The notes under the pieces are model-generated. The model had not been told where the DNA came from. It worked only from the letters and a program-made list of their open reading frames with translations, and made no database searches. From Planctomycetales bacterium (GTDB lineage: Bacteria > Planctomycetota > Planctomycetia > Isosphaerales > Isosphaeraceae), in the NCBI GenBank assembly GCA_027449865.1, contig DAIDKV010000124.1:1-64000 (forward strand): a stretch of 64,000 nucleotides of DNA, given 5' to 3'. This document shows positions 1-64,000 of the stretch, in pieces (positions within the stretch are counted from its first letter, which is position 1; each line of letters opens with the position of its first letter). The position numbers were made by a program, and so were the translations under genes.

Positions 1-2
1 GT

Positions 3-122
3 CAGACCGCCAGCCGGGCGGTCGGCCGGCTCGCCCGTCGGAAGATGCTCCAAGTCGTCCAGCGAGGCGGGTTGAACCGCGGCCCGTCGGCTTACCGCGT
101 CTTCCCGTGTCCGATGGAATGA
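3..122 (+). CDS. C-terminal fragment of a helix-turn-helix-type protein (5' cut by window)
   Basis: An open frame enters from the left edge and ends at the TGA at 120-122, giving 39 residues. The tail contains AVGRLARRKMLQ followed by GGLNRGPSAYRV, a basic, winged-helix-like ending of the sort seen in DNA-binding or replication-initiator proteins. Iteron-like repeats start a few bases after the stop, which fits a DNA-binding protein acting on adjacent sites. The family cannot be named from the fragment. It could also be a chance open frame, because it is short. Confidence 0.45.
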   Translation, partial: QTASRAVGRLARRKMLQVVQRGGLNRGPSAYRVFPCPME

Positions 123-132
123 TGCTCATGAG

Positions 133-206
133 ACTGTAGGCACCGGCGCCTATGGCACTGTAGGCATTTCGCTACCGGCACTGTAGGCGCCCATGCCTAT
201 CATCCC
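133..206 (+). repeat. Iteron-like direct repeats with internal inverted repeats
   Basis: The 9-mer ACTGTAGGC occurs three times, at 133-141, 157-165 and 180-188, with 24 and 23 bp spacing, which is close to two helical turns. In the first and third copies the TAGGC is followed six bases later by its inverse complement GCCTA, forming 5-6-5 dyads. The middle copy is degenerate on that side. Regularly phased repeats beside a DNA-binding protein gene resemble plasmid iterons or regulator sites. No origin function has been shown. Confidence 0.6.
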
Positions 207-209
207 AGA

Positions 210-268
210 ACACCCCCATAGGGGGTGTGACCAGAAGACACGCACGCCCCCTGACCGGGGGCTGCGTG
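210..268. other. Two strong adjacent hairpins upstream of the regulator gene
   Basis: The first dyad is ACACCCCC (210-217), loop ATA, GGGGGTGT (221-228), a perfect 8-bp stem. The second is CACGCA (239-244), one bulged base, GCCCCC (246-251), loop TGACC, GGGGGC (257-262), TGCGTG (263-268), a 12-bp stem. Neither is followed by a clear T-run. They could end transcription coming from the left, or act as folded single-stranded sites for replication or mobilisation of the element. Confidence 0.55.
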
Positions 269-291
269 CAGGACCAGAAACAACGATCGGG

Positions 292-327
292 TTGACGACC
301 GGGCGGGCTCATGCGATAATAATCGCA
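292..327 (+). promoter_or_regulatory. Sigma-70 promoter with palindromic operator for the regulator/integrase genes
   Basis: A TTGACG -35 box (292-297) lies 17 bp from a GATAAT -10 box (315-320). A perfect palindrome, TGCGAT-AATA-ATCGCA (312-327), covers the -10 box and the expected transcription start. The ATG at 330 lies within a few bases of that start, so the mRNA is probably leaderless or nearly so. The likely binder is the Cro-like protein encoded at once downstream, giving autoregulation of the regulator-integrase pair (inference). Confidence 0.75.
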
Positions 328-329
328 CC

Positions 330-542
330 ATGAAAGCTCAACGCCAATCTCCGATCACCGACCCCTTGAAGGAAGCCATCATCCGGAGCGGGATGGCTTA
401 CAAGACCCTGGAACGAGAGACCGGAGTCCAGCGGTCGAGCATCCAGCGATTTGTTGATGGCCGGCAATCGATCCGGCTCGACGTGGCCGATCGGCTGGCC
501 GCCTACTTCGGACTGGAGCTTATCGAGCGAGGGAGGAAGTGA
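330..542 (+). CDS. Small Cro/XRE-type helix-turn-helix regulator
   Basis: A 70-residue protein made almost entirely of one helix-turn-helix domain. Residues about 10-62 read as helices with the pattern AYKTLERETGVQRSSIQRF followed by LDVADRLAAYFGLEL, typical of the Cro/XRE fold. It stands directly upstream of the integrase; its stop lies two bases before the integrase ATG, so the two are cotranscribed and probably coupled. A palindrome overlapping its own promoter is the likely operator. Such proteins usually control phage or island integrase expression. It lacks the wing and size of a classical excisionase, so repressor is the better call. Confidence 0.85.
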   Translation: MKAQRQSPITDPLKEAIIRSGMAYKTLERETGVQRSSIQRFVDGRQSIRLDVADRLAAYFGLELIERGRK

Positions 543-544
543 CG

Positions 545-2211
<1,667 letters not shown>

Positions 2212-2593
2212 AAGTCACTGCAATGAGAGACGTTGCGCCATGCTTTCCCAGAGACCGAAGGCATAAGGATTTGCCAACGGATTTGGTGCGAGGTCATGAC
2301 GATCGACTCACGCAGGCTCGGCCAACACCACCTATTCTAGCGGCTCAATCGCGGCCCGCAAGGCGGGTCGTCCCGCTTTTTCTTCCAGGATTCCTCGATT
2401 CCATCCGCACGCTCTTTGGAGGCAGACCGGGAAGCGATTGCGCGACGTCGCGGCAGGTTCCGGGATTCAGGTCGCTTCGCTGGGCACGGGTGTTCTGGGA
2501 GAAATCGGACACTTCGTTCTTCCGATAAAGCGGCTCCCCGAGCCAGAAGTCGGACGGCTCGGGGAGCCAGGGAATCGGAAATTCCAGCGATCG
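2212..2593. other. Intergenic stretch between tRNA-Gly and the surface-protein gene
   Basis: No convincing coding frame is present. The overlapping open frames here read arginine-rich and lack family features. The only clear element is the terminator hairpin at 2532-2568. The tRNA promoter must lie just right of 2211 on the minus strand, but I see no clean -35/-10 pair. Confidence 0.5.
2532..2568 (-). terminator. Terminator hairpin after the surface-protein gene
   Basis: GGCTCCCCGAGCC (2532-2544) and GGCTCGGGGAGCC (2556-2568) form a perfect 13-bp stem with an 11-base loop, 26 bases beyond the stop codon of the minus-strand gene. The downstream side reads CTTTATC, only weakly T-rich. A factor-independent terminator is the simplest reading. 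Confidence 0.75.
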
Positions 2594-5500
2594 TTAGACC
2601 ACCGAGACGCGGAGGCGATCCTTCTTCTGGAGCTGGACCTGAAGCTGGATCGAGTCTGTCAGTCTCTGGCGAATCTGGAGCTGATCGCCCGTGTAAATCA
2701 GGTTGTTGCTGTTGTAGTCGAAGGCGGAGACATAGTTCGCCTGTCGAGGCCGGCTGCCGAAGGCTCGCCGGAATTGCTGCATGTCGAGACGGTTCACCAC
2801 GCCGTCGCCGTTGATGTCTCCGAAGAGCCGGCGGAACCGCACCTGAGCCTGGCTGCCCGTCAGGCCGTTGATGGCCGCGTCCACCGCCTGGCCCGTCGTG
2901 GCATCCAGGATGTGGCTCCCGTCGATTCGGAAAGTGTAAAGACCGTCCCAGAGCGAGCCACCCACAATCCGTGGCCCCTTGAAGGTCAGCGTCGCCACCG
3001 TCTGGCCGTTGACCAGCGCCGTCGAGACGTTCAGGTTCACGGCCCGGCCCAGTCGGTCACGAAGATTGAAGGCGCCAGGCAGAATGGTCACCGGGCCGGT
3101 GAAGGTCACCGTCAGGCTCTTGATCATCGACCGCTGGGCCGTTCCGTCGCCAATGACAACCTGAGCGACCTCGGTCGGCCCAACCGTCACCACGAACTGG
3201 CTGGAACTGCTGCCCCCGTCCTTGTCCTGAACGGTGATTGTGACCACGAACCGGCCGCTTCGGTTGTAACTGTGCGGCAAGGCGCCAAGCGATCCCGTCG
3301 CCCCCTCAACAAAGCCCGAGGTTGTCGAGTCGCCCCAGTTAATGCCGACGTTCCAGGCCCCGTCGGTGGCCGTATCCCAGAGGCTGCCGAGGTTGATGGC
3401 GGTCGGGTCGTTGACCGTGGCCGTCTGGTCGCCCGGCGAGTAAAGCTGAGGAATGATGTTGTCGACCGTGAGAGTCAGCGGCGAAACCGTGGTCGCCGTG
3501 CTCCCGTTGGACGGCTCGGTGGCCGTCGCGGTGACCGTCAGAGGATAGGTTCCGCTATTTGGCGCGACGAGAGTGAGGTTGGCGAGCTGTTGCGGCGAGA
3601 GCTGCCACTGGCCCTGACCCAGGTCCGTCCCGGCCGAGAGCGTGGCACCAGCCGGCACGCCGGCGAGGATCACCGAGAGAACCTCGGTGCTGGCACCGTT
3701 CGCCCGCGTGGCGACGATTCCCAGCGGGATCGGATTGCCGTCTGAGCCGCGAGCATTCGCGACCGTTAGTGTCGGGGCATCGGCGACCGCGGTGATCGCG
3801 ATTGGGATCGTCGTCGTGGACGTCTGCGGTCCGCCGAAGCCGCTGTTACCCAGGTCGTCGACGCTGACGGTCAGACTCCCCGGTCCGTTGAAGTGGGCCG
3901 TTGGGCTGAGAGTTAGACCCGCAAGGGCCGTGTTGATCGCGTCGATCATCCCGGTGGCGACGATCTGACTGCTCCCCGTCGCACTTCCTTGCAAGAAGGT
4001 CAGACCCGAGGCATCGGCCAGAGAGAGCGACCCGTCGGCCGTCGAGATCGAGACCTGCACCGGGTTAGTGCCGGCGTCCGCGTCCGAGACCGAGATTCCC
4101 TCGCCCGTCGTCGTGGAGAACGTCAGCGCGGTGTCCTCCAACGTCGTCGCGGAGGTTGGCGCCACGATCACCGGCGCCTGGTTGATCGGGTAGTTCGCGA
4201 AGGCGTTCCCGGTGAATTGACCCTGGCTCGTCATGGTGACGGTGTAGCTGAACGAGGCTCCCGCGGTCAGTCCGAAGGCAAAGGGAGGAATCTCGGTCAC
4301 CGTGTAGGTGCCCGGGCCGAGATCAGAGATGCTCCAGTTTCCCTGAGCGTCGGCCTGTGTGATGTAGACCGTTGGCGTGGTGGTCTCGCCATTGCCCGAC
4401 CCACCCTGGCCGCCATTGCCGTTCCCGTTGCCCTCGGAGCTCGAGCCTTCGGTGGAGGCCTGTTGCACGAGGATGGTGGCGCCGGCCAGACCCGGCTCGC
4501 CCGAATCTTGCTGGTTGTTCTTGTTCATGTCCTTGTAGGACGTGCCGCTGATCGTGCCCGGGTAGAAGCTTCCCTGGTCCAGACCGAACATCGTCGTGAA
4601 CGAGGCGGAAACCAGGCGGAGCGGCTCGGTGCCGTCGGCGGTGTTGCGGAGCGGGATCGGCGAGCCGCCCCCACTCCGCTGGAGTATCGTGTCGATGAAC
4701 GGCATCTGGGTGACCGAACCGCTGACCGTCAGCGGACGGGTATTGACCATCACGCCGTAGCCGAGCGCGGTCAGGTCGATACTGATGTAGAGAGTGAAGT
4801 TCGCGGTGTCACCCGTGGTCTCGCCGGAAGTGCTCGGGCCGATGGTTCCGGTGGAGGGGAAGAGCCCCAGGGTCACAGTGACCGGGCCGAGGACGGTGGA
4901 GGAACCGCCTTCCGTGGGCTGCGAGACAGCCAGCCCTTCAAGCTGCATGGCGTTGATCTGGGCTGGAAGGAGACCGCTCGTTCCCATCACATCGTGGAAG
5001 ACGTTCATGTCGCCGACGACCGAGATCCGGATCGGTTGGTTGGTTGTGCTCCCCGAGCTCCCCGAGTCGCCGCCGCTTCCCGAGCTACCGGAGCCGGCGT
5101 GCCCGCCGCCACCACCTTGAAGGATGGTGAACTGACCCAGGGTGAAGAGCGAGTCGGTTCCGGAGGGCAGGGTATTGAGCCACCCTGGAGTGGCCGGAGT
5201 CGTGGCCGAGGGCAAGGCTCCAATCTGCTCGCCAGGCGTCACGTCGAGCTGGTACGCCAGCGCTCCCTCGGAAGAGGCTGGTGCGCTCACGATGACCGAG
5301 GTGGACCCAGCCGGGAGGGTAGCCGGCGGGGTCGCGACGACCTGGTAGTGGCCGGCGACGACGTTCGCGAACTGGTAGCTCCCGTGCTCGGTCACCGTCG
5401 AACCATTGATGGTGACGTCCCGAGCGCCGGAGGTCTGAGTCGCGACAGTAAGCCCGGTGTCGAGGTTCACCAGGGAGACGCTCCAGCCGTCCTGGCCGGG

Positions 5501-7570
5501 CTGGCCCGGGGCCATCACGCCGGTCCCGTTGACGTCCTCGAAGGTCTGGCCGGTGATGGTGGCGAGCTGCGAGGGGGCGTAGATCGTCACCGGGGTATCC
5601 TCGACCTCGCCGGTCCCGTCGGGGTTCGCGTCCAGGCCCGAAGCGTTCGCCGGGCCGGTGTTCAGCGTGTCACTGAGCCGGAATCGGGCGTAGGTTGCAA
5701 GCTGGCCGCTCGCGGGCAGGGTCAGCCCCGCGGGAACGACCATGTTGAGGCTCAGCGTGTGTACCCCCGCGGTGAGCGAATAGTTGTCGAGAGTGCCATA
5801 AGTGGAGTCGCCCGAGAGAACGATCTGGTCGTCGGCCCCATTCCCCGTACCGAAGTTGCCAGCGCCGTTGGCGTCGAGCCAGCCGCTGAGGTAACCCGTC
5901 GACCCGGCGGGGACGACCACGGTGATTGTCATCGGGACGGTCGCGCCCGGAGTCAGCGCCGCGCCAAAGGTCACACCGTCGATTACGTAGGTCGGGCTGC
6001 CGTCGTTGGCGAATTCCGTGGTGCCGAGGTGCAGGTTCGGTACGATCGTCTGCGAGGCGACGGGGTAGCCCGGAGCCGTGCTCCGGTTGATCTGGCCAAC
6101 GCCGAACGTGTTGACGAAGTCGTACGTCGAGGTCGAGCCGCTCGCGAGCGTGGCGATGCTGTAGCTTTCACCGTCGGTCTGAAGGCCCAGGTTATTGGCC
6201 GGATCGAGGGTGAGCGGGGCGCCATTGGGCTCGGTAAGGGTGTAGCTTCCTGGCCCGAGTCCGGCAAACGCGTAGTGGCCGGTGTTGTCGGTGTAGACGG
6301 TGATCGGCTGAGTGGGCGCGGGGCCCTGGCCGGCGGGCGGACCACCGGAACCGTTGCTGCTGCCACCCTGACCCGAGCCCTCGCTCGATGGTCCCGCCGT
6401 CTCGGCCGTCTGCTGGAGGATGATCGGCTGGTTGACCAGCGGTGTGGTGGTGCCGTCGGTGTTCTGGATGACGGCTTGACCGGCGATCGTCGCCTGGGCG
6501 AAGTTGGCGAAGTCGAGGCCAGGCGTCGGTGCGAGCGAGCCGAAGATCAGCGTGCCCTGCGACTGATTGTTCGTGTCCAGCAGATCGATCGGCGAGGTGG
6601 TCCCATTGTGAGCGTAGGTACCGCCGAAGCCCGGGAACTGGGCGATCTCGCGGGCGAGGAAATTGATCGGGACCGAGGTATGCAGGACCGTCGGAGTGCC
6701 GAACGCGACGGGGATCACAAGGGTTGCGTTGATGTTGAAGCTGCTGTCGACCAGCGTGTTACTATCGCTTCGGCTGGTGATCTGGCCGGCGGACGGCGAG
6801 GTCAACGACATCGTGATCGTGCCCAGGTAGCCCAGGCCGTGCTGATCGGTCGAGACCGTGCCGACCAGTTGCAAATGGGTCATGGTGGTATTGACCGTGA
6901 CATCGGTCGTCGCCGTTCCGTCGCCACTGGTCGAGGTCGAAACGATCGGCGCCTGGGTCTGCACGGTGGCCTCGCCAGAGAGGAAGACCCGTGTCGGCGC
7001 GGTGCCGTTTGGCCCAAGCTGGAACATGAAGTCGCCAGAAAGAGGGAAGTTGACCGTTTGGGGGGCGAGCGAGGCAAGCCAGTTGGCGGTGGGAGGTGCC
7101 AGGGGCGAGGCGAGGGTTCCGCCCGCCACGTCATTTCCCGGTCCCAACTGGACGACGTAGGACTGAGGCGTGTGCTCAGAAGACGGGGCCGTCTGGATCG
7201 TCCCAGTGACGGCCGGTTCGCTCACCAGATAGGTGCCCGCCGGAAGTTGGGTGAACTGATAATCGCCCTGGCTATCGGTCGTCGTGCTCGGATAGGTCGA
7301 AAGCGTGGCGCCCGTGCTGGGGTCGATCTGAGCGAGGTTAATCGTCACACCGGAGACGCCCGTTTCGCCAACGTCGCGAAGGGCGTTACCGTTCAGGTCG
7401 TTGATCACCTGGCCAATGATGGAGGACAGGAGGCTACGGCACTCCAGCACCTCGATAGGCCCCCGGTATTCGTGTCGGCTGCGCCAGGCCCGGGGAAAAC
7501 GTTGGTGATCACGATCTCGTCGCAGGTTCATCGATTCCATCGCCTGGGTGAAATTCTTTGCGGAAGACAT
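2594..7570 (-). CDS. Giant cell-surface protein with SdrD_B-like repeats, PKD domain and dockerin
   Basis: A 1658-residue extracellular protein. The start at 7570 is chosen because AAGGAGAG lies just upstream; an in-frame ATG at 7681 has no such site. The N-terminus lacks a normal signal peptide but carries LECRSLLSS (42-50), a motif recurring at the N-termini of planctomycete surface proteins. Several SdrD_B/prealbumin-like modules follow, with blocks such as GQVINDLNGN and GTSYKDMNKNNQQDSGEPG, then linkers rich in Gly and Ser. A PKD-like domain (about 1385-1465, with NWGDSTTSG and HSYNRSG) precedes a type I dockerin-like end (from about 1584, GDINGDGVVNRLDM with calcium-loop spacing). The likely role is cell-surface or matrix structure or adhesion. 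No enzyme domain is seen. Confidence 0.85.
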   Translation of the reverse strand: MSSAKNFTQAMESMNLRRDRDHQRFPRAWRSRHEYRGPIEVLECRSLLSSIIGQVINDLNGNALRDVGETGVSGVTINLAQIDPSTGATLSTYPSTTTDSQGDYQFTQLPAGTYLVSEPAVTGTIQTAPSSEHTPQSYVVQLGPGNDVAGGTLASPLAPPTANWLASLAPQTVNFPLSGDFMFQLGPNGTAPTRVFLSGEATVQTQAPIVSTSTSGDGTATTDVTVNTTMTHLQLVGTVSTDQHGLGYLGTITMSLTSPSAGQITSRSDSNTLVDSSFNINATLVIPVAFGTPTVLHTSVPINFLAREIAQFPGFGGTYAHNGTTSPIDLLDTNNQSQGTLIFGSLAPTPGLDFANFAQATIAGQAVIQNTDGTTTPLVNQPIILQQTAETAGPSSEGSGQGGSSNGSGGPPAGQGPAPTQPITVYTDNTGHYAFAGLGPGSYTLTEPNGAPLTLDPANNLGLQTDGESYSIATLASGSTSTYDFVNTFGVGQINRSTAPGYPVASQTIVPNLHLGTTEFANDGSPTYVIDGVTFGAALTPGATVPMTITVVVPAGSTGYLSGWLDANGAGNFGTGNGADDQIVLSGDSTYGTLDNYSLTAGVHTLSLNMVVPAGLTLPASGQLATYARFRLSDTLNTGPANASGLDANPDGTGEVEDTPVTIYAPSQLATITGQTFEDVNGTGVMAPGQPGQDGWSVSLVNLDTGLTVATQTSGARDVTINGSTVTEHGSYQFANVVAGHYQVVATPPATLPAGSTSVIVSAPASSEGALAYQLDVTPGEQIGALPSATTPATPGWLNTLPSGTDSLFTLGQFTILQGGGGGHAGSGSSGSGGDSGSSGSTTNQPIRISVVGDMNVFHDVMGTSGLLPAQINAMQLEGLAVSQPTEGGSSTVLGPVTVTLGLFPSTGTIGPSTSGETTGDTANFTLYISIDLTALGYGVMVNTRPLTVSGSVTQMPFIDTILQRSGGGSPIPLRNTADGTEPLRLVSASFTTMFGLDQGSFYPGTISGTSYKDMNKNNQQDSGEPGLAGATILVQQASTEGSSSEGNGNGNGGQGGSGNGETTTPTVYITQADAQGNWSISDLGPGTYTVTEIPPFAFGLTAGASFSYTVTMTSQGQFTGNAFANYPINQAPVIVAPTSATTLEDTALTFSTTTGEGISVSDADAGTNPVQVSISTADGSLSLADASGLTFLQGSATGSSQIVATGMIDAINTALAGLTLSPTAHFNGPGSLTVSVDDLGNSGFGGPQTSTTTIPIAITAVADAPTLTVANARGSDGNPIPLGIVATRANGASTEVLSVILAGVPAGATLSAGTDLGQGQWQLSPQQLANLTLVAPNSGTYPLTVTATATEPSNGSTATTVSPLTLTVDNIIPQLYSPGDQTATVNDPTAINLGSLWDTATDGAWNVGINWGDSTTSGFVEGATGSLGALPHSYNRSGRFVVTITVQDKDGGSSSSQFVVTVGPTEVAQVVIGDGTAQRSMIKSLTVTFTGPVTILPGAFNLRDRLGRAVNLNVSTALVNGQTVATLTFKGPRIVGGSLWDGLYTFRIDGSHILDATTGQAVDAAINGLTGSQAQVRFRRLFGDINGDGVVNRLDMQQFRRAFGSRPRQANYVSAFDYNSNNLIYTGDQLQIRQRLTDSIQLQVQLQKKDRLRVSVV

Positions 7571-8295
7571 GATGCTCTCTCCTTGATCGGACGCGCCGAG
7601 GTCGTCTCCTCTGACATCGGGCGAGGGGTGCGCGAAGGCTCCCCGGTCGCATCGGCCAACCGGCGGCCTGCGTTGGATCACGAACCGGCCTGACTACGCT
7701 CCGCCTGATCCAGCGAAGCGAGAGCGAGGAAAAGATTCGGACTCAAAAGTCCGTGAACGGATCGTCCCCGTGGGCGGGCACCATACCCGAAGCGAGACGC
7801 GGCAGCCATCACCGCGACCATCACGCCGTACGTCGGTGGACAGGAACGTAAGAGGCGTGAAGCGTGTTGGCTCTCGAAGGCAAGAATTCACGAGAGCCAG
7901 GCCATCCCTGGATCAGACCCAACTTGAGTCCTATCTACCTTTATATTAGTCCTCCTCGCGGATTACGTAAAGAGGCAACCGGAGAAACCGCAAATTCTGA
8001 TGCGACTGATCCACAAGCCGTCCAGAAACGCGCTCCCTAAACGGCGCGGGGCCATCTGATCCGAGAGGGAGTGTAGGGTGAACGATCCCCATGGCCACGA
8101 ATCCGGGAGCTGACTGAGAGAGGCCGACGGCCTTTGTCGGGAAGGCCCTCGGCGGTGGAGAGGATTCCGGTCTTCAGGAGGGAAAGGGTCGGATTGTGGC
8201 GGCTTTCCGGATGTCCGATTGCCGAGGCGGGTTCGATCCGGCACAATACCCTGGCATCGCCGGACCGCTTCCGCTGACACCTTGCGAGATCCGAA
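7571..8295. other. 725-bp divergent intergenic region, no gene seen
   Basis: It separates the minus-strand surface protein from the plus-strand oxidoreductase. Open frames on both strands are compositional shadows. A 9-bp inverted repeat, TGGCTCTCG (7868-7876) and CGAGAGCCA (7891-7899), forms a hairpin with a 14-base loop, and an AT-rich patch (7937-7950) near it may hold a promoter. I cannot assign a precise -35/-10 pair. The length suggests long leaders or complex regulation for the surface gene. Confidence 0.4.
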
Positions 8296-9432
8296 ATGCC
8301 CAGCAGTCGCGACGACGTTGTCATCGGGGCCGGAATCCTCGGACTCGCCCACGCCTATCATCTGGCGGGCCGAGGGCGTCGCGTCCTCGTCCTGGAGCGA
8401 GATCCGAGGGCACAGGGAGCCTCGGTCCGAAACTTCGGGATGGTCTGGCCGATTGGACAGCCCGAGGGTCCGCCGCGAGACCTCGCTCGCCGAAGCGCCG
8501 CGATCTGGAGGTCGGTTCTCGAAGCCGCACGAATCTGGCACGATCCTTCGGGCTCGCTTCACCTCGCGCACCACGAGGACGAGGCCCGAGTTCTCCGCGA
8601 ATTCCTTGAGGGCTCGGAATCCGGCGCACCGTATCGATGGCTCTCCTCCGAGGAAGTTCGCGGGCTTTCGCCGAGCGTCAACCGCCGCGGTCTGATCGGA
8701 GCGCTTTTCAGTTCCGAGGAGGTTTGCGTCGACTCCCGCGACGTTCTCGCGCGGCTACCGGACTGGCTTGCGAGCGAACTGGGGATTCAGTTCCGGTTCG
8801 ATACGCCGGTCACGGCCGTCGAACCGGGTCGAGTCGTTGCGTCGGGAGACCCCATCGAGGCGGAGCGGATCTGGATCTGCTCGGGCGATGAAACGCGCGT
8901 GCTGTTTCCGAAGCTCCTCCGAGCCAGCGGGATCGTCCGGTGCAAGCTTCAGATGATGCGGTCCGAGCCGATCGGCCCGCCCGGCTCGCTTGGGCCGATG
9001 CTCGCGGGAGGACTCACCCTCCGCCATTATCCCGCGTTCCAGCGATGTCCGGGACTTCCCGCGCTTTGCGACCGGATCGCCCAGGAATCACCCTGGTTCG
9101 ATCGCCATGGGATTCATGTCATGGTGAGCCAGACCCGGCTCGGCGAGCTTACCATCGGCGACTCGCACGAATATGGCGATCCGCTCGGACCGTTCGACAA
9201 CGCCGAGATCGACGACCACATTCTCGAATACCTTCGCGGGATGCTCGACATCCCAGGACTCCGAATCGCTTCGCGATGGCACGGAACCTACGCCAAGCAT
9301 CCCGAGCAGACTCACGTCGTCCTCGAGCCTGGTCCCGGCATCCGGATCGTGACCGGTGTTGGCGGAGCGGGAATGACCTTCTCCTTTGGTCTGGCCGAGG
9401 CGCAGGTCAACGAGGTCCTGGGTCCGCGATGA
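8296..9432 (+). CDS. FAD-dependent amine oxidoreductase (DAO fold, TIGR03364-like), phosphonate-linked
   Basis: A 378-residue DAO-type flavoprotein. The N-terminal dinucleotide motif VVIGAGILGLAHAYHLAG (8-25) binds FAD. ASVRNFGMVWP (41-51) matches the signature of the TIGR03364 group, and the C-terminal GVGGAGMTFSFGLAE closes the FAD site. In several bacteria this family is encoded next to a phosphonatase-like HAD hydrolase, as here: the HAD gene begins 22 bases after this stop. The expected reaction is oxidative deamination of an aminoethylphosphonate-type compound to phosphonoacetaldehyde, but the substrate is inferred from context. The start lacks a strong ribosome site. No phosphonate transporter genes are nearby. 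Confidence 0.8.
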   Translation: MPSSRDDVVIGAGILGLAHAYHLAGRGRRVLVLERDPRAQGASVRNFGMVWPIGQPEGPPRDLARRSAAIWRSVLEAARIWHDPSGSLHLAHHEDEARVLREFLEGSESGAPYRWLSSEEVRGLSPSVNRRGLIGALFSSEEVCVDSRDVLARLPDWLASELGIQFRFDTPVTAVEPGRVVASGDPIEAERIWICSGDETRVLFPKLLRASGIVRCKLQMMRSEPIGPPGSLGPMLAGGLTLRHYPAFQRCPGLPALCDRIAQESPWFDRHGIHVMVSQTRLGELTIGDSHEYGDPLGPFDNAEIDDHILEYLRGMLDIPGLRIASRWHGTYAKHPEQTHVVLEPGPGIRIVTGVGGAGMTFSFGLAEAQVNEVLGPR

Positions 9433-9454
9433 ATCCCCAACCGGAGCCTTGCCG

Positions 9455-10141
9455 ATGAACCCGCTCGAAATGGTCGTCCTCGACATGGCCGGGACCACCC
9501 TTCGTGACGATCACGGCGTCAATCGCGTGATCCGAGAATCCCTCGAAGCCGTCGGGCTGTCGGCCGACCCGGCCGAGGTCAACCGGGTGATGGGACTGCC
9601 GAAGCGCCAGGCGCTCTCGATTCTGATCGACCTTCACGGGCGGACGCACGACCTCGGTCCGAGGGTCGAGGAGATCCATGCCGACCTCGTGGAGCGTTCG
9701 GTCGCATTTTACTCAACCGATCCCACGATCGAGGAGGTCGAGGGAGCATCGGACCTGTTCCAGCGGCTTCGAGCGAGGGGAATCCGCGTCGCGCTGAACA
9801 CGGGTTTCGATCGACGGATCACCGAGGCGATCCTCGATCGGCTCGGCTGGCGTGATCGCGTAGACGCCACGATTTCGAGCGATGAGGTGGAGCGCGGACG
9901 GCCCCATCCGGACATGATCCAGGCGCTGATGAAACGGCTTGGACTGACCGAGAGCCGGAAAATCGCCAAGGTGGGCGACACACCGGCCGACCTGGGCGAA
10001 GGGCAAGCGGCCGGCTGCGGAGTGAATGTGGGAATCGTCGGTCCGACGCATTCGAGAGCGGAGCTGGAAGCCTGTCCGCACACGCACCTGATTGGGGATC
10101 TTCGCGAGCTTTCCGCGGTTCTCGGGCTGGCCGGTCCCTGA
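9455..10141 (+). CDS. Phosphonatase-like HAD hydrolase
   Basis: A 228-residue HAD-superfamily hydrolase. The nucleophile motif DMAGTT (Asp10) matches the D-x-A-G-T-T form specific to phosphonoacetaldehyde hydrolase rather than the usual DxDxT. Lys50 in MGLPKRQAL aligns with the Schiff-base lysine of that enzyme. Later HAD motifs are NTGFDR and GDTPADL. It would cleave the C-P bond of phosphonoacetaldehyde or a close analogue, releasing phosphate and aldehyde in the cytoplasm. It is cotranscribed with the flavoprotein upstream. Exact substrate identity is inferred from motifs and pairing; a general phosphatase is less likely given the retained lysine. Confidence 0.8.
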   Translation: MNPLEMVVLDMAGTTLRDDHGVNRVIRESLEAVGLSADPAEVNRVMGLPKRQALSILIDLHGRTHDLGPRVEEIHADLVERSVAFYSTDPTIEEVEGASDLFQRLRARGIRVALNTGFDRRITEAILDRLGWRDRVDATISSDEVERGRPHPDMIQALMKRLGLTESRKIAKVGDTPADLGEGQAAGCGVNVGIVGPTHSRAELEACPHTHLIGDLRELSAVLGLAGP

Positions 10142-10151
10142 AATCCCATCG

Positions 10152-10187
10152 GGCCGCCGGCACGATCAGGCGATCGGACCGGCGGCC
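10152..10187. terminator. Hairpin between convergent genes
   Basis: GGCCGCCGG (10152-10160) and CCGGCGGCC (10179-10187) form a perfect 9-bp stem with an 18-base loop, exactly between two converging genes. It could serve both directions. The loop is long and there is no T-run, so efficiency is uncertain. Confidence 0.5.
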
Positions 10188-10209
10188 ACGCTTCGGCGAG
10201 GGCGGTTTG

Positions 10210-11286
10210 TTACTCGCTGTCCGTCTGGGGCTTGGGACGAATATTTCCGTAGAAGTCGGTGATGACCTGCGGGTTGGTCGATGTGGACCGGTTCAGGTCG
10301 AGCTTGGCCTCGGCCAGGATCTGGTCGCGCGTGGTGTCGAGGGTTTCCCAGAGTTGCTGGTAAGCCTGCCGCTCCTTGAGCGTCTTCGCCGGAGCGAAGC
10401 GCAGGTTATAGGCGTGCATGAAGCCCAGGAGATTACCGATGGTGGTGTTCTTCACCTTTCGCAGCTCTTCGAGAGCAGCGCGGGTGTCGGGCTTGTTCAG
10501 CAATCCCAGGAGCGCCTGGTAGGCGTTGAGGAATCTGGTGGCGGCCCGCTGATCGTTCTCATCCTTCAGGGGCTGCTGGTTGAGCTTGGCGCGGAGGTCA
10601 TTTGAAAGGGCCGTGGCCTCCTGGATCGTTTTCTGGGAGATTTCGCCGTCCTGATCCTCGCGTCGCATCCGGGCGACGACATCGTCGAAGGTCTTCTTGT
10701 CGCTGGCGAACCGCGGATCCTCGAAGACGGCTGGCCAGTCGAAGGCGCCCCGAAGCTGGTCGAGCATGATAGTGACGCGGTCGGTCGCACTCTCGAACGG
10801 GACCGCGGCGATGGTCTGGGCTTCGACAGGCGCCTTGGCGGCACGCAGGGCCGACGAGCTGCCGAGCCTGGGATCGCTCAGGTCGCGGACGGCCTGATTC
10901 AGGGCGTCGCCGTTCTGGATTTGCTGCGGGGTCGGGGTGTCGCGAAGAGACTGGATGTGCTGGTCGTAAAGGGTCTTATCCTTGAGGAACTCCTGGTGAA
11001 CCCGCGCGTGATGCACGAAGGCTTCGTGAGCCACCACGCTGGCCCAGTACTCGTTGAGCTGCATGTAGGTCTGGGCGTTCAGTTGATTGGCGAGCGCTGT
11101 ATCGTAGTTGTAGACACCGGCGCCCATCGCGTATCGGCCGAGGCCGGTGAGGTTGGCGCCGGCGGGGGTCTGTCCCCATCCTCCGCCCCATCCCCAGCCG
11201 CCATAACCCCACTGGGCCCTTGCAGGCTGACCGACAAGTGCCGCGGCCAGGACCAGGGCCGGGACCATTCTGCGAACCCGAATCAT
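10210..11286 (-). CDS. Exported protein of unknown function
   Basis: A 358-residue protein starting at an ATG preceded by GGAGG. Residues 1-24 are a standard signal peptide (basic start, VPALVLAAALVGQ, cut after ARA). The mature N-terminus is rich in Gly and Trp (GYGGWGWGGGWG), followed by a long, mostly helical and charged region with no cysteine or catalytic motif I recognise. It probably acts in the periplasm or on the envelope. I do not recognise a family. The FHA genes lie upstream on the same strand but about 280 bases away, so cotranscription is uncertain. Confidence 0.75.
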   Translation of the reverse strand: MIRVRRMVPALVLAAALVGQPARAQWGYGGWGWGGGWGQTPAGANLTGLGRYAMGAGVYNYDTALANQLNAQTYMQLNEYWASVVAHEAFVHHARVHQEFLKDKTLYDQHIQSLRDTPTPQQIQNGDALNQAVRDLSDPRLGSSSALRAAKAPVEAQTIAAVPFESATDRVTIMLDQLRGAFDWPAVFEDPRFASDKKTFDDVVARMRREDQDGEISQKTIQEATALSNDLRAKLNQQPLKDENDQRAATRFLNAYQALLGLLNKPDTRAALEELRKVKNTTIGNLLGFMHAYNLRFAPAKTLKERQAYQQLWETLDTTRDQILAEAKLDLNRSTSTNPQVITDFYGNIRPKPQTDSE

Positions 11287-11568
11287 GTGGACCTCCAGAT
11301 GCCGGCTCTTGCCATCCGGCCGACGAGAGTGAGGGCGGGACGGTCGGGCGATCGACCGGTCCGACCCGGAGATGGAGCGACGAGGGGCGATGCGATCGCA
11401 ATCGACCGAGGGGGCCCGACTCACGGCCGTCTCGCTCCCGAGGGATCGCCCTCGCCGTCATCGACCTTCGGATCGAGAGGCGACCTTCCCTAGAGATTTT
11501 AACACAGACGGATCGGAGAGGCATCGGGTCCCGCCATTCCGGGCGGCGGAACGCGCCGTTCGCAACGG

Positions 11569-11976
11569 TCAGAGGTCATCCAGCGGGATCAGATCGAGCC
11601 CCGAGTCGTCCGCATCCCAAAGATCGTGCGCGGCCGAGGCGGGAACCGGTCCGGGACGCGACGGGGCCGCCGGCGCCGGAGCCATCGCGGGCTGACCCTC
11701 GAAGCGAAAGAGAATCGGCCCGATCGCCACCTCGTCTCCAGGCTGAAGACGCACCTCTTCAACCATCCGACCATTCACGCGAATTCCGTGCCGGCTGCCC
11801 AGATCGCGAAGGATCACGCGGTCGTAGGCCATCGCGACGCAGCAATGACGCCGAGAGATCTTTCCGCTATCAATTCGGGCGTCGCACTCGGGATGACGGC
11901 CAATCAAAAGGACGGGCCGATGCAGGGCGATGGTCGGCGCCGATCCCCGCGTCAGAGGGACGAGTTGGAATGACAT
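11569..11976 (-). CDS. FHA-domain protein (second of pair)
   Basis: A 135-residue protein whose first 95 residues form a forkhead-associated domain that binds phosphothreonine peptides. Diagnostic residues are IGRHPECDARI (25-35), SRRHC (41-45) and LGSRHGIRVNG. The C-terminal 40 residues are Ala/Pro-rich and end in an acidic tail. The start overlaps the end of the upstream FHA gene by 25 bases, so translation is probably coupled. FHA proteins read the output of Ser/Thr kinases, which planctomycetes carry in number, but no kinase gene is present here. Confidence 0.85.
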   Translation of the reverse strand: MSFQLVPLTRGSAPTIALHRPVLLIGRHPECDARIDSGKISRRHCCVAMAYDRVILRDLGSRHGIRVNGRMVEEVRLQPGDEVAIGPILFRFEGQPAMAPAPAAPSRPGPVPASAAHDLWDADDSGLDLIPLDDL

Positions 11977-12575
11977 TCCTCAAGGGGCTCCGGGGCATGG
12001 GCCGAGGGACGATCGTCGGGATGGAGCGAGGCCAATGGCCCCTCCGCCTCCGGAACCTGCACAATCACCTGAATCCGACACTTATCGGCCAGACCCGCCG
12101 GGAGGCATCTCCGAACCGCGGCGGCCAGGGAATTTTCGTCCGGGCCGGATGGGGGAGTCGGAGCCAGCAGTGGAGAGGCCAGCATCGGCGAATCCGGAAC
12201 GGCCGGTGCCTCGAGCCCCGACGCCGGACGAGGATCGTTTCGACTCGAAAGGGAAGGGAGCCCACCCGGCTCGGCGATCGTGTGCTCGTGACCTTGCCCG
12301 TTCTCGACCCGGTATCGAATGTGCGCGATCGAGAGCTCATCGCCCGGATGAAGCCGGCCGTATTCCACGCGCTGGCCGTTGATCCGAATGCCGTTGGTGC
12401 TCCCCAGATCCCTCACGACGACGTCACCGCTCTCCTGCGTCATGCAGCAGTGATGTCGTGAGACACGAAGCGAATCTAGCCGCGTGTTGCAATTCGGATG
12501 GCGGCCAACGACGACTATGCCACGATCGAGCGTGATATCCGGCCCTTCGTCTAGCGCCACCAATCGTACAGGCAT
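11952..12575 (-). CDS. FHA-domain protein (first of pair)
   Basis: A 207-residue protein with an N-terminal FHA domain: VVGRHPNCNTRL, SRHHC and LGSTNGIRINGQ are the classic phosphopeptide-binding signatures. The second half is a Pro/Ser-rich linker followed by a short domain with SLAAAVRRCLPAGLADKCRIQVIVQVP in two parts, not recognised. The start at 12575 follows a GAGGA-type site; an upstream in-frame extension has no family similarity. It is a paralogue of the downstream FHA gene, with which it overlaps. Role: phosphothreonine-dependent scaffold, partner unknown. Confidence 0.85.
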   Translation of the reverse strand: MPVRLVALDEGPDITLDRGIVVVGRHPNCNTRLDSLRVSRHHCCMTQESGDVVVRDLGSTNGIRINGQRVEYGRLHPGDELSIAHIRYRVENGQGHEHTIAEPGGLPSLSSRNDPRPASGLEAPAVPDSPMLASPLLAPTPPSGPDENSLAAAVRRCLPAGLADKCRIQVIVQVPEAEGPLASLHPDDRPSAHAPEPLEECHSNSSL

Positions 12576-13022
12576 GGAGACACGTCCTCGAACGAAGCCA
12601 GCGCCGGGGCTGGGTGGTCCACAGCCGAGCCGATTCTGCGAATATAAATCAAATCGATGCCTGCTCGCCAGCACAAAGATCCGAAATTCCTACTACCATG
12701 CTGGGCCAACCGCGTCGAACTTCGAACAAGCGAGTTGCTTGACACACCGCTCCGCGGCTACTTACAGAATCGACCGATCCGAACCAACGGAGCAAGGACC
12801 TGGGAGAAGAGAGTCCTGCAAAGGTCTGCAAATTACGTGCCCGCCACAACCATGATATTCAATGGAAGCGAGAGGGAAGTTGGAATTAAGTATGCCCTCG
12901 GAAAGTACCGGCGACAAGCCAGAATTCTCGCCGTACTCCGCGCTTTCCGCCGAAGATGGCCAGAATCGGCTAGGCGAGGGATGGCCTCGACGAAAACCCT
13001 GTCTGTTGGGGGCTTCCGTGGC
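12576..13022. other. 447-bp intergenic stretch upstream of the FHA pair
   Basis: A 274-codon open frame crosses this stretch on the plus strand but runs antisense into the epimerase gene and shows no domain. An AT-rich patch around 12640-12656 (read on the minus strand as TTTATATT) may be the -10 region of the FHA operon. Nothing else is evident. Confidence 0.4.
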
Positions 13023-14018
13023 TCAAACGGGGATTCGTCCCACCTGACGAAGCCAGTCCACCGCGTCGCGGAGCGATTCCGAAATCGGGCGAGGCTCCAG
13101 CCCGAGTTCAAGTCGTGTCCGAGTCGTGTCGAAATGCATCAATCGCCGGGTCAATCGGAGGCCGGTCACCGTCGCCTTCGGCATCCGTCCGCTGATCCGG
13201 TCGGCCCAGAACTCGCTCGCCAGGGCGATCATGAGCCCCACCGAATAAGGGACTCGCCATCGAGGCGCGGGTCGTCCAACCACCCGGCCAATTTCCTCCA
13301 GCAGACTCATCAGCGTCAGGTTCGCATGACCGAGGACATACCTCCGGCCAGGCTCGCCTCGTTCCATCACGCGATGAAGCCCGGTGGCAACGTCGCGCAC
13401 GTCGATGAGATTGAGCGTGCAGTCGATCGAGGCCGGAATCTTCCCCAGGCAAAAATCGAGGAGAAGCCGGCTCGGCGGTGAAAGCCCGCGATCGCCCGGA
13501 CCAATCGGCATCGTCGGATTGGCGACCACAACCGGGTGGCCGGCGCCGGCCAGGTCGAAGGCGTACCGCTCGGCCATCAACTTTGAGCGGCAGTACGGCC
13601 CGACGGTGTCTTCCAGCTCGATCCGAATGTTCTCATCGATCGGACCCGCCATTCGCTTCCTGGTCAGGATGCTCTCGGTGCTCGTGTGCAGCACGCGCTC
13701 AACGCCTGCTGCGAGCGCGGCGTCGAGAACATGGATCGTCCCCAGACGGTTGACCCGGTCGAACTCCGACCGGTCGCGGGCCCAGAGATTCGGATTCGCG
13801 GCCAGGTGATACACCCACCGCGCCCCCCGCATCGGCCGATCGAGCCCCGCTCGCTCCCGAATGTCCGCGAAAACCACCTCCACCGAGTCCGGGAGGTGAT
13901 CGACGCCCGCTCCCGGCCGCTCGATCACACGGACCAACCGGCCCTCGGCCGTTAACTGCTCGACCAGATGGCTGCCGATGAATCCCGCACCGCCGGTCAC
14001 AATCGTCAGGTCGTCCAT
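13023..14018 (-). CDS. NAD-dependent sugar epimerase/dehydratase (extended SDR)
   Basis: A 331-residue extended short-chain dehydrogenase. The NAD motif TGGAGFIGSHL (8-18) and the catalytic YCRSK (Tyr and Lys) with an upstream STES serine site are intact. The size and the C-terminal region resemble the hopanoid-associated HpnA-like and dihydroflavonol-reductase-like group rather than a nucleotide-sugar epimerase. The ATG at 14018 is preceded by a G-rich site and starts 46 bases after the membrane glycosyltransferase gene, so the two are probably one transcript. Its substrate is not determined. Confidence 0.8.
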   Translation of the reverse strand: MDDLTIVTGGAGFIGSHLVEQLTAEGRLVRVIERPGAGVDHLPDSVEVVFADIRERAGLDRPMRGARWVYHLAANPNLWARDRSEFDRVNRLGTIHVLDAALAAGVERVLHTSTESILTRKRMAGPIDENIRIELEDTVGPYCRSKLMAERYAFDLAGAGHPVVVANPTMPIGPGDRGLSPPSRLLLDFCLGKIPASIDCTLNLIDVRDVATGLHRVMERGEPGRRYVLGHANLTLMSLLEEIGRVVGRPAPRWRVPYSVGLMIALASEFWADRISGRMPKATVTGLRLTRRLMHFDTTRTRLELGLEPRPISESLRDAVDWLRQVGRIPV

Positions 14019-14064
14019 GAGATCCCCCGGGCCTCGGCCCGATTCCTTTCCGTGGATGCCTTGC

Positions 14065-16236
14065 CTAACGAACCCGATAAAACTCCTGCTCGGCCCCAAA
14101 GGTGAGCGGTCGGTCGAGGAGTCCGGCGGCGACCCAATTGGCGAAGAGGTCTCGGGTGACGAAGTCGGTGAAGCCGTAATTGCCTGGCTGGCGGAATCGG
14201 ACCACCTCCTTCCAGTCGACATAGATGTGGGTTACGCCTCGATCGTGCAGGGCCTGGCGGATCTCGTCGAGGGATTTTCCCTTCGCGATCACCTCGATCG
14301 TCTCGCGGTTGAAAACGGTGTTGTAGACCACCGGGTGATTCAGGTGAAACACGGCTGCCTGGCCGACGAGCATCGGCCGGGCTCCGTCCGGAAGCTTCTC
14401 GTCCAGCAGGGCCAGGGGCGGGTTGAGTCGGCGAGGAAGGTCGGAGCGCAGTGCGGCCAGGTCGGCCGTCCATTCGTTGAAGCCGGTCATGATGCTGGAG
14501 TCGTACATCAGGTTTGTTAGCAAGGAGACGGCGAGGAGTGTGGCGAGGAGGGCCGACCATCCGAGGCGGCGAACCCAGTCGGCCCCGAGTCCCGCCAGGG
14601 CCGCGAGGATCGGGAGCAAGGGGAGCCAGAATCGATCGAGCCGGTGGGTGAAGACGAACCACGTCAGGAAGATCCAGGCCGCGAACGCCCAGAGGGCCAG
14701 GGCGAGCCTTCGCGAACCGGCGCGCAAGAGGGCCAGGGGAGCCAGGGCGGCGTAGAGGCCCGATTGCCAGTCGGAACGGCCGGCGATGTCGATGAGGGAG
14801 CCGCCGAGTTCGGTCCACGAGAATGGACGAGGTCCGTGGACGCGGTTCCACTTCGCCTCCATTGCGGCATCCCAGCCCCGGCCGTGGAAGACCCGGTATC
14901 CGAGCGGGTAAACAGGGTCTCCAGTATCCGCGACGTTCTTGATCAGCCAGGGCGACAGGATGATGGCCCAGCCCAGCCCGAAGGCGAGCAGCGGTCGGAG
15001 CCCTCGCGAACGCCCGGCCTCGGCGGTCGCGAGCAGCCCGAAGGGCAGGACGGCCGAGATCAGCCCGGTATACTTGCACCCCATCGCTCCGCCAGCGAGC
15101 AGTCCGAGCAGGTGCCAGCTCCGTCCGACCCGATCCTGGCCCCCGGGCCAACCTTGCAGCCATCCCCAGGCCAGCGCGACCTGATAAAAGCAGAGCGGCC
15201 CCTCGACGTAGGCGATGATCCCAAACCGGTGAACCCAGGGCGTTGAGAGATACACGAGCGCCGCGATCCATCCGGCCCTCGTCGAGACTCGCGAGGCGAT
15301 CGCGTAAACCATCACCGCCGCCGCTGGCCCGAACATCGCCACCAGAAGCTGACCCGCAAGTGCCCCCCACCACCAGTCACCCATCGCCGACATCCCGAGG
15401 ACGTGGAGCATCTCCACGTCAAACGGCATGTTGGTATAAACATTATGCGGCAGGAAGGTGATCTGTCCTGCCTGGAAATACTCCTTCGGCCCTTCGAGGT
15501 GGTATTCCAGGACGTCGAAGTCGTACGACGGCAACATCGAGCCGAGCATCGTGATCGTCACAAAAGGCGCGATCAGCAGGGCGAACAGCCAGGCCATCCG
15601 GTCGCGCGAGGTCGGCGTTGGACGATCCTCAGTCGGGGTCCTCGGGATGCCCCGAAATCGGGGCCAGGCGATCCTGGCGAGGGGGAGGATCGCCAGCCCG
15701 GCCAGCATCGATCGGATGAACCAGGGATGGAGCCACCCCATCCTTCCGACGATCAGTGTCAGGCCGCCCAGAGCCGCTGCGCCGGTTCCGTAGCCGAGTG
15801 CGACTCGGACCGGCCAGCGAATCCCGGCTCGGAGTCGGAGGAGTGTCAGGATGGCATCGCCGAGACCGATGGCGGCAGCCGCGATCAACCCCGCGACCAT
15901 CACGATCGGCACCCGTTGCGGAAGGTTCTCGACGTGGCTCAGTTGCTCGAGGAAGTGCCCGAGCATCGACCGGCGGAACGTCACCCCCTCGATCACCTGC
16001 GGGAAGGTTTGCAGCAGGATGAATCCACGGCGAAAGGTAATTCCTTCGAGCTTCGGGGCGTTTGCCAGCGGGAACGCCAGATAGACGATCATCCAGACCA
16101 GTTCGGCAACGGCAAGCCCGGCCAGGACAGGGCCCAGCCGGGAGCCGAAAGGGGGCGTGTCCGTGGGCGAGGGGGCCGTTGGCGATACCGGCCGCCTCGG
16201 GGCCGGGCGGCTCAGAGCGTCGGCCCGATCGACCAT
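14065..16236 (-). CDS. Integral-membrane glycosyltransferase (GT39/PMT-like)
   Basis: A 723-residue membrane protein with about a dozen hydrophobic segments. After a short cytoplasmic Pro-rich N-terminus the first segment begins near residue 37. The loop after it and YDFDVLEYHLEGPKEYFQ are of the acidic first-loop type found in dolichyl- or polyprenyl-phosphate sugar transferases. A soluble C-terminal domain of about 130 residues follows the last segment. It would transfer a sugar from a lipid carrier on the outer face of the membrane. An AGGAGGAATT site supports the start. The ATG overlaps the upstream dehydratase gene by 25 bases. Confidence 0.75.
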   Translation of the reverse strand: MVDRADALSRPAPRRPVSPTAPSPTDTPPFGSRLGPVLAGLAVAELVWMIVYLAFPLANAPKLEGITFRRGFILLQTFPQVIEGVTFRRSMLGHFLEQLSHVENLPQRVPIVMVAGLIAAAAIGLGDAILTLLRLRAGIRWPVRVALGYGTGAAALGGLTLIVGRMGWLHPWFIRSMLAGLAILPLARIAWPRFRGIPRTPTEDRPTPTSRDRMAWLFALLIAPFVTITMLGSMLPSYDFDVLEYHLEGPKEYFQAGQITFLPHNVYTNMPFDVEMLHVLGMSAMGDWWWGALAGQLLVAMFGPAAAVMVYAIASRVSTRAGWIAALVYLSTPWVHRFGIIAYVEGPLCFYQVALAWGWLQGWPGGQDRVGRSWHLLGLLAGGAMGCKYTGLISAVLPFGLLATAEAGRSRGLRPLLAFGLGWAIILSPWLIKNVADTGDPVYPLGYRVFHGRGWDAAMEAKWNRVHGPRPFSWTELGGSLIDIAGRSDWQSGLYAALAPLALLRAGSRRLALALWAFAAWIFLTWFVFTHRLDRFWLPLLPILAALAGLGADWVRRLGWSALLATLLAVSLLTNLMYDSSIMTGFNEWTADLAALRSDLPRRLNPPLALLDEKLPDGARPMLVGQAAVFHLNHPVVYNTVFNRETIEVIAKGKSLDEIRQALHDRGVTHIYVDWKEVVRFRQPGNYGFTDFVTRDLFANWVAAGLLDRPLTFGAEQEFYRVR

Positions 16237-17786
16237 GGCGCGAATTCCTCCTCGCCGACCCCTTGCCGCTCGCTCCGGGTCGGCCGGCCGTCGGCGACCT
16301 CCAGGATCAGATCAAAGAGCCGGCGACCCACGCTCTCAACCGGCTCTCCTTCGAGGATCGGCCCGGCGTCGAGGTCCATATCGTCGGTCATCCGCTCGAA
16401 CATCGGCGTGTTGGTCGCGACCTTGATGCAGGGCGTCGGCTTCAAGCCCAGCACGCTCCCGCGCCCGGTCGTGAAGACCAGCACATTCGCACCGCCAGCG
16501 ATCAGGCCCGTCGTGCAGGGCGGATCGTAGCCCGGCGTGTCCATGAAGGTCAGCCCGGGCTTATCGACCCGCGCGGCATACGGGACGACGTCCACCAGCG
16601 CCGTGGATCCGGCCTTGGCGAGCGCCCCGAGCGACTTCTCATAGATAGTCGTCAATCCGCCGGCCTTGTTGCCGGGCGACGGGTTGTTGTCGATCTTCGC
16701 GCCGAACATTCCGGTGTAGTTTTCCCACCACCGGATGCGATCGATGAGCTTCTCGCCAACTTCCCGGCTGACGGCGCGCCGGGTGAGCAAATGCTCGGCG
16801 CCGTAGATTTCGGTGGTTTCGCCCAGGAATGCCGAGCCGCCGTGGCCGACGAGCAGATCGGCCGCCACACCGAGCGCGGGATTGGCGGTGATTCCTGAGT
16901 TGCCGTCGGACCCGCCGCACTCCATCGCCAGGCTGATCTTCGAGGCGGGCTGTTCGGTCCGGGACCAGGCGTTGGCCTCGGGGAGCAGTTCGTAAACGGC
17001 CTTGACCGCGGCCTCGACCGTCGAGGTAATGCCTCCCAGTTCCTGGATGTTGAGCGTTCGGGGGCGACTCGGCGGCTGACCGGAAGCACCGTTGGTCCCG
17101 GGGACGACGAGGGTGACAAGGTCCTGTGCCTCGACGAGGTGCGAGGCGAAACCGACCTCGCAGCCGAGTCCGACGATGACATAGGCGGCCACGTTCGGGT
17201 GGTTGGCGAACCCGGCCAGCACGCGTTCGAGGATTTGATGATCGGGACCTTCGAAGGGGAGTCCGCAGCCGCCCTTGTGGGTGATCGCGAAAACGCCGTC
17301 GACGTTCGGGAACTCGGTCTTCCAGGCACCATCGCGGAAGCGATCCGAGACGTACCGCGAGGTGCTCGCCGAGCAATTCACGGTGCTGATCACGGCGATG
17401 TAGTTCCGCGTTCCGACCCGTCCGTCCGGCCGAAGGAAGCCGCGGAACGTCAGGGGTCGATCGGGCTTCGGCGGCTCGGGATGCTCGACCGAGAACGCAT
17501 AGTCGCGCTCAAAAAGGTCGGCGCGGAGGTTCTCGACGTGAACGCGCGATCCTGGCCGGATGGCCCGCGAGGCAAATCCGATGATCTGGCCGTATTTCCG
17601 GACCGACTCCCCCGGCTCGATGGCGTCGAGTGCGACCTTGTGTCCCAGCCCGATCGGCTCCAGGACCTCGATGGTCCGGTCGCCGAGCCGAAGGACCGCA
17701 CCCTTCGGAATCGGACGCGCCGCGACCGCCACGTTGTCGTCGTCCCGCAGGACGACTGCCTTCACTCCCTCGACCGCGACCGACAT
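16212..17786 (-). CDS. UxaA-family sugar-acid dehydratase (altronate/galactarate type)
   Basis: A 524-residue protein with both parts of the UxaA family: an N-terminal SAF-like domain (about 1-95) and a large C-terminal catalytic region (from about 115). Family blocks visible include GRVGTRNYIAV, THKGGCG, ECGGSDGNSG and ATNTPMFERM. These enzymes remove water from altronate or galactarate using iron. A well-placed GAGGAGG supports the start. It heads a run of overlapping genes (dehydratase, membrane glycosyltransferase, epimerase), an odd mix for a catabolic enzyme. Substrate choice within the family cannot be read from the sequence. Confidence 0.85.
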   Translation of the reverse strand: MSVAVEGVKAVVLRDDDNVAVAARPIPKGAVLRLGDRTIEVLEPIGLGHKVALDAIEPGESVRKYGQIIGFASRAIRPGSRVHVENLRADLFERDYAFSVEHPEPPKPDRPLTFRGFLRPDGRVGTRNYIAVISTVNCSASTSRYVSDRFRDGAWKTEFPNVDGVFAITHKGGCGLPFEGPDHQILERVLAGFANHPNVAAYVIVGLGCEVGFASHLVEAQDLVTLVVPGTNGASGQPPSRPRTLNIQELGGITSTVEAAVKAVYELLPEANAWSRTEQPASKISLAMECGGSDGNSGITANPALGVAADLLVGHGGSAFLGETTEIYGAEHLLTRRAVSREVGEKLIDRIRWWENYTGMFGAKIDNNPSPGNKAGGLTTIYEKSLGALAKAGSTALVDVVPYAARVDKPGLTFMDTPGYDPPCTTGLIAGGANVLVFTTGRGSVLGLKPTPCIKVATNTPMFERMTDDMDLDAGPILEGEPVESVGRRLFDLILEVADGRPTRSERQGVGEEEFAPWSIGPTL

Positions 17787-17839
17787 GGAACCTCCTCGCC
17801 GCATCCCCCGATCACCAGTAGACCCATTTCTCGTTCAGT

Positions 17840-18679
17840 TTAACGCCCATCTCCCCGGTCCGAAACCGCGAGGCCGCTCCATTCCCCGCGCAGGACAGTC
17901 ACGGCCCGGCCGATCAGGAAAACGCGATCCGAGGCCGTTCGGATCCGGACCACCCCTCCGCGACGCGATCGCTGGTGCCCGACCAGTTCGTTCCGGCCGA
18001 GCTTTTCGGCCCAGTAGGGTCCCAGGCAGCAATGCGCCGATCCACAGACTGGATCCTCGTCGACCGCGAGCCTGGGCGCGAAGAACCGGGAGGCGAAGTC
18101 GAACGCGGGGTCCGTCGACGGGCTCGTCACGATCACGCCCCGGCATTCCAGTTCGGCGACCTTCCGGAAGTCGGGCTGAAGCGAGACGAGCGTTTCCTCA
18201 TCCTCCAGCTCGACGAGCACGTCGAAGCGATTCCGGCCGGCGAACCGGATGGGTGCCGGAATCGCGGCCCGAAGGGTGGCCCACTCGGTGGCCGAGGTGA
18301 TTTCCGTCGCGATGGCCTCGCGAGGGAAGTCCAGCTCGATCCCATGAGTCCCGAGGCGCGCTGAGAGCCGGCCGCTCCGCGTTTCGAAGCAGGCCGGTTG
18401 ATCGGCCGCGAGATGTCCCTCTTCCCAGAGTACGTGCGCGGTGGCAAGCGTCGCGTGCCCGCAGAGGTCGACCTCGGTGTTCGGCGTGAACCATCGAAGC
18501 TGAAACCGCGAGCCTCCCTCGATCGGTACGACGAACGCCGTCTCGGAGAGATTCATCTCGGCCGCGATCTCCTGCATCCATCGCGGATCGGCCGGTCGGT
18601 CCAGAACGCAGACCCCAGCCGGATTGCCGGCAAACGGGCGATCGGTGAAGGCGTCGACCTGCGAGATCCGCTGCGACAT
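17840..18679 (-). CDS. PhzF-family isomerase
   Basis: A 279-residue protein of the PhzF/diaminopimelate-epimerase fold. VDAFTDRPFAGNPAGVCVL (8-26) is the family N-terminal signature. MNLSETAFV holds the catalytic glutamate, LCGHATLA is the first active-site loop and DEDPVCGSAHC the second. The start at 18679 is chosen because the signature should begin within about ten residues. The reaction is a proton shift on a small acid; the substrate is unknown for most family members. The dehydratase gene lies 54 bases downstream on the same strand, so they may be cotranscribed. Confidence 0.85.
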   Translation of the reverse strand: MSQRISQVDAFTDRPFAGNPAGVCVLDRPADPRWMQEIAAEMNLSETAFVVPIEGGSRFQLRWFTPNTEVDLCGHATLATAHVLWEEGHLAADQPACFETRSGRLSARLGTHGIELDFPREAIATEITSATEWATLRAAIPAPIRFAGRNRFDVLVELEDEETLVSLQPDFRKVAELECRGVIVTSPSTDPAFDFASRFFAPRLAVDEDPVCGSAHCCLGPYWAEKLGRNELVGHQRSRRGGVVRIRTASDRVFLIGRAVTVLRGEWSGLAVSDRGDGR

Positions 18680-18812
18680 GGGCTCGATCCTGTCTCCAAC
18701 CGGGTCGAAAAACGGCGGACGGTCGGCCCGCCCTGTCGAGACTTTATCCGATGATCGCCCCCGGCCGCTAGCTTCGGACCCTTGTCGAACGGACCAGAGC
18801 CTCCTACTCTGG

Positions 18813-20387
18813 ATGTTTCCGAGGTCTCTCGTTCTGATCGCTCCTCTCCGAGGGAATCCTTCGTTGATCCGGTACAGTGCGCCGCGAATCGCCGGGCTGG
18901 TCCTGATCTTTTTTCTGCTCTCGAACTCGGCCGCGCCAGCGACCGACGTGAGCCCCGATCCGATCGGCCCGGCCGACCGCGTCCGGCTCCAGAGGTACGC
19001 CCGCGATACCTGGCGATCGATGGCCGAGATGGCCGAGGGGCTGGCTGTCCCCTGCGATGGCCTGCGGCGACTACCGAGCGGGCTCTGGAAACAAACGCCC
19101 CAGACCAATCCGACCGACATCGGCGCCTATCTCTGGGGCACCATCGCCGCGCATCGGCTTGGGCTGATTGACGAGCCTGAAGCGATCCGGCGCCTCTCTC
19201 GGACGCTCGACGGGCTCGATCGCGTCGAGCGGGCCCATGGCTTCCTGGCCGATCGGATTGACCCGAAAGATGCCCGGACCTTCCGAAAATCGCCGATCGA
19301 CGGCCGCCCGATCACGCCGATCGCCTCCTCGGTTGACAATGGATGGCTTGCCGCCGGGCTCCTGATGGTCCGAAACGCCTTTCCCACTCTGCGGGACCGG
19401 GCGGAGACACTGCTTCGGCCGATGGACTTCGGCTTTTATTTCGTCGGGTTCGATCCCTCGGACTCGTGGCACAAACCTGGCCTGATTCGTGGTCCTTACG
19501 CGATGGATCGCGGGACCTTCGGCGGCTTCCATCGCGTCCTGAACACCGAACAGCGCATCGCCGCCTACATCGGGATCGCCCGCGGCCAGATCCCACCCGA
19601 GCACTACTATCACCCCGGCCGGACGCTCGGCCCCGATATCCGCGAACAGAGCCAGCGGCCCACCGGCGAATACCGGGAATATCTCGGAATCCGCGTCTTC
19701 GAGGGGCATTACCGATACCGGGGGATGCGGATCGTCCCAAGCTGGGGCGGGAGCATGTTCGAGGCGCTGATGGTCACGCTCTTCGTTCCCGAGGAGCGCT
19801 GGGCCCCTCGAAGCTGGGGGGTGAATCACCGGCTCTATGTCCGCGCCCAGATCGAGCACGGTCTGCACGAGGCGCGTTACGGATACTGGGGCTTCTCCCC
19901 GGCCGTCAACCCCGAGGGCGGCTATCGAACGTACGGCGTCGACGCCCTCGGTACCGATCCTCACGGCTATACCTCCAACAACGACGATGTGCGGGTCGGC
20001 AGTCGTCCACCTGGGTCGAGCGGCCGGTTTCCCAACGGCGTGGTCACCCCGCACGCCTCGTTCCTCGCCCTCCGGTTCGCCCCGCGAGAGGCGCTCGACA
20101 ACCTCGCCCGGCTGGAGCACGACTTCCCGATCTACTCCGACCACGGTTTCCTCGACTCGGTGAACGTCGATCGAGGCGTGGTTGCCGATCGTGTTCTCGC
20201 GCTCGACCAGGGGATGATCCTCGCCGCGATCGCCAATGCTCTGGCCAACGATGCCATGCGTGCGGCCTTCATCTCCGGCGAGGTCGATCGCGTGATTCGT
20301 CCTCTGATCGAGCCGGAGGAATTCACCGCGGGCGAAGACGCGCCCAGTCCACCAGCCGGCAAGGTTCCTGATCCCCTCCGTCGCTGA
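18813..20387 (+). CDS. Exported glycoamylase-like protein (PF10091/GH144-like)
   Basis: A 524-residue protein from the ATG at 18813. A TTG at 18864, preceded by GAGGG, would give a cleaner signal peptide (IRYSAPRIAGLVLIFFLLS, then SAAPA) and may be the real start. The mature part carries features of the putative glycoamylase family: DIGAYLW near the N-terminus, DNGWLAAGLL, WGGSMFEALM and YGYWGFSPA. Family members include endo-beta-1,2-glucanases and cyclic-glucan enzymes. It should act on a glucan in the periplasm. It precedes a polysaccharide O-acetylation cassette by some 300 bases, which suggests a shared polymer (inference). Confidence 0.75.
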   Translation: MFPRSLVLIAPLRGNPSLIRYSAPRIAGLVLIFFLLSNSAAPATDVSPDPIGPADRVRLQRYARDTWRSMAEMAEGLAVPCDGLRRLPSGLWKQTPQTNPTDIGAYLWGTIAAHRLGLIDEPEAIRRLSRTLDGLDRVERAHGFLADRIDPKDARTFRKSPIDGRPITPIASSVDNGWLAAGLLMVRNAFPTLRDRAETLLRPMDFGFYFVGFDPSDSWHKPGLIRGPYAMDRGTFGGFHRVLNTEQRIAAYIGIARGQIPPEHYYHPGRTLGPDIREQSQRPTGEYREYLGIRVFEGHYRYRGMRIVPSWGGSMFEALMVTLFVPEERWAPRSWGVNHRLYVRAQIEHGLHEARYGYWGFSPAVNPEGGYRTYGVDALGTDPHGYTSNNDDVRVGSRPPGSSGRFPNGVVTPHASFLALRFAPREALDNLARLEHDFPIYSDHGFLDSVNVDRGVVADRVLALDQGMILAAIANALANDAMRAAFISGEVDRVIRPLIEPEEFTAGEDAPSPPAGKVPDPLRR

Positions 20388-20693
20388 ATCGGTCCGACCG
20401 GATCTCGTCCCGGAGGGCCGCCCGCCTCGATCCGCCAGGCGGCTCGTGGAAACCGTGGAAAGCATGGTATATTAATGAGGAATGGTGGAACGGTGTCCCC
20501 ATTTTTCATGACGGAGCGCACATCGGAGTGAAATAGGGGCTGACGAGGCCCACGCCGATTTTTCCATCGTGCGCGTCGGTTTTCGTCCGGGCCTCGCCCG
20601 ACGGTGAAAAGGACCCCACATGACCCCGGCACCTGGACCCGGCACGCCCGGGCGGTGGTCGGACGACCTTCTCAAGCAAGGAAGGCGAGACTC
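20388..20693 (+). other. 306-bp intergenic region upstream of the acetylation cassette
   Basis: No gene is seen. An AT-rich TATATTAATG block at about 20467-20476 could be a -10 region, but no convincing -35 box stands 17 bases upstream. A ribosome site (AAGGAAGGCGAGA) for the lipoprotein gene closes the region. Confidence 0.4.
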
Positions 20694-21179
20694 ATGAGCA
20701 CGCGTTCACGCCGGACGGTTGCTGGCAGCCTTCTGATCGCCGTGAATATCCTGGTCGCCGGTTGTGCCGAGCGGAGAGAGGGCGCGGCCAGTTCGGATCC
20801 CGAGCTGGCGAAGCGAGGAACCATCGAGGTCACGGCGAAGCTCGTCGAGCTCCCGGAAAAGGCGATCTTCAAACGAGATTTGTACAACTACGCGACGGTC
20901 CTGAAGTATCAGGTGCTCCAGGTGCATCGCGGTAAGGTCAAGGGCGACATCATCTACGTCGGCCACAATAATCCCTTCAGTCCCCGATCCGAAGCGGCCG
21001 ACAAGCGGGCGCCGGATATCGGCGGCAATCTCAAGGAATTCCGCGCCGGCCAGGTGCATCGGATGGCCCTTGAGGATTCCATGGTCGACCATTTCACGGG
21101 AGCGATCCTGAACCTCTATTCCGAGGAGGATATCGACCCCGTCTACTGGGCCGTCTGGACGGATCTGGTCAGCGATTGA
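20694..21179 (+). CDS. Putative lipoprotein
   Basis: A 161-residue protein with a type II signal peptide: basic start, hydrophobic VAGSLLIAVNI, lipobox LVAGC with Cys24 as the lipid-anchored residue. The mature domain is about 135 residues, with VLKYQVLQVHRGKVKGDIIYVGHNNP, in two segments, suggesting a beta-rich fold. I do not recognise a family. It ends 60 bases before the algI-like gene and is probably in the same transcript, so it may be an accessory of polysaccharide acetylation at the envelope (inference from position only). Confidence 0.75.
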   Translation: MSTRSRRTVAGSLLIAVNILVAGCAERREGAASSDPELAKRGTIEVTAKLVELPEKAIFKRDLYNYATVLKYQVLQVHRGKVKGDIIYVGHNNPFSPRSEAADKRAPDIGGNLKEFRAGQVHRMALEDSMVDHFTGAILNLYSEEDIDPVYWAVWTDLVSD

Positions 21180-21239
21180 CCGGCCGGGCGCGCGACCGTC
21201 TCGTTGAGGTCCCCTCCTGGTAACCTGGCCCGGCTGACC

Positions 21240-22682
21240 ATGGTCTTCTCCACCTATCTCTTCATCTTCTACTTCCTGCCGCTGGTCCTCTTGCTCTACT
21301 ACGCGCTGGAGAGCTTGAGTCGACGGGCCGGAGCTCCGGTCGAGCGGACCACGCTGGCACTCAACGCCTTCCTGATCCTCGCCAGCTACGTCTTCTACGG
21401 CTGGTGGAATCCCTGGTTCGTCTGGCTGATGCTGGGGATGACCGTCGTCAACTATGTTTGCGGGCGGATCCTTGGCCGGCCGGGACTCGGTCGCGACTCT
21501 CGCTTCTGGATCGTGACCTTTGCCATCGTCGTGAGCCTGGGCACGCTCGGGTTTTTCAAGTATTTCCTCTTCGTCGAGGACAATCTGAACCAGGTTCTGG
21601 CCTGGTTTGGGGCCGGCGCGTTCCCTGTGTTCGAGATCGTCCTGCCGATCGGGATCTCGTTCTACACCTTCCATACTCTCAGCTACAGCATCGATGTGTA
21701 TCGGGGCACGGCCCCCGCCGTACGATCTCTCCTCGATTTCGCCTGCTACATCGCGCTTTTCCCGCAACTGGTCGCCGGCCCCATCATTCGATACAACACG
21801 GTGGCTGATCAGCTTGTGAGCCGCTCGCACACCTGGGAGCGGTTTGCCTCCGGGGTCGTCCTGTTCATCCTCGGCTTCGCCAAGAAGATCCTGCTGGCCA
21901 ACCCGATGGGCCGGGTCGCCGACGCCGCGTTCGAGGCCCAGTCGCTCTCCACGCCCGATGCCTGGTTTGGGGCCCTGGCCTACGCCTTCCAGATCTACTT
22001 CGACTTCTCCGGCTATTCCGACATGGCCATCGGCCTCGGACGCATGTTTGGGTTTGAATTCCTCAAGAATTTCGATTCGCCCTACCACGCCGAGAGCATC
22101 ACCGACTTCTGGCGTCGCTGGCATATCTCGCTGAGCACGTTTCTGCGAGACTATTTGTATATTCCCCTGGGCGGTAATCGGAAGGGCTCCCGGCGTACGT
22201 ACTTCAACCTCATCGTCGTGATGCTTCTGGGCGGGCTCTGGCATGGCGCGAAGTGGACCTACGTCGTCTGGGGAGCGTATCACGGGATTCTTCTGGCGCT
22301 CGAGCGGCTTCGAGGGAAGCGTAGCGCGTATCGGGGATGGCCGAGGCCGGTACGGGTGGCGGCCACGTTCGTTCTGGTGCTGATCTCCTGGGTTCCGTTC
22401 CGGGCGGCCGATCTGCGCGAGGCCACGAGCTATCTGGGGGCCATGATCGGCCAGGGGAGATCCGGCCCCGGGACGCTGGTCATGCCGGCGCTCCTCTACA
22501 CGCAGGGAACGCTGCTGATCATGGCCATCGGGGCCGCGGTCGTCGCCTGGCCGATCCAGGCGCACGATTGGAGCCGGGAGGTCACCTGGCGCAAGGCCCT
22601 GGTCGTGCATCCGCTGTTTGGCGTCTCACTGCTGGCGATGTTCTCGCAGGCATTCAACCCGTTCCTCTACTTCCAGTTTTAG
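21240..22682 (+). CDS. algI: AlgI-like membrane-bound O-acyltransferase (MBOAT)
   Basis: A 480-residue polytopic membrane protein of the MBOAT family. The two histidines expected in the active site are present: His295 in FWRRWHISLS and His335 in GGLWHGAKWT. QIYFDFSGYSDMAIGLGRMFG and YLYIPLGGNR are further AlgI hallmarks. It moves an acetyl group across the membrane for O-acetylation of an exported polysaccharide, handing it to an AlgJ/AlgX-like partner, which is encoded 10 bases downstream. The ATG at 21240 starts the first membrane segment; an in-frame TTG at 21204 would add a non-hydrophobic leader. Whether the polymer is alginate-like is unknown, because no polymer synthase is adjacent. 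Confidence 0.92.
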   Translation: MVFSTYLFIFYFLPLVLLLYYALESLSRRAGAPVERTTLALNAFLILASYVFYGWWNPWFVWLMLGMTVVNYVCGRILGRPGLGRDSRFWIVTFAIVVSLGTLGFFKYFLFVEDNLNQVLAWFGAGAFPVFEIVLPIGISFYTFHTLSYSIDVYRGTAPAVRSLLDFACYIALFPQLVAGPIIRYNTVADQLVSRSHTWERFASGVVLFILGFAKKILLANPMGRVADAAFEAQSLSTPDAWFGALAYAFQIYFDFSGYSDMAIGLGRMFGFEFLKNFDSPYHAESITDFWRRWHISLSTFLRDYLYIPLGGNRKGSRRTYFNLIVVMLLGGLWHGAKWTYVVWGAYHGILLALERLRGKRSAYRGWPRPVRVAATFVLVLISWVPFRAADLREATSYLGAMIGQGRSGPGTLVMPALLYTQGTLLIMAIGAAVVAWPIQAHDWSREVTWRKALVVHPLFGVSLLAMFSQAFNPFLYFQF

Positions 22683-22692
22683 GTCCTCTGCC

Positions 22693-23856
22693 ATGCGGAT
22701 CGATCGTGGCGCGCCGATCTTCGTGGCTGCGACCTTCCTCGCCCTGATCGTGGCGCCGGGGCTGATCCAGGCCGTTTTCGAGATCCGGCACGGCGAGCGT
22801 CCACGCGCGCTCGACATCTTTCTCCGGCCCCCGACCGCGCGAAATCTGCACGCGTACGAGCGGAGCCTTGAGGAATCGAGCCTCGTGATCCAGGATCTCC
22901 GCCCGGGCATGCAATATCTTCAGTGGAGGTTCCTGGCCGACACTGGCGAGAAGGCCGTCGTGGGGCGGGACGGCTGGCTCTTCTACCGGCCGAGCGTTCG
23001 ATACCTGGTCGAAGGCCAGGCCGGAGCCCCCGAGGGCGATTTCACCGACCCCCTCCCCGCGATCCAATTGTTCCGCGATGAACTCGGGTCAAGGCGGATC
23101 CGGTTACTCCTTGTTCCGGTCCCCAACAAGGAGAGCATTTATCCCGAGCGGCTCGCAGGGCGGGCCGAGGGCGCGGGAGTCGTCATTTGCGAGCGGACGC
23201 GCCGCCTGCTCGATCGTCTGGAGCAGTCCGGCATCGAATACGTCGACCTCTTCGAGGTCTTCCGTCGTGCCAGGCAGCAGGAGAGCCGGTCGGATCGGGA
23301 GCGGCTCTACCTGGCGAGGGACAGCCACTGGTCGCCCAAGGGAGTCCGGGCGGCGGCCGCCGCGGTCGCGCGGCGTGTGCTCGAGGAAGGCACCCTCCAT
23401 CAAGGGGATCGCACTTATGCCGAGCGCCTGGTCCGTGTCCGGCGCCAGGGGGATCTGGTCCAGATGCTTCGAGTCCCCCAAATCGAGCGCGCGCTCGAGC
23501 CCGAGATTGTGACCTGCTCACAGGTGATCGAGGCGGATAACGGGAGACCCTACCACGATGCCACGGACTCCGAGATCCTGATCCTGGGAGACAGCTTCCT
23601 TCGGATCTACGAGCAGGACGAGCCGGAATCCGCCGGGTTCCTCGCGCAGCTCGCCCGGGAACTTGGCCGTCCGTTGACCTCGATCGTTAACGACGGCGGC
23701 GCCTCCACCTTGGTCCGACAATCGCTGGCACGCCGCCCGGCCCTCCTGAAAAACAAAAAGTTGGTAATCTGGGAATTCGCCGAGCGCGAGATACGTTTCG
23801 GGACCGAGGGGTGGAAGATCGTTCCCCTGGTTCGATCCGCGAAAACCCCGAGGTGA
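22693..23856 (+). CDS. AlgJ/AlgX-like SGNH acetyltransferase
   Basis: A 387-residue protein with one N-terminal membrane anchor (about 7-28) and a periplasmic SGNH-type domain. Catalytic residues are visible: Asp210 and His212 in ARDSHWSPKG, and the serine nucleophile Ser301 in ILGDSFLRIY. These match the D-x-H plus G-D-S-F pattern of alginate O-acetyltransferase partners. It would place acetyl groups delivered by the AlgI-like protein onto a polysaccharide. It follows algI after 10 bases, clearly one operon. It lacks the extra carbohydrate-binding module of AlgX, so AlgJ is the closer analogue. Confidence 0.87.
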   Translation: MRIDRGAPIFVAATFLALIVAPGLIQAVFEIRHGERPRALDIFLRPPTARNLHAYERSLEESSLVIQDLRPGMQYLQWRFLADTGEKAVVGRDGWLFYRPSVRYLVEGQAGAPEGDFTDPLPAIQLFRDELGSRRIRLLLVPVPNKESIYPERLAGRAEGAGVVICERTRRLLDRLEQSGIEYVDLFEVFRRARQQESRSDRERLYLARDSHWSPKGVRAAAAAVARRVLEEGTLHQGDRTYAERLVRVRRQGDLVQMLRVPQIERALEPEIVTCSQVIEADNGRPYHDATDSEILILGDSFLRIYEQDEPESAGFLAQLARELGRPLTSIVNDGGASTLVRQSLARRPALLKNKKLVIWEFAEREIRFGTEGWKIVPLVRSAKTPR

Positions 23857-24150
23857 CCGATACGATCGGGCCGCGAGAGGTCAGCCCGAGGCGTCGACCT
23901 GATCGCGCCGGCAAGGAAGCCGCTCAGGTCGATCAGGCTTTCCAGCCGGCCCTCATTCATTTCCGTCGTGGTAAATCCTACTCCCGGCCCGGCTTTGCGA
24001 CGTCGCTGAGGACGAAGGGCCGTTTGCATTTCACTCCGGTCTGGTCCACAATGCCTGACACCCTTCATGTCTCACGGCGCTTTCGGATTCTGGTATCATC
24101 TCTTTCGCGTTCCAGTTTGACCGGCATGATCCGAGGATGGAGAACAGCCG

Positions 24151-24993
24151 ATGCCCAGGAACCACCTCGACTTGAGCAACGCCGGGCTCCAGGCGATCAT
24201 CGGCCACGAGGCCGAGATCGATGGACTTTACAACGACTCCTCCGGATACGGCACCTTCGGGATCGGGCATCTCGCTCACGGTAGGTCGACCTGCTACCTT
24301 CTCGATGCCGCCAGGGGAGACCGTTCCCTGACGTCGATGATTCATGAGAAGCTCCTGGGGAAGAATCACAAGCTCGCCTACCTGCCACGTGGCGCCGTCG
24401 CCTCGGACAGATACCCCACCCTCGCGGCCCGGGCCCTGGAGCAGGCCAGGGCCGACATCGCCGAGAAGCTCTTCAGGAAGAGCTTCGCCCAGTTGAAGAC
24501 CGACCAGCAGCAGAAAGTAACCGCCGCCGCCACCAGAGCCGTCGATGAGGAGAAGCGACTGCTCACCCTCAACGTATGCGAGACCTTCAAGAATGATCTC
24601 AAGCCCTTCATCCACGCGGTCAATCAGAATGTCCACGGCGTGGCACTCAACCAGGATGAGTTCGACGCGCTGGTTTCCCTCGTCTTTAATATCGGTATCG
24701 ACCATTTCAAGCATTCCAGTCTTCTGAAGGAGATCAACAAGGGCAAGTACCGCGACGGGGACTCCGCGAGGGACCGTAAGGCCGCGATTGATACGATCGA
24801 GGCGGATTTCCTCATGTGGAACAAGTCCAAAAAGGTGGTGGTTCCCGGTCTGACGAAACGACGCCAGGCCGAGGCCGACCTCTTCCTCAAGCAGGCGAAG
24901 AAGGAATACGAGGAGAAGCTCAGGACGACAAAACCCACGCCCCAGGCCCCAACCAGAATCGCGCCGAAGGCGCCTCCGATGCCCTTTACATAA
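24151..24993 (+). CDS. GH24 phage-type lysozyme (muramidase)
   Basis: A 280-residue protein with a T4-lysozyme-type glycoside hydrolase family 24 domain. The catalytic residues are Glu20, Asp29 and Thr35 (in GHEAEIDGLYNDSSGYGTFG), with the same 9- and 6-residue spacing as Glu11, Asp20 and Thr26 of T4 lysozyme. GIGHLAHG follows, and QDEFDALVSLVFNIG (from about 168) is the conserved second helix. An insert of about 90 residues between the two halves and a Pro-rich basic tail make it longer than phage enzymes. No signal peptide or holin gene is present, and no other phage genes are nearby. It may be a domesticated endolysin for the cell's own peptidoglycan, or a toxin. Confidence 0.88.
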   Translation: MPRNHLDLSNAGLQAIIGHEAEIDGLYNDSSGYGTFGIGHLAHGRSTCYLLDAARGDRSLTSMIHEKLLGKNHKLAYLPRGAVASDRYPTLAARALEQARADIAEKLFRKSFAQLKTDQQQKVTAAATRAVDEEKRLLTLNVCETFKNDLKPFIHAVNQNVHGVALNQDEFDALVSLVFNIGIDHFKHSSLLKEINKGKYRDGDSARDRKAAIDTIEADFLMWNKSKKVVVPGLTKRRQAEADLFLKQAKKEYEEKLRTTKPTPQAPTRIAPKAPPMPFT

Positions 24994-25487
24994 AGCTCCT
25001 CGAATACCACGGCAGCAATCAGGTCGTTCAGCCTTTCCTTCCCGAGCGACCTGAGCCTACTCATTGTCGACGTAATAAAGCCTGAATCTCGCCCTTTCCA
25101 GGAAACCGATGCGGACCTTCTGAGAATCTGTTCCCCTTGCATCGATTCGTTGGGAGGCATCGAGCGGGTCATCCGCCCCTGGGACCGTCGAGAATGGCCG
25201 GAGTTTGGGCCCGATCGCCACCGCGCTAGGTCCATCGAGGCTGTGACGAGTTGCCTGTTTGCGAACTGCGTGGCAGAATGGAGCATGTCCCGCCGGTCTG
25301 GACTGCATCCTGTTGGTGTAACCCGGATCGAGATGAAGGCCGCCGGACGGAGCCGGACGGAGCCGGACGGCCGGTTGGCAGGACGGGCATTCGGACCGGC
25401 CGACCGCCGCGTGCGACCTCGGCGACGGGCCTCCGGCGCCCGGACCGGGACGAAGACGGCCGGCACTCGCTATCCAGACGATCCAAG
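24994..25487. other. 494-bp intergenic stretch
   Basis: No gene is recognised. A short tandem of the 10-mer GCCGGACGGA occurs around 25343-25370, in a GC-rich tract. Open frames are arginine/proline-rich shadows. It separates the lysozyme gene from the degenerate histidine phosphatase gene and may hold the latter's promoter, but none is clear. Confidence 0.4.
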
Positions 25488-26081
25488 ATGTCTCAAGTGA
25501 TTCTGATCCGCCCCGGCCCCACCCTGTACGACGAACAGAATCGCGTGCAGGGCGTTCTCGATATCCCGCTGAGCGAGCAGGGATGTTGCCAGGTCGTCCG
25601 GATGGCCCGGGAGATCGCCGAGAGCCTTGGCGATTCGCCGCTGGCCGCCCTCTACAGCGGCCCGGGCGAGAACGCCATCCGGACCGCCGAAATCGTCGGC
25701 AAGGTCGTCGGCGTCCGACCGAAACGAATCAACGAATTTCGGAACCTCGATCATGGCCTCTGGCAGGGGCTCCAGATCGACGAGATCAAGCGGCGGAACA
25801 CCCGGCTCTTTCGTCAGTGGCTCGATGATCCGGCGACCATCTGCCCCCCTCAGGGCGAGACCGTCGACCGGGCCATGGATCGGATCAAGGGCGCCTTCCG
25901 GCCACTCCTCCGGCGGCACCAGGACGAGGCGATCGGGCTGGTCGTCGGCGAGCCGCTCGCCCGGCTCGTCGCCTGCTACCTCCGGGGCGAGCCAAGAGTC
26001 CAGCTCGACGAGCGCTGGTCCTGCTGCGAATTCGAGTGGATCGAGATCGCGCCGGTGCTCCTCAAGAACGGAACCGCCTGA
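25488..26081 (+). CDS. Histidine-phosphatase-fold protein lacking catalytic residues
   Basis: A 197-residue protein that follows the phosphoglycerate-mutase-like pattern throughout, with ILIRPGPT, RVQGVLDIPLSEQG, RTAEIVGKVVG, DHGLWQG and GETVDRAMDRI. The catalytic positions are altered: the RHG histidine is Pro9, the second arginine is Asn62, the acid (Glu) is Asn86, and the second histidine of the HGG motif is Gly154 in VVGEPLARL. Only the first arginine (Arg8) remains. It is therefore unlikely to be a phosphatase and may bind a phosphoryl ligand or act as a scaffold. accD starts 75 bases downstream. The surrounding fold residues are kept, so recent decay is not the explanation. Confidence 0.82.
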   Translation: MSQVILIRPGPTLYDEQNRVQGVLDIPLSEQGCCQVVRMAREIAESLGDSPLAALYSGPGENAIRTAEIVGKVVGVRPKRINEFRNLDHGLWQGLQIDEIKRRNTRLFRQWLDDPATICPPQGETVDRAMDRIKGAFRPLLRRHQDEAIGLVVGEPLARLVACYLRGEPRVQLDERWSCCEFEWIEIAPVLLKNGTA

Positions 26082-26156
26082 GGACGATCGATCCCAGGCC
26101 CCATCGAGCAACGACCGGGCCTGGAGCGGGCCACGGGTTTCGGCGATAGAGGATGG

Positions 26157-27011
26157 ATGACGATGGATCATAAGGAAGGACGATCGGGCAAGTCCTGGCA
26201 CGGCCAGGCCGAGACGAAGGGCGTTCCGGTCGGGGTCTTCATTCGATGCGACGGCTGCCAGGCCACGCTCTTCCGCAAGCACGTGGCCCAGAACCTCTGG
26301 GTCTGCCCTGATTGCCAGCATCACCTCCGGGTCTCCGCCGCCGATCGAATCGACCAACTTCTCGACAAGGATACCTTCGAGGAGTGGTTCATCGACCTCC
26401 AGCCGGGCGACCCGCTCGGATTCAACGACCGACGGCCCTATCCCGAACGCGTGAAGGCCGAGCAGGCCCGGACCGGCCTGAAGGAAGCGGCGATCGTCGG
26501 CCAGGGGTTCATCCGGGGCATACGCCTCGTCTTCGGCGTGACCGACAGCAATTTCATCATGGGAAGCATGGGCTCGGTCGTCGGCGAGAAGCTGACCCGC
26601 GCCATCGAGGAGGCGACCCGCCAGAAACTCCCGCTCGTGATCGTTTCGGGTTCGGGCGGTGGTGCCCGGATGCACGAGGGGATCTTCTCACTCATGCAAA
26701 TGGCGAAGGTCTCAACGGCCCTCGGACGCTATCACGACTCCGGCGGCCTCTTCATTAGCGTCCTGACTCATCCAACAATGGGAGGCGTCGCCGCGAGCTT
26801 CGCCTCGCTTGGCGATTTCATCCTCGCCGAGCCAAAGGCCCTGATCGGTTTCGCCGGCCCCCGCGTGATCGAGCAGACCGTCCGGGTCCAGCTTCCGGCC
26901 GGCTTCCAGACCAGCGAGTTCCTTCTGGAACACGGCTTCGTCGACCGGATCGTCCACCGCCGTGACCTTCAGAGCACGATCGCGCAGCTCATCGACTACG
27001 CGACCTCCTGA
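26157..27011 (+). CDS. accD: Acetyl-CoA carboxylase carboxyltransferase subunit beta
   Basis: A 284-residue protein with the AccD layout: a zinc ribbon (Cys31, Cys34, Cys50, Cys53) followed by a crotonase-fold carboxyltransferase domain. [22 protein letters not shown] and [12 protein letters not shown] are the family blocks that form the CoA and biotin sites. With AccA it transfers CO2 from carboxybiotin to acetyl-CoA, the first step of fatty-acid synthesis. accA is not nearby. Two in-frame ATGs (26157, 26163) follow a GAGGA site; either is possible. It converges with the deacetylase gene, sharing a hairpin. Confidence 0.95.
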
Positions 27012-27017
27012 CGTCCC

Positions 27018-27054
27018 AGGTCAGGACACCGACCCCCCTCGGCCGTCCTGACCT
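27018..27054. terminator. Hairpin at the convergent end of accD and the PIG-L gene
   Basis: AGGTCAGGAC (27018-27027) and GTCCTGACCT (27045-27054) form a perfect 10-bp stem with a 17-base loop. It lies 7 bases past the accD stop and inside the last codons of the opposite gene. No T-run follows, so it may act with Rho or protect 3' ends. Confidence 0.55.
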
Positions 27055-27800
27055 AGCAGGGACAGCAAGAGGTTGTCGTGCGGGTAGGGATGGCCGCGAT
27101 ACTGCCGGAACGCCTCGGCCTGCTCGACGCCAATCTCCGAGCCCCGGACCGAGCCCCATCGCTGCTGCGTCTGAAGATACTCGTCGATCCCGTGCTGCTT
27201 GAGCAGCCAGTCTCGCTGGCTCGCGTGGCAGGCGAGCATCTCGCGCTTGATCGCGAAGACGCGCGTGACGTCCACATGGAAGTCAACAGCCATCCGCTTT
27301 CCGTCGCGGTCACTGCCTTCGAGCGAGTCGACGAAATACAGGTGCGGAATCCTCGGGAGCGGCGGAGCCGGCTCCCATTGTCGGGTCACATAATTGGGGC
27401 AGGGGGCCGCGAAGCAGGCGTCGCGGACGAGCAAGCTCGTCATCTCGTGATCGGCGATGTAATCGATCGGCGGGGCTGTCAGGATCAGGTCGGGACGGGC
27501 GCCTCGAATGGCCTCCGTCACCCTGCGGCGCGATTCGTCGTCGTTGAAGATGGCGAGGTCCCGGAATTCCAGGCAGACGTAATCAGCCCCGATCCTCTGG
27601 GCCGCGGCACGGGCCTCCTCACGACGGATCGCCGAAATCGCCTCGGCGTCGTGAACGGCACTCCCGCAATCGCCAGGGGTCATTGTCGCAATCGTAATGC
27701 TATGCCCGGCTTCGCTCAGCAAGGCGAGAGTGCCCGCGCACTGGAATTCGACGTCGTCGGGGTGGGCGTGGAGGGCAAGGATGCGATAAGGCGTGGCCAT
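27021..27800 (-). CDS. PIG-L family deacetylase
   Basis: A 259-residue LmbE/PIG-L zinc hydrolase. ILALHAHPDDVEF (7-19) supplies the zinc-binding His13 and Asp residues and the catalytic Asp; the third zinc ligand is in IADHEMTS. Family members remove acetyl groups from N-acetylglucosamine-type substrates, including BshB and MshB in low-molecular-weight thiol synthesis. No thiol-pathway partners are adjacent, so the substrate is open. The start at 27800 puts the HPDD motif at the usual position. It is divergent from lexA across a 234-bp control region. Confidence 0.9.
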   Translation of the reverse strand: MATPYRILALHAHPDDVEFQCAGTLALLSEAGHSITIATMTPGDCGSAVHDAEAISAIRREEARAAAQRIGADYVCLEFRDLAIFNDDESRRRVTEAIRGARPDLILTAPPIDYIADHEMTSLLVRDACFAAPCPNYVTRQWEPAPPLPRIPHLYFVDSLEGSDRDGKRMAVDFHVDVTRVFAIKREMLACHASQRDWLLKQHGIDEYLQTQQRWGSVRGSEIGVEQAEAFRQYRGHPYPHDNLLLSLLGQDGRGGSVS

Positions 27801-27912
27801 GTTGGGCTCCCGTGCGGACGGTACGGACAAGGAAGGGCGGTTTTCCCCGATCGCTGGGCAGGCCGTCAACGAGAATCTGGAAATTTCGGAAAAATGTTCT
27901 CGCGTGCGCTAG

Positions 27913-27956
27913 ACAACCACTGTACATTAGCAACCAAAGAGTCAGTACGTGGTTGT
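27913..27956. promoter_or_regulatory. Inverted repeat in the lexA control region
   Basis: ACAACCAC (27913-27920) and GTGGTTGT (27949-27956) are perfect inverse complements, separated by 28 bp. They flank an AT-rich TGTACATTAG block that could be a -10 region. The site lies between the divergent deacetylase and lexA genes. It matches neither the E. coli CTGT-N8-ACAG box nor the Bacillus GAAC-N4-GTTC box. A LexA operator is plausible but unproven. Confidence 0.4.
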
Positions 27957-28034
27957 GTCCGCGTACCGTCTTCCCACGGGGTGAACGGCGACCGACTCTC
28001 CGCGACCGAGTCCCCCTTTATCTGGAGGCGTGCC

Positions 28035-28643
28035 ATGGCCGATCTGGATTCTCTGACCCCCCGGCAACGGGAGATTTACAACTTCATCCGCGGCAAGATT
28101 CAGGGGCGTGGATACGGGCCGACGGTCCGTGAGATCGGGCTGCACTTCGAGATCAAGAGCCCGAACGGCGTGATGTGCCACCTGAAGGCGCTTCAGAAGA
28201 AGGGGCTGATCCACCGCGAACCGAACATGTCGCGTGCGATCCAGCTTCTGGAAGATCCGGTCAACCCCCAGCAGATGGGGTTGAAGCTTGTCGGCCGGAT
28301 CGCCGCCGGCGCGCCTGTGGAGGCGATCGAGCAGATCGACGAGGAGCTGACGTTCTCGGAGTGGGTCGAGCCGGGCGACAAGTTCGCCCTGCGCGTGACG
28401 GGCGAGTCGATGATCGAGGAGCACATCGCCGACGGCGACTTCGTGATCATCCGGAAGCAGGAGCAGGCCCGAGACGGCCAGATTGTCGCCGTTCGCGACG
28501 ACGAAGGCGAGGCGACCCTCAAGCGCTACTTCCGAGAGAAGAACCGCGTTCGCCTGGAGCCGGCCAACAAGACCATGAAGCCGATCTTCCGCGATCGGGT
28601 CAACATCCTTGGCGTGCTGGTGGGAGTTGTCCGAAAATACTGA
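28035..28643 (+). CDS. lexA: LexA repressor
   Basis: A 202-residue LexA. The N-terminal winged helix (about 1-66) has LTPRQREIYNFIRG and GPTVREIG. The self-cleavage site Ala91-Gly92 is in RIAAGAPVEA. The catalytic dyad is Ser125 in VTGESM and Lys163 in ATLKRYF. It represses SOS genes and is cut when RecA is activated. The ATG at 28035 follows GGAGG by 6 bases; a longer open frame upstream is spurious. The recognition helix (SPNGVMCHLKAL) differs from that of E. coli, so its DNA box is expected to differ too. rnhA follows 42 bases downstream and may be cotranscribed. Confidence 0.95.
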   Translation: MADLDSLTPRQREIYNFIRGKIQGRGYGPTVREIGLHFEIKSPNGVMCHLKALQKKGLIHREPNMSRAIQLLEDPVNPQQMGLKLVGRIAAGAPVEAIEQIDEELTFSEWVEPGDKFALRVTGESMIEEHIADGDFVIIRKQEQARDGQIVAVRDDEGEATLKRYFREKNRVRLEPANKTMKPIFRDRVNILGVLVGVVRKY

Positions 28644-28685
28644 GAGGTGGAACCTCCCCGATCACCGCAGGCGAAGGATCTGGCC

Positions 28686-29180
28686 ATGCCGACCGCGACC
28701 GAGAACGGCCTCTCGCGTGATTTCGTGCGACTCTACACCGACGGCGCTTGCAGCGGAAATCCGGGCCCGGGCGGATGGGCGTACATCCTCGACCATCCCG
28801 CCTCGGGCCAGGCGACCCAGGCCTCGGGCGCCGTCCCTGAGACGACCAACAACCGGATGGAACTGATGGGCGTGATCGAGGGCCTCGCCTCGCTCAAGCG
28901 CTCCTGCGAGGTCGAACTGGTCACCGATAGCCAGTACGTGGCGAAGGGGATCAGCGAATGGATGCCGAACTGGAAGCGGCAGGGCTGGATGCGGAAGGAG
29001 CAGGGGCGGCCCAAGCCCGTGATGAACGTCGACCTTTGGAAGCGGCTCGATGAACTGCTGAGCCAGCATCGGGTCAAGGTCACGCACGTTCTGGGACACC
29101 GCGGCCATCCTGAGAATGAGGCCTGCGACCGGATGGCCGTCGCGGCTTACAAGGAATTGATCCGCGAATCGAAGTCCTGA
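28686..29180 (+). CDS. rnhA: Ribonuclease HI
   Basis: A 164-residue RNase HI that cuts RNA in RNA-DNA hybrids. The four acidic catalytic residues are in place: Asp19 in LYTDGACSGN, Glu59 in NNRMELMG, Asp81 in VTDSQYV and Asp148 in NEACDRMA. The basic handle region is WKRQGWMRKEQG. AAGGA lies 9 bases before the ATG. Being downstream of lexA suggests that R-loop removal may be controlled with the DNA-damage response, though there is no direct evidence for this. Confidence 0.96.
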   Translation: MPTATENGLSRDFVRLYTDGACSGNPGPGGWAYILDHPASGQATQASGAVPETTNNRMELMGVIEGLASLKRSCEVELVTDSQYVAKGISEWMPNWKRQGWMRKEQGRPKPVMNVDLWKRLDELLSQHRVKVTHVLGHRGHPENEACDRMAVAAYKELIRESKS

Positions 29181-29216
29181 GAACGGGCCGGGGGCCGCAT
29201 TCCCGCGAGGAAGCCG

Positions 29217-29570
29217 ATGATCGATTTGCCGGAGCTTCAGCGATCGCTCTGCCGGGAATACGGGGCCGCTTTCTCGCCCCCGGTGGCCGGCTCGCGCGTC
29301 GGGATCGCATTGCAGACCCTCGGCCGCCTGCCGCTTCACGGCCTGCGCATCCCGGAACGCGGCGGGGCCAACGGCTGGTATCTTTGGGCCGGCGAGGATG
29401 CGAGTGAAGATCCCGAGTTTTATCAAGCACTCTGCTTCGAGCACCTCGCGGAGCGCTGCCCTATCGTCCTTCGCTTCCTCGCGCTACCCGCGGGCTGGCG
29501 ATTCTTGACCGATGGCTCGTATGTCGATGTCTGGCAAGATTCGCGGCTCCTGGAGCCGCGTTGGGGGTGA
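29217..29570 (+). CDS. Imm33/DUF2185-like small protein
   Basis: A 117-residue protein. The block NGWYLWAGEDASEDPEFYQ followed by HLAERCP and LPAGWRFL resembles the Imm33 (DUF2185) fold, which is found both in polymorphic-toxin immunity proteins and in many stand-alone bacterial proteins. No toxin gene is adjacent, so an immunity role is not supported by context. It is 36 bases after rnhA and its stop lies within a terminator hairpin, so it is probably the last gene of the lexA-rnhA transcript. The assignment rests on remembered motif similarity. Confidence 0.6.
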   Translation: MIDLPELQRSLCREYGAAFSPPVAGSRVGIALQTLGRLPLHGLRIPERGGANGWYLWAGEDASEDPEFYQALCFEHLAERCPIVLRFLALPAGWRFLTDGSYVDVWQDSRLLEPRWG

Positions 29571-29595
29571 GCGGCACATGCCGCGCCGCTCCCCC
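29564..29595 (+). terminator. Terminator hairpin after the lexA-rnhA group
   Basis: GGGG, one bulged T, GAGCGGC (29564-29575) pairs with GCCGCTC-CCCC (29585-29595), leaving a 9-base loop. The stem includes the stop codon of the preceding gene. GTATGTTTC follows, weakly T-rich. It sits between converging genes. Confidence 0.65.
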
Positions 29596-29633
29596 GTATG
29601 TTTCATCGCCGGTGCGCTGGCGGCCCGACCCGA

Positions 29634-31031
29634 TCAACTATGCTGGAGCTGGTTGATCTTGTTGTAGAGGGTCTTGAGGCTGATCCCCAGCTCACGTGAG
29701 GCGGCGGGCTTGTTCCCGCTGTGCTTCTCCAGCACCGCCTGGATGTACTTCATTTCGATGTCGCGGAGAGTTGGGTTGCCGTCGGGGATCTGGAAATGGG
29801 GGCCGGTGTTCGATCCGGCCGAACCGGACGTCGTCTTACCGCGAATCGGGGCCTGAGTCGGCAGGTGCTCGGAGAGGATCGGTCCGTCGCCCGCGAGGAT
29901 CGTGGCTCGCTCGATCATGTTGGCGAGCTCGCGGATGTTTCCGGGCCAGGCGTGCGATTGCAGGACTTCGAGCGCCTCGGGGCTGATGGTCGCCTGCGTC
30001 AGTCCTCGGCGCGAGGCATAGCGCGCGAGCATGTGCCGGGCTAGCGCGGGGATGTCTCCCTTGCGCTCGCGGAGGGGCGGCAGGAAGATTTCAAACGTGT
30101 TGAGCCGGAAGAAGAGGTCCTCGCGGAACTGCTCGTTGGCGACCATCTCGCGGAGGTCGCGATTGGTGGCACAGAGAACCCGAACATCCACCCGGAACGG
30201 CTCATTCTCGCCGACCCGCCGGATCTCGCCCGATTCGAGGAACCGCAGGAGCTTGACCTGGACGCTCTTGTCCAGTTCGCCGACCTCGTCGAGGAAGAGG
30301 GTGCCGCCGTTGGCGACCTCGAAGAGGCCCTTGCGGTTGGAATCAGCGCCGGTGAAGGCCCCCTTGCGGTGGCCGAACAGTTCGCTCTCGACGAGGTTCT
30401 CCGGCAGGGCGCCGCAGTTGACCGGGATGAAGGCCCGATCGGCACGCTTGCTCTTGTCGTGCATGTTTCGGGCGATCAGTTCCTTGCCGGTTCCGGTTTC
30501 GCCCAGGATCATGACGGTGGCGTCGGTGGGGGCGATGGTCTCGACCAGGCGGCGAACCTGCTGCATGACGGGCGTCTCGCCGATCATCACCGGAGCGCCC
30601 TCGGCGGCCTTGAGCCGGGTCTCGAGGGCGGTGGTCTTGTTCGAGAGGTCGCGACGCTCGGCGACCCGGGTCAGGATCATTTCCAGCTCGGCCCACTTGC
30701 AGGGCTTGGTCAGGTAGTCGAAGGCGCCGGCGCGGAGCGCCTGGACGGCCGTGTCAACGGTCGCGTGGCCGGTCAGCATGATGACCTGGGTGTCGGGGCT
30801 CATCTGTCGGATCTGACCGAGGACATCGATCCCGGTGAGACCTGGCATGCGGATATCGAGCAAGGCCGCATCATACGAGCCGCGTTCGAGGGCGCGGAGG
30901 GCGGCGGTCCCATCAGGACAGACGGTGACCTCGTGTCCCATTCGGGGGAGTTCCATCTGCATCAGGTCGCGGAGGTGGGCCTCGTCATCGGCGAACAGAA
31001 TTCGCAATCCCCCCTGGCGGCTCTTTTCCAT
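29634..31031 (-). CDS. NtrC-family sigma-54 response regulator
   Basis: A 465-residue activator with three domains. The receiver domain (8-122) has its phosphorylation site at Asp59 in LLDIRMPG. The AAA+ domain (about 148-385) has Walker A GETGTGKE (177-184), the sigma-54 contact GAFTGA (224-229) and Walker B LFLDE (245-249). The C-terminal Fis-type helix-turn-helix covers about 425-462. It activates sigma-54 promoters by ATP hydrolysis when phosphorylated. The histidine kinase gene lies 102 bases upstream on the same strand and is the obvious partner. Target genes are not visible in the window. Confidence 0.95.
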   Translation of the reverse strand: MEKSRQGGLRILFADDEAHLRDLMQMELPRMGHEVTVCPDGTAALRALERGSYDAALLDIRMPGLTGIDVLGQIRQMSPDTQVIMLTGHATVDTAVQALRAGAFDYLTKPCKWAELEMILTRVAERRDLSNKTTALETRLKAAEGAPVMIGETPVMQQVRRLVETIAPTDATVMILGETGTGKELIARNMHDKSKRADRAFIPVNCGALPENLVESELFGHRKGAFTGADSNRKGLFEVANGGTLFLDEVGELDKSVQVKLLRFLESGEIRRVGENEPFRVDVRVLCATNRDLREMVANEQFREDLFFRLNTFEIFLPPLRERKGDIPALARHMLARYASRRGLTQATISPEALEVLQSHAWPGNIRELANMIERATILAGDGPILSEHLPTQAPIRGKTTSGSAGSNTGPHFQIPDGNPTLRDIEMKYIQAVLEKHSGNKPAASRELGISLKTLYNKINQLQHS

Positions 31032-31133
31032 GAGACGGATCCTCCGTGATTATGCGGGCCTTCCGCGGAAGCCAGGCCGTTCCCATCGGGGATCGGAAGG
31101 GGCCGGGGCGGAATCTTGCGGTTTCGTTTCGGT

Positions 31134-32768
31134 TCAGGCTGTCGAGACCGGTTCGGCCCGACGCCGGACGCCGAGCCTCGACCGACTGGATGGGTCTTCG
31201 ACCTCGATCTCGGTCGGGTGGATCGGCAGGCGGACGGTGAAGGTCGAGCCCTTGCCCGGCCCCTCGCTGCTGGCGCCGATCTCGCCGTGGTGCTGGTTGA
31301 TGATCCGGTGGGTGATCGAGAGTCCCAGGCCGGTCCCTTTCCCCTCGCGACGCCGGGTAAAAAATGGCTCGAAAATGTTCTCCAGGACGTCGGGCTCCAT
31401 CCCGCAACCGTCGTCGGTGAAGGCCATCTCGGCCATCCCCTGCGTGTATCGGGCCTCGATCCGAAGCGTCCCCTGGTGGTCCATCGACTCCAGCGCGTTG
31501 ACGATCAGGTTCAGGACAACCTGCTTTATCTCCTGGCTATCCACGTGCGCCATCACGGCCTCACGAGGGTGGAAGGAAACCTTCTTCCCCCGATACTTGC
31601 CGATGTGCTGAATCATGTCGACCACGCCCTGAATCAGGCCGGCCAGGTCGGTGCGCTCCCGGGTGATCTCGTTGCATCGCGAGAAGTCGAGTAGCTTCTC
31701 GGTGATGCTCTTGCAGCGGAACGCCTCCTCCTGAATCATCTTCAAATACTTGTTCACAGTGGCAGATTCGGCGTCGTCCGATCCAGTGAGGGATCGGGAG
31801 AGCCGGAGGTCCAGAGCCTCGGCGCAGAAGGCGATGGAGGCGAGCGGGTTGTTGATCTCGTGAGCAACACCCGCGGCGAGGAAGCCGACACCGGCCAGCC
31901 GCTCGGATCGAACGAGCTGCCGGCTCCGCTCCTGCACCTGCCCTTCGAGATCCTTGTAGGTCACGCTGATCTGAGCCGTCATCTCGTTGAACGCTTCGGC
32001 GAGATCCTGCATCTCGTCGCCGGTCGCGAGGTTGATCTTGTAGTCGAACGAGCCGCGGGCGACGTGCCGAACCCCGCGCTGGAGCATCCGGACCGGGGAA
32101 AGTACCCAACGGTGGAGGAGCACCGTCAACGCGTAGAGCATCCCCAGCACCATCACGAACGATGACCAGACGATGATCCGGCTCATCTTGTACTGCCCGC
32201 TCGACTCCTGAAGCACTGCCCAGAAATCGAGGTGGAGCTTGGTCGGTAGCTGGCTGACCGTCTCATATAGCCGGTCGACCCGCCGCCTCATTCCGGGCTC
32301 GGCCGTCTTGAATTTCGGGAGCAGGTCGGCGTAGACGGTCGTCCCGGGGAAAAGCGGGGGGATGGGCCCGCTGTCCGGGTCGAGCTCGTTGAGAATGCAG
32401 GTCAGGTCCTCGTCCATCAGGAGAGCCAGACCCAACTCGTCGAGGCCACTGTCGGCCCGATTTCCCTGGGTCGCGTTCTTCTTCAGCTCGCGATGGTAGA
32501 CCTTGAGCGCCGCACGGGCCTCGTGAACGCGCTTCAGAAGGTCGCGGCGATCGGCCTCGCTCGAACCCTCCCGAGGGACATGCAGGCGGAAGACCGCGGC
32601 GAAGAGGTTTGTCGAGGCCCCGATCTCGCGAAGCTGGTCGCCAAGGGTCAGATTGCTGATATGGAACGAATGGAGCCCGAAGATCGAGCCGCCCATCAGG
32701 ATCAGCATCATCCCCACGACGAGGCCGAGCCCGACCATCAGCTTCAGGCGGATCGGCCAGCGGAACAT
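31134..32768 (-). CDS. Membrane sensor histidine kinase
   Basis: A 544-residue kinase. Two membrane segments (about 10-32 and 198-220) enclose a periplasmic, mostly helical sensor of about 165 residues. A HAMP linker follows (about 218-272), then a coiled coil, the HisKA domain with phospho-acceptor His303 in AAGVAHEINNPLAS, and the ATPase domain with N box LNLIVNALES, G1 DDGCGM and G2 GKGTGLGLSI. AAGGAGG precedes the ATG. It should phosphorylate the adjacent NtrC-type regulator. The signal sensed is not apparent from the sensor domain. Confidence 0.94.
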   Translation of the reverse strand: MFRWPIRLKLMVGLGLVVGMMLILMGGSIFGLHSFHISNLTLGDQLREIGASTNLFAAVFRLHVPREGSSEADRRDLLKRVHEARAALKVYHRELKKNATQGNRADSGLDELGLALLMDEDLTCILNELDPDSGPIPPLFPGTTVYADLLPKFKTAEPGMRRRVDRLYETVSQLPTKLHLDFWAVLQESSGQYKMSRIIVWSSFVMVLGMLYALTVLLHRWVLSPVRMLQRGVRHVARGSFDYKINLATGDEMQDLAEAFNEMTAQISVTYKDLEGQVQERSRQLVRSERLAGVGFLAAGVAHEINNPLASIAFCAEALDLRLSRSLTGSDDAESATVNKYLKMIQEEAFRCKSITEKLLDFSRCNEITRERTDLAGLIQGVVDMIQHIGKYRGKKVSFHPREAVMAHVDSQEIKQVVLNLIVNALESMDHQGTLRIEARYTQGMAEMAFTDDGCGMEPDVLENIFEPFFTRRREGKGTGLGLSITHRIINQHHGEIGASSEGPGKGSTFTVRLPIHPTEIEVEDPSSRSRLGVRRRAEPVSTA

Positions 32769-32943
32769 GGCGACCTCCTTGTCGCGGGGATCATAAATCG
32801 GCAAAACGCCCCCGAGGGCGATAGCGTCCGGACTATAACAAAAAGACTCAAGGGGTCAAAGACCCGTTCAGAGGCCCTACGTTCTTTCGCCAGAACTCCA
32901 AAAATTCCAAGAAGATACGTTCGCAAGGCCCTCGCTGGCGCTC

Positions 32944-34419
32944 CTAGATGAGCTGGCGCCACGCCGCGGCTCCGATCGCCGAAACCATGACAATCGCCAG
33001 CAAAATTCGGAGCCCCAGAACCTCGCGAGCGAACCGGCGCTCGCCCCCCGGTTCACGCTCCAGTTGTTCCAGGAACCGAATCCGGTACGCGATGCTGCCG
33101 TGCCGCCAGGATGGTCGATCGAAGTCGATCCCGTTGAACTGCGCCACGATCGCAAGCGCCTGGGCAAACGTTCTGAGCCCACCCCGGCAGAGCGGGAGTC
33201 TGGCGCCAGTGTTCGACGGGTTCGAGGGATCGCGGTCGGGGTCCAGGTGAGGAGGGCAGTCTCCCGCCTCACACGAGACGACACGACTGCCGAAGACGTC
33301 GGCCTGACGCTCGAATCGCCGCGAGAGATAGCCGAAGACGAACCAGAAATAGAGCCCTAGTATCGCCAGCACGACCGATTCCCGCGCGAGGTCCAAAACC
33401 TCCGGGCTGATCCAGGCGGGGACCGAGACAAGCGGTCCTGCCCAGAGAAAGGCCCGATCCAGTCCCTCACCCATCAGGGAGAGCAGCGCCAGGCTTCCCG
33501 CGAAGAAGAAGCCGAAGGAGAGCAGGTGGCGATGCGCGATGTGGCCGATCTCGTGCCCGAAGACGGCCGCAACCTCAACCGGCGACATCGATTCGAGCAG
33601 GGCGTCGGTCAGAAGAACGTAACGGAACCCGGGCAGGATGCCCGTCACGCAGGCATTCAGAACGCATCCACCCGTATCCCAGATCAGAACGTCCGTGAAG
33701 CGAAAACCCGCCCGCCGCGCGACCCGTTCGAGCCGACGGCGGAGTGAGCCGGCGGGGAGTGAACGGGTCGGCCAGGCAATCCGGATAAAAATCGGAGCAG
33801 CGATCAGGATCATCGAGCCGAGCAGCACGATCTCCATCGGCTCGGCCATCGGGTAGGCATCCCACCCGGGCCAGAGCGGACGCAGAAGGTCTCGGCGGAC
33901 GACAAACGTGAGGACGACCGGCATCAGAAGACCAAGCGTCTGCCGTGACCGGAGGATCAGATAACGGCCAAGCCGGCCGCCCGACCCGGCGTGAATCCGG
34001 ATCTCCAGCGCCCGCTCGGCGAAAAATTGCCCGGACCAGATCAGTCCCTGGATGACCAGAAACGGCAGGAAGACCATCGCGTCGCCGAGAACTCCAAGGC
34101 CGTCGAAGCCCCAGTTCGTCTGGACCACGCGCGACCAGCCGACGGAGTGGATAATCCACCCGTAGACGATCAGGGAGAGCAGGGCGAGCAACCGGGTGGC
34201 GAGCAAGTACCGGCGCCGGACGCGCGACGCCGAGTGGCGATCGGTGGAGACCCTCGCGGTCACCCAGATCCCCAGTCCAAGCGAGCAAATGGCGATGAGA
34301 CCGATCCCGCCCATCGTCTCCAGAATGCGGAATCCGATGTCGGACGCCGGAATTCCGCCGCGGGGCGGGTCGATCCCGAAGGCCAGGAGGAGAGCGACCA
34401 GAAACGTCACGGGTAACAT
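32944..34419 (-). CDS. M48-family membrane metalloprotease
   Basis: A 491-residue membrane protein with several hydrophobic segments before the protease domain. The zinc motif HEIGH is at 289-293 in AAVFGHEIGHIAHRH, and the third ligand is the Glu in RRFERQADVFG. This matches HtpX/Ste24-like peptidases that handle membrane or envelope proteins. A further hydrophobic stretch separates the two zinc motifs, as in HtpX. It is larger than HtpX (about 290 residues) because of an N-terminal extension with about six membrane spans. A single membrane-facing anchor follows the domain at the C-terminus. Confidence 0.88.
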   Translation of the reverse strand: MLPVTFLVALLLAFGIDPPRGGIPASDIGFRILETMGGIGLIAICSLGLGIWVTARVSTDRHSASRVRRRYLLATRLLALLSLIVYGWIIHSVGWSRVVQTNWGFDGLGVLGDAMVFLPFLVIQGLIWSGQFFAERALEIRIHAGSGGRLGRYLILRSRQTLGLLMPVVLTFVVRRDLLRPLWPGWDAYPMAEPMEIVLLGSMILIAAPIFIRIAWPTRSLPAGSLRRRLERVARRAGFRFTDVLIWDTGGCVLNACVTGILPGFRYVLLTDALLESMSPVEVAAVFGHEIGHIAHRHLLSFGFFFAGSLALLSLMGEGLDRAFLWAGPLVSVPAWISPEVLDLARESVVLAILGLYFWFVFGYLSRRFERQADVFGSRVVSCEAGDCPPHLDPDRDPSNPSNTGARLPLCRGGLRTFAQALAIVAQFNGIDFDRPSWRHGSIAYRIRFLEQLEREPGGERRFAREVLGLRILLAIVMVSAIGAAAWRQLI

Positions 34420-34467
34420 AAGCGATTCCGACCGGCGATCAGGCCGGTTCGTCCGCGAGGCGAGGAG

Positions 34468-35154
34468 TCAGGCCGCCGACATCCCCACCACGACCAGCCG
34501 GACAGGATACAGCACCGACCCACCACCCTTGACTTCGAGCGGGAGCGGAAGAACAACGCTCCAGGTTTCCTTGGCCGCATCGTGGATCATGGCCGGCGAG
34601 GCCTGGGATGCCGAGGGGCTCGCCATCAGGTAGAAGGTGGCCGGATGGCTGGTTCCGGCCGCCTCGGCGCTTTTCTGCTCCAGTTGCTTTCGCTTTGGAG
34701 CATCGACCTGCTGATCCTTCGACGCGGGCAGAAGCAGGGCGTAATCGCGATAGTCGCTGACGCCCAGGTGATCGCCGTTCACAGGCTGGAGGCCGTATCG
34801 CATCGTGTAAACGCCCTTCGCGACGGCCTGGTCGCGGAAGTCGTGCCCTTCCTTCGTAAACTCAATCACGCCGAGCAGTTCGCCGTCGGTGAGGAAAGGA
34901 AACTGAACCACGCCCTTCGGCCGGGCCGGCTTCTCCGAGGCGGGTGTCGCCTTTCGGAGCCAGACCTTCGCCAACTCCTCGCCCGACTCGTCGAGAATGC
35001 GATACGCCTTCTGCGAGTCGATCGACTCGCGAATGGGCTTCGATAGCGAGGCGGGCGGGGCCTGCTCGACGACCTTGACATCCATCCCATCGCGGGCAAT
35101 TGCCCCCGCGGACAGGCCGACGATGAAGCACGACGCGAGGAAGACTCTCGTCAT
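34468..35154 (-). CDS. Exported protein of unknown function
   Basis: A 228-residue protein with a signal peptide (TRVFLASCFIVGLSAGAIA, cut near residue 20). The mature part is about 205 residues, with DGELLGVIEFTKEGHDFRDQ, cut in phase by charged loops, and GVYTMRYGLQP followed by SDYRDYALLLPA. That composition recalls secreted planctomycete proteins of about this size, but I cannot name a domain. It is followed on the same strand, after 48 bases, by the M48 protease gene, so they may be cotranscribed. Confidence 0.7.
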   Translation of the reverse strand: MTRVFLASCFIVGLSAGAIARDGMDVKVVEQAPPASLSKPIRESIDSQKAYRILDESGEELAKVWLRKATPASEKPARPKGVVQFPFLTDGELLGVIEFTKEGHDFRDQAVAKGVYTMRYGLQPVNGDHLGVSDYRDYALLLPASKDQQVDAPKRKQLEQKSAEAAGTSHPATFYLMASPSASQASPAMIHDAAKETWSVVLPLPLEVKGGGSVLYPVRLVVVGMSAA

Positions 35155-35268
35155 CTCGATGAAAACCCTCGGGCTCGATGATCCCATTCGATGGTGACGG
35201 CAGGCCGCAATCCGGCGCGGAATGTCTCGGACCGCGGCCAACCGGATTCCCTGAACGCGATTCCCAGA

Positions 35269-35973
35269 TCAATAGGCGAAATGGCCGACGAAGCTGCTCC
35301 GGCAGTTCGGGTCATCCCAGCGGACCTCCAGGCCCTCGCCCTTGAACTGGTGGCCGAGGGTATAGGCGGGCTGGGCGTCAACGGCCTTCGAGAGCGGAGG
35401 ATAGGCGGTCACCTCGTTGCCGCAGAGGTGGTCGCGTTCATCGAGCGGCCGGGTGAGGATCTGTGCGACACCCGCGGCCCAGAACGAGGCCCGGGGCGTT
35501 CGAGGCATGTTGTGACCGGGATGCCCGGCCCTCGCCTCATCGTGGGGCGCTTCCAGGTTCAACTGCATCCGGGTCGCGATCACGGCCGCCGGCTCGCCGG
35601 CAAGACGATCCCCGCCGAGCGTCCGGGCCATCGCGATCAGGGCCGACCGCTGCCGGTCGCTGGCCCTCGAATCGACGATCATCACCGCTCGCGACTTCGA
35701 CGGATCGTCGATCGAAAAGGTGTTGTCGGCCTGCACGGCCGCGGCGATGCAGAGTCCGGAGACGTCGACTCCGTCCCAGCTTCCTTTTTGAACGCGCCAG
35801 GCCATCACCGCCTGCTTGCCGACGATGTGGATCTCCGAGTTCGAGAAGCAAGGGCCGGTGAACACGTCGGCATTACGCGCTTCGATATAGTCGCCCTGAA
35901 CTTCGGCAGCGCGGGCGAGGGCCGGGCTGAGGGTGAGCATGGCGGCGCAGAGCGCCTGCACGAAAAGCTTCAT
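35269..35973 (-). CDS. DUF1326-type exported protein
   Basis: A 234-residue protein. The signal peptide is KLFVQALCAAMLTLSPALARA. The mature protein opens with GDYIEARNADVFTGPCFSN, the typical start of the DUF1326 family, in which a conserved cysteine and acidic residues suggest a small-molecule or metal site; the function is unknown. Two in-frame ATGs (35979, 35973) follow CGGAG. The second is chosen because it gives 9-base spacing and the shorter signal peptide. Confidence 0.75.
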   Translation of the reverse strand: MKLFVQALCAAMLTLSPALARAAEVQGDYIEARNADVFTGPCFSNSEIHIVGKQAVMAWRVQKGSWDGVDVSGLCIAAAVQADNTFSIDDPSKSRAVMIVDSRASDRQRSALIAMARTLGGDRLAGEPAAVIATRMQLNLEAPHDEARAGHPGHNMPRTPRASFWAAGVAQILTRPLDERDHLCGNEVTAYPPLSKAVDAQPAYTLGHQFKGEGLEVRWDDPNCRSSFVGHFAY

Positions 35974-36064
35974 CGGCATGGGCTCCGAGAGTCGGTGGGG
36001 GGTCGAACTCAACGGGATGGGATTCCCCGAACACCTGGATTATGTGGGGGATTCCGGGAATCCG

Positions 36065-36538
36065 TCAAGGGGCCGAGCCTTCCTCCGGCGGTTCCGCGGT
36101 TTGTCTCGTGCCGCTCGAATCCTCGCGAGGCCCCACTGGGCGGTGATCGCCGGAGGCGGTAGCGTCGGGGGGAGGTTCCACGGACGAATCGTCATCCGTC
36201 CGGTCCAGCCCGACCGCAATCCGCCGATAAGCGCTGGAGAGCCGGTCGCGATCGTCCTGGTAGCCCCGCACGCTTTTTTCGAGCCGATCGATGGCCTCAT
36301 CCCGGGCGGTGAGCCGGCGAAGGTCGTCGAGAGCTCGGTCGGCGTAGTCCTGGTTTTGAGCTTCGAGGGCAAGAACACGGTCCTTGAGCCGGGCGTTCTC
36401 CGTACGAAGCGAGTTTGTCAGCCGTTGCGATTCCTCGAAGCGATCGCGAGGGACCACCGCGCAACCGGAGAGGATCGCCGAGGCGAGAACCGCCGCGAGG
36501 ACCTTCCCGATCGATCGAGACACGACCAGCTCGGCCAT
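36065..36538 (-). CDS. Putative coiled-coil lipoprotein
   Basis: A 157-residue protein. The lipobox is ILSGC (about 22-26) after a hydrophobic VLAAVLASA segment. Residues about 32-105 form a long heptad-patterned coiled coil (RLTNSLRTENARLKDRVLAL and onward). The rest is a Pro/Asp-rich, probably unfolded tail. It would sit on the outer or inner membrane as a spacer or assembly factor. It is followed by unrelated exported-protein genes. The gene upstream on the same strand is the HTH/membrane protein, 84 bases away. Confidence 0.75.
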   Translation of the reverse strand: MAELVVSRSIGKVLAAVLASAILSGCAVVPRDRFEESQRLTNSLRTENARLKDRVLALEAQNQDYADRALDDLRRLTARDEAIDRLEKSVRGYQDDRDRLSSAYRRIAVGLDRTDDDSSVEPPPDATASGDHRPVGPREDSSGTRQTAEPPEEGSAP

Positions 36539-36622
36539 GCGACCCGCATCCTTTCGGGGAACAGGGCGATCTCGACCGGCCGGATGCTGGCACACCCGGC
36601 CGGCCCTGGAGATTCCGGAAAA

Positions 36623-38167
36623 TCAGCCGCCGAAGAGGCCGGCGATCGCCTGGACGAGCCCGTGAGCCGGCCCGCCCTCTCGGAATTCGTAGAGGTTTCG
36701 GGCCATGTCGAAGGCGACGAAGCAGACAAGGAACATCAGGAGCGTGGTGACGCTGAGCAGCCCGATCCAGAGCCCGCCCCACTCGGCCTCGGCCTCTCGC
36801 GAGAGGACCACGGCCGGGCCGCCTCGCTCAGCGCCGGCGGAGCTGGAGTCGGAGGACGACCAGGCGGTCGCCATCTCGCTGGAGACGGCTGATTCGAAGC
36901 CGTCGTCGTCCTCGTCGTCGTCATCGGCGAAGGCGGCCGGGGCCATCGCGGTCGCGGCATTCTGGTCGACCGCCTCCTCGTCGATCGCGAAGACCTCCGA
37001 GGCGCTGTCGCTCTCCTCCAGCTCGAAGTCGCTGGCGGCCTCGAGTTGCATCGTCTGGTCGTCCGACGAGTCGTCGTCGGAGAGCGGAACGTCCACCTCG
37101 AAGTCGGTGTCGTCGAAGATGTCCTTCTCGCCCTTCTTCGTCGCGGGGGGCGGCGTCGAGGCGAGCGACCTCTTGGGGACCGACGGCTTGGCGGACGAGG
37201 ACGGCTTGGCGGCCTTCGTCGTCGGCAGTTCCTCGTCGCTCAGCGGGGCGAGCTCGATCGAATCAGCCTGTCCGAGTCCGAAGCCCGAGGCCTGCTGAAG
37301 GTTGATCCCGGAGTCGCTCGGCCGAGAGAGGTTGATCCCCGACATATTCGGGTCGGCGGCCGTCACGTCCGAGTCGCTTGGCTTGAGCGGCGTCGCCTCG
37401 AACTCGTCGCTCGCGTCCAACGCGGTCAACTCGAAGTCGCTCCCCGAGTCGGGCTGCAAGGCGTCGATCAGCTCACTGGAGGGGTTCAGGTCGAAGTCGC
37501 TATCCGACTGGCTGGCGGGAACCTCGGCCGACGAACCGAAGAACGGTGATGAGCGGATGCCCGAGCCGCTTCCCGGTGTTAAGATCCCGTGGTCGGCCGT
37601 GTCGTCCTTCACAAGCGTCACATCCGAATCGCTCGGCCGGCGCAGACCCGAATCGGAGACTGCGAGCCGGACATCGGAATCGCTCGCGCCATGAACATTG
37701 TCCGGGACGAGCCGGACGTCGGAATCGCTCGGGTGCTTCCCCGTGCTGGAGACGCCGATAATCACCGAGCTCGAGCCCGTCACCGGGTTCGGCGGCAGCG
37801 AGAGGTCATCGAGCAGGATATCGTGCTCCGATGAACCCTCGGCATCGGACGCCTTGCCCTTACCAAAGTTCATCGTCTCGGCGCCGAGGTCAGGCCGGGC
37901 GACCCCAAGTTGGAACTCCGAGAGGTCCAGGTCGTCGACCGACGAGCCCGGAGCGCCCGCGGGCGTCTCCAGATCAGAAAGGTGCAGTTCGGCATCACTG
38001 CCCAGCCCGCGACGTCGCGCGAGCTCATCAATGTCGACGACACGGAATCGCCACGATCCGCCGTCGAGAAAGGCGCGGACCTCGCGTGACTGGGCCTTGC
38101 TCTTCAGCTCCTCGGCGCTCATGCCCAGGACCCGGGCGGCCTCTTCGAGTGTATAGAACTGAGCCAT
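36623..38167 (-). CDS. HTH protein with SDSD repeats and C-terminal membrane tail
   Basis: A 514-residue protein with an unusual build. Residues 1-55 form a MerR/excisionase-like helix-turn-helix (FYTLEEAARVLGMSAEELKS, then WRFRVVDIDELARRRG). Residues about 100-330 contain at least seven variants of a short repeat, (P/A)SDSDV(R/T)L, spaced irregularly. About 330-450 is very acidic, with runs of Asp. One membrane segment (about 473-495, IGLLSVTTLLMFLVCFVAF) lies near the C-terminus. GAGGAG stands 7 bases before the ATG. The likely topology is a cytoplasmic HTH and repeats held at the membrane by a tail anchor. Function is unknown; the repeats could be phosphorylation or FHA-binding sites (inference). 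Confidence 0.8.
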   Translation of the reverse strand: MAQFYTLEEAARVLGMSAEELKSKAQSREVRAFLDGGSWRFRVVDIDELARRRGLGSDAELHLSDLETPAGAPGSSVDDLDLSEFQLGVARPDLGAETMNFGKGKASDAEGSSEHDILLDDLSLPPNPVTGSSSVIIGVSSTGKHPSDSDVRLVPDNVHGASDSDVRLAVSDSGLRRPSDSDVTLVKDDTADHGILTPGSGSGIRSSPFFGSSAEVPASQSDSDFDLNPSSELIDALQPDSGSDFELTALDASDEFEATPLKPSDSDVTAADPNMSGINLSRPSDSGINLQQASGFGLGQADSIELAPLSDEELPTTKAAKPSSSAKPSVPKRSLASTPPPATKKGEKDIFDDTDFEVDVPLSDDDSSDDQTMQLEAASDFELEESDSASEVFAIDEEAVDQNAATAMAPAAFADDDDEDDDGFESAVSSEMATAWSSSDSSSAGAERGGPAVVLSREAEAEWGGLWIGLLSVTTLLMFLVCFVAFDMARNLYEFREGGPAHGLVQAIAGLFGG

Positions 38168-38275
38168 GGACGTGCTCCTCGCGGTCGTGATCGGTTCGGC
38201 CCTGTGTCAGCCGTCGCTCGTCGGATGGAAGGTTGGGTTGGAAGACCCCGACCGCGGTTGCCGGATGTCTCCCGC

Positions 38276-38707
38276 CTATCGATTCGATCGGTTCAGCGCC
38301 TCGAGCCGCGCCTTGACGTCCGCCGGGACCAGCCCCTGATTGTTGTAATCGTCGAGGCCCAGATCCCACTCGAAGTGGCGCGATGCTTCCAGCTTGACGC
38401 TCCCCTGGGGATTCGTCGGGTCGACCCGGTAGATGGCGAAGGCCCGCTTCTTCGTGTCAATCAAGTATAACCACTGGATCGGCGGGACAGCCGAAGGATT
38501 GGTGATCAGGGCGAGGATGCCGTTCGCCTCTCCACTGGCCTTCGCGGCCGCCGGAGGAGACGACCGCATCGTTCCAGGAGGAAGGCCCACGTCCTGCGCC
38601 CGAGCCCCCGCCGGTTCCCCGTGGAAGCCCGCGCCCCAGCTCAGGAGCACCCCCAGCGCCACGCCGGGAACCCCGTACCTCAACCATCCGACAATCCGAG
38701 CCGACAT
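38276..38707 (-). CDS. Small membrane-anchored or exported protein, unknown function
   Basis: A 143-residue protein from an ATG preceded by GGAGGAGGG. The N-terminus has one hydrophobic stretch (VPGVALGVLLSWGAGF) that may be a signal peptide or anchor. The rest includes IQWLYLIDTKKRAFAIYRVD, which reads like one strand pair of a beta-propeller-like unit, and a DUF-type ending. I do not recognise a family. It lies 109 bases upstream of the HTH/SDSD gene on the same strand, so they may share a transcript. Confidence 0.7.
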   Translation of the reverse strand: MSARIVGWLRYGVPGVALGVLLSWGAGFHGEPAGARAQDVGLPPGTMRSSPPAAAKASGEANGILALITNPSAVPPIQWLYLIDTKKRAFAIYRVDPTNPQGSVKLEASRHFEWDLGLDDYNNQGLVPADVKARLEALNRSNR

Positions 38708-39154
38708 CGCCGTGCCCTCCTCCCTGCCGCCCAGCCGAGCCCCGATCCTCCAGGGCCAGAGCCACCAACTCCGGCGCCGGAAACCTCCCTCTCGGCAGGC
38801 CCCGCGCCGGGATCGCTCCCGCGTCCAGTTTACCACAGATTTTCCGGAAGCCCGATCGGGCCATTCCCGACCGTCCGCCGGGTCCCACTCACGTCGACAT
38901 GCCACCTCAACTCTTCAATTTTACAGGGAGGCTCCGTCGCCGCAAGCCCATCAACCCTTACATCCTACCGTTCCTGGGCCGCCGAGTTGGGAAAATGTTT
39001 GACTTTTCTTGAAAATCCGGGGATGGTGGCAACAGAATAGAGGATGGAAATACGGACCACCGACCCAATCGCCGGTTTGCGTCGTGGGGAAGGATGGGGC
39101 CGTCCGAAAGAAGGAATCCAGGATCGGACCGATACCCGGTCGGAGGTGCGAACC

Positions 39155-41632
39155 ATGCCAGACCATCCTGCCCGCCGTGAGACCGTTTGGAGTCTCCTCG
39201 CGCTCGGCCTGATTGCCCTGGAGACCGGTGGCGGCGGTGGGAGTGCCGCCGCGAAGGAAGCCGTCTCTCAGACCATGCATAAAATGGAGGTCGCTCCCAC
39301 GGAATGCCGGCTCGATGGGCGGAGGGCGACTCAGCAGATGCTCGCGACCGCCTGGAACGTGGATGGATCGATCCGGGATGCCACGCGGTCGGTGGAGTGG
39401 GTGGTCCGCGATCCTCGGATTGCGAAGGTGGATGCCAGGGGGCGGGTCATCCCGCTTCGGGATGGGACGACCGAGGTTCTCGCCCGGTTCGGGAGTTTTG
39501 AGGTCGCCTCGAAGGTCACGGTGAGGGGGATGTCGGAGCCCTCGCCGGTGAGCTTCCGTCGCGACGTGATCCCGGCGTTCAGCCAGGCCGGTTGCAACAT
39601 GGGGGCCTGCCACGGAACGCCGACCGGCAAGGGAGGGTTTCGGCTCAGCCTCCGCGGCTACCTGCCGGACCAGGATTTCCAGATCCTGACTCGCGAGACT
39701 GGCGGCCGCCGAATCAATACGATGGCCGCCGAGAGCAGCCTGCTCCTGCGCAAGCCGCTCGGCGAGGTGGCGCACGAGGGCGGCCTGCGTCTCTCTCGCG
39801 GCACCAAGACCTATGAGTATCTTCACGACTGGATCGCCGAGGGGGCGAAGGACGATCCGAAGGGCCCGACGGCCGTCCGCCTGGAGATCGCGCCGGGGGC
39901 CCGGGTGCTGCTCGCGCCGGCGGCGACGCAGCAACTCCTCGCCCGGGTGCATTACTCGGATGGGTCCAGCCGAGACGTCACGCCGATCTGCTACTACGAC
40001 TCGTCGAATCCCGAGATTGCCGAGGTTGGCACCGACGCCCACGTTCGGTTCAAGACGCGGGGCGAGGTCGCGGTGATCGCGCACTATCTGAACCTGGTGG
40101 CGAACGTTCGGCTGACGCACCTGGTGGAGGTTCCTGGATTCGCCGAGGCAAAGGTTCCGCGGGACAATGTGGTCGACCAGACGGTTTTCGCCAAGTTGAA
40201 CCGGATGCGGATCCGGCCCTCGGACCTTTGCTCCGACCGCGAGTTCATCCGCCGGGCCTATCTTGACGTGATCGGCGTGCTTCCCCGGCCGGAGGAGGTG
40301 GAGCGGTTCCTGGCGATGCCGGAGAAGACCCGTCGGAATGCGGTCATCGACGAGCTTCTGGATCGGCCCGAGTTTTACGACTTCTGGGCGCTGAAGTTCG
40401 CCGACATCCTCCGATCGAACGGGCGGCTGATCCAGTCGAAGGGGGCGTATGCGTTCCATCGCTGGATTCGAGCGAGTCTGGAGCAAGACGTCCCGCTTGA
40501 CCGGTTCGTTCAGGAGTTGCTGACGGCCGAGGGCTCGACGTTCAAGAATCCGGCGGCGAATTACTACCGGATCAGCCGCGATCCCGAGAGTGCCGTCGAG
40601 ACGACGGCCCAGCTCTTCCTGGGCGTCCGGATTCAGTGCGCCAAGTGTCACAATCACCCGTTCGAGCGGTGGACGCAGGACGACTATTACGGATTCGCCG
40701 CGTTCTTCTCGCAGGTTGGCCGCAAAAAGGGGAACCTGCCCGATGAGGAGGTCGTCTATCCGTCGGGCTCGGGCGAGGTCCGCCAGCCCCGAACCGGCGA
40801 GACGATGAAGCCGAAGGCGCTCGGCGGGCCCGTCATGGATGGCCCGAAGGCGCCGGAGGATCGCCGTGTCCGGCTGGCAAGCTGGCTCTCGAGTGCGGAC
40901 AATCCGTTCTTCGCCAAGAGTCTGGTCAATCGGGTCTGGTATCACCTGATGGGCCGGGGGATTGTCGAGCCGGTGGACGACTTCCGCGACTCGAATCCCG
41001 CCTCGAACGACGAGTTGCTCGACGGCCTGACCGCCGAATTCGTGAAGGAGGGATACCTCCTGCGTCCGCTGATCCGGACGATCCTCCGGAGCCGGACCTA
41101 CCAGCTCTCGGCCGTGACGAACTCGATGAACGTGGACGACACGCTCTACTTCTCGCACTGCCAGACGAAGCTGCTGCCGGCCGAGGTTCTGCTCGACGCG
41201 ATCTCGGCGGTCACGGCGACCTCGACGAAGTTCGACGGGCTTCCGATGGGAGCACGCGCCTGCCAGATCCCGGACGGGAAGATGGAGAATCCGTTCCTCA
41301 AGACGTTTGGACGCCCGGCTCGCGAACTGGCCTGCGAGTGCGAACGAGAGAGCGAGTCGAACCTTTCACAGGCGCTTCAACTGATCGGCGGGGCGACGGT
41401 CAATGGCAAGCTCCGCGACGAGAAGGGCCGAATGTCGACGCTGGCCGCCAGCAAGAAGGCGCCCGAGGAGATCGCCCGCGAGCTCTACGAGGTGGCCCTG
41501 AGCCGAAATCCGACCCCTGCCGAGCGCGAGGCGGCCGTCAAGCACCTGACCGCGGCGAAGAACCGTCGCGAGGCGGTCGAGGATCTGGGCTGGGTCCTGA
41601 TCAACTCGAAGGAATTCCTGTTCCGCCATTGA
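39155..41632 (+). CDS. DUF1549/DUF1553 planctomycete cytochrome-like exported protein
   Basis: An 825-residue exported protein. A hydrophobic signal (about 9-24) is followed by a bacterial Ig-like BIG2 domain (about 42-125). A heme-type CX4CH motif, GCNMGACHG (Cys147, Cys152, His153), comes next, then a second Ig-like stretch (about 240-325), DUF1549 (from about 340) with CAKCHNHPFERW, and DUF1553 at the C-terminus (NPFFAKSLVNRVWYHL and SDGLTAEF-like blocks). Such proteins are abundant in planctomycetes and are usually encoded next to a DUF1501 gene; here that partner lies about 13 kb away. CGGAGG precedes the ATG. The role is thought to lie in periplasmic redox or polymer breakdown but is not established. 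Confidence 0.9.
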   Translation: MPDHPARRETVWSLLALGLIALETGGGGGSAAAKEAVSQTMHKMEVAPTECRLDGRRATQQMLATAWNVDGSIRDATRSVEWVVRDPRIAKVDARGRVIPLRDGTTEVLARFGSFEVASKVTVRGMSEPSPVSFRRDVIPAFSQAGCNMGACHGTPTGKGGFRLSLRGYLPDQDFQILTRETGGRRINTMAAESSLLLRKPLGEVAHEGGLRLSRGTKTYEYLHDWIAEGAKDDPKGPTAVRLEIAPGARVLLAPAATQQLLARVHYSDGSSRDVTPICYYDSSNPEIAEVGTDAHVRFKTRGEVAVIAHYLNLVANVRLTHLVEVPGFAEAKVPRDNVVDQTVFAKLNRMRIRPSDLCSDREFIRRAYLDVIGVLPRPEEVERFLAMPEKTRRNAVIDELLDRPEFYDFWALKFADILRSNGRLIQSKGAYAFHRWIRASLEQDVPLDRFVQELLTAEGSTFKNPAANYYRISRDPESAVETTAQLFLGVRIQCAKCHNHPFERWTQDDYYGFAAFFSQVGRKKGNLPDEEVVYPSGSGEVRQPRTGETMKPKALGGPVMDGPKAPEDRRVRLASWLSSADNPFFAKSLVNRVWYHLMGRGIVEPVDDFRDSNPASNDELLDGLTAEFVKEGYLLRPLIRTILRSRTYQLSAVTNSMNVDDTLYFSHCQTKLLPAEVLLDAISAVTATSTKFDGLPMGARACQIPDGKMENPFLKTFGRPARELACECERESESNLSQALQLIGGATVNGKLRDEKGRMSTLAASKKAPEEIARELYEVALSRNPTPAEREAAVKHLTAAKNRREAVEDLGWVLINSKEFLFRH

Positions 41633-41660
41633 GGCTGCCCGGTCACGGGAAGAGCCTTGA

Positions 41661-42290
41661 TCAAACCAGATCGGCCTCCGCCGGCTCCGAATCGGGGTCG
41701 GCGGGGGCCGTTTCCTTTTCCTTGCCGCCGCCGAGCCGGCCGAAAACCTTCGCCAGTATCGCACCGCCGCGGAAAAGGCGCAGCAATGAGGGCGTCGAGA
41801 GGCGATCGACGTGGCTGTACCACTCGGTCACCATCTTCGTGAAGTCGAGCATCTTCTCGAGCTGGGCCCGGGTGTACTGCTCCGAATCGTCGCCGAGTCG
41901 GGCCTCGCGAACGCAGTTCTCCAGCAAGGCGATTGTCGGGTCCATCTCGCGACGTCTGCGCTCCGCCATGATCACGCGGAACGTCTCCATCACGTCCTTG
42001 AGCGCCTCGAACCGATCGCGGCGATCGCCGATGATGTGGACCCGCTTCACGACGCCCCAGGTGATCAGCTCGCGCAGGCTGGTGGAGACGTTCGACCGGC
42101 TGACATCGAGCAGCCGGCTAATTTCCTCGGCGTCGAGGGGATTGGGGGCGACGAAGAGCAGGGCGTGAACCTGGGCCATCGTCCGGTTGATGCCCCAGGC
42201 GTGCCCCATCTCGCCCCAGTGCAGGACGAATTTCTGTGCGGCTGGTGTCAGCGTCACGGTTCTTTCGGCCCTGTCAGGTCGTTCGGTCAC
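41661..42290 (-). CDS. GbsR/MarR-family transcriptional regulator
   Basis: A 209-residue regulator from the GTG at 42290. The winged helix covers about 10-95: FVLHWGEMGHAWGINRTMAQVHALL, read in two parts, and EEISRLLDVSRSNVSTSLREL is the recognition region. A C-terminal helical dimer part follows. Homologues include GbsR, which senses choline in Bacillus, but ligands vary. The start is chosen because a -10 box (ATGATA on the plus strand, 42298-42303) and a -35 box (42321-42326) place the transcription start at this GTG. A TTG at 42326 would be the longer alternative. A palindrome over the start suggests autoregulation. Confidence 0.85.
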   Translation of the reverse strand: MTERPDRAERTVTLTPAAQKFVLHWGEMGHAWGINRTMAQVHALLFVAPNPLDAEEISRLLDVSRSNVSTSLRELITWGVVKRVHIIGDRRDRFEALKDVMETFRVIMAERRRREMDPTIALLENCVREARLGDDSEQYTRAQLEKMLDFTKMVTEWYSHVDRLSTPSLLRLFRGGAILAKVFGRLGGGKEKETAPADPDSEPAEADLV

Positions 42291-42326
42291 TACCGAAATG
42301 ATAGGCGACCCAGAACCGAGCGGCAA
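42282..42326 (-). promoter_or_regulatory. Leaderless promoter and palindromic operator of the GbsR-type gene
   Basis: On the minus strand TTGCCG (42326-42321) and TATCAT (42303-42298) are separated by exactly 17 bp. The expected start, 7-8 bases after the -10 box, falls on the GTG at 42290. TTCGGT-CACT-ACCGAA (42282-42297) is a perfect 6-4-6 palindrome centred on that start codon. The layout fits a leaderless mRNA whose own product blocks initiation. Confidence 0.65.
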
Positions 42327-42361
42327 GAATCGCGGTTGGAGCGGGGCCTGTCAAAGGGGAA

Positions 42362-44407
42362 TTACTTCTTTGCTTCGCGTTTCTCGAAATCGAGCGAGGC
42401 GGAGTTGATGCAGTAGCGCAGACCGGTGGGCTGGGGGCCGTCGTCGAAGACGTGGCCGAGGTGGGCGCCACAGTTCTTGCAGGTGACCTCGGTTCGGACC
42501 ATGAAGTGGGTCCGATCCTCGTGGGTCTGGATGTTCTGCCCGTCGATCGGCTGGGTGTAGCTCGGCCATCCGCAGTGGGAGTCAAACTTGTCGTCCGAGG
42601 TAAACAGCGGAGCACCGCAGCAGACGCACTTGTAAACGCCCGCCTCGTGGTGATTCCAGTACTTGCCGGTGAAGGCGTGCTCGGTTCCCTTCTCGCGGGT
42701 GACGTGGTACTGCTCGGGGGTGAGCTTGTTCCGGTACTGTTCGTCGTCGGCTGGAGGCTGGTTCGCGGGCATGGGGGGGAAGCTCCGAGGGCCTGGTATC
42801 GATCTGGATGCGAGCGATCCGATCGCGACGACCATCAACAGCAGCGCGGCTCCGAGACCGAGAGCGGCGGCGGGTCGGGCCGTGCGCGGTCGATGGTAGA
42901 ACGCCCGATAGAAGGCAAAGAATCGGTCGAGCTGAGCGACGGCCGGGTAGGGGAAGACCTGCGGGCGGAAACCGCCGGCGGACCTCTCGAAATCGACCCG
43001 GCTCTGGGCGAACTCTCGGAGGCCGAGGACGCCCTTGGTCCGGCCGTATCCGCTCGCCTTGCCGCCGCCGAACGGGGCCGCCGCGTGAGCGGTGGGGGTC
43101 ACGGCGTCGTTGATGGAAACCATCCCCGCCTGGATCTGGCTGGCGGCCCGGCGAGCCGCCTTCAGGTCGCGTCCCCAGACGCTCGCCGCGAGGGCGAAGT
43201 CGCTCCGGTTGGCCGCCTCGATTGCCTCGCGCTCGGTCGCGAATCCGCGGACGAGCACCACCGGCCCGAAGACGCCGGCGAGGGCGTCCTCGGCGTCGTC
43301 GGAATCGGCGAGGAGGACTGTCGGCGCGTAAAAGGCTCCGCGCTCGCCGATCGGATGCCCGCCGGCGCGGATCGAGGCACCCTTCGCGACGGCCGCCGCG
43401 ATTTGGGCGTCGAACCGCTCTCGGGCGCGAGGCGAGATCAAGGGTCCGAGATCGATTCCAGCGCCCGAGGGGTCGCCGACTCGAAGCGATCGAGCCGAGT
43501 CGGCGAGGGCTGCTGTCCAGCGCTCTGGATCGCCGACCACGAGAAGGCGTTTCACGCCGACGCAGGTCTGGCCGCAGCCGACGTAGGCGGCCCAGGTCAG
43601 CGCCCGGATGGTCGATTCGAGCGGGGCATCGGCGAGGATCACGGCCGGGTCGAAGCCGGAAAGTTCGGCCAGCGCGGGGATTCCTCGCTCTCCACAATCC
43701 CGAAGGACCATTCGGCCACCTTCGACTCCGCCCGTGAACATCAGCTTGTCGATTCCGGCCTCAATCACGGCTCTTCCGGCTTCCGGTCCGCCCTGTACAA
43801 CGGCGACCAGACCTTCGGGCAAGCCGGCTTCACGCAGGGTCTCCTCGATCTTCGCGCCGCAGAGCGAGGCCAATTCCGAGACTTTCCAGACGACGCCGTT
43901 GCCGGCGGCCAGGGCCTGGGCGATCGGGGGCGCATTGAGGAAAACGGGGTAATTCCAGGTTCCGAGCATCCCGACGACGCCGTAGGGTCTCCATCGAGAA
44001 ACCCCCGTCGGCATCATCAGCATCCGTTGCCAGGCCGGTCCGATCCGGCGATCCACGAGCGCTCCTCGGGCGTTTCGGACGGTCCATCGAATGGCGTCGA
44101 GTGTCGGGAGGATATCGCCGCCCATCGCCTCGGACCGAGGTTTTCCGATCTCGGCGCGGACAAGATCCACGAGCGTCTCGGCCTCGCGCGAGAGAATGCG
44201 TCGCCATCCGTCAATCCGGCGAAGGCGGTCGCGAATTGCCATTTCGGACCAGGCCGCCTGTGCCCGCCGGCATCGCTCGACCATCGAGGGAATCGAGGCG
44301 ACGGCCGTCGTCGGGACCCGTCCGATCGGCTCACAGGTCGCAGGATTCCGGGCAACGATCGCTTCGGCGACCGCTGATTCGGGTGGCTCGCTCAGATCGA
44401 CGCTCAT
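42362..44407 (-). CDS. Aldehyde dehydrogenase fused through a membrane segment to MsrB
   Basis: A 681-residue single frame. Residues 1-505 are a complete NAD(P)-dependent aldehyde dehydrogenase: GTWNYPVFL, the catalytic Glu248 in LAELSGFDP, the nucleophile Cys282 in [11 protein letters not shown] and [10 protein letters not shown] basic stretch (HRPRTARP) leads into one membrane segment (about 512-534, [19 protein letters not shown]). Residues about 555-681 are a methionine-R-sulfoxide reductase (MsrB) with zinc cysteines 594/597 and 643/646 and catalytic Cys666 in LRYCINSAS. By the positive-inside rule the dehydrogenase is cytoplasmic and MsrB periplasmic. No frameshift or internal start with a ribosome site is seen, so it is read as one fused protein. 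It is 18 bases downstream of the glycosyltransferase gene. Confidence 0.85.
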
Positions 44408-44425
44408 CCGCGCGACGCTCCTCGG

Positions 44426-45652
44426 TCAGCCCTCGGATCGTGAGGCCATCGCCTGGGGACGTCCCGTGGCGGCCTTCGACGGGCCGTACTGAGTATCGCG
44501 CCAGCTCACGCGGCCGGTCAAGCACATCCGGATCGCCCGAACGAGGATCACGTCGATGATCGCGTTCCCCACCGGGAACCAGGCCGTATGGCGAGATCCA
44601 GGCACGGAAGTTCGATAAATCAACCGGAAGACCAGGTACATCAGCGCATGATGGACCAGCCCCAGGCCGAGCAGGATCTCGGCGAACCGCCGATCGTGCC
44701 CCATCGCCAGCAGAACCAGGCTCGCGAGAATCGCGACGTGTCCGACCTGGCAGAAGCCCAGCACATCGAGCAGCCGCCAGGCGAGACGGATCGCTCGGCG
44801 GTCCAGGGCGTCGTAGAGAATGCGGCTCCAGCCCCGGACAAGCTGACCGAGCGAGGCGTACATCCGGCAGGTGACGATCCCTCGAATCAGGGCCACCCGG
44901 ATGCGATACCCCTTGCGCTTCACGCGGTCGGCCAGGGCGATGTCCTCAACAAAGCGGTCCTTGACGGCCTCGTGTCCACCGGCGGCGTCGTAGGCGTCGC
45001 GGCGAACCAGGATGTACTGACCGTTGGCGAAGGCCAGCGGCGCGTCGTCTCGATGAACCGTGTGCAGCGGGAACGATTGCATCAGGACAATCCCGCCGAG
45101 GGGCTGAACCACCTTCTCCCAGAACGTCTCACAGCGCAGCTCGGGGAGCAGGCTGACCATCGCGGCGCCCTCGGTCCGGCCGTACTCCATCAGGATCGAG
45201 AGGCTCTCGGGCGCGTGGAGCGTGTCCGCGTCGAGGAACCAGAGCCAGTCGCTGTTCGCCTCGGCGACCGCCCGGTGCAAGGCGTGGGTCTTGCCGGTCC
45301 AGCCTGGTGGTAGCTCCTGAATTGTCAGCACCCGAACGCGAGAATCCGCCTCCGCGTGCTCGCGAGCGATGGCGCCGGTCCGGTCCTTGCTTCGGTCGTC
45401 GACGACCAGGATTCGCAGGTTCGGATAGGTCTGGGCGCGGATCGAGGCGATGCATCCGGAGATGTAGGTCTCCTCGTCCTTCGCCGGCAGGATCGCGGTG
45501 ACGCTCGGCGCGTCGGGCGCGGAGTACCGAGGCGATCGCGCGTCGAGAAACGACTGGCGGCCGAGGATGACCTTCAGAACGACGAACCGGATCGGCCAGA
45601 CCGCGATGATCGCCACGTAGATCCAGAGCAGGTTCGTTTCGGTCCCGGTCAT
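44426..45652 (-). CDS. Family 2 glycosyltransferase with membrane segments (HpnB-like)
   Basis: A 408-residue glycosyltransferase of the GT-A fold. An N-terminal membrane segment (about 8-25) is followed by the catalytic domain: TAILPAKDEETYI binds the nucleotide, ILVVDDRSKDRT is the first acidic motif, WLWFLDADTLHAP holds the D-x-D metal site, and FVEDIALADRVKRKG is the catalytic ED block. Three or four membrane segments follow. The organisation resembles hopene-associated HpnB-type transferases, though no hopanoid genes are nearby. It is followed after 18 bases by the ALDH-MsrB fusion gene, one operon. Donor and acceptor are unknown. Confidence 0.85.
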   Translation of the reverse strand: MTGTETNLLWIYVAIIAVWPIRFVVLKVILGRQSFLDARSPRYSAPDAPSVTAILPAKDEETYISGCIASIRAQTYPNLRILVVDDRSKDRTGAIAREHAEADSRVRVLTIQELPPGWTGKTHALHRAVAEANSDWLWFLDADTLHAPESLSILMEYGRTEGAAMVSLLPELRCETFWEKVVQPLGGIVLMQSFPLHTVHRDDAPLAFANGQYILVRRDAYDAAGGHEAVKDRFVEDIALADRVKRKGYRIRVALIRGIVTCRMYASLGQLVRGWSRILYDALDRRAIRLAWRLLDVLGFCQVGHVAILASLVLLAMGHDRRFAEILLGLGLVHHALMYLVFRLIYRTSVPGSRHTAWFPVGNAIIDVILVRAIRMCLTGRVSWRDTQYGPSKAATGRPQAMASRSEG

Positions 45653-45689
45653 CGCGTGGGCCTCGGTTCGAGGAAATGGGGGCGAGGAT

Positions 45690-46139
45690 TTACCGGGAAC
45701 GCCGCGGGCCTCGCTCCCATTTTCGAGGGATCGCGAGCAGGCCCATCGCCATCGGAACGACCCAGAACGGGGCGACGCCTTCGAAGCTCGGATCGACAAA
45801 CCATCCGTGGGCCAGCCCGAGCGGAACTCCGAGCGCGCCCACGGCCGCCGCGGCGACATGCGATCGGAGGAAGTCGGGCGGTCGACCCACCGGCGAAAGC
45901 GAGGTCGCCCACCGGGTCCATCGGCGACGGATCAGGTAACTCGCCACCGACGTGCCGAACAGTCCCAGCAAGAGGGCGTCGTGCAGCCCGGGGATCGGCC
46001 GAAAAGCCGGCTCCTGCGCCCGGAGGCGGATCAACCATCCGCTGACACCGATCATCGCCGCGATCCCGACCATCACGTTGAGGACGGCGCTCCGCGTGCG
46101 GGCCAGTTCGCCGGCCGATTCCTCACTCGTGGGAGGCAT
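45690..46139 (-). CDS. Small integral membrane protein of unknown function
   Basis: A 149-residue protein with about four hydrophobic segments: VLNVMVGIAAMIGVSGWLI, ALLLGLFGTSVASYLI, HVAAAAVGALGVPLGLA and FWVVPMAMGLLAIP. It has no conserved polar motif that I recognise. Its start overlaps the stop of the upstream gene by 17 bases, so translation is probably coupled to that coiled-coil protein. A structural or accessory membrane role is all that can be said. Confidence 0.7.
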   Translation of the reverse strand: MPPTSEESAGELARTRSAVLNVMVGIAAMIGVSGWLIRLRAQEPAFRPIPGLHDALLLGLFGTSVASYLIRRRWTRWATSLSPVGRPPDFLRSHVAAAAVGALGVPLGLAHGWFVDPSFEGVAPFWVVPMAMGLLAIPRKWERGPRRSR

Positions 46140-46668
46140 GGGGAATGCTCGTCCGGCTGGTCCCGTTGTCCATCTGGCGACGGAGGCCAAGGATCAGCTC
46201 GATCTGGCCGACCGGCTGCCCGGTGGCGCGGGCGATCGCGTCGGCCGAGGCGCCCGACTCGGCCAGTTCCCAGATCGCCGCGTATCGATGGCTCATCCCG
46301 CCCTGCATCGCCGCGCGGTCGGCCGACGCCGGAAGCTTCGGAACCGCGATCAGCCGGGGCTCGGCCGGGTCCTCGCGAGTGACGGTCTCACCCTTGCCCG
46401 ACTTCCGCCAGACGATCGGCCCCATCGGCCTCGGCGAGCCTCCCGCCATTTCCGCCTCGTGCCAGCCGCGGAGCGTCTTCTCGCAGCGGTCGATCCGCGA
46501 CTGAAGCGCCCGCAACTGCTCGGCGAGGTCCTCCGCGACTCGTTCCGCCTCGCTCTCCGCACGGTTGCGCCGGTGGAGCAGCGCCACCCAGGCCAGTGGC
46601 GAGGCCGCGATCCCCATCAGCAGGAAGCCTGCCCCCACGGTGACGACCAGCCAAGTTTCCTGGGTCAT
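46123..46668 (-). CDS. Membrane-anchored coiled-coil protein with DUF6115/DUF2802-like end
   Basis: A 181-residue protein. One N-terminal membrane segment (about 5-28, VVTVGAGFLLMGIAASPLAWVA) is followed by a coiled coil (about 33-62). A helical C-terminal motif, YAAIWELAESGASADAIARA then GQIELILGLRRQM, is of the HTH-like type that ends DUF6115 and DUF2802 proteins. GGAGGG precedes the ATG. These families are poorly characterised and often lie beside motility or envelope genes. The downstream small membrane protein overlaps its 3' end. Confidence 0.7.
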   Translation of the reverse strand: MTQETWLVVTVGAGFLLMGIAASPLAWVALLHRRNRAESEAERVAEDLAEQLRALQSRIDRCEKTLRGWHEAEMAGGSPRPMGPIVWRKSGKGETVTREDPAEPRLIAVPKLPASADRAAMQGGMSHRYAAIWELAESGASADAIARATGQPVGQIELILGLRRQMDNGTSRTSIPHASHE

Positions 46669-46703
46669 CGCGAAACGTCCCTCCCTGGTTCGATCGTCCC
46701 GAT

Positions 46704-47906
46704 TCAATGGGGCGCCGGCCCAACCGCGTCCCGCGGTTCCTTCGCCCTGGCCGCGTATCCTGCGTGGGCCGCGTCGTAGACCTCCCGAAGCGGGACGCCA
46801 CGCTCGGCCGCGAGCCGGGCGCAATCGTCGTACTCGGGGCTGAACGTCGGCGGTCGATCGCCCAGCCAACCGAGCTTCCCGCGCACCTTGCCGAACGGCG
46901 TCTCGACCTCCACCGCCTGCCGCTTCAGCTTGTGCCGGCTGACGGGATACCGACGGATGCCCAGTGTCGTCGTCTCGCGGAAGAGGATTTCCTCCAGCGC
47001 GGGGATGCGGGTCTCGTCGCAGAGGGCCGAGAGCATCACGCCCGGCCGGTTCTTCTTCATCTGGATCGGGGTAACGAACGCGTCGAGCGCGCCCGCTTCC
47101 ATCAGCCGGGTCATCGTGTAGCCGACCACCTCGCCAGGCAGGTCATCCAGGTTCGTCTCCAGCACCCAGACGCGATCGCTCGACGGCGGCAGATCGACCG
47201 TCCCGACGAAGAGCCGAACGATATTCGCCTGCCCCTCGACCTCGCGTGTCCCGGCACCCAGGCCGATCGACTCAATCGTCATCGCGGGGAACGGGGCGAA
47301 CCGCTCCACGACCGTCGCCAGGATCGCGGCACCCGTGGGCGTGGTCATCTCGCCCTGGACCATCGACTCGGCCAGCGGGACGCCCCGAAGAATCTCGGCC
47401 GTCGCGGGCGCGGGGAGCGGCATCCGACCGTGGGCCGCCTTGATCCACCCCTTACCCGGCGGGACCGGGCTCGCCTCGAACCGATCGACGCCCAGCAGAT
47501 CAAGCCCGACGCACGAGCCGACAATGTCCACGATCGAATCGACCGCGCCGACCTCGTGGAAATGAATCTTCGAGAGGTCCACGCCGTGGACCCGCGCCTC
47601 GGCCTCGCCCAGCTTGAGGAAGACCTTCCGGGCTAGCTCCTTCTGACGATCCGTCAGGGCGCCCTTCTCGATGATCGCCTCGATGTGGTGCCAGTGTCGG
47701 TGGGCGTGCTCCTCGGGCGTGACGACCCGGGAATACGTCGCCCGGAACCCGCCTCGGCGGACCGTCTCGAAGCTCAGCTCGCAGGGCAATCCGAGGCTCG
47801 ATACGGCGTCCTGAATCGCGCGCGGATCGACCCCGGCGTCGACCAGCGCCGCCATGGTCATGTCGCCCGCAATCCCGCTGAAGCAGTCGAAATAGCCGAC
47901 TCGCAC
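46704..47906 (-). CDS. larC: LarC, nickel insertion for the nickel-pincer cofactor
   Basis: A 400-residue protein of the LarC family. The opening RVGYFDCFSGIAGDMTMAAL is its N-terminal signature. KIHFHEVGAVDSIVDIVG is the second, and WVLETNLDDLPGEVVGYTM begins the C-terminal half with PIQMKKNRPGV. LarC is a CTP-dependent enzyme that puts nickel into the pincer cofactor of lactate racemase-type enzymes. The GTG at 47906, 8 bases after AGGGG, is chosen because the signature starts there; a longer upstream frame has no support. larB, larE and larA are not in the window, so the cofactor's user is unknown. Confidence 0.9.
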   Translation of the reverse strand: MRVGYFDCFSGIAGDMTMAALVDAGVDPRAIQDAVSSLGLPCELSFETVRRGGFRATYSRVVTPEEHAHRHWHHIEAIIEKGALTDRQKELARKVFLKLGEAEARVHGVDLSKIHFHEVGAVDSIVDIVGSCVGLDLLGVDRFEASPVPPGKGWIKAAHGRMPLPAPATAEILRGVPLAESMVQGEMTTPTGAAILATVVERFAPFPAMTIESIGLGAGTREVEGQANIVRLFVGTVDLPPSSDRVWVLETNLDDLPGEVVGYTMTRLMEAGALDAFVTPIQMKKNRPGVMLSALCDETRIPALEEILFRETTTLGIRRYPVSRHKLKRQAVEVETPFGKVRGKLGWLGDRPPTFSPEYDDCARLAAERGVPLREVYDAAHAGYAARAKEPRDAVGPAPH

Positions 47907-48071
47907 GCCGTTACCCCTTGCCTCGAACGCCGAAACGAACGATCCGCCGACCATTCTAGCCGACACCGGGTCGCTCGCAAGGTCAATGAATCTCTGGGAG
48001 GAAACGCCCTGGCCGCTGTCATGATGGTGGAGGCGGCGGCGAACAGCTTCGACCGGCGAGGCGTTGCAGGC

Positions 48072-48569
48072 ATGGACCCGGACCAACTCGGCCGATTGAT
48101 CGACCAGCACGCATCGGCGCTGGAGCTATATGCCCGGCAGTGGTGCGGCTCGGCCGAGGACGTCGTTCAGGAAGCCTTCCTGAAGCTTGCCCAGCAGGCA
48201 AGGCCACCCGACAACCCAGCCGCCTGGCTCTTCCGGGCGGTGAGGAACGCCGCGATCAACACCGGGATCGCCGAGGGCCGCCGACGTCGCCACGAGTCCG
48301 ACGCCGCCGAGGCCCGCGGTTGGTTCCAGTCCGAGACCAGTTCGCCGCTCGACCCGGCCGACGCCGAGGCCGAATTGCGACGGCTCGATCCCGGGCCCCG
48401 CGAAACGATCGTCGCCCACCTCTGGGGCGGGCTGACCTTCGAGCAGGTCGGCAAGCTGATGGGGATCTCGTCCAGCAAGGCCCACCGGCTGTATGCCGCC
48501 GGCCTGTCCACCCTGAGAGAACGCCTGGGGGCCTCATGTCCAGCGAACCGCGAGAAGGACCCGAGTTGA
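48072..48569 (+). CDS. ECF-type RNA polymerase sigma factor
   Basis: A 165-residue sigma-70-family factor with regions 2 and 4 only. Region 2 holds ARQWCGSAEDVVQEAFLKL and NPAAWLFRAVRNAAI; region 4 is PGPRETIVAHLWGGLTFEQV followed by GISSSKAHRLYAAG. The start is uncertain: ATG 48072 gives the usual family N-terminus, but ATG 48021 is also in frame. It directs transcription in response to a signal relayed by its regulator. The next gene, overlapping by 34 bases, encodes a membrane protein that may be the anti-sigma factor. It is divergent from larC. Confidence 0.88.
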   Translation: MDPDQLGRLIDQHASALELYARQWCGSAEDVVQEAFLKLAQQARPPDNPAAWLFRAVRNAAINTGIAEGRRRRHESDAAEARGWFQSETSSPLDPADAEAELRRLDPGPRETIVAHLWGGLTFEQVGKLMGISSSKAHRLYAAGLSTLRERLGASCPANREKDPS

Positions 48570-49069
48570 CCGAAATCGAGGCCGCGCTTCGGGCGCTCGC
48601 TCCGTCGCCGAGCCGGATCCACCGCGACCGCCTGATGTTCGAGGCTGGCGCCTGCTGGCAACCGGCGGCACTTCGCCGACCCTGGCTCTGGCCCTCGATC
48701 GCCGCCGGACTGGCTGCCCTGGTGCTCGGGGAATCGGCGATGCTGGCCCGACGTCCCGCACCCCGTGTCATCGAGCGGTTGGTCGTGGTCCGCCAGCCGT
48801 CCGAGCCGGCACCTCCGCCGATTCGTCCCGCCGAGACGGCACCCGTCGAAACCCATCCCTCCAGAGCCGAATCGATCGACGACTTGCTTGCGGTGCGGTG
48901 GACCACGGTCGGCGACTATCGCCGAGGGATGACCCACGGGGACGACTTCGTATCTACACGTGCAAATTCATATGTCGAACGTCCTCGACAGGAACCCCCG
49001 ACGGCCTCCGTCGGCGAGCTGCGTCGTGCGGGCTTTGCGAAACTTCTCAACCCGGGAGGGCGATCATGA
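48536..49069 (+). CDS. Putative membrane anti-sigma factor
   Basis: A 177-residue protein. Residues 1-45 (ELTEIEAALRALAPSPSRIHRDRLMFEAG in two parts) resemble the cytoplasmic part of planctomycete anti-sigma proteins. A membrane segment covers about 51-70 (WPSIAAGLAALVLGESAML). The outer part is Pro-rich, about 105 residues, with no known sensor domain. It lacks the zinc HxxxCxxC motif of classical ZAS anti-sigma factors. The 34-base overlap with the sigma gene and the ATGA overlap with the next gene show one transcript. The anti-sigma role is inferred from position and topology. Confidence 0.65.
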   Translation: MSSEPREGPELTEIEAALRALAPSPSRIHRDRLMFEAGACWQPAALRRPWLWPSIAAGLAALVLGESAMLARRPAPRVIERLVVVRQPSEPAPPPIRPAETAPVETHPSRAESIDDLLAVRWTTVGDYRRGMTHGDDFVSTRANSYVERPRQEPPTASVGELRRAGFAKLLNPGGRS

Positions 49070-50508
49070 TCCGATGGCTTCCGCTTTTGCTCATTCTCGC
49101 GATCGTTCCACGTGTTGAATCGGCCGAGGCTCCGCCTCCGGTCGAGGTCGTGATCCATCCCGCGGAAGGGCCCGAGCCCTCGCTGAAATACCGGCTGATC
49201 CCGGACGACGACTCCCTCAAGCCCGGCAATGCCGCGCTCTTCTACCACCGAGGGATCGAGCTGATGGACGAGGCCCGCCGCGGGATCGAGCCGGGCAAGT
49301 CCGACGAGGGCCTGGTCGCCGACTGGCTCCTGGGACCCTTGAAAGAAATCCCGATCGACCGCGCCCGGGCCTGGCTCGACCGAAACCGAAACGCCCTTCA
49401 CGAGGCCGAACTGGGCGCCCGATGCCGAGACTGCGACTGGGGCCTCGACGACCGTCCCGAGGGCTTCAGCCTGGTCATCCCCGACCTCCAGGCGATGCGA
49501 TCGTTCATTCGGCTGGTCGGGCTTCGGGCCCGCCTCGACGTGATCGAGGGCCACCCGATGGACGCCCTCCGCTGGCTCCAAACGGGCGAGGCAATGAGTC
49601 GCCACGCCTGCCGGGCGCGGTTCGCCGTGCCGATGCTGATCGGTGTCTTCTCGTCGATCCACCTGAACCGCGCCCTGCTCGACGTGATCGAGGCGCCCGG
49701 GACACCCTCACTTTACTGGGCGCTGATGTCTCGCCCGCGTCCGTTCATTGACCCATCCGGCCCGATGGAGGGCGAGCGGCTGTACCTGGAGCGCGAGATC
49801 CCCCAGCTTCGCGAACTGGATGGATTGCCCTGGAGCGTCGCGAAGGCCCGCGCCTTCGCCGAGGACCTCGAAACGCACTTCTACCGCCTTTCGGAGTGGA
49901 GCCCGCCCGCCCGGATGGGCTGGGGCGACGAGGAGACCGGCCGATGGCTCAACCGCCTCGGGATCGCGGCGCTGGTCGCTCGATCGTACCCCGAGGCCAG
50001 GCGCTCGCTGATTGCCCGGGGTCGGTCCGTGGACCAGGTCGAGGCCATGCCGACGATCCAGGTCGCCTTCCTCGACGCCTATCTTGGATACCAGGTCTAC
50101 CGAGACGATCGCTACCGATGGACCTGGGCCCCGTATCAGATCGCTCTTCAGGGCCTGATAAGGTCTGAGGACAAACCCATCCGGTTCGAGGGTCAGCCGC
50201 TTTTGAAGTTCCTCTGTTCGCTGACCTCGCAGATCCTCCCGGCCCTGCAAGCCACGCTCCGATGCGAGCGTCAGCTCGACGCGATCGCCTGCATCGAGGC
50301 CATCCGGATCTTCGCCGCGAAGCACGGCCGATTCCCGGCCCGGCTCGACGAGATCACCGAAACCCCCGCGCCGATCGACCCGATGAACGGCCATCCGTTC
50401 GCCTACCGACTCGAAGGCGACCGCGCGATCCTCTCGGCCCCCGAACCCGCCGGATATCCGGCCAACTTCGGGTTTTCCCTTCGCTATGAGTTGAAGCTGG
50501 CCCACTGA
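49066..50508 (+). CDS. Exported protein of unknown function in the sigma-factor operon
   Basis: A 480-residue protein. The signal peptide is IRWLPLLLILAIVPRVESA. The mature part is mostly helical, with ALFYHRGIELMDEARRG, CRDCDW (a cysteine pair) and, near the C-terminus, FAAKHGRFPARLDEI followed by DPMNGHPFAYRLEGDRA, an ending shared by many planctomycete exported proteins. Its start codon overlaps the preceding stop (ATGA). It may be a target or sensor of the sigma/anti-sigma pair. No enzymatic residues are recognised. Confidence 0.75.
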   Translation: MIRWLPLLLILAIVPRVESAEAPPPVEVVIHPAEGPEPSLKYRLIPDDDSLKPGNAALFYHRGIELMDEARRGIEPGKSDEGLVADWLLGPLKEIPIDRARAWLDRNRNALHEAELGARCRDCDWGLDDRPEGFSLVIPDLQAMRSFIRLVGLRARLDVIEGHPMDALRWLQTGEAMSRHACRARFAVPMLIGVFSSIHLNRALLDVIEAPGTPSLYWALMSRPRPFIDPSGPMEGERLYLEREIPQLRELDGLPWSVAKARAFAEDLETHFYRLSEWSPPARMGWGDEETGRWLNRLGIAALVARSYPEARRSLIARGRSVDQVEAMPTIQVAFLDAYLGYQVYRDDRYRWTWAPYQIALQGLIRSEDKPIRFEGQPLLKFLCSLTSQILPALQATLRCERQLDAIACIEAIRIFAAKHGRFPARLDEITETPAPIDPMNGHPFAYRLEGDRAILSAPEPAGYPANFGFSLRYELKLAH

Positions 50509-50520
50509 GTCCGGCCGCGC

Positions 50521-50638
50521 TGTAGGGTGGGCACCGCCCACCGAGGGAAATGGACGATCGGGAGCGATCCCGGACCGCCCGTCGCGCCCACCGCCCCTCG
50601 GCGGCAGCATATCCCCGGCGGGCGGTGCCCACCCTACA
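50521..50638. repeat. REP-like palindrome (copy 1)
   Basis: Perfect 19-bp inverted arms: TGTAGGGTGGGCACCGCCC at 50521-50539 and its complement at 50620-50638. The left arm itself contains the smaller dyad GGGTGGGCACCGCCCACC. A related element occurs at 62348-62408, so this is a dispersed intergenic repeat. It sits between two tandem exported-protein genes and could form a transcript hairpin. Confidence 0.8.
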
Positions 50639-50684
50639 CCGCGGTCGAATCGATGCCCTGTCGAAATCCCCGCGGAGCCCAATC

Positions 50685-52181
50685 ATGTGGAAAATCGTTG
50701 CCCTCGTCATCCTCGGTGCGACTGGACGGGTCCCAATGCCTTCCATCGCTTCATTCGTCGGCCCCGAGACGCTCATTGTGGTCCGGGTTGACCTGACCCG
50801 GATCTCAACCGAAACTCTTCCCGCGCCGCTGACCGAAAGTCTTCCCTTCCGCCTCGTGGGCGACAGGATAGGGTCCCTCCCGGACTGGTCGCGTCGGCTC
50901 CAGGCGGCCGGCGTTCGCGAGCTTGTCCTCATCGCCGACCTCAATGGCCCGCCTGTGGTCGTCGTCCCGGGCGTGGCCGATCGCGACCACGATCGTGTCG
51001 GCCGGCTCCTTTGTGGCAAGGAAGGCGGCGCCTCGCCGATCGCCTGGCCCTCGTATGCCGTCATCCGGGGTGCGGTCGTCGCGGGCTCCAACGACTCGCT
51101 CGATCGCGTTCGAGCCTTGAAGCCCGCGGCTCGTCCTGACCTGATGCAGGCCCTCGATGGCGAGGAGGCGGGCGTCCGCGTGGCGATCTCGGCGACGCCC
51201 GAGGTCCGTCGCGTGCTGGAGGAACTCGTCCCGAACTTCCCTCGCGAGCTGGGCGGCGGGCCGATCACCGAGTGGACCCGCGGCGTCCGCTGGATCTCGA
51301 TCGAACTGGCGGGCGGGAAGGCCCCGTGGAGGGTCGTCGTCGCGGCATCCGATCCCGACGCGGCGAAGAAGCTCGCCGCCCGAGGCCCCGCTCTGGCCGG
51401 CTTCCTGGCGAAGGCTCCCATCGACCGCGAGATGCCCCGGTTGCTTGGGCTTTTAGAGACGTCCGTGCAAGGCGATCGCCTTCAGATCCAGGCTGATGCC
51501 GAGGTCGCCGCCGGGCTGATCGACGCCGCGACGCGCCCGGTGGTCGATGCGATCGCCCAGTCGGATTGCACAATGAATGAGAAGCAGATCGCCCTCGCGA
51601 TCCACAATTACGCCTCCGCGACCGGCCGGAAGTACCTCTTCCCGCCGGCGTATTCCACCGACCGAGCCGGCAAGCCACTTTTAAGCTGGCGGGTCCTGAT
51701 CCTGCCCTATCTCGACCAGCAGCAGGAACTCTACCGCGAGTTCCACCTCGACGAGCCGTGGGACAGCCCGCACAACCGGGCCCTGATCGGGCGGATGCCG
51801 GCGGTGTATCGGTGTCCGCTGGAGTCGTCGGCCGACGCCCGCGAGGGGAAAACCCGCTACGTTGCCCCACGATCGCCCGGCACCATCTTCCGGGGCGCCC
51901 AGAGTGTTTCCATCAAGGAGATCACCGACGGGACCTCGAACACGATCTTCTTCCTCGACGCCGGAGAGGCGCACGCCGTCACCTGGACGAAGCCCGACGA
52001 CTGGGACGTCCCGCCCGAAGGGGTGGCCGATCTCTTCCACGCCCACCCAGGAGGTCGAGACCCCGGCACCTGCGCCGCAATGGCCGACTGCTCCGTCCGC
52101 TTCCTCAGGGCCCGAACCCCGGCGAAGACCCTCCGCGCGTTGTTCACCTTCGCGGGGAACGAGGTGATCTCTTTCGACTGA
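50685..52181 (+). CDS. DUF1559-domain exported protein
   Basis: A 498-residue protein. A short hydrophobic N-terminus (WKIVALVILGATGRVPMPS) acts as signal peptide. Residues about 290-498 form a DUF1559 (SBP_bac_10-like) domain: NLALAIHNY-type block NEKQIALAIHNYASATG, LLSWRVLILPYLDQQ, SIKEITDGTSNTIFF and AMADCSVRFL. Most DUF1559 proteins begin with a type IV pilin-like methylation motif; this one does not, and instead has a 270-residue N-terminal domain with a DUF-like, gene-specific sequence. The role is unknown. Confidence 0.85.
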   Translation: MWKIVALVILGATGRVPMPSIASFVGPETLIVVRVDLTRISTETLPAPLTESLPFRLVGDRIGSLPDWSRRLQAAGVRELVLIADLNGPPVVVVPGVADRDHDRVGRLLCGKEGGASPIAWPSYAVIRGAVVAGSNDSLDRVRALKPAARPDLMQALDGEEAGVRVAISATPEVRRVLEELVPNFPRELGGGPITEWTRGVRWISIELAGGKAPWRVVVAASDPDAAKKLAARGPALAGFLAKAPIDREMPRLLGLLETSVQGDRLQIQADAEVAAGLIDAATRPVVDAIAQSDCTMNEKQIALAIHNYASATGRKYLFPPAYSTDRAGKPLLSWRVLILPYLDQQQELYREFHLDEPWDSPHNRALIGRMPAVYRCPLESSADAREGKTRYVAPRSPGTIFRGAQSVSIKEITDGTSNTIFFLDAGEAHAVTWTKPDDWDVPPEGVADLFHAHPGGRDPGTCAAMADCSVRFLRARTPAKTLRALFTFAGNEVISFD

Positions 52182-52329
52182 GGATCATCGGCGGTCGGAC
52201 CGCGAATGAAGGAGGGCCCGAAATCGGGCGGATCGCTCTCGTCGTCGGCATCGCGATTGCCTACGATCGATGCTGGGCGTTGAACCCGACCGATCCCAGT
52301 CTGCAACGAGCCGCGGGAGCGATCCACCG

Positions 52330-53199
52330 ATGTCTTATGGCGATTCCGAGTATCAGGGGCAGCGTCGGCTGCCGATCGGCCGACTGGTCATCGCGGCGAT
52401 CATTGCGCTGGTCGGGTTCATCAGCTACATGAGCCAGACCCAGATCAACCCCGTGACCGGCGAGAAGCAGCACGTGGCCATGAGCGTGGATCAGGAGATG
52501 GCCCTCGGCTTGCAGGCCGCTCCGAAGATGGCCCAGCAGATGGGCGGCGACGTGAGCCCTAGCGAAAACCCCGAGGCGGCCCTGGTGGATGAGGTCGGCC
52601 GTCGGATCGTCCAGAACAGCGACGCCCGGAAGAGCCCCTACGTCGAGAACTTCCACTTCCATTTGCTCCGCGACCCAAAAACGGTGAACGCCTTCGCCCT
52701 GCCGGGCGGGCAGGTGTTCATCACCGAGGGGTTGATGAACCGCCTTCAAAACGAGGCACAGCTTGCCGGTGTGCTCGGGCACGAGATCGGCCACGTGATC
52801 GCCCGACACTCCGCCCAGCAGATGGCGAAGGGACAGCTCGGCCAGATCCTCACGGTGGCCGTTGGTGTCGGGGCCGACGACGACCGGGGACGGGGTCGCA
52901 ACGCGCAAATGGTCGCGGCGATGGTCAACCAGATGACCCAGCTCCACTACAGCCGGGCCGACGAGTCGGAAGCCGACCACTATGGCCTCAAGTACATGGC
53001 CGAGGCTGGCTACGATCCCCGCGCCATGCTCGAAGTGATGAAGATCCTCAAGCAGGCCAGCGGCGACAAGAGCCCGCCCGAGTTCCTCGCGACCCATCCG
53101 CTGCCTGAGACTCGTCTGGAGGAAATCCGCGACGAGATCCGCAAGGACTATCCGGACGGTGTCCCCTCTCGGCTGACGTTGGGGCGTTCGCTGGAATAA
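52330..53199 (+). CDS. M48-family exported metalloprotease (BepA/LoiP-like)
   Basis: A 289-residue protein with one N-terminal membrane segment (about 17-34). The zinc motif HEIGH is at 151-155 in GVLGHEIGHVIARHS; the third ligand is the Glu in ADESEADHYGL. NAFALPGGQVFITEGL is the conserved strand that closes the active site, and FLATHPLPETRLEEI is the family C-terminal block. It should process or clear misfolded proteins in the periplasm. It lies 148 bases after the DUF1559 gene and is followed by a repeat region. Confidence 0.92.
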   Translation: MSYGDSEYQGQRRLPIGRLVIAAIIALVGFISYMSQTQINPVTGEKQHVAMSVDQEMALGLQAAPKMAQQMGGDVSPSENPEAALVDEVGRRIVQNSDARKSPYVENFHFHLLRDPKTVNAFALPGGQVFITEGLMNRLQNEAQLAGVLGHEIGHVIARHSAQQMAKGQLGQILTVAVGVGADDDRGRGRNAQMVAAMVNQMTQLHYSRADESEADHYGLKYMAEAGYDPRAMLEVMKILKQASGDKSPPEFLATHPLPETRLEEIRDEIRKDYPDGVPSRLTLGRSLE

Positions 53200-53532
53200 T
53201 CTTCCCCATCGGATTTAAACCACAGAGACACAGAGACACAGAGGGAATACCCCGGAAGAAGACGATCCTTTGGGTTGAAATTCCTGATTGGAACTCTGTG
53301 TCTCTGTACAACTAACTTTGAGAATCTTGTACGCCGCGCACAATCACATCACTGCAAATTACCCAACCATTTTTCACGAAATGCACTCGAAATTTCTTCT
53401 TCTCTGTGCTCTCAGTGCCCTCTGCGACTCTGTGGTGAATCCGTTCTGATGGGATACGGGTCGGCCGCGCTGTGACTCCGCGGCGAATCCGTTCTGATGG
53501 GATACGGGTCGGCCGCGCTGTGACTCTCTGGT
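53200..53532. repeat. CACAGAGACACAG-type repeat region with 48-bp tandem
   Basis: A 333-bp non-coding region. ACCACAGAGACACAGAGA-type sequence lies at 53219-53244. Its inverse, CTCTGTGTCTCTGT, is at about 53294-53307, with degenerate copies further on (about 53400-53436). A 42-bp block starting GAATCCGTTCTGATGG is present twice, at 53437-53478 and 53485-53526, with a 48-bp period; a third decayed start is seen before it. The same repeat family occurs at 56533-56856. Confidence 0.75.
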
Positions 53533-54366
53533 TTATTCCGTATCCAGGTAGCTTTCGGATTCAAGGCCGCGGATGTAGTCGAGGACCTCGTCCAGCGTCT
53601 CGACCACCTGGCCCGGGACGCGTCCGGCGTCGTCCAGCTCGCGGAGGAGCTTCAGGTCGTCGAACAGCTCGGACGCCTCGATCTCGCGGCGGACTCGCTG
53701 GTTCAGTCGGCCGTCGCGGAGGGCGAGCAAATCCATGTGGTGCTCGATCAGCCAGAGCGTCCGCTCGGTGACCGAGCCCCGGAGTGATTCGATGCCCGAT
53801 CGAACGTGGTCCTGCGGGTCGATCGCCTTGCCGACGTCGTGCAACAGCGCCGCCAGCAGGAATTCCTCGTCGTAGGGGCGAGCGTCGCGGGCCAGTTCGA
53901 AAACTTGAAGACTGTGATAGAGTGCGTCACCCTCGGGGTGGTATTTGGGGTTCTGCTTGACCGATTCCAGCGGGAGGAGCCGCATCCGGAAGCTCGCGAA
54001 TCGGTCGAGATGCTCGGCGATCGAGGCGGCCGCCCTGGGCTCGTCCTCGTCTTCATCCTGATCCTCGTCGACTTCCTCAGCGCCGGTGGTTGAGCCGCGC
54101 CAGAGGGCGACGAGGTGCTCTCGGATCTCTTCGTCCGAGGGAAGGTCGCCGGGCCGGACCCGGTGTCCGAGCACGGCCGCCGCCTTCCGCTTGGCGAGAT
54201 ACAGTTCGTTTGGGCCGGCGGCGTCGAGCCAGTTCTCGGCGGGCGCGTCGTCAGGCGGGGCGATCGAGGGGAAGATCCGCCGGGCCGCCTCGAGCGCGAT
54301 CTGACCGCGGAGCCGCTGTGTGGCCTTCGGGACGCGGTACTTGCTCCGATACCTGTCGTGCTTCAC
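53533..54366 (-). CDS. HD-domain protein
   Basis: A 277-residue protein with an HD metal-dependent hydrolase domain. YHSLQVFELARDARPYDEEF and LLAALLHDVGKAIDPQDHV contain the His and His-Asp metal ligands, and LIEHHMDLLAL a third region. The N-terminal 90 residues and an acidic linker (EEVDEDQDEDEDE) precede it. It may act on nucleotides or RNA 3' ends, but the substrate cannot be read. The GTG at 54366 follows GGAGAGG by 7 bases and overlaps the preceding gene's stop by 4 bases (GTGA), so it is coupled to the nicotinamidase-like gene. Confidence 0.82.
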   Translation of the reverse strand: MKHDRYRSKYRVPKATQRLRGQIALEAARRIFPSIAPPDDAPAENWLDAAGPNELYLAKRKAAAVLGHRVRPGDLPSDEEIREHLVALWRGSTTGAEEVDEDQDEDEDEPRAAASIAEHLDRFASFRMRLLPLESVKQNPKYHPEGDALYHSLQVFELARDARPYDEEFLLAALLHDVGKAIDPQDHVRSGIESLRGSVTERTLWLIEHHMDLLALRDGRLNQRVRREIEASELFDDLKLLRELDDAGRVPGQVVETLDEVLDYIRGLESESYLDTE

Positions 54367-54974
54367 GAGGAAACCTCTCCGGCCTTGCAAACGATCTCGG
54401 TCATCACCAGCAAGATGCCCCGGCGGGCCCAGTCGTCGAGGAGAGCGGCCTCGGCCGCCGGGTCGATCGCCCGGACGGCGTCCACGACCAAGGCCACCCG
54501 GCATCCCCGGGCGAGAAGTCCCTCCACGGCTGCCTTCACACAATAATCGGTGGCGACGCCAAAGACGACGAAAAGGGGCTTCTCTTCATTGTAACGAGCA
54601 ACCAGCTCGCTGGCGTCGGGGCGGCTGAAGACGTCGAAGGCACGCTTCTGGAGTGTCAGGTGCCGGGGCAGGGGACCTTCGATGCGTTCGTCGGGGCCAA
54701 GGACGATGGAATCGGAGCATTCGGTCGCCTCGGCCCGACGCTGGCCCTCGGTCCCAGCCATGCAGTGCGGTGGGAACCGCGAGAGTTCGGCGTCGTCGGG
54801 AGTGTGGCAACAGGCGGTCGCCACGATCGGGATCGCTTGCTCGACGGCGAGGCGGGTCAGGCGTGAAAGGTTCGCGACGATCTCCCGGGCGCCGGGGACG
54901 TACAGAGCGCCCGACTCCTCCAAAAAATCGCGCTGGGTGTCGATATCCACAAAGACCAGCGGCCCAGCCAGCAT
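54363..54974 (-). CDS. Nicotinamidase-like cysteine hydrolase
   Basis: A 203-residue isochorismatase-superfamily hydrolase. The catalytic triad is complete: Asp10 in LVFVDIDTQRDF, Lys110 in LQKRAFDVF and Cys145 in GVATDYCVKAAVEG. FPPHCMAGTEG is the block shared with nicotinamidases (PncA), making nicotinamide to nicotinate a likely reaction. GGAGG lies 6 bases before the ATG. It is translationally coupled to the HD-domain gene, an uncommon pairing. NAD salvage is the best guess for its role. Confidence 0.85.
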   Translation of the reverse strand: MLAGPLVFVDIDTQRDFLEESGALYVPGAREIVANLSRLTRLAVEQAIPIVATACCHTPDDAELSRFPPHCMAGTEGQRRAEATECSDSIVLGPDERIEGPLPRHLTLQKRAFDVFSRPDASELVARYNEEKPLFVVFGVATDYCVKAAVEGLLARGCRVALVVDAVRAIDPAAEAALLDDWARRGILLVMTEIVCKAGEVSS

Positions 54975-54999
54975 GATCGCCTCCGACGCCCGGGGGCGT

Positions 55000-55028
55000 T
55001 TGATTGAAAAGCGGGAAGAGTCTGATAG
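55000..55028 (+). promoter_or_regulatory. Candidate promoter of the DUF1501 gene
   Basis: TTGATT (55000-55005) and TGATAG (55023-55028) are separated by 17 bp. A start near 55035 would lie 4 bases before an in-frame ATG at 55039. The boxes are only fair matches to consensus. Confidence 0.45.
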
Positions 55029-55107
55029 CATTAGCTTAATGACCCGGACGCGAAGGGCGAGAGCGGAATCCGACCATTCCGGGGGACGCGACTCCTCGCG
55101 AGGCACG

Positions 55108-56532
55108 ATGCTCGACCCAGCCGACAGGCCGATCGCCCCGCGCCGGATCTCCCGGCGAGGGTGGCTCCGCGCGGGTGCGTTGCCGTGGCTTGGCGTCGGG
55201 ATGTCGGACATCCTCCGGTGGCAGACGGCGGCCGCGACTCTGCCCGGTAAGACAAAGCCTGTCCGAGGGGTGATTCTGGCGTTCTGCCCAGGCGGACCGA
55301 GCCACCTGGAGACGTTCGACCCCAAGCCGGGCGCTCCCCGGGAGGTCCGGGGCGAGTTTGAGACCATCCCGACGGCGATCCCGGGCGTTCGGGTCGGCGA
55401 GTATCTGCCCGAGCTGGCGCGGTGCCTCGATCGGGTGACGGTTGTCCGGTCCATGATGACAACCAGCCCGGTCCACGAGCTGGCCGTGCATCGTCTACTC
55501 GGCGGCGTGACCGAACCCCCCTCGGGCACCGGCGTGGCGGCCACGCGGAACGATCGACCGCACCTCGGAGCGCTGGTCGCGGCCTCGCGGCCCGCCTCGA
55601 AGGGGATTCCGGCGTCGGTCATCCTGCCGACGAAGCTCACCTTCGAGGGCGCCACATTCCCGGGTCAGAACGCCGGATTTCTGGGATCACGGTTCGACCC
55701 GTGGCACCTGGTCGGCGACCCCTCCGACTCCGAGTTCGCCGCTTCCGTGCTCGACCTGCCTGCCGACCTGGCCGGCTCTCGCACTCAGGATCGGTCGGCC
55801 TGGCTCGACCTGGTCGACGCCCAGCGCCAGGAGCTGGACCGATCGCGTAGCGGCCGGCAGCTCGACGAGTTCCGGGCCCGGGCGATGGACGTGCTGGCCT
55901 CGGGGCGTTGCCGCCGGGCGTTCGACCTTTCGCGCGAGGATCCGCGCATCCGCGATCAGTACGGCCGGACGCCGATGGGCCAGGGACTGCTGCTCGGCCT
56001 CCGTCTGGTCGAGGCGGGCGTTCCGCTGGTGCAGGTGAACCTCGGCGAGTCGAACGTCTGGGACACGCACGAAAACAACTTCGGCCGGCTCCGCAACATC
56101 CTCCTGCCGCCCTTCGATCGGGCCGTTTCCGCGATGATCGACGACCTGGAACGTAGGGGACTCTGGGACGAGGTCCTCGTCATCGTCACGGGGGAATTCG
56201 GCCGGACTCCTCGCGTCGGCCAGCCGATCAAGGGAGGAGCCGGAGCGAAACCCGACGGCCGCGACCACTGGCCGGGCGTCTTCAGCCTGCTCGCCTTCGG
56301 CGCGGGCGTGGGACGGGGTCAAATCCTCGGCGCCAGCGACCGCCTCGCGGCTTTCCCGACGTCACCGTCGTACTCGCCCGCGGACCTTGCCGCGAACGTC
56401 CTGGGAGCCCTCGGCGTCGATCCCTCGCGGATGCTGACCGACGCCCTCGGACGACCGTTCGCCGTGAATTCCGGCACGCCCATTCCGTGGGGCGGTTCGA
56501 TATACCCTAGAGAAATCAGGAAAGAAAATTAA
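55108..56532 (+). CDS. DUF1501 protein with twin-arginine signal
   Basis: A 474-residue exported protein. The signal contains SRRGWLRAGALPWLG, a twin-arginine motif and hydrophobic core, so it is exported folded. The mature domain is the DUF1501 sulfatase-like fold: LAFCPGGPSHLETFDPKPG, VTVVRSMMTTSPVHELA, NLGESNVWDTHENNF and IVTGEFGRTPRV. Partners with DUF1549/DUF1553 proteins in planctomycetes; that gene lies about 13 kb upstream here. The ATG at 55108 gives the usual short distance to the Tat motif. An in-frame ATG at 55039 near a promoter would add 23 residues and cannot be excluded. Function unproven; the motifs of true sulfatases are incomplete. Confidence 0.9.
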   Translation: MLDPADRPIAPRRISRRGWLRAGALPWLGVGMSDILRWQTAAATLPGKTKPVRGVILAFCPGGPSHLETFDPKPGAPREVRGEFETIPTAIPGVRVGEYLPELARCLDRVTVVRSMMTTSPVHELAVHRLLGGVTEPPSGTGVAATRNDRPHLGALVAASRPASKGIPASVILPTKLTFEGATFPGQNAGFLGSRFDPWHLVGDPSDSEFAASVLDLPADLAGSRTQDRSAWLDLVDAQRQELDRSRSGRQLDEFRARAMDVLASGRCRRAFDLSREDPRIRDQYGRTPMGQGLLLGLRLVEAGVPLVQVNLGESNVWDTHENNFGRLRNILLPPFDRAVSAMIDDLERRGLWDEVLVIVTGEFGRTPRVGQPIKGGAGAKPDGRDHWPGVFSLLAFGAGVGRGQILGASDRLAAFPTSPSYSPADLAANVLGALGVDPSRMLTDALGRPFAVNSGTPIPWGGSIYPREIRKEN

Positions 56533-56856
56533 CCACAGAGACACAGAGGTAAGACAAGGAACCATTATTTTGAAAAAACCGAGCGATCATTTTGATTCTC
56601 CCCAAACGCGATTTCTTTGCGACTCTGAGTTGGATCCTGAATTTTCCGTCTGGATTTCTCTGTGTCTCTGTGTCTCTGTGTCTCTGTGTCTCTGTGTCTC
56701 TGTGTCTCTGTGGTGAATTCTGAATTCTCTGTATCTCTGAGGTGGATACCTGAGTTTTTCGTCTAGATTTCTCTGTGTCTCTGTGTCTCTGTGGTGAAAT
56801 CCTTAGTTGTCCGACTGAATTTCTCTGGTTGATTCGACGGGAAGGGTGTTCGACGT
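56533..56856. repeat. CACAGAGACACAG-type repeat region with octamer array
   Basis: The left part holds CCACAGAGACACAGAGG (about 56533-56549), the right part inverse copies. Seven tandem copies of an 8-bp unit (CTCTGTGT) fill 56658-56713, the last ending GG, and a shorter run recurs at 56772-56794, each followed by GTGGTGAA. The whole forms a large imperfect hairpin. It lies between the DUF1501 gene and the epimerase gene; the octamer array looks slippage-prone. Confidence 0.8.
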
Positions 56857-57822
56857 ATGCGAGTGCTGATCACCGGCGGCGCGGGGTTCATCGGCTCGCA
56901 CCTCGCGGAGGCCTACCTGGACCGCGGCGATGAAGTTTTCATCCTGGATGATCTGTCGACCGGCAGCATCGACAATATCCGCCACCTGAAGCCGAATCCC
57001 CGGTTCCATTACACGATTGAGAGCGTCCACCATGCGCCGACGGTCGCCGAGCTGGTCGATTCCTGTGACGCGGTTGTTCACCTGGCGGCGGCGGTGGGCG
57101 TCCGTTTGATCGTGGAGAGTCCGGTTCGGACGATCGAGACCAACGTCCACGGCACCGAGGTCGTGCTGGCGCAGGCGAACAAGAAGAAGAAAAAGGTGCT
57201 GATTGCGTCGACGTCGGAGGTCTATGGTCTGAGCGAGCAGGTTCCGTTTCGCGAGGACGGCAACCTGGTTCTGGGGCCAACCTCGAAGGGGCGATGGAGT
57301 TACGCCTGTTCAAAGGCGATCGATGAGTTTCTGGCGCTCGCGTACTGGCGCGAGCGGAAGCTTCCAACGGTGATTGTCCGGCTCTTCAACACGGTTGGTC
57401 CTCGTCAGACTGGGCAATACGGGATGGTCGTGCCGACGTTTGTGAAGCAGGCGCTCACGGGCCGCCCGATCACGATTCACGGCGACGGTCAGCAATCGCG
57501 ATGCTTCTGCCACGTGGCCGACGTCGTCGGCGCGATCATCGGGCTGATGGACCATCCGAGGGCCGTCGGCGAGGTCTTCAACATCGGCTCCGACGAGGAG
57601 GTCACGATCCGAGGGCTCGCCGAGCGGGTGAAGGCGATGGCTGCATCGGACTCGGAGATCGTCACGATCCCGTACGAGCTGGCCTATGGTGAGGGCTTCG
57701 AGGACATGCCGCGTCGGGTGCCCGACCTCGCGAAGGTCGGCGGCCTGATCGGCTATCGCCCGACGCGGACCCTCGATCAGATCCTGCAATCCGTGATCGA
57801 GTTCTTCCGAGACGCGCCCTGA
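56857..57822 (+). CDS. NAD-dependent nucleotide-sugar epimerase/dehydratase
   Basis: A 321-residue extended SDR enzyme. ITGGAGFIGSHL (5-16) binds NAD. The catalytic site is STSEVYG (Ser) with YACSK (Tyr and Lys). RLFNTVGPRQTG and DGQQSRCFCHVADVV are the substrate-binding blocks of UDP-glucuronate decarboxylase and UDP-glucose 4-epimerase relatives. It would make an activated sugar for glycans. A decarboxylase-like or epimerase role cannot be separated on motifs. It opens the carbohydrate gene cluster, 129 bases before the cupin gene. Confidence 0.88.
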   Translation: MRVLITGGAGFIGSHLAEAYLDRGDEVFILDDLSTGSIDNIRHLKPNPRFHYTIESVHHAPTVAELVDSCDAVVHLAAAVGVRLIVESPVRTIETNVHGTEVVLAQANKKKKKVLIASTSEVYGLSEQVPFREDGNLVLGPTSKGRWSYACSKAIDEFLALAYWRERKLPTVIVRLFNTVGPRQTGQYGMVVPTFVKQALTGRPITIHGDGQQSRCFCHVADVVGAIIGLMDHPRAVGEVFNIGSDEEVTIRGLAERVKAMAASDSEIVTIPYELAYGEGFEDMPRRVPDLAKVGGLIGYRPTRTLDQILQSVIEFFRDAP

Positions 57823-57951
57823 TGGCAGGAATCGGGCGAGCGGGGGCGACGGGGTCTTTCGCGAGCGTCGGCTGGCGTGCAAAATGAGGGCCGAGATCGG
57901 CCCGGTTCGTCGTGCGACCAAGGGACGTCCCAGATCGAAAGGTAATCGAGG

Positions 57952-59193
57952 ATGGCCGAGAAGAACACGGCCGCGCAGGCTCGCGCGGCGCTGGATGGCG
58001 GCGAGGGTATCCTGAGACTGGCGCCCACCTGGGTGCCCCGATCGTTCCTGATGCCGGGCGGCCGGCTGAAGCTCTCACGCGAGGACCTTTACGCGCTCGG
58101 CACCCACCGGGGCGGCATCGACGAGCGGTGGTTCGCCTCCACGACGCCCGCCGCCAACGAGGGCGCGCCGCCGGACGAGGGACTCAGCTACGTCGTCCAC
58201 GATGGCGGCCGATTCACGCTCGCCGATGCGATCGCCGCCCACGGCACCGAGATGATCGGCCAGAAGCTCTGGGATACGTACAAGCGGTGGCCAGTCTATA
58301 GCAAGTTCTTCGACAACCTCGGCCCGATCCCCCACCACATGCACCAGAGCCAGGAGCAGGCTCAAAAGCTCGGCCTCGAGGGGAAGCCCGAGAGCTATTA
58401 TTTCCCGCCCCAGCTCAACTGGACCGGCAATAACTTCCCGTACACCTTCTTCGGCCTCGAACCGGGGACGTCGAAGGACGAGTTGAGGGGCTGCCTCGAG
58501 CGCTGGAATCAGGGCGATAACGGGATTCTGGACCTCTCGAAGGCGTATCGTCTCAAGCCCGGGACCGGCTGGCTGGTCCCGCCCGACGTCCTCCACGCCC
58601 CCGGCTCGCTGGTGACCTACGAGCCGCAGTGGGGCTCCGACGTGTTTGGAATGTACCAGTCGATGGTCGAGGGCCGCCGCGTTCCCTGGGAGCTTCTGGT
58701 CAAGGACGTCCCCGAGCAGTACCACCACGACCTCGACTACCTGGTCGAACAGCTCGACTGGGAGAAGAACGTCGATCCCGAGTTCAAGGCCCACAACTAC
58801 CTGGAGCCGATCGTCCGCCGCGGCGGGGCCTCCGAGGGTTATGTCGACAAGTGGGTCGTCTACGGTCGGGTCGACGGCAAGCAGCTCTTCAGCGCCTGCG
58901 AGCTGACGATCCAGCCGGGCCGCTCGGCGACGCTGAAGGACCCGGGCGCCTACGGCCTGATCGTCGTTCAGGGGAGCGGGACGATCGGGAAGCTGTCGGT
59001 CGATAGCCCGAACTTCATCCGGTTCGGCGAGGTCACGCAGGACGAGGTCTTCGTCACGGCGAAGCGGGCCGGCGAGGGCGTCACGTTCCACAACACAGGC
59101 AGCGAGCCGTTCGTGAGCCTCCGCTACTTCGGCCCGGATGCTCATCCCGACCTGCCGCAGGTGGGCGACCACCGGAAGGCCCCGAAGGGTTGA
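57952..59193 (+). CDS. Cupin protein related to type I phosphomannose isomerase
   Basis: A 413-residue protein with cupin-type metal ligands. PIPHHMHQSQEQA (about residues 124-136) supplies two histidines and a glutamate of a zinc site as in type I mannose-6-phosphate isomerase; PPDVLHAPGSLVT gives another histidine. A second beta-barrel half begins near residue 300 (VVYGRVDGKQLFSACELTI). It is longer than other cupin isomerases of this type only in the N-terminal 70 residues. Probable role: isomerisation of a sugar or sugar phosphate. The Uma2 gene starts 4 bases after its stop. Confidence 0.75.
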   Translation: MAEKNTAAQARAALDGGEGILRLAPTWVPRSFLMPGGRLKLSREDLYALGTHRGGIDERWFASTTPAANEGAPPDEGLSYVVHDGGRFTLADAIAAHGTEMIGQKLWDTYKRWPVYSKFFDNLGPIPHHMHQSQEQAQKLGLEGKPESYYFPPQLNWTGNNFPYTFFGLEPGTSKDELRGCLERWNQGDNGILDLSKAYRLKPGTGWLVPPDVLHAPGSLVTYEPQWGSDVFGMYQSMVEGRRVPWELLVKDVPEQYHHDLDYLVEQLDWEKNVDPEFKAHNYLEPIVRRGGASEGYVDKWVVYGRVDGKQLFSACELTIQPGRSATLKDPGAYGLIVVQGSGTIGKLSVDSPNFIRFGEVTQDEVFVTAKRAGEGVTFHNTGSEPFVSLRYFGPDAHPDLPQVGDHRKAPKG

Positions 59194-59197
59194 TCTG

Positions 59198-59959
59198 ATG
59201 CCCGCGACCTCGACGTCCAGGCCGACGTCCTCGACCTCGAAGCGCCATCGTGAAGTTCGGGAGGTCGCCGCGCCCGAGGCGGCGACCCCTCCCTTGCTTG
59301 TCGATGCGCTCGGCGACCAGCGGATCGTCATCCCGGACCTCTCGTGGGAGGAGTACGTCGCGATCAATGACGCGGTCGTTGAGCGTCCCGGCGTTCACAT
59401 GGTCTATTGCGACGGGAGATTGACGCTCGTGACCGAGTCGCGAAAGCACGGCTGGTCATCCCGGCGTCTGCACACCTTCGTCGTCGCGATGGCACGCGGA
59501 CTCAAGATGAAATGGGAAGACGCCGGTTCCGCGACCTATCGGAGGAAGAAGAAGCGTGGTGGGGTCGAAGGCGACGAGACCTTCTATTTCGGCCAGAACG
59601 CGGAAATCATGAAGGGGTCGAAGGATATCGATCTCGATACACAGCCGCCTCCCGATCTGGTGATCGAGATCGAGGTCAGTCATTCGGCCGACGATGCGGT
59701 CATCGTCTGGGGTCGGCTGAAAGTCCCCGAAGTCTGGCGTGTGGACCCGGCCAAGGAGACCTGCTCGTTCTGGATTCGGAGGCGCAACGGTTCCTATGCC
59801 CGGCATGACCGGAGCCTGGCGTTTCCGATGCTGGCCCCGACCCAGGTGATCGAGCAACTTCGCCTGGCCGATGAGTTGGGCTCCTCGGACTGGGAAAAAC
59901 AGCTCGATCGATGGATCCGCAAGGTGATCGTTTCCAGGAAGCCGAAAGGCGGCTCATGA
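59198..59959 (+). CDS. Uma2-family protein (PD-(D/E)XK fold)
   Basis: A 253-residue protein. [11 protein letters not shown] and [14 protein letters not shown] start the Uma2 (DUF820) domain. [18 protein letters not shown] holds the D-x-n-E-x-E residues of the nuclease-like core, and [13 protein letters not shown] matches the family's GVPEYWIVD block. These proteins are very common in planctomycetes and cyanobacteria; nuclease activity has not been generally shown. The N-terminal 40 residues are disordered and Ser/Thr-rich. It sits inside a sugar-metabolism cluster, probably only transcribed with it. Confidence 0.87.
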
Positions 59960-60119
59960 GTCAGGCCCCCTCCGACACCGGAGACAATTTCGCCCGGTCA
60001 TTGACGACGGCCTCGCGAAGTTCTTTCCGACACCCTCTGCGCCGGTCATACGCAAACTCTCCTTGCCCTCAAGGGAACGACTGACCGCGCGAAATCTCCC
60101 CGAACCCCAGGTAGCCACG

Positions 60120-61169
60120 ATGAGCAAGAGCCATCCCAACACGTTCCCCAAGCTGCACAACGCGATGTGGCCCGGCCTGGTCGGCAAGGGGAGCCCCGGC
60201 GCAGAGCCGACCATCGACCTCGAGACCATGCTCGACCTCACCGCCGCCGCCGAGGTCGACGGGATCAAATTCGAGGGCGTGGACCTCTTTCTCTACGACC
60301 CTCACGTCAACATCGACATTTCCGACAATGACCTCAAGGCGATTTCCGACAGGATCGCCGGCAAGGGATTCGTGGTTGGGTCGGTCGTGGCGCCGGTCTG
60401 GTTCGACGCCTCGGCGATGGGCGATGAGACGCAACGGGCCAACTACCTGAACGCAATCCAGAAGGCCTGCCGAATCGCGAGCAAGCTCCGGGAGTTCGGT
60501 GTCCGGCCGTATGGCGTGGTCCGGATCGACACCGCCTGCTCGCCGGCCGACTGGGCCAAGGATCCGCAGGGCAACCAGGTCAAAATTGCCGAGACGATCA
60601 AGCAGGCCGCGAAGATCGCCCGCGACCACGGCGAGCGGCTCGCCGCTGAGGGCGAGATCTGCTGGGGCGGGATGCACTCGTGGCGAGCGATGGTCGACCT
60701 GCTCGAACGGGTCGGCGAGCCGGAAACGGTCGGCTTCCAGGCCGACATGGCCCACACGCTGCTTTACACGCTCGGCGAAAACGCACCCGAGGATCGCATC
60801 CTCCCGTCCGACTTCGACTGGAACGACCAGGCCACCCTCGACTCGGCGCTGGAGAAGCTGACCGCGGCCCTCCGCCCCTGGACGATCGACTTTCACGTCG
60901 CGCAGAACGACGCGACGGTCTTCGGCTCGGGGACGCACGACCACACCGGCCGCCACTGCCTGGCGACCGACCCGAAGGGCAAGCTGAACATCCCTCACCA
61001 CGCCGGGTTCTGGCTCCGCGACGAGCAGGGCCGGCTGACGAAGGCCGTCCGGCACATTTGCTGGGACGGTTGCATGTTCCCCAACGACGTGATGAGCAAG
61101 CCCCAAACCTGGAACGATATCCTCGCCGCGATGATCGCGGTTCGGGACGCCCACGGCTGGACCGAGTAA
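60120..61169 (+). CDS. TIM-barrel sugar isomerase/epimerase-like protein
   Basis: A 349-residue protein of the xylose-isomerase-like TIM-barrel family. [30 protein letters not shown] (metal-binding Glu), [13 protein letters not shown] (Asp and His) and [21 protein letters not shown] (His) give a plausible metal site. [19 protein letters not shown] follows. Preferred substrate unknown. It is followed after 15 bases by the Gfo/Idh/MocA dehydrogenase gene, with which it is surely cotranscribed. That pairing is common in pathways that oxidise sugars or inositol-like compounds. Confidence 0.82.
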
Positions 61170-61184
61170 CTCCCTGGAGCTGAG

Positions 61185-62333
61185 ATGAGCGCCAAGAAAC
61201 CCCTCAACATCGGACTGGTCGGCTACGGCTTCATGGGCCGGACCCACTCGAACGCCTACAAGCGGGTCAACGACTTCTTCGACGTCGCCTATCGCCCGGT
61301 CTTGAAGGCGGTCTGCGGCCGGAACGCCGACCAGGCCAGCGCCTTTGCCGAGAACTGGGGATACGAGTCGGTCGAGACCGACTGGCGAAAGCTGGTCGAG
61401 CGCAAGGATATCGACGCGATCGATATCTGCACGCCCAACAACACCCACGCCGAGATCGCCCTCGCCGCGGCCGACGCCGGCAAGATGATCCTCTGCGAGA
61501 AGCCCCTCTCGATGAACCTCGTCGAGGGGCAGAAGATGGTCGACGCCGTCGAGAAGGCCGGCGTGCCGAACACCGTCTGGTACAACTACCGACGCGTCCC
61601 GGCCGTCACCCTCGCCAAGCAACTCATCGACGCCGGACGACTCGGCCGGATCTTCCACTACCGGGCGAATTTCCTCCAGGACTGGACGATCTCGGCCGAC
61701 CTCCCGCAGGGCGGCGCGGGGCTCTGGCGGCTCGACGCCGCCGCGGCCGGCTCGGGCGTTACCGGCGATTTGCTCGCCCATTGCATCGACACCGCGCTCT
61801 GGCTCAACGGCTCGATCAACTCCGTCTCCGCGATGACCGAGACCTTCGTGAAGGAGCGCAAGCACAACCTCACGGGCAAGGTCGAGCCCGTCGGGATCGA
61901 CGACGCCTGCGCCTTCCTCTGCCGGTTCGACAACGGCTCACTCGGCCTGTTCGAATCGACCCGATACGCCCGGGGCCACAAGGCGCTCTACACCTTCGAG
62001 GTCAACGGCGAAAAGGCCTCGTTGAAGTGGGACCTGCACGACCTGCACCGGCTCGAATACTTCGACCACGGCGACGACTCGATCATCCGCGGCTGGCACT
62101 CGATCCACGTGACCGACGGCGACATGCCGTACATGAAGCACTGGTGGGTCCCGGGCCTTCAAATTGGGTACGAGCATACGTTCGTGCACCAGGTCGCCGA
62201 CTTCCTGGAGAACCTGGCGAAGGGCGAGTCGACCGCGCCGACGTTCCGGGACGCCCTCGCCACGCAGGCCGTCTGCGATGCCGTCCTCGACTCGGCCGAG
62301 CACAACAAGTGGGAATCCGTTGTCCCGGTCTGA
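61185..62333 (+). CDS. Gfo/Idh/MocA-family oxidoreductase
   Basis: A 382-residue NAD(P)-dependent dehydrogenase. The Rossmann motif is [17 protein letters not shown] (9-25). [10 protein letters not shown] holds the catalytic lysine of the EKP motif, and [19 protein letters not shown] the histidine of the substrate site. The family oxidises sugars, inositols or 3-keto intermediates. It is placed between two TIM-barrel isomerase genes, suggesting steps of one carbohydrate route: oxidation, isomerisation and epimerisation. Substrate is unknown. A REP-like palindrome follows at the 3' end. Confidence 0.9.
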
Positions 62334-62347
62334 CTCGCGACCGGGAT

Positions 62348-62408
62348 CGTGGGGTGGGATCGGCCCACCGATGAGCAGCGTCCGCCGGTGGGCGGTGCCC
62401 ACCCTACG
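62348..62408. repeat. REP-like palindrome (copy 2)
   Basis: Left arm CGTGGGGTGGGATCGG and onward (62348-62369) pairs imperfectly with GGTGGGCGGTGCCCACCCTACG (62387-62408, quoted here as one 22-base span in two halves: GGTGGGCGGTG and CCCACCCTACG). The right arm is nearly identical to the right arm of the copy at 50620-50638. It ends 4 bases before the ribosome site of the epimerase gene, so it may affect that gene's translation. Confidence 0.75.
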
Positions 62409-62425
62409 CATGGGAGATGAAGGAT

Positions 62426-63277
62426 ATGCCCAGAATTGGAATGAACCTGCTCCTCTGGACGTCGCACGTCACCGAGCAGCACGACGCGATCCTCGACCAG
62501 ATCAAGGAGATCGGCTTCGACGCGGTCGAGGTTCCGATCTTCGACACGTCGGACCTCGCCCCGTTCGAGCGGCTCGGCAAGAGGCTGAAGTCGCTCGGCC
62601 TGGGCGCCACGGCCGTCACCGTGATGACCGCCGAAACCAACCCGATCTCCCCCGACCCGAAGATCCGTGAGGCCGCCGTCGCGCATCTCGACCGCGTGAT
62701 GGAGTGCGGCCAGGCGTTCGGTTGTGAGATCCTCTGCGGCCCGGTCCACTCGGCCATCGGCGTCTTCTCGAACGAGGCACCGACCGACGACGAGTTCAAG
62801 CACGGCGTCGAGACGCTGAAGAAGGCCGCCGAGAAGGCCCAGGCTCGCAAAATCCGGATCGCGATCGAGTACCTGAACCGGTTCGAGATCTACTTTCTAA
62901 CGACCGCCGCCCAGGCTTCCCGGTTCGTCCGCGCTGTCAATCATCCCCATTGCAAGATGATGTACGACAGCTTCCACGCCCACATCGAGGAGAAGAGCCA
63001 GGCCGCGGCCATCGCCTCGTGCGCCGCCGAGACGATCCACGTCCACGTCTCCGAGAACGACCGCGGCATTCCCGGGACCGGCCAGATCCACTGGGACGAC
63101 TACTTCGGGGCGCTGAAGCAGTCGGGCTACAACGGCTATTACACAATCGAGGCCTTCGGCCGGGCCCTCCCCGCGCTCGCCGCGGCGACCCGGGTCTGGC
63201 GCGACCTCTTCCCCGATCCGATGGGCCTCTGCCGCGAGGGCTTCGCGTTCATCAAATCGCGGACCGGCGGTGCGTGA
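62426..63277 (+). CDS. D-psicose/D-tagatose 3-epimerase family protein
   Basis: A 283-residue TIM-barrel epimerase. The metal ligands Glu148 (IAIEYL), Asp181 (MMYDSFH), His207 (HVHVSE) and Glu242 (YTIEAFG) have the same 33-26-35 spacing as Glu152, Asp185, His211 and Glu246 of Pseudomonas cichorii D-tagatose 3-epimerase. The substrate-contact His184 and Arg213 (NDRGIPGTG) are also present. It should epimerise ketohexoses at C3. The ATG at 62426 is chosen because GGGAG (62412-62416) gives 9-base spacing; ATG 62417 is too close to it. It closes the carbohydrate cluster. Confidence 0.9.
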   Translation: MPRIGMNLLLWTSHVTEQHDAILDQIKEIGFDAVEVPIFDTSDLAPFERLGKRLKSLGLGATAVTVMTAETNPISPDPKIREAAVAHLDRVMECGQAFGCEILCGPVHSAIGVFSNEAPTDDEFKHGVETLKKAAEKAQARKIRIAIEYLNRFEIYFLTTAAQASRFVRAVNHPHCKMMYDSFHAHIEEKSQAAAIASCAAETIHVHVSENDRGIPGTGQIHWDDYFGALKQSGYNGYYTIEAFGRALPALAAATRVWRDLFPDPMGLCREGFAFIKSRTGGA

Positions 63278-63289
63278 GCCGAGAGGCGA

Positions 63290-63311
63290 GAGGGGCGGCA
63301 ATCCGCCCCTC
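63290..63311. terminator. Bidirectional hairpin between convergent genes
   Basis: GAGGGGCGG (63290-63298), loop CAAT, CCGCCCCTC (63303-63311): a perfect 9-bp stem with a tetraloop midway between the epimerase and typA stops. CATCCCG follows with no T-run. Confidence 0.7.
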
Positions 63312-63323
63312 ATCCCGCCGAAA

Positions 63324-64000
63324 TCAGACGAGTTGCTTCTTGCCCCCGCCGCGCTCGGCCCGCTTCCGGCCCTCCTCGCTGAGGACCTTCTTGCGGAGCC
63401 GGATCTTCGACGGCGTGATCTCGACCAGCTCATCCTCCTCGATGTACTCCAGCGCCAGCTCCAGGGTGAGGTCGCGCGGGGGCTTGAGGAGGATGTTCTT
63501 GTCGGAGCCCGAAGCCCGCATGTTGGTCAGCTTCTTCTCCTTGCACGGGTTGACGGTCATGTCGTCGGCCCGGGCGTTCTCGGCGATGATCATCCCCTCG
63601 TAGACGTCGTCGCCCGGCTTCACGAACATCGTCCCACGCTGCTGCAAGTTGTCGAGGGCGAAGGCGTTGACCTGCCCCCGGACGAGGCTGACCATCACGC
63701 CGTTCGCACGCCTCGGGATGTCGCCGCGGACCGGCCGATAATCGTGGAAGTTGTGATGCATGATTGCCTCGCCCTGCGTGGCGCTCATCAGCCGGTTGCG
63801 GAGGCCGATCAGGCCCCGGGCGGGAATCAGGAACTCCAGGTGGGCATACGCACCCTTCACGTCCATTTTCGCCATCTCGCCGCGACGGATGCCGACCAGC
63901 TCGATCACCGGCCCGATGTGCCCGTGCGGGACGTCGACGACCAGGAACTCGTAGGGCTCGCAGGCCTCCCCGTCGACCCTCCGAAAAATGACTTCCGGCT
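63324..64000 (-). CDS. typA: TypA/BipA translational GTPase, C-terminal part (cut by window end)
   Basis: The 3' 225 codons of typA; the GTPase domain lies beyond the right edge. Visible blocks are VIELVGIRRGEM, LEFLIPARGLIGLRN, SATQGEAIMHHNFHDY, GTMFVKPGDDVYEGMIIAE and NPCKEKKLTNMRASGSD, which together are diagnostic of the BipA-specific C-terminal domain and domain V. Frame continues unbroken to 64000 with EVIFRRVDGEACEPYEFLVV, in two halves, as expected. The C-terminus is basic (RKRAERGGGKKQLV). The protein binds ribosomes and helps large-subunit assembly under stress. Confidence 0.95.
   Translation of the reverse strand, partial: PEVIFRRVDGEACEPYEFLVVDVPHGHIGPVIELVGIRRGEMAKMDVKGAYAHLEFLIPARGLIGLRNRLMSATQGEAIMHHNFHDYRPVRGDIPRRANGVMVSLVRGQVNAFALDNLQQRGTMFVKPGDDVYEGMIIAENARADDMTVNPCKEKKLTNMRASGSDKNILLKPPRDLTLELALEYIEEDELVEITPSKIRLRKKVLSEEGRKRAERGGGKKQLV

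Follow-up and report, generated by a model that had tools for sequence, protein, structure and literature searches.

The window analysed here, i.e. the whole stretch of 64,000 nucleotides from a Planctomycetales bacterium, contains a gene whose product combines a helix-turn-helix (HTH) domain, a long acidic arm and a membrane span, and the question raised by this locus is what such a protein binds, DNA or another protein. The envelope and the cell biology of planctomycetes are unusual, and to our knowledge functions have been assigned to few of the conserved proteins peculiar to them. Automatic annotation would tend toward 'DNA-binding protein' in this case, because the protein libraries (Pfam and NCBIfam) name the domain only as a HTH domain. 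The features of the locus are collected in Table 1.

Table 1. Features of the locus; positions refer to the window, residues (aa) to the translated protein.
Feature	Position	Strand	Description and basis
Focal gene	36623..38167	-	ORF, 514 aa, ATG start; winged helix, acidic repeat arm and C-terminal span
GAGGAG, likely ribosome-binding site	38175..38180	-	7 bases 5' of the ATG; read from the sequence
HTH_17 / MerR-BldC-Xis-type winged helix, aa 4-53	38009..38158	-	Pfam, model, fold matches
Repeat SDSDVRL, aa 147-153	37709..37729	-	Pattern search
Repeat SDSDVRL, aa 162-168	37664..37684	-	Pattern search
Degenerate repeat SDSGLRR, aa 171-177	37637..37657	-	Pattern search
Repeat SDSDVTL, aa 179-185	37613..37633	-	Pattern search
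Degenerate repeat SDSDFDL, aa 221-227	37487..37507	-	Pattern search
Degenerate repeat SGSDFEL, aa 241-247	37427..37447	-	Pattern search
Degenerate repeat SDSDVTA, aa 264-270	37358..37378	-	Pattern search
Degenerate repeat SDSGINL, aa 284-290	37298..37318	-	Pattern search
Arm segment of highest acidity, aa 345-425	36893..37135	-	Judged by eye on the translation; conservation
Conserved threonine motif DQTMQL, aa 370-375	37043..37060	-	Form DxT-hydrophobic-x-hydrophobic; motif count, conservation
Membrane span, aa 468-486	36710..36766	-	Hydropathy
Upstream neighbour, 143 aa (chosen start)	38276..38707	-	N-terminal membrane helix and five-strand beta region; homologue profile, model
Downstream coiled-coil protein	36065..36538	-	Lipobox-like LSGC (by eye); homologue profile, Pfam

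HTH_17 was the sole Pfam domain found in the protein (29.5 bits, the cut-off being 27), and the NCBIfam excisionase model TIGR01764 scored 18.6 bits on it, below its cut-off of 28.8. AlphaFold, supplied with an alignment of 55 sequences, modelled aa 1-50 as a winged helix with block-mean pLDDT values from 90 to 94; the model, 66 residues long, closes with a helix at positions 43-52 and low confidence. The hydropathy profile has a single peak (value 2.53), with 28 residues beyond it: the protein is C-terminally anchored (tail-anchored), having one span near the C-terminus and no other. The intervening arm is rich in Ser and Asp, and the 145 arms analysed average 24% acidic and 6% basic residues. 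The coexistence of a MerR/excisionase-like HTH, an acidic region and a C-terminal span in one protein, noticed in the original prediction from the sequence, is confirmed by Pfam, AlphaFold and hydropathy.

The modelled domain has a fold of the DNA-binding type, as had been supposed, and its closest structural matches are to DNA-binding proteins, with the reservation that Z values under 8 may reflect just a common arrangement. The best one is BldC (6ama_H; Z 8.3, rmsd 2.0, 53 residues aligned), followed by RdfS (Z 6.8, rmsd 2.6, 53 aligned), the Xis of Pukovnik (Z 6.8, rmsd 2.2, 52 aligned), CbpM in complex with the CbpA J-domain (3ucs_B; Z 6.1, rmsd 4.2, 60 aligned) and RacA (5i44_G; Z 5.8, rmsd 4.7, 58 aligned). 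The domain thus shares the fold of BldC, Xis and HTH_17 proteins. Foldseek pointed to a chain of DafA (9dvi_S; E 0.12, 26% identity), and DafA was also among the five matches of a PDB sequence search with the domain profile (E 0.13, a lead only), as was 5ikf, weakly. The other three matches, 8vd6 (CAP REPEAT), 7bqb (NF6) and 8a3k (sc-apCC-4), which we take to be designed proteins, align with helical segments and were discarded.

In order to evaluate the surface of the domain, 30 non-redundant members (55 sequences cut at 70% identity) were compared with 38 HTH_17 domains of the phylum, which are presumed, not known, to bind DNA and are mostly best-scoring hits. These controls include nine domains from the window's own genome and 29 best hits from a sample of 40 genomes; They exclude L117, which is the focal domain itself, and L118, in which the domain could be placed only poorly. 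Acidic residues occupy position 19 in 27/30 members and 1/38 controls, position 20 in 24/30 and 1/38, and position 35 in 27/30 members but in none of the 38 controls. The window protein carries Glu19 and Glu20, whereas the controls mostly have Arg, Lys or Ser at position 19, and Thr at position 20 in 31 of 38 cases. Over aa 4-50 the net charge is -2.17 for the members, -2 for the window's own domain and +3.34 for the controls. The turn and recognition helix (aa 17-28) give a family mean of -0.73 against a control mean of +1.24, the window, at +1, being near the controls. The wing is positive throughout (+2.70 in the family, +2 in the window, +3.71 in the controls), with Lys or Arg kept at position 40 in 24/30 members and at position 42 in 29/30.

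From these residue frequencies, the family as a whole appears to have lost the basic recognition surface of its winged helix. DNA binding is weakened by the conserved acidic surface positions and by the net negative charge of the domain, and by analogy with CbpM protein binding by the winged helix seems more likely. An excisionase, or an ordinary transcription factor, was not adopted as the straightforward interpretation, since the protein escapes the NCBIfam model and acidic residues occupy two sites in the recognition helix and one in the wing.

We know of no acidic arm, repeats or membrane span in CbpM. It has nevertheless, like DafA of Thermus, which is similar in fold, the MerR-type winged helix of the focal domain, and the published account (PMC4063869), which names a Tyr and an Arg, describes CbpM as lacking the residues that are conserved among its MerR relatives for contacting DNA, and its fold as serving protein binding, the partner being the CbpA J-domain. 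According to this account CbpM dimerises through a coiled coil, a point of difference from the focal protein.

The arm is distinguished by its repeats. At least seven irregular copies of SDSDV(R/T)L had been predicted; the exact form occurs three times (starting at aa 147, 162 and 179), and the predicted number holds only when SDSDFDL, GSDFEL, SDSDVTA, SDSGINL and SDSGLRR are counted as well, for a total of about eight repeats including degenerate ones. The sequence between aa 55 and aa 470 was shuffled 5,000 times, and in none of the shuffles were the observed counts reached: SDSDV occurs 4 times (shuffle mean 0.0098), SDS[DG][VI]x[LV] 4 times (mean 0.0056) and [SG][DG]S[DG][VIFL]x[LV] 6 times (mean 0.02). 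Composition was rejected as the source of the repeats, whose counts are hundreds of times those of the shuffles. Over 31 family members, with five near-identical or partial sequences (L005, L009, L015, L018 and L024) left out, the residue of the window is matched with a mean identity of 0.83 for the repeat columns, comparable to the 0.85 of the domain, and 0.59 for the rest of the arm and 0.44 for the span.

In the own genome, a DNA pattern for SDSDVxL gave six matches, three of them within the focal gene; the others decode as SDCDV, TDSDV and RDRDV, so that SDSDVxL is absent elsewhere in this genome. The motif is kept in relatives, whose lack of it would have counted against the original prediction: SDSDV is present in 43/43 entries of the window's family, with one to four copies each, and in 25/25 entries of f2, another family of the class, with five to nine copies, some genes being entered twice. 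Two further families, f3 and f4, represented by four entries from two genomes, have no SDSDV, and the loosest pattern matches twice in each. Among 120 entries from other classes, SDSDV was found once, in the tandem-array protein L180, and the loosest pattern once, in L198. As a repeat, SDSDV therefore appears, in the sequences compared, to be confined to two families of the window's class.

A second type of motif, centred on threonine, recurs in many arms. In the 145 arms [DE]xT[IVM]x[LIVM] was found 69 times against 10.1 expected, and T[LFIVM][LIVMF][DE] 59 times against 21.7 expected, the sequences being related and the counts consequently not independent. The arm of the window holds one motif of the tested forms, DQTMQL, which lies outside the repeats.

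The gene is present as a single copy in its own genome, and a relative was detected in 43 of the 45 genomes of the family, own genome counted. Searches for relatives in genomes were confined to the phylum Planctomycetota. Matches to the full-length protein with E up to 1e-3 were obtained in 72/294 genomes, and matches to the domain profile with E up to 1e-6 in 87/99 sampled genomes, the own genome being counted in both cases and the weakest of the 87 possibly corresponding to ordinary HTH_17 proteins. Best matches were read for 74 of the 87 genomes, and for G111 as L055; the 12 left out comprise the weakest. One domain, followed by an arm and at least one span, was found in 70 of these 74 (own included), the exceptions being L172 and L175, which have no span, L193, which is longer, and L195, with two domains and a span. 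Members with one domain, a span after aa 100 and a length of at most 560 aa were termed ordinary, and 5 of 70 such members have more than one span. Arm length and arm sequence change from one class to another, and classes other than that of the window lack the repeats. A scan of genome contigs with the full-length protein yielded three confirmed loci, all in planctomycetes. The protein is a variant of a known fold, in an unusual architecture conserved across the phylum.

The gene neighbourhood was evaluated by six-frame profile searches, whose counts are independent of the gene caller. The upstream neighbour, hereafter beta protein, belongs to a conserved planctomycete family with no Pfam match over the cut-off, characterized by the motif LYxxDTxxQxLAVY and by an invariant Arg further on; its model is of middling quality (pLDDT 71.8, pTM 0.43), and a PDB search with its fold gave no match with E under 0.35. 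Homologues of the downstream lipoprotein carry an OmpA domain in some lineages, and no OmpA domain was found by Pfam in the protein of the window itself.

The beta protein lies upstream in 12/12 contexts of the family, 1/1 of f3, 1/1 of f4 and 13/19 of other classes, and the lipoprotein lies downstream in 10/12, 0/1, 0/1 and 10/19 contexts respectively, counts that are partly circular, since the neighbour profiles were built from the context sets. Partly independent values come from the phylum sample, which shares some genomes with the context sets and includes two loci, L161 and L197, from one genome: the beta protein was found upstream in 46/70 ordinary members against 0/29 HTH_17 control loci, and the lipoprotein downstream in 34/70. 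Outside the 70 are 20 entries, i.e. the own locus L149, L193 and 18 without a span or with another architecture. In f2 both neighbours are absent nearby in 9/9 contexts, and the beta protein was not found anywhere in 9/9 genomes; for this reason it cannot be an obligate partner. Gene order alone does not establish function.

Other neighbours recur at lower frequency. Within 8 kb, contexts of other classes contain a GspE/PilB-type ATPase (5/19), a GspF-type protein (7/19) or a HAMP histidine kinase (7/19), types named by BLAST cluster and confirmed by Pfam only in L098 for T2SSE/T2SSF and only in L086 and the window for the kinase. Gene calling for these contexts was simple: it overlooked the focal gene in 8/43 cases, where the gene was then entered by coordinates, and it may have overlooked or misplaced other genes. 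Downstream of the focal gene the window encodes a HAMP histidine kinase together with a response regulator of the sigma-54 type (29634-32804, minus strand), and such a pair is found downstream in most family contexts in which the focal gene was called. A PspA family gene, identified by Pfam, lies directly upstream of the focal relative in L074 (8180-8734) and L081 (11146-11703), preceded in both by a putative ECF sigma factor gene (by eye). A phosphatidylserine decarboxylase gene adjoins the relative in L091 (11230-14064) and L099 (8476-9150), and a LemA gene is located further on in L091.

The same domain is also found in other architectures, which were picked as unusual and therefore show existence, not frequency. 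Reading frames L179-L184 contain four to eight copies of the domain and no span, some copies scoring only 12-15 bits. By eye, several copies in these frames are followed by motifs such as EPTIMV or DATMVV, and the tandem-array protein of L180 holds one SDSDVSL. In another group, domain, arm and span are followed by a HlyD-type region; L188 and L190 exceed a Pfam HlyD cut-off there, and L189, L191 and L192 stay below it, L189 having Biotin_lipoyl above its own cut-off. Such fusions would make the domain cytosolic and the C-terminal side periplasmic. An FHA domain is joined to one copy of the domain in L185 and L186, the latter also with a MshEN domain, and to two copies and two spans in L194. 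In L187 (856-4737) a frame of 1294 aa without Pfam matches carries a single weak domain copy, located after a sigma-factor-like stretch (by eye) and followed by a span.

The reading that we favour, with a confidence that stops somewhat short of even, is that the focal protein acts at the inner membrane as a docking (scaffold) component in a planctomycete cell-envelope assembly, with a MerR fold that would bind a protein. It is drawn from the acidic surface, the CbpM-like fold, the HlyD-type fusions, the tandem arrays and the envelope-related neighbours. In the arrangement we infer, the winged helix would be cytosolic and would most likely bind a protein partner in the manner of CbpM, which is MerR-like; the arm, acidic and probably disordered, could offer its several SDSDV-x-L motifs to a second partner or to a kinase; the C-terminal span would serve as anchor, placing the 28-residue tail outside the cytosol, and the beta protein and the coiled-coil/OmpA lipoprotein would be periplasmic and outer-membrane or cell-wall partners. 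A broader and more doubtful extension is that planctomycetes share, across the phylum, a module built on a MerR/BldC winged helix turned protein-docking domain; carried on acidic motif-bearing arms, singly or in arrays of up to eight, in inner-membrane proteins, periplasmic adaptors and FHA proteins, it might couple cytosolic signals, perhaps phosphorylation, to a trans-envelope machine of periplasmic beta protein and OmpA lipoprotein.

The main rival to the docking reading is membrane-tethered DNA binding, in which the span would hold DNA or a regulator at the membrane, as in a RacA-like tether or a membrane-controlled transcription factor. Chromosome tethering and membrane-controlled transcription were the functions suggested by the original prediction. 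They are compatible with the fold, since HTH_17 is above the Pfam cut-off, the closest folds are those of DNA-bound BldC, Xis and RacA, the Arg/Lys residues of the wing are kept and the recognition helix of the window is net +1. They are not favoured, however, by the conserved acidic residues on recognition helix and wing, the net negative domain, the four to eight tandem copies in span-less proteins, the HlyD-type adaptors and the envelope neighbours, and we consider this explanation unlikely. Somewhat less likely still is a phospho-signalling scaffold, with Ser/Thr kinases phosphorylating the arm and FHA phosphopeptide binders reading the marks. The fusion of FHA domains to focal-type domains and the excess of threonine motifs in many arms, counted on related sequences, give it indirect support, but the three fusion loci were picked because the reading frame or the number of domains was unusual, the window protein has serine motifs as repeats, and FHA domains have a high specificity for phosphothreonine (PMC3146460). 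The reading of the SDSD repeats by FHA proteins, as initially envisaged, is thus unsupported, the repeats carrying serine where phosphothreonine is expected and the FHA genes of the window being distant. These are two overlapping genes (11569-12443, minus strand) about 24 kb from the focal gene, the second of which aligns with the FHA profile at positions 29-66 only and may be a split or shifted gene. Phospho-signalling via the arm may, on the other hand, be added to either the docking or the DNA-binding reading.

Two further explanations appear improbable, to a similar degree. The protein might be an envelope-stress sensor, in which arm and domain retain a stress protein (PspA, LemA or a histidine kinase) on the membrane as long as the envelope is intact. 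PspA genes directly upstream in two loci, phosphatidylserine decarboxylase genes adjoining in two others, one with LemA near, and histidine kinases within 8 kb in about a third of the other-class contexts and further downstream in the window fit this scheme; such neighbours, however, are found in few contexts, histidine kinases are common, and the commonest neighbours are different ones. Alternatively, the arm might be a structural spacer only, i.e. a charged brush whose repeats are a by-product of composition. The acidic average composition of the arms, their variation from class to class in both sequence and length, and the lack of repeats outside the class would suit a brush, but the excess of the repeats over composition by hundreds-fold, and their conservation in the window's family and in the second family, argue against it.

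Should the domain be a protein-binding module, many planctomycete 'regulators' would be misnamed, and the beta protein and the lipoprotein would become candidates for a common envelope complex. If it grips a protein partner at the envelope rather than DNA, an old fold has been put to a new use.

Partial resemblances to known systems may be noted. RacA, the chromosome anchor of Bacillus, links DNA and the cell pole via a coiled coil and DivIVA; it has a MerR-type winged helix like the focal domain, but the membrane span of the focal protein is part of the protein itself. RodZ consists of a cytosolic HTH binding a protein, a membrane span and an extracytoplasmic tail. It resembles the focal protein in layout and differs in the type of HTH, which is Cro-like, and in having no known repeats. 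Tol-Pal is a trans-envelope set with an OmpA-type lipoprotein; in sets of this type an inner-membrane protein is encoded with such a lipoprotein, as in some relatives of the focal gene, the likeness lying in gene layout. At position 20 HTH_17 controls mostly have Thr and at position 19 Arg, Lys or Ser, the focal family having Glu or Asp, which sets it apart from them. In the open-access papers searched, titles and abstract openings gave no description of the protein, the SDSDV repeat or the domain family, and the text of a study on planctomycete kinases (PMC11032199) contains neither 'helix-turn-helix' nor 'MerR'. Elsewhere in the window, a surface-type protein of 1695 aa with SdrD_B, SpaA and dockerin domains is encoded at positions 2594-7681 of the minus strand.
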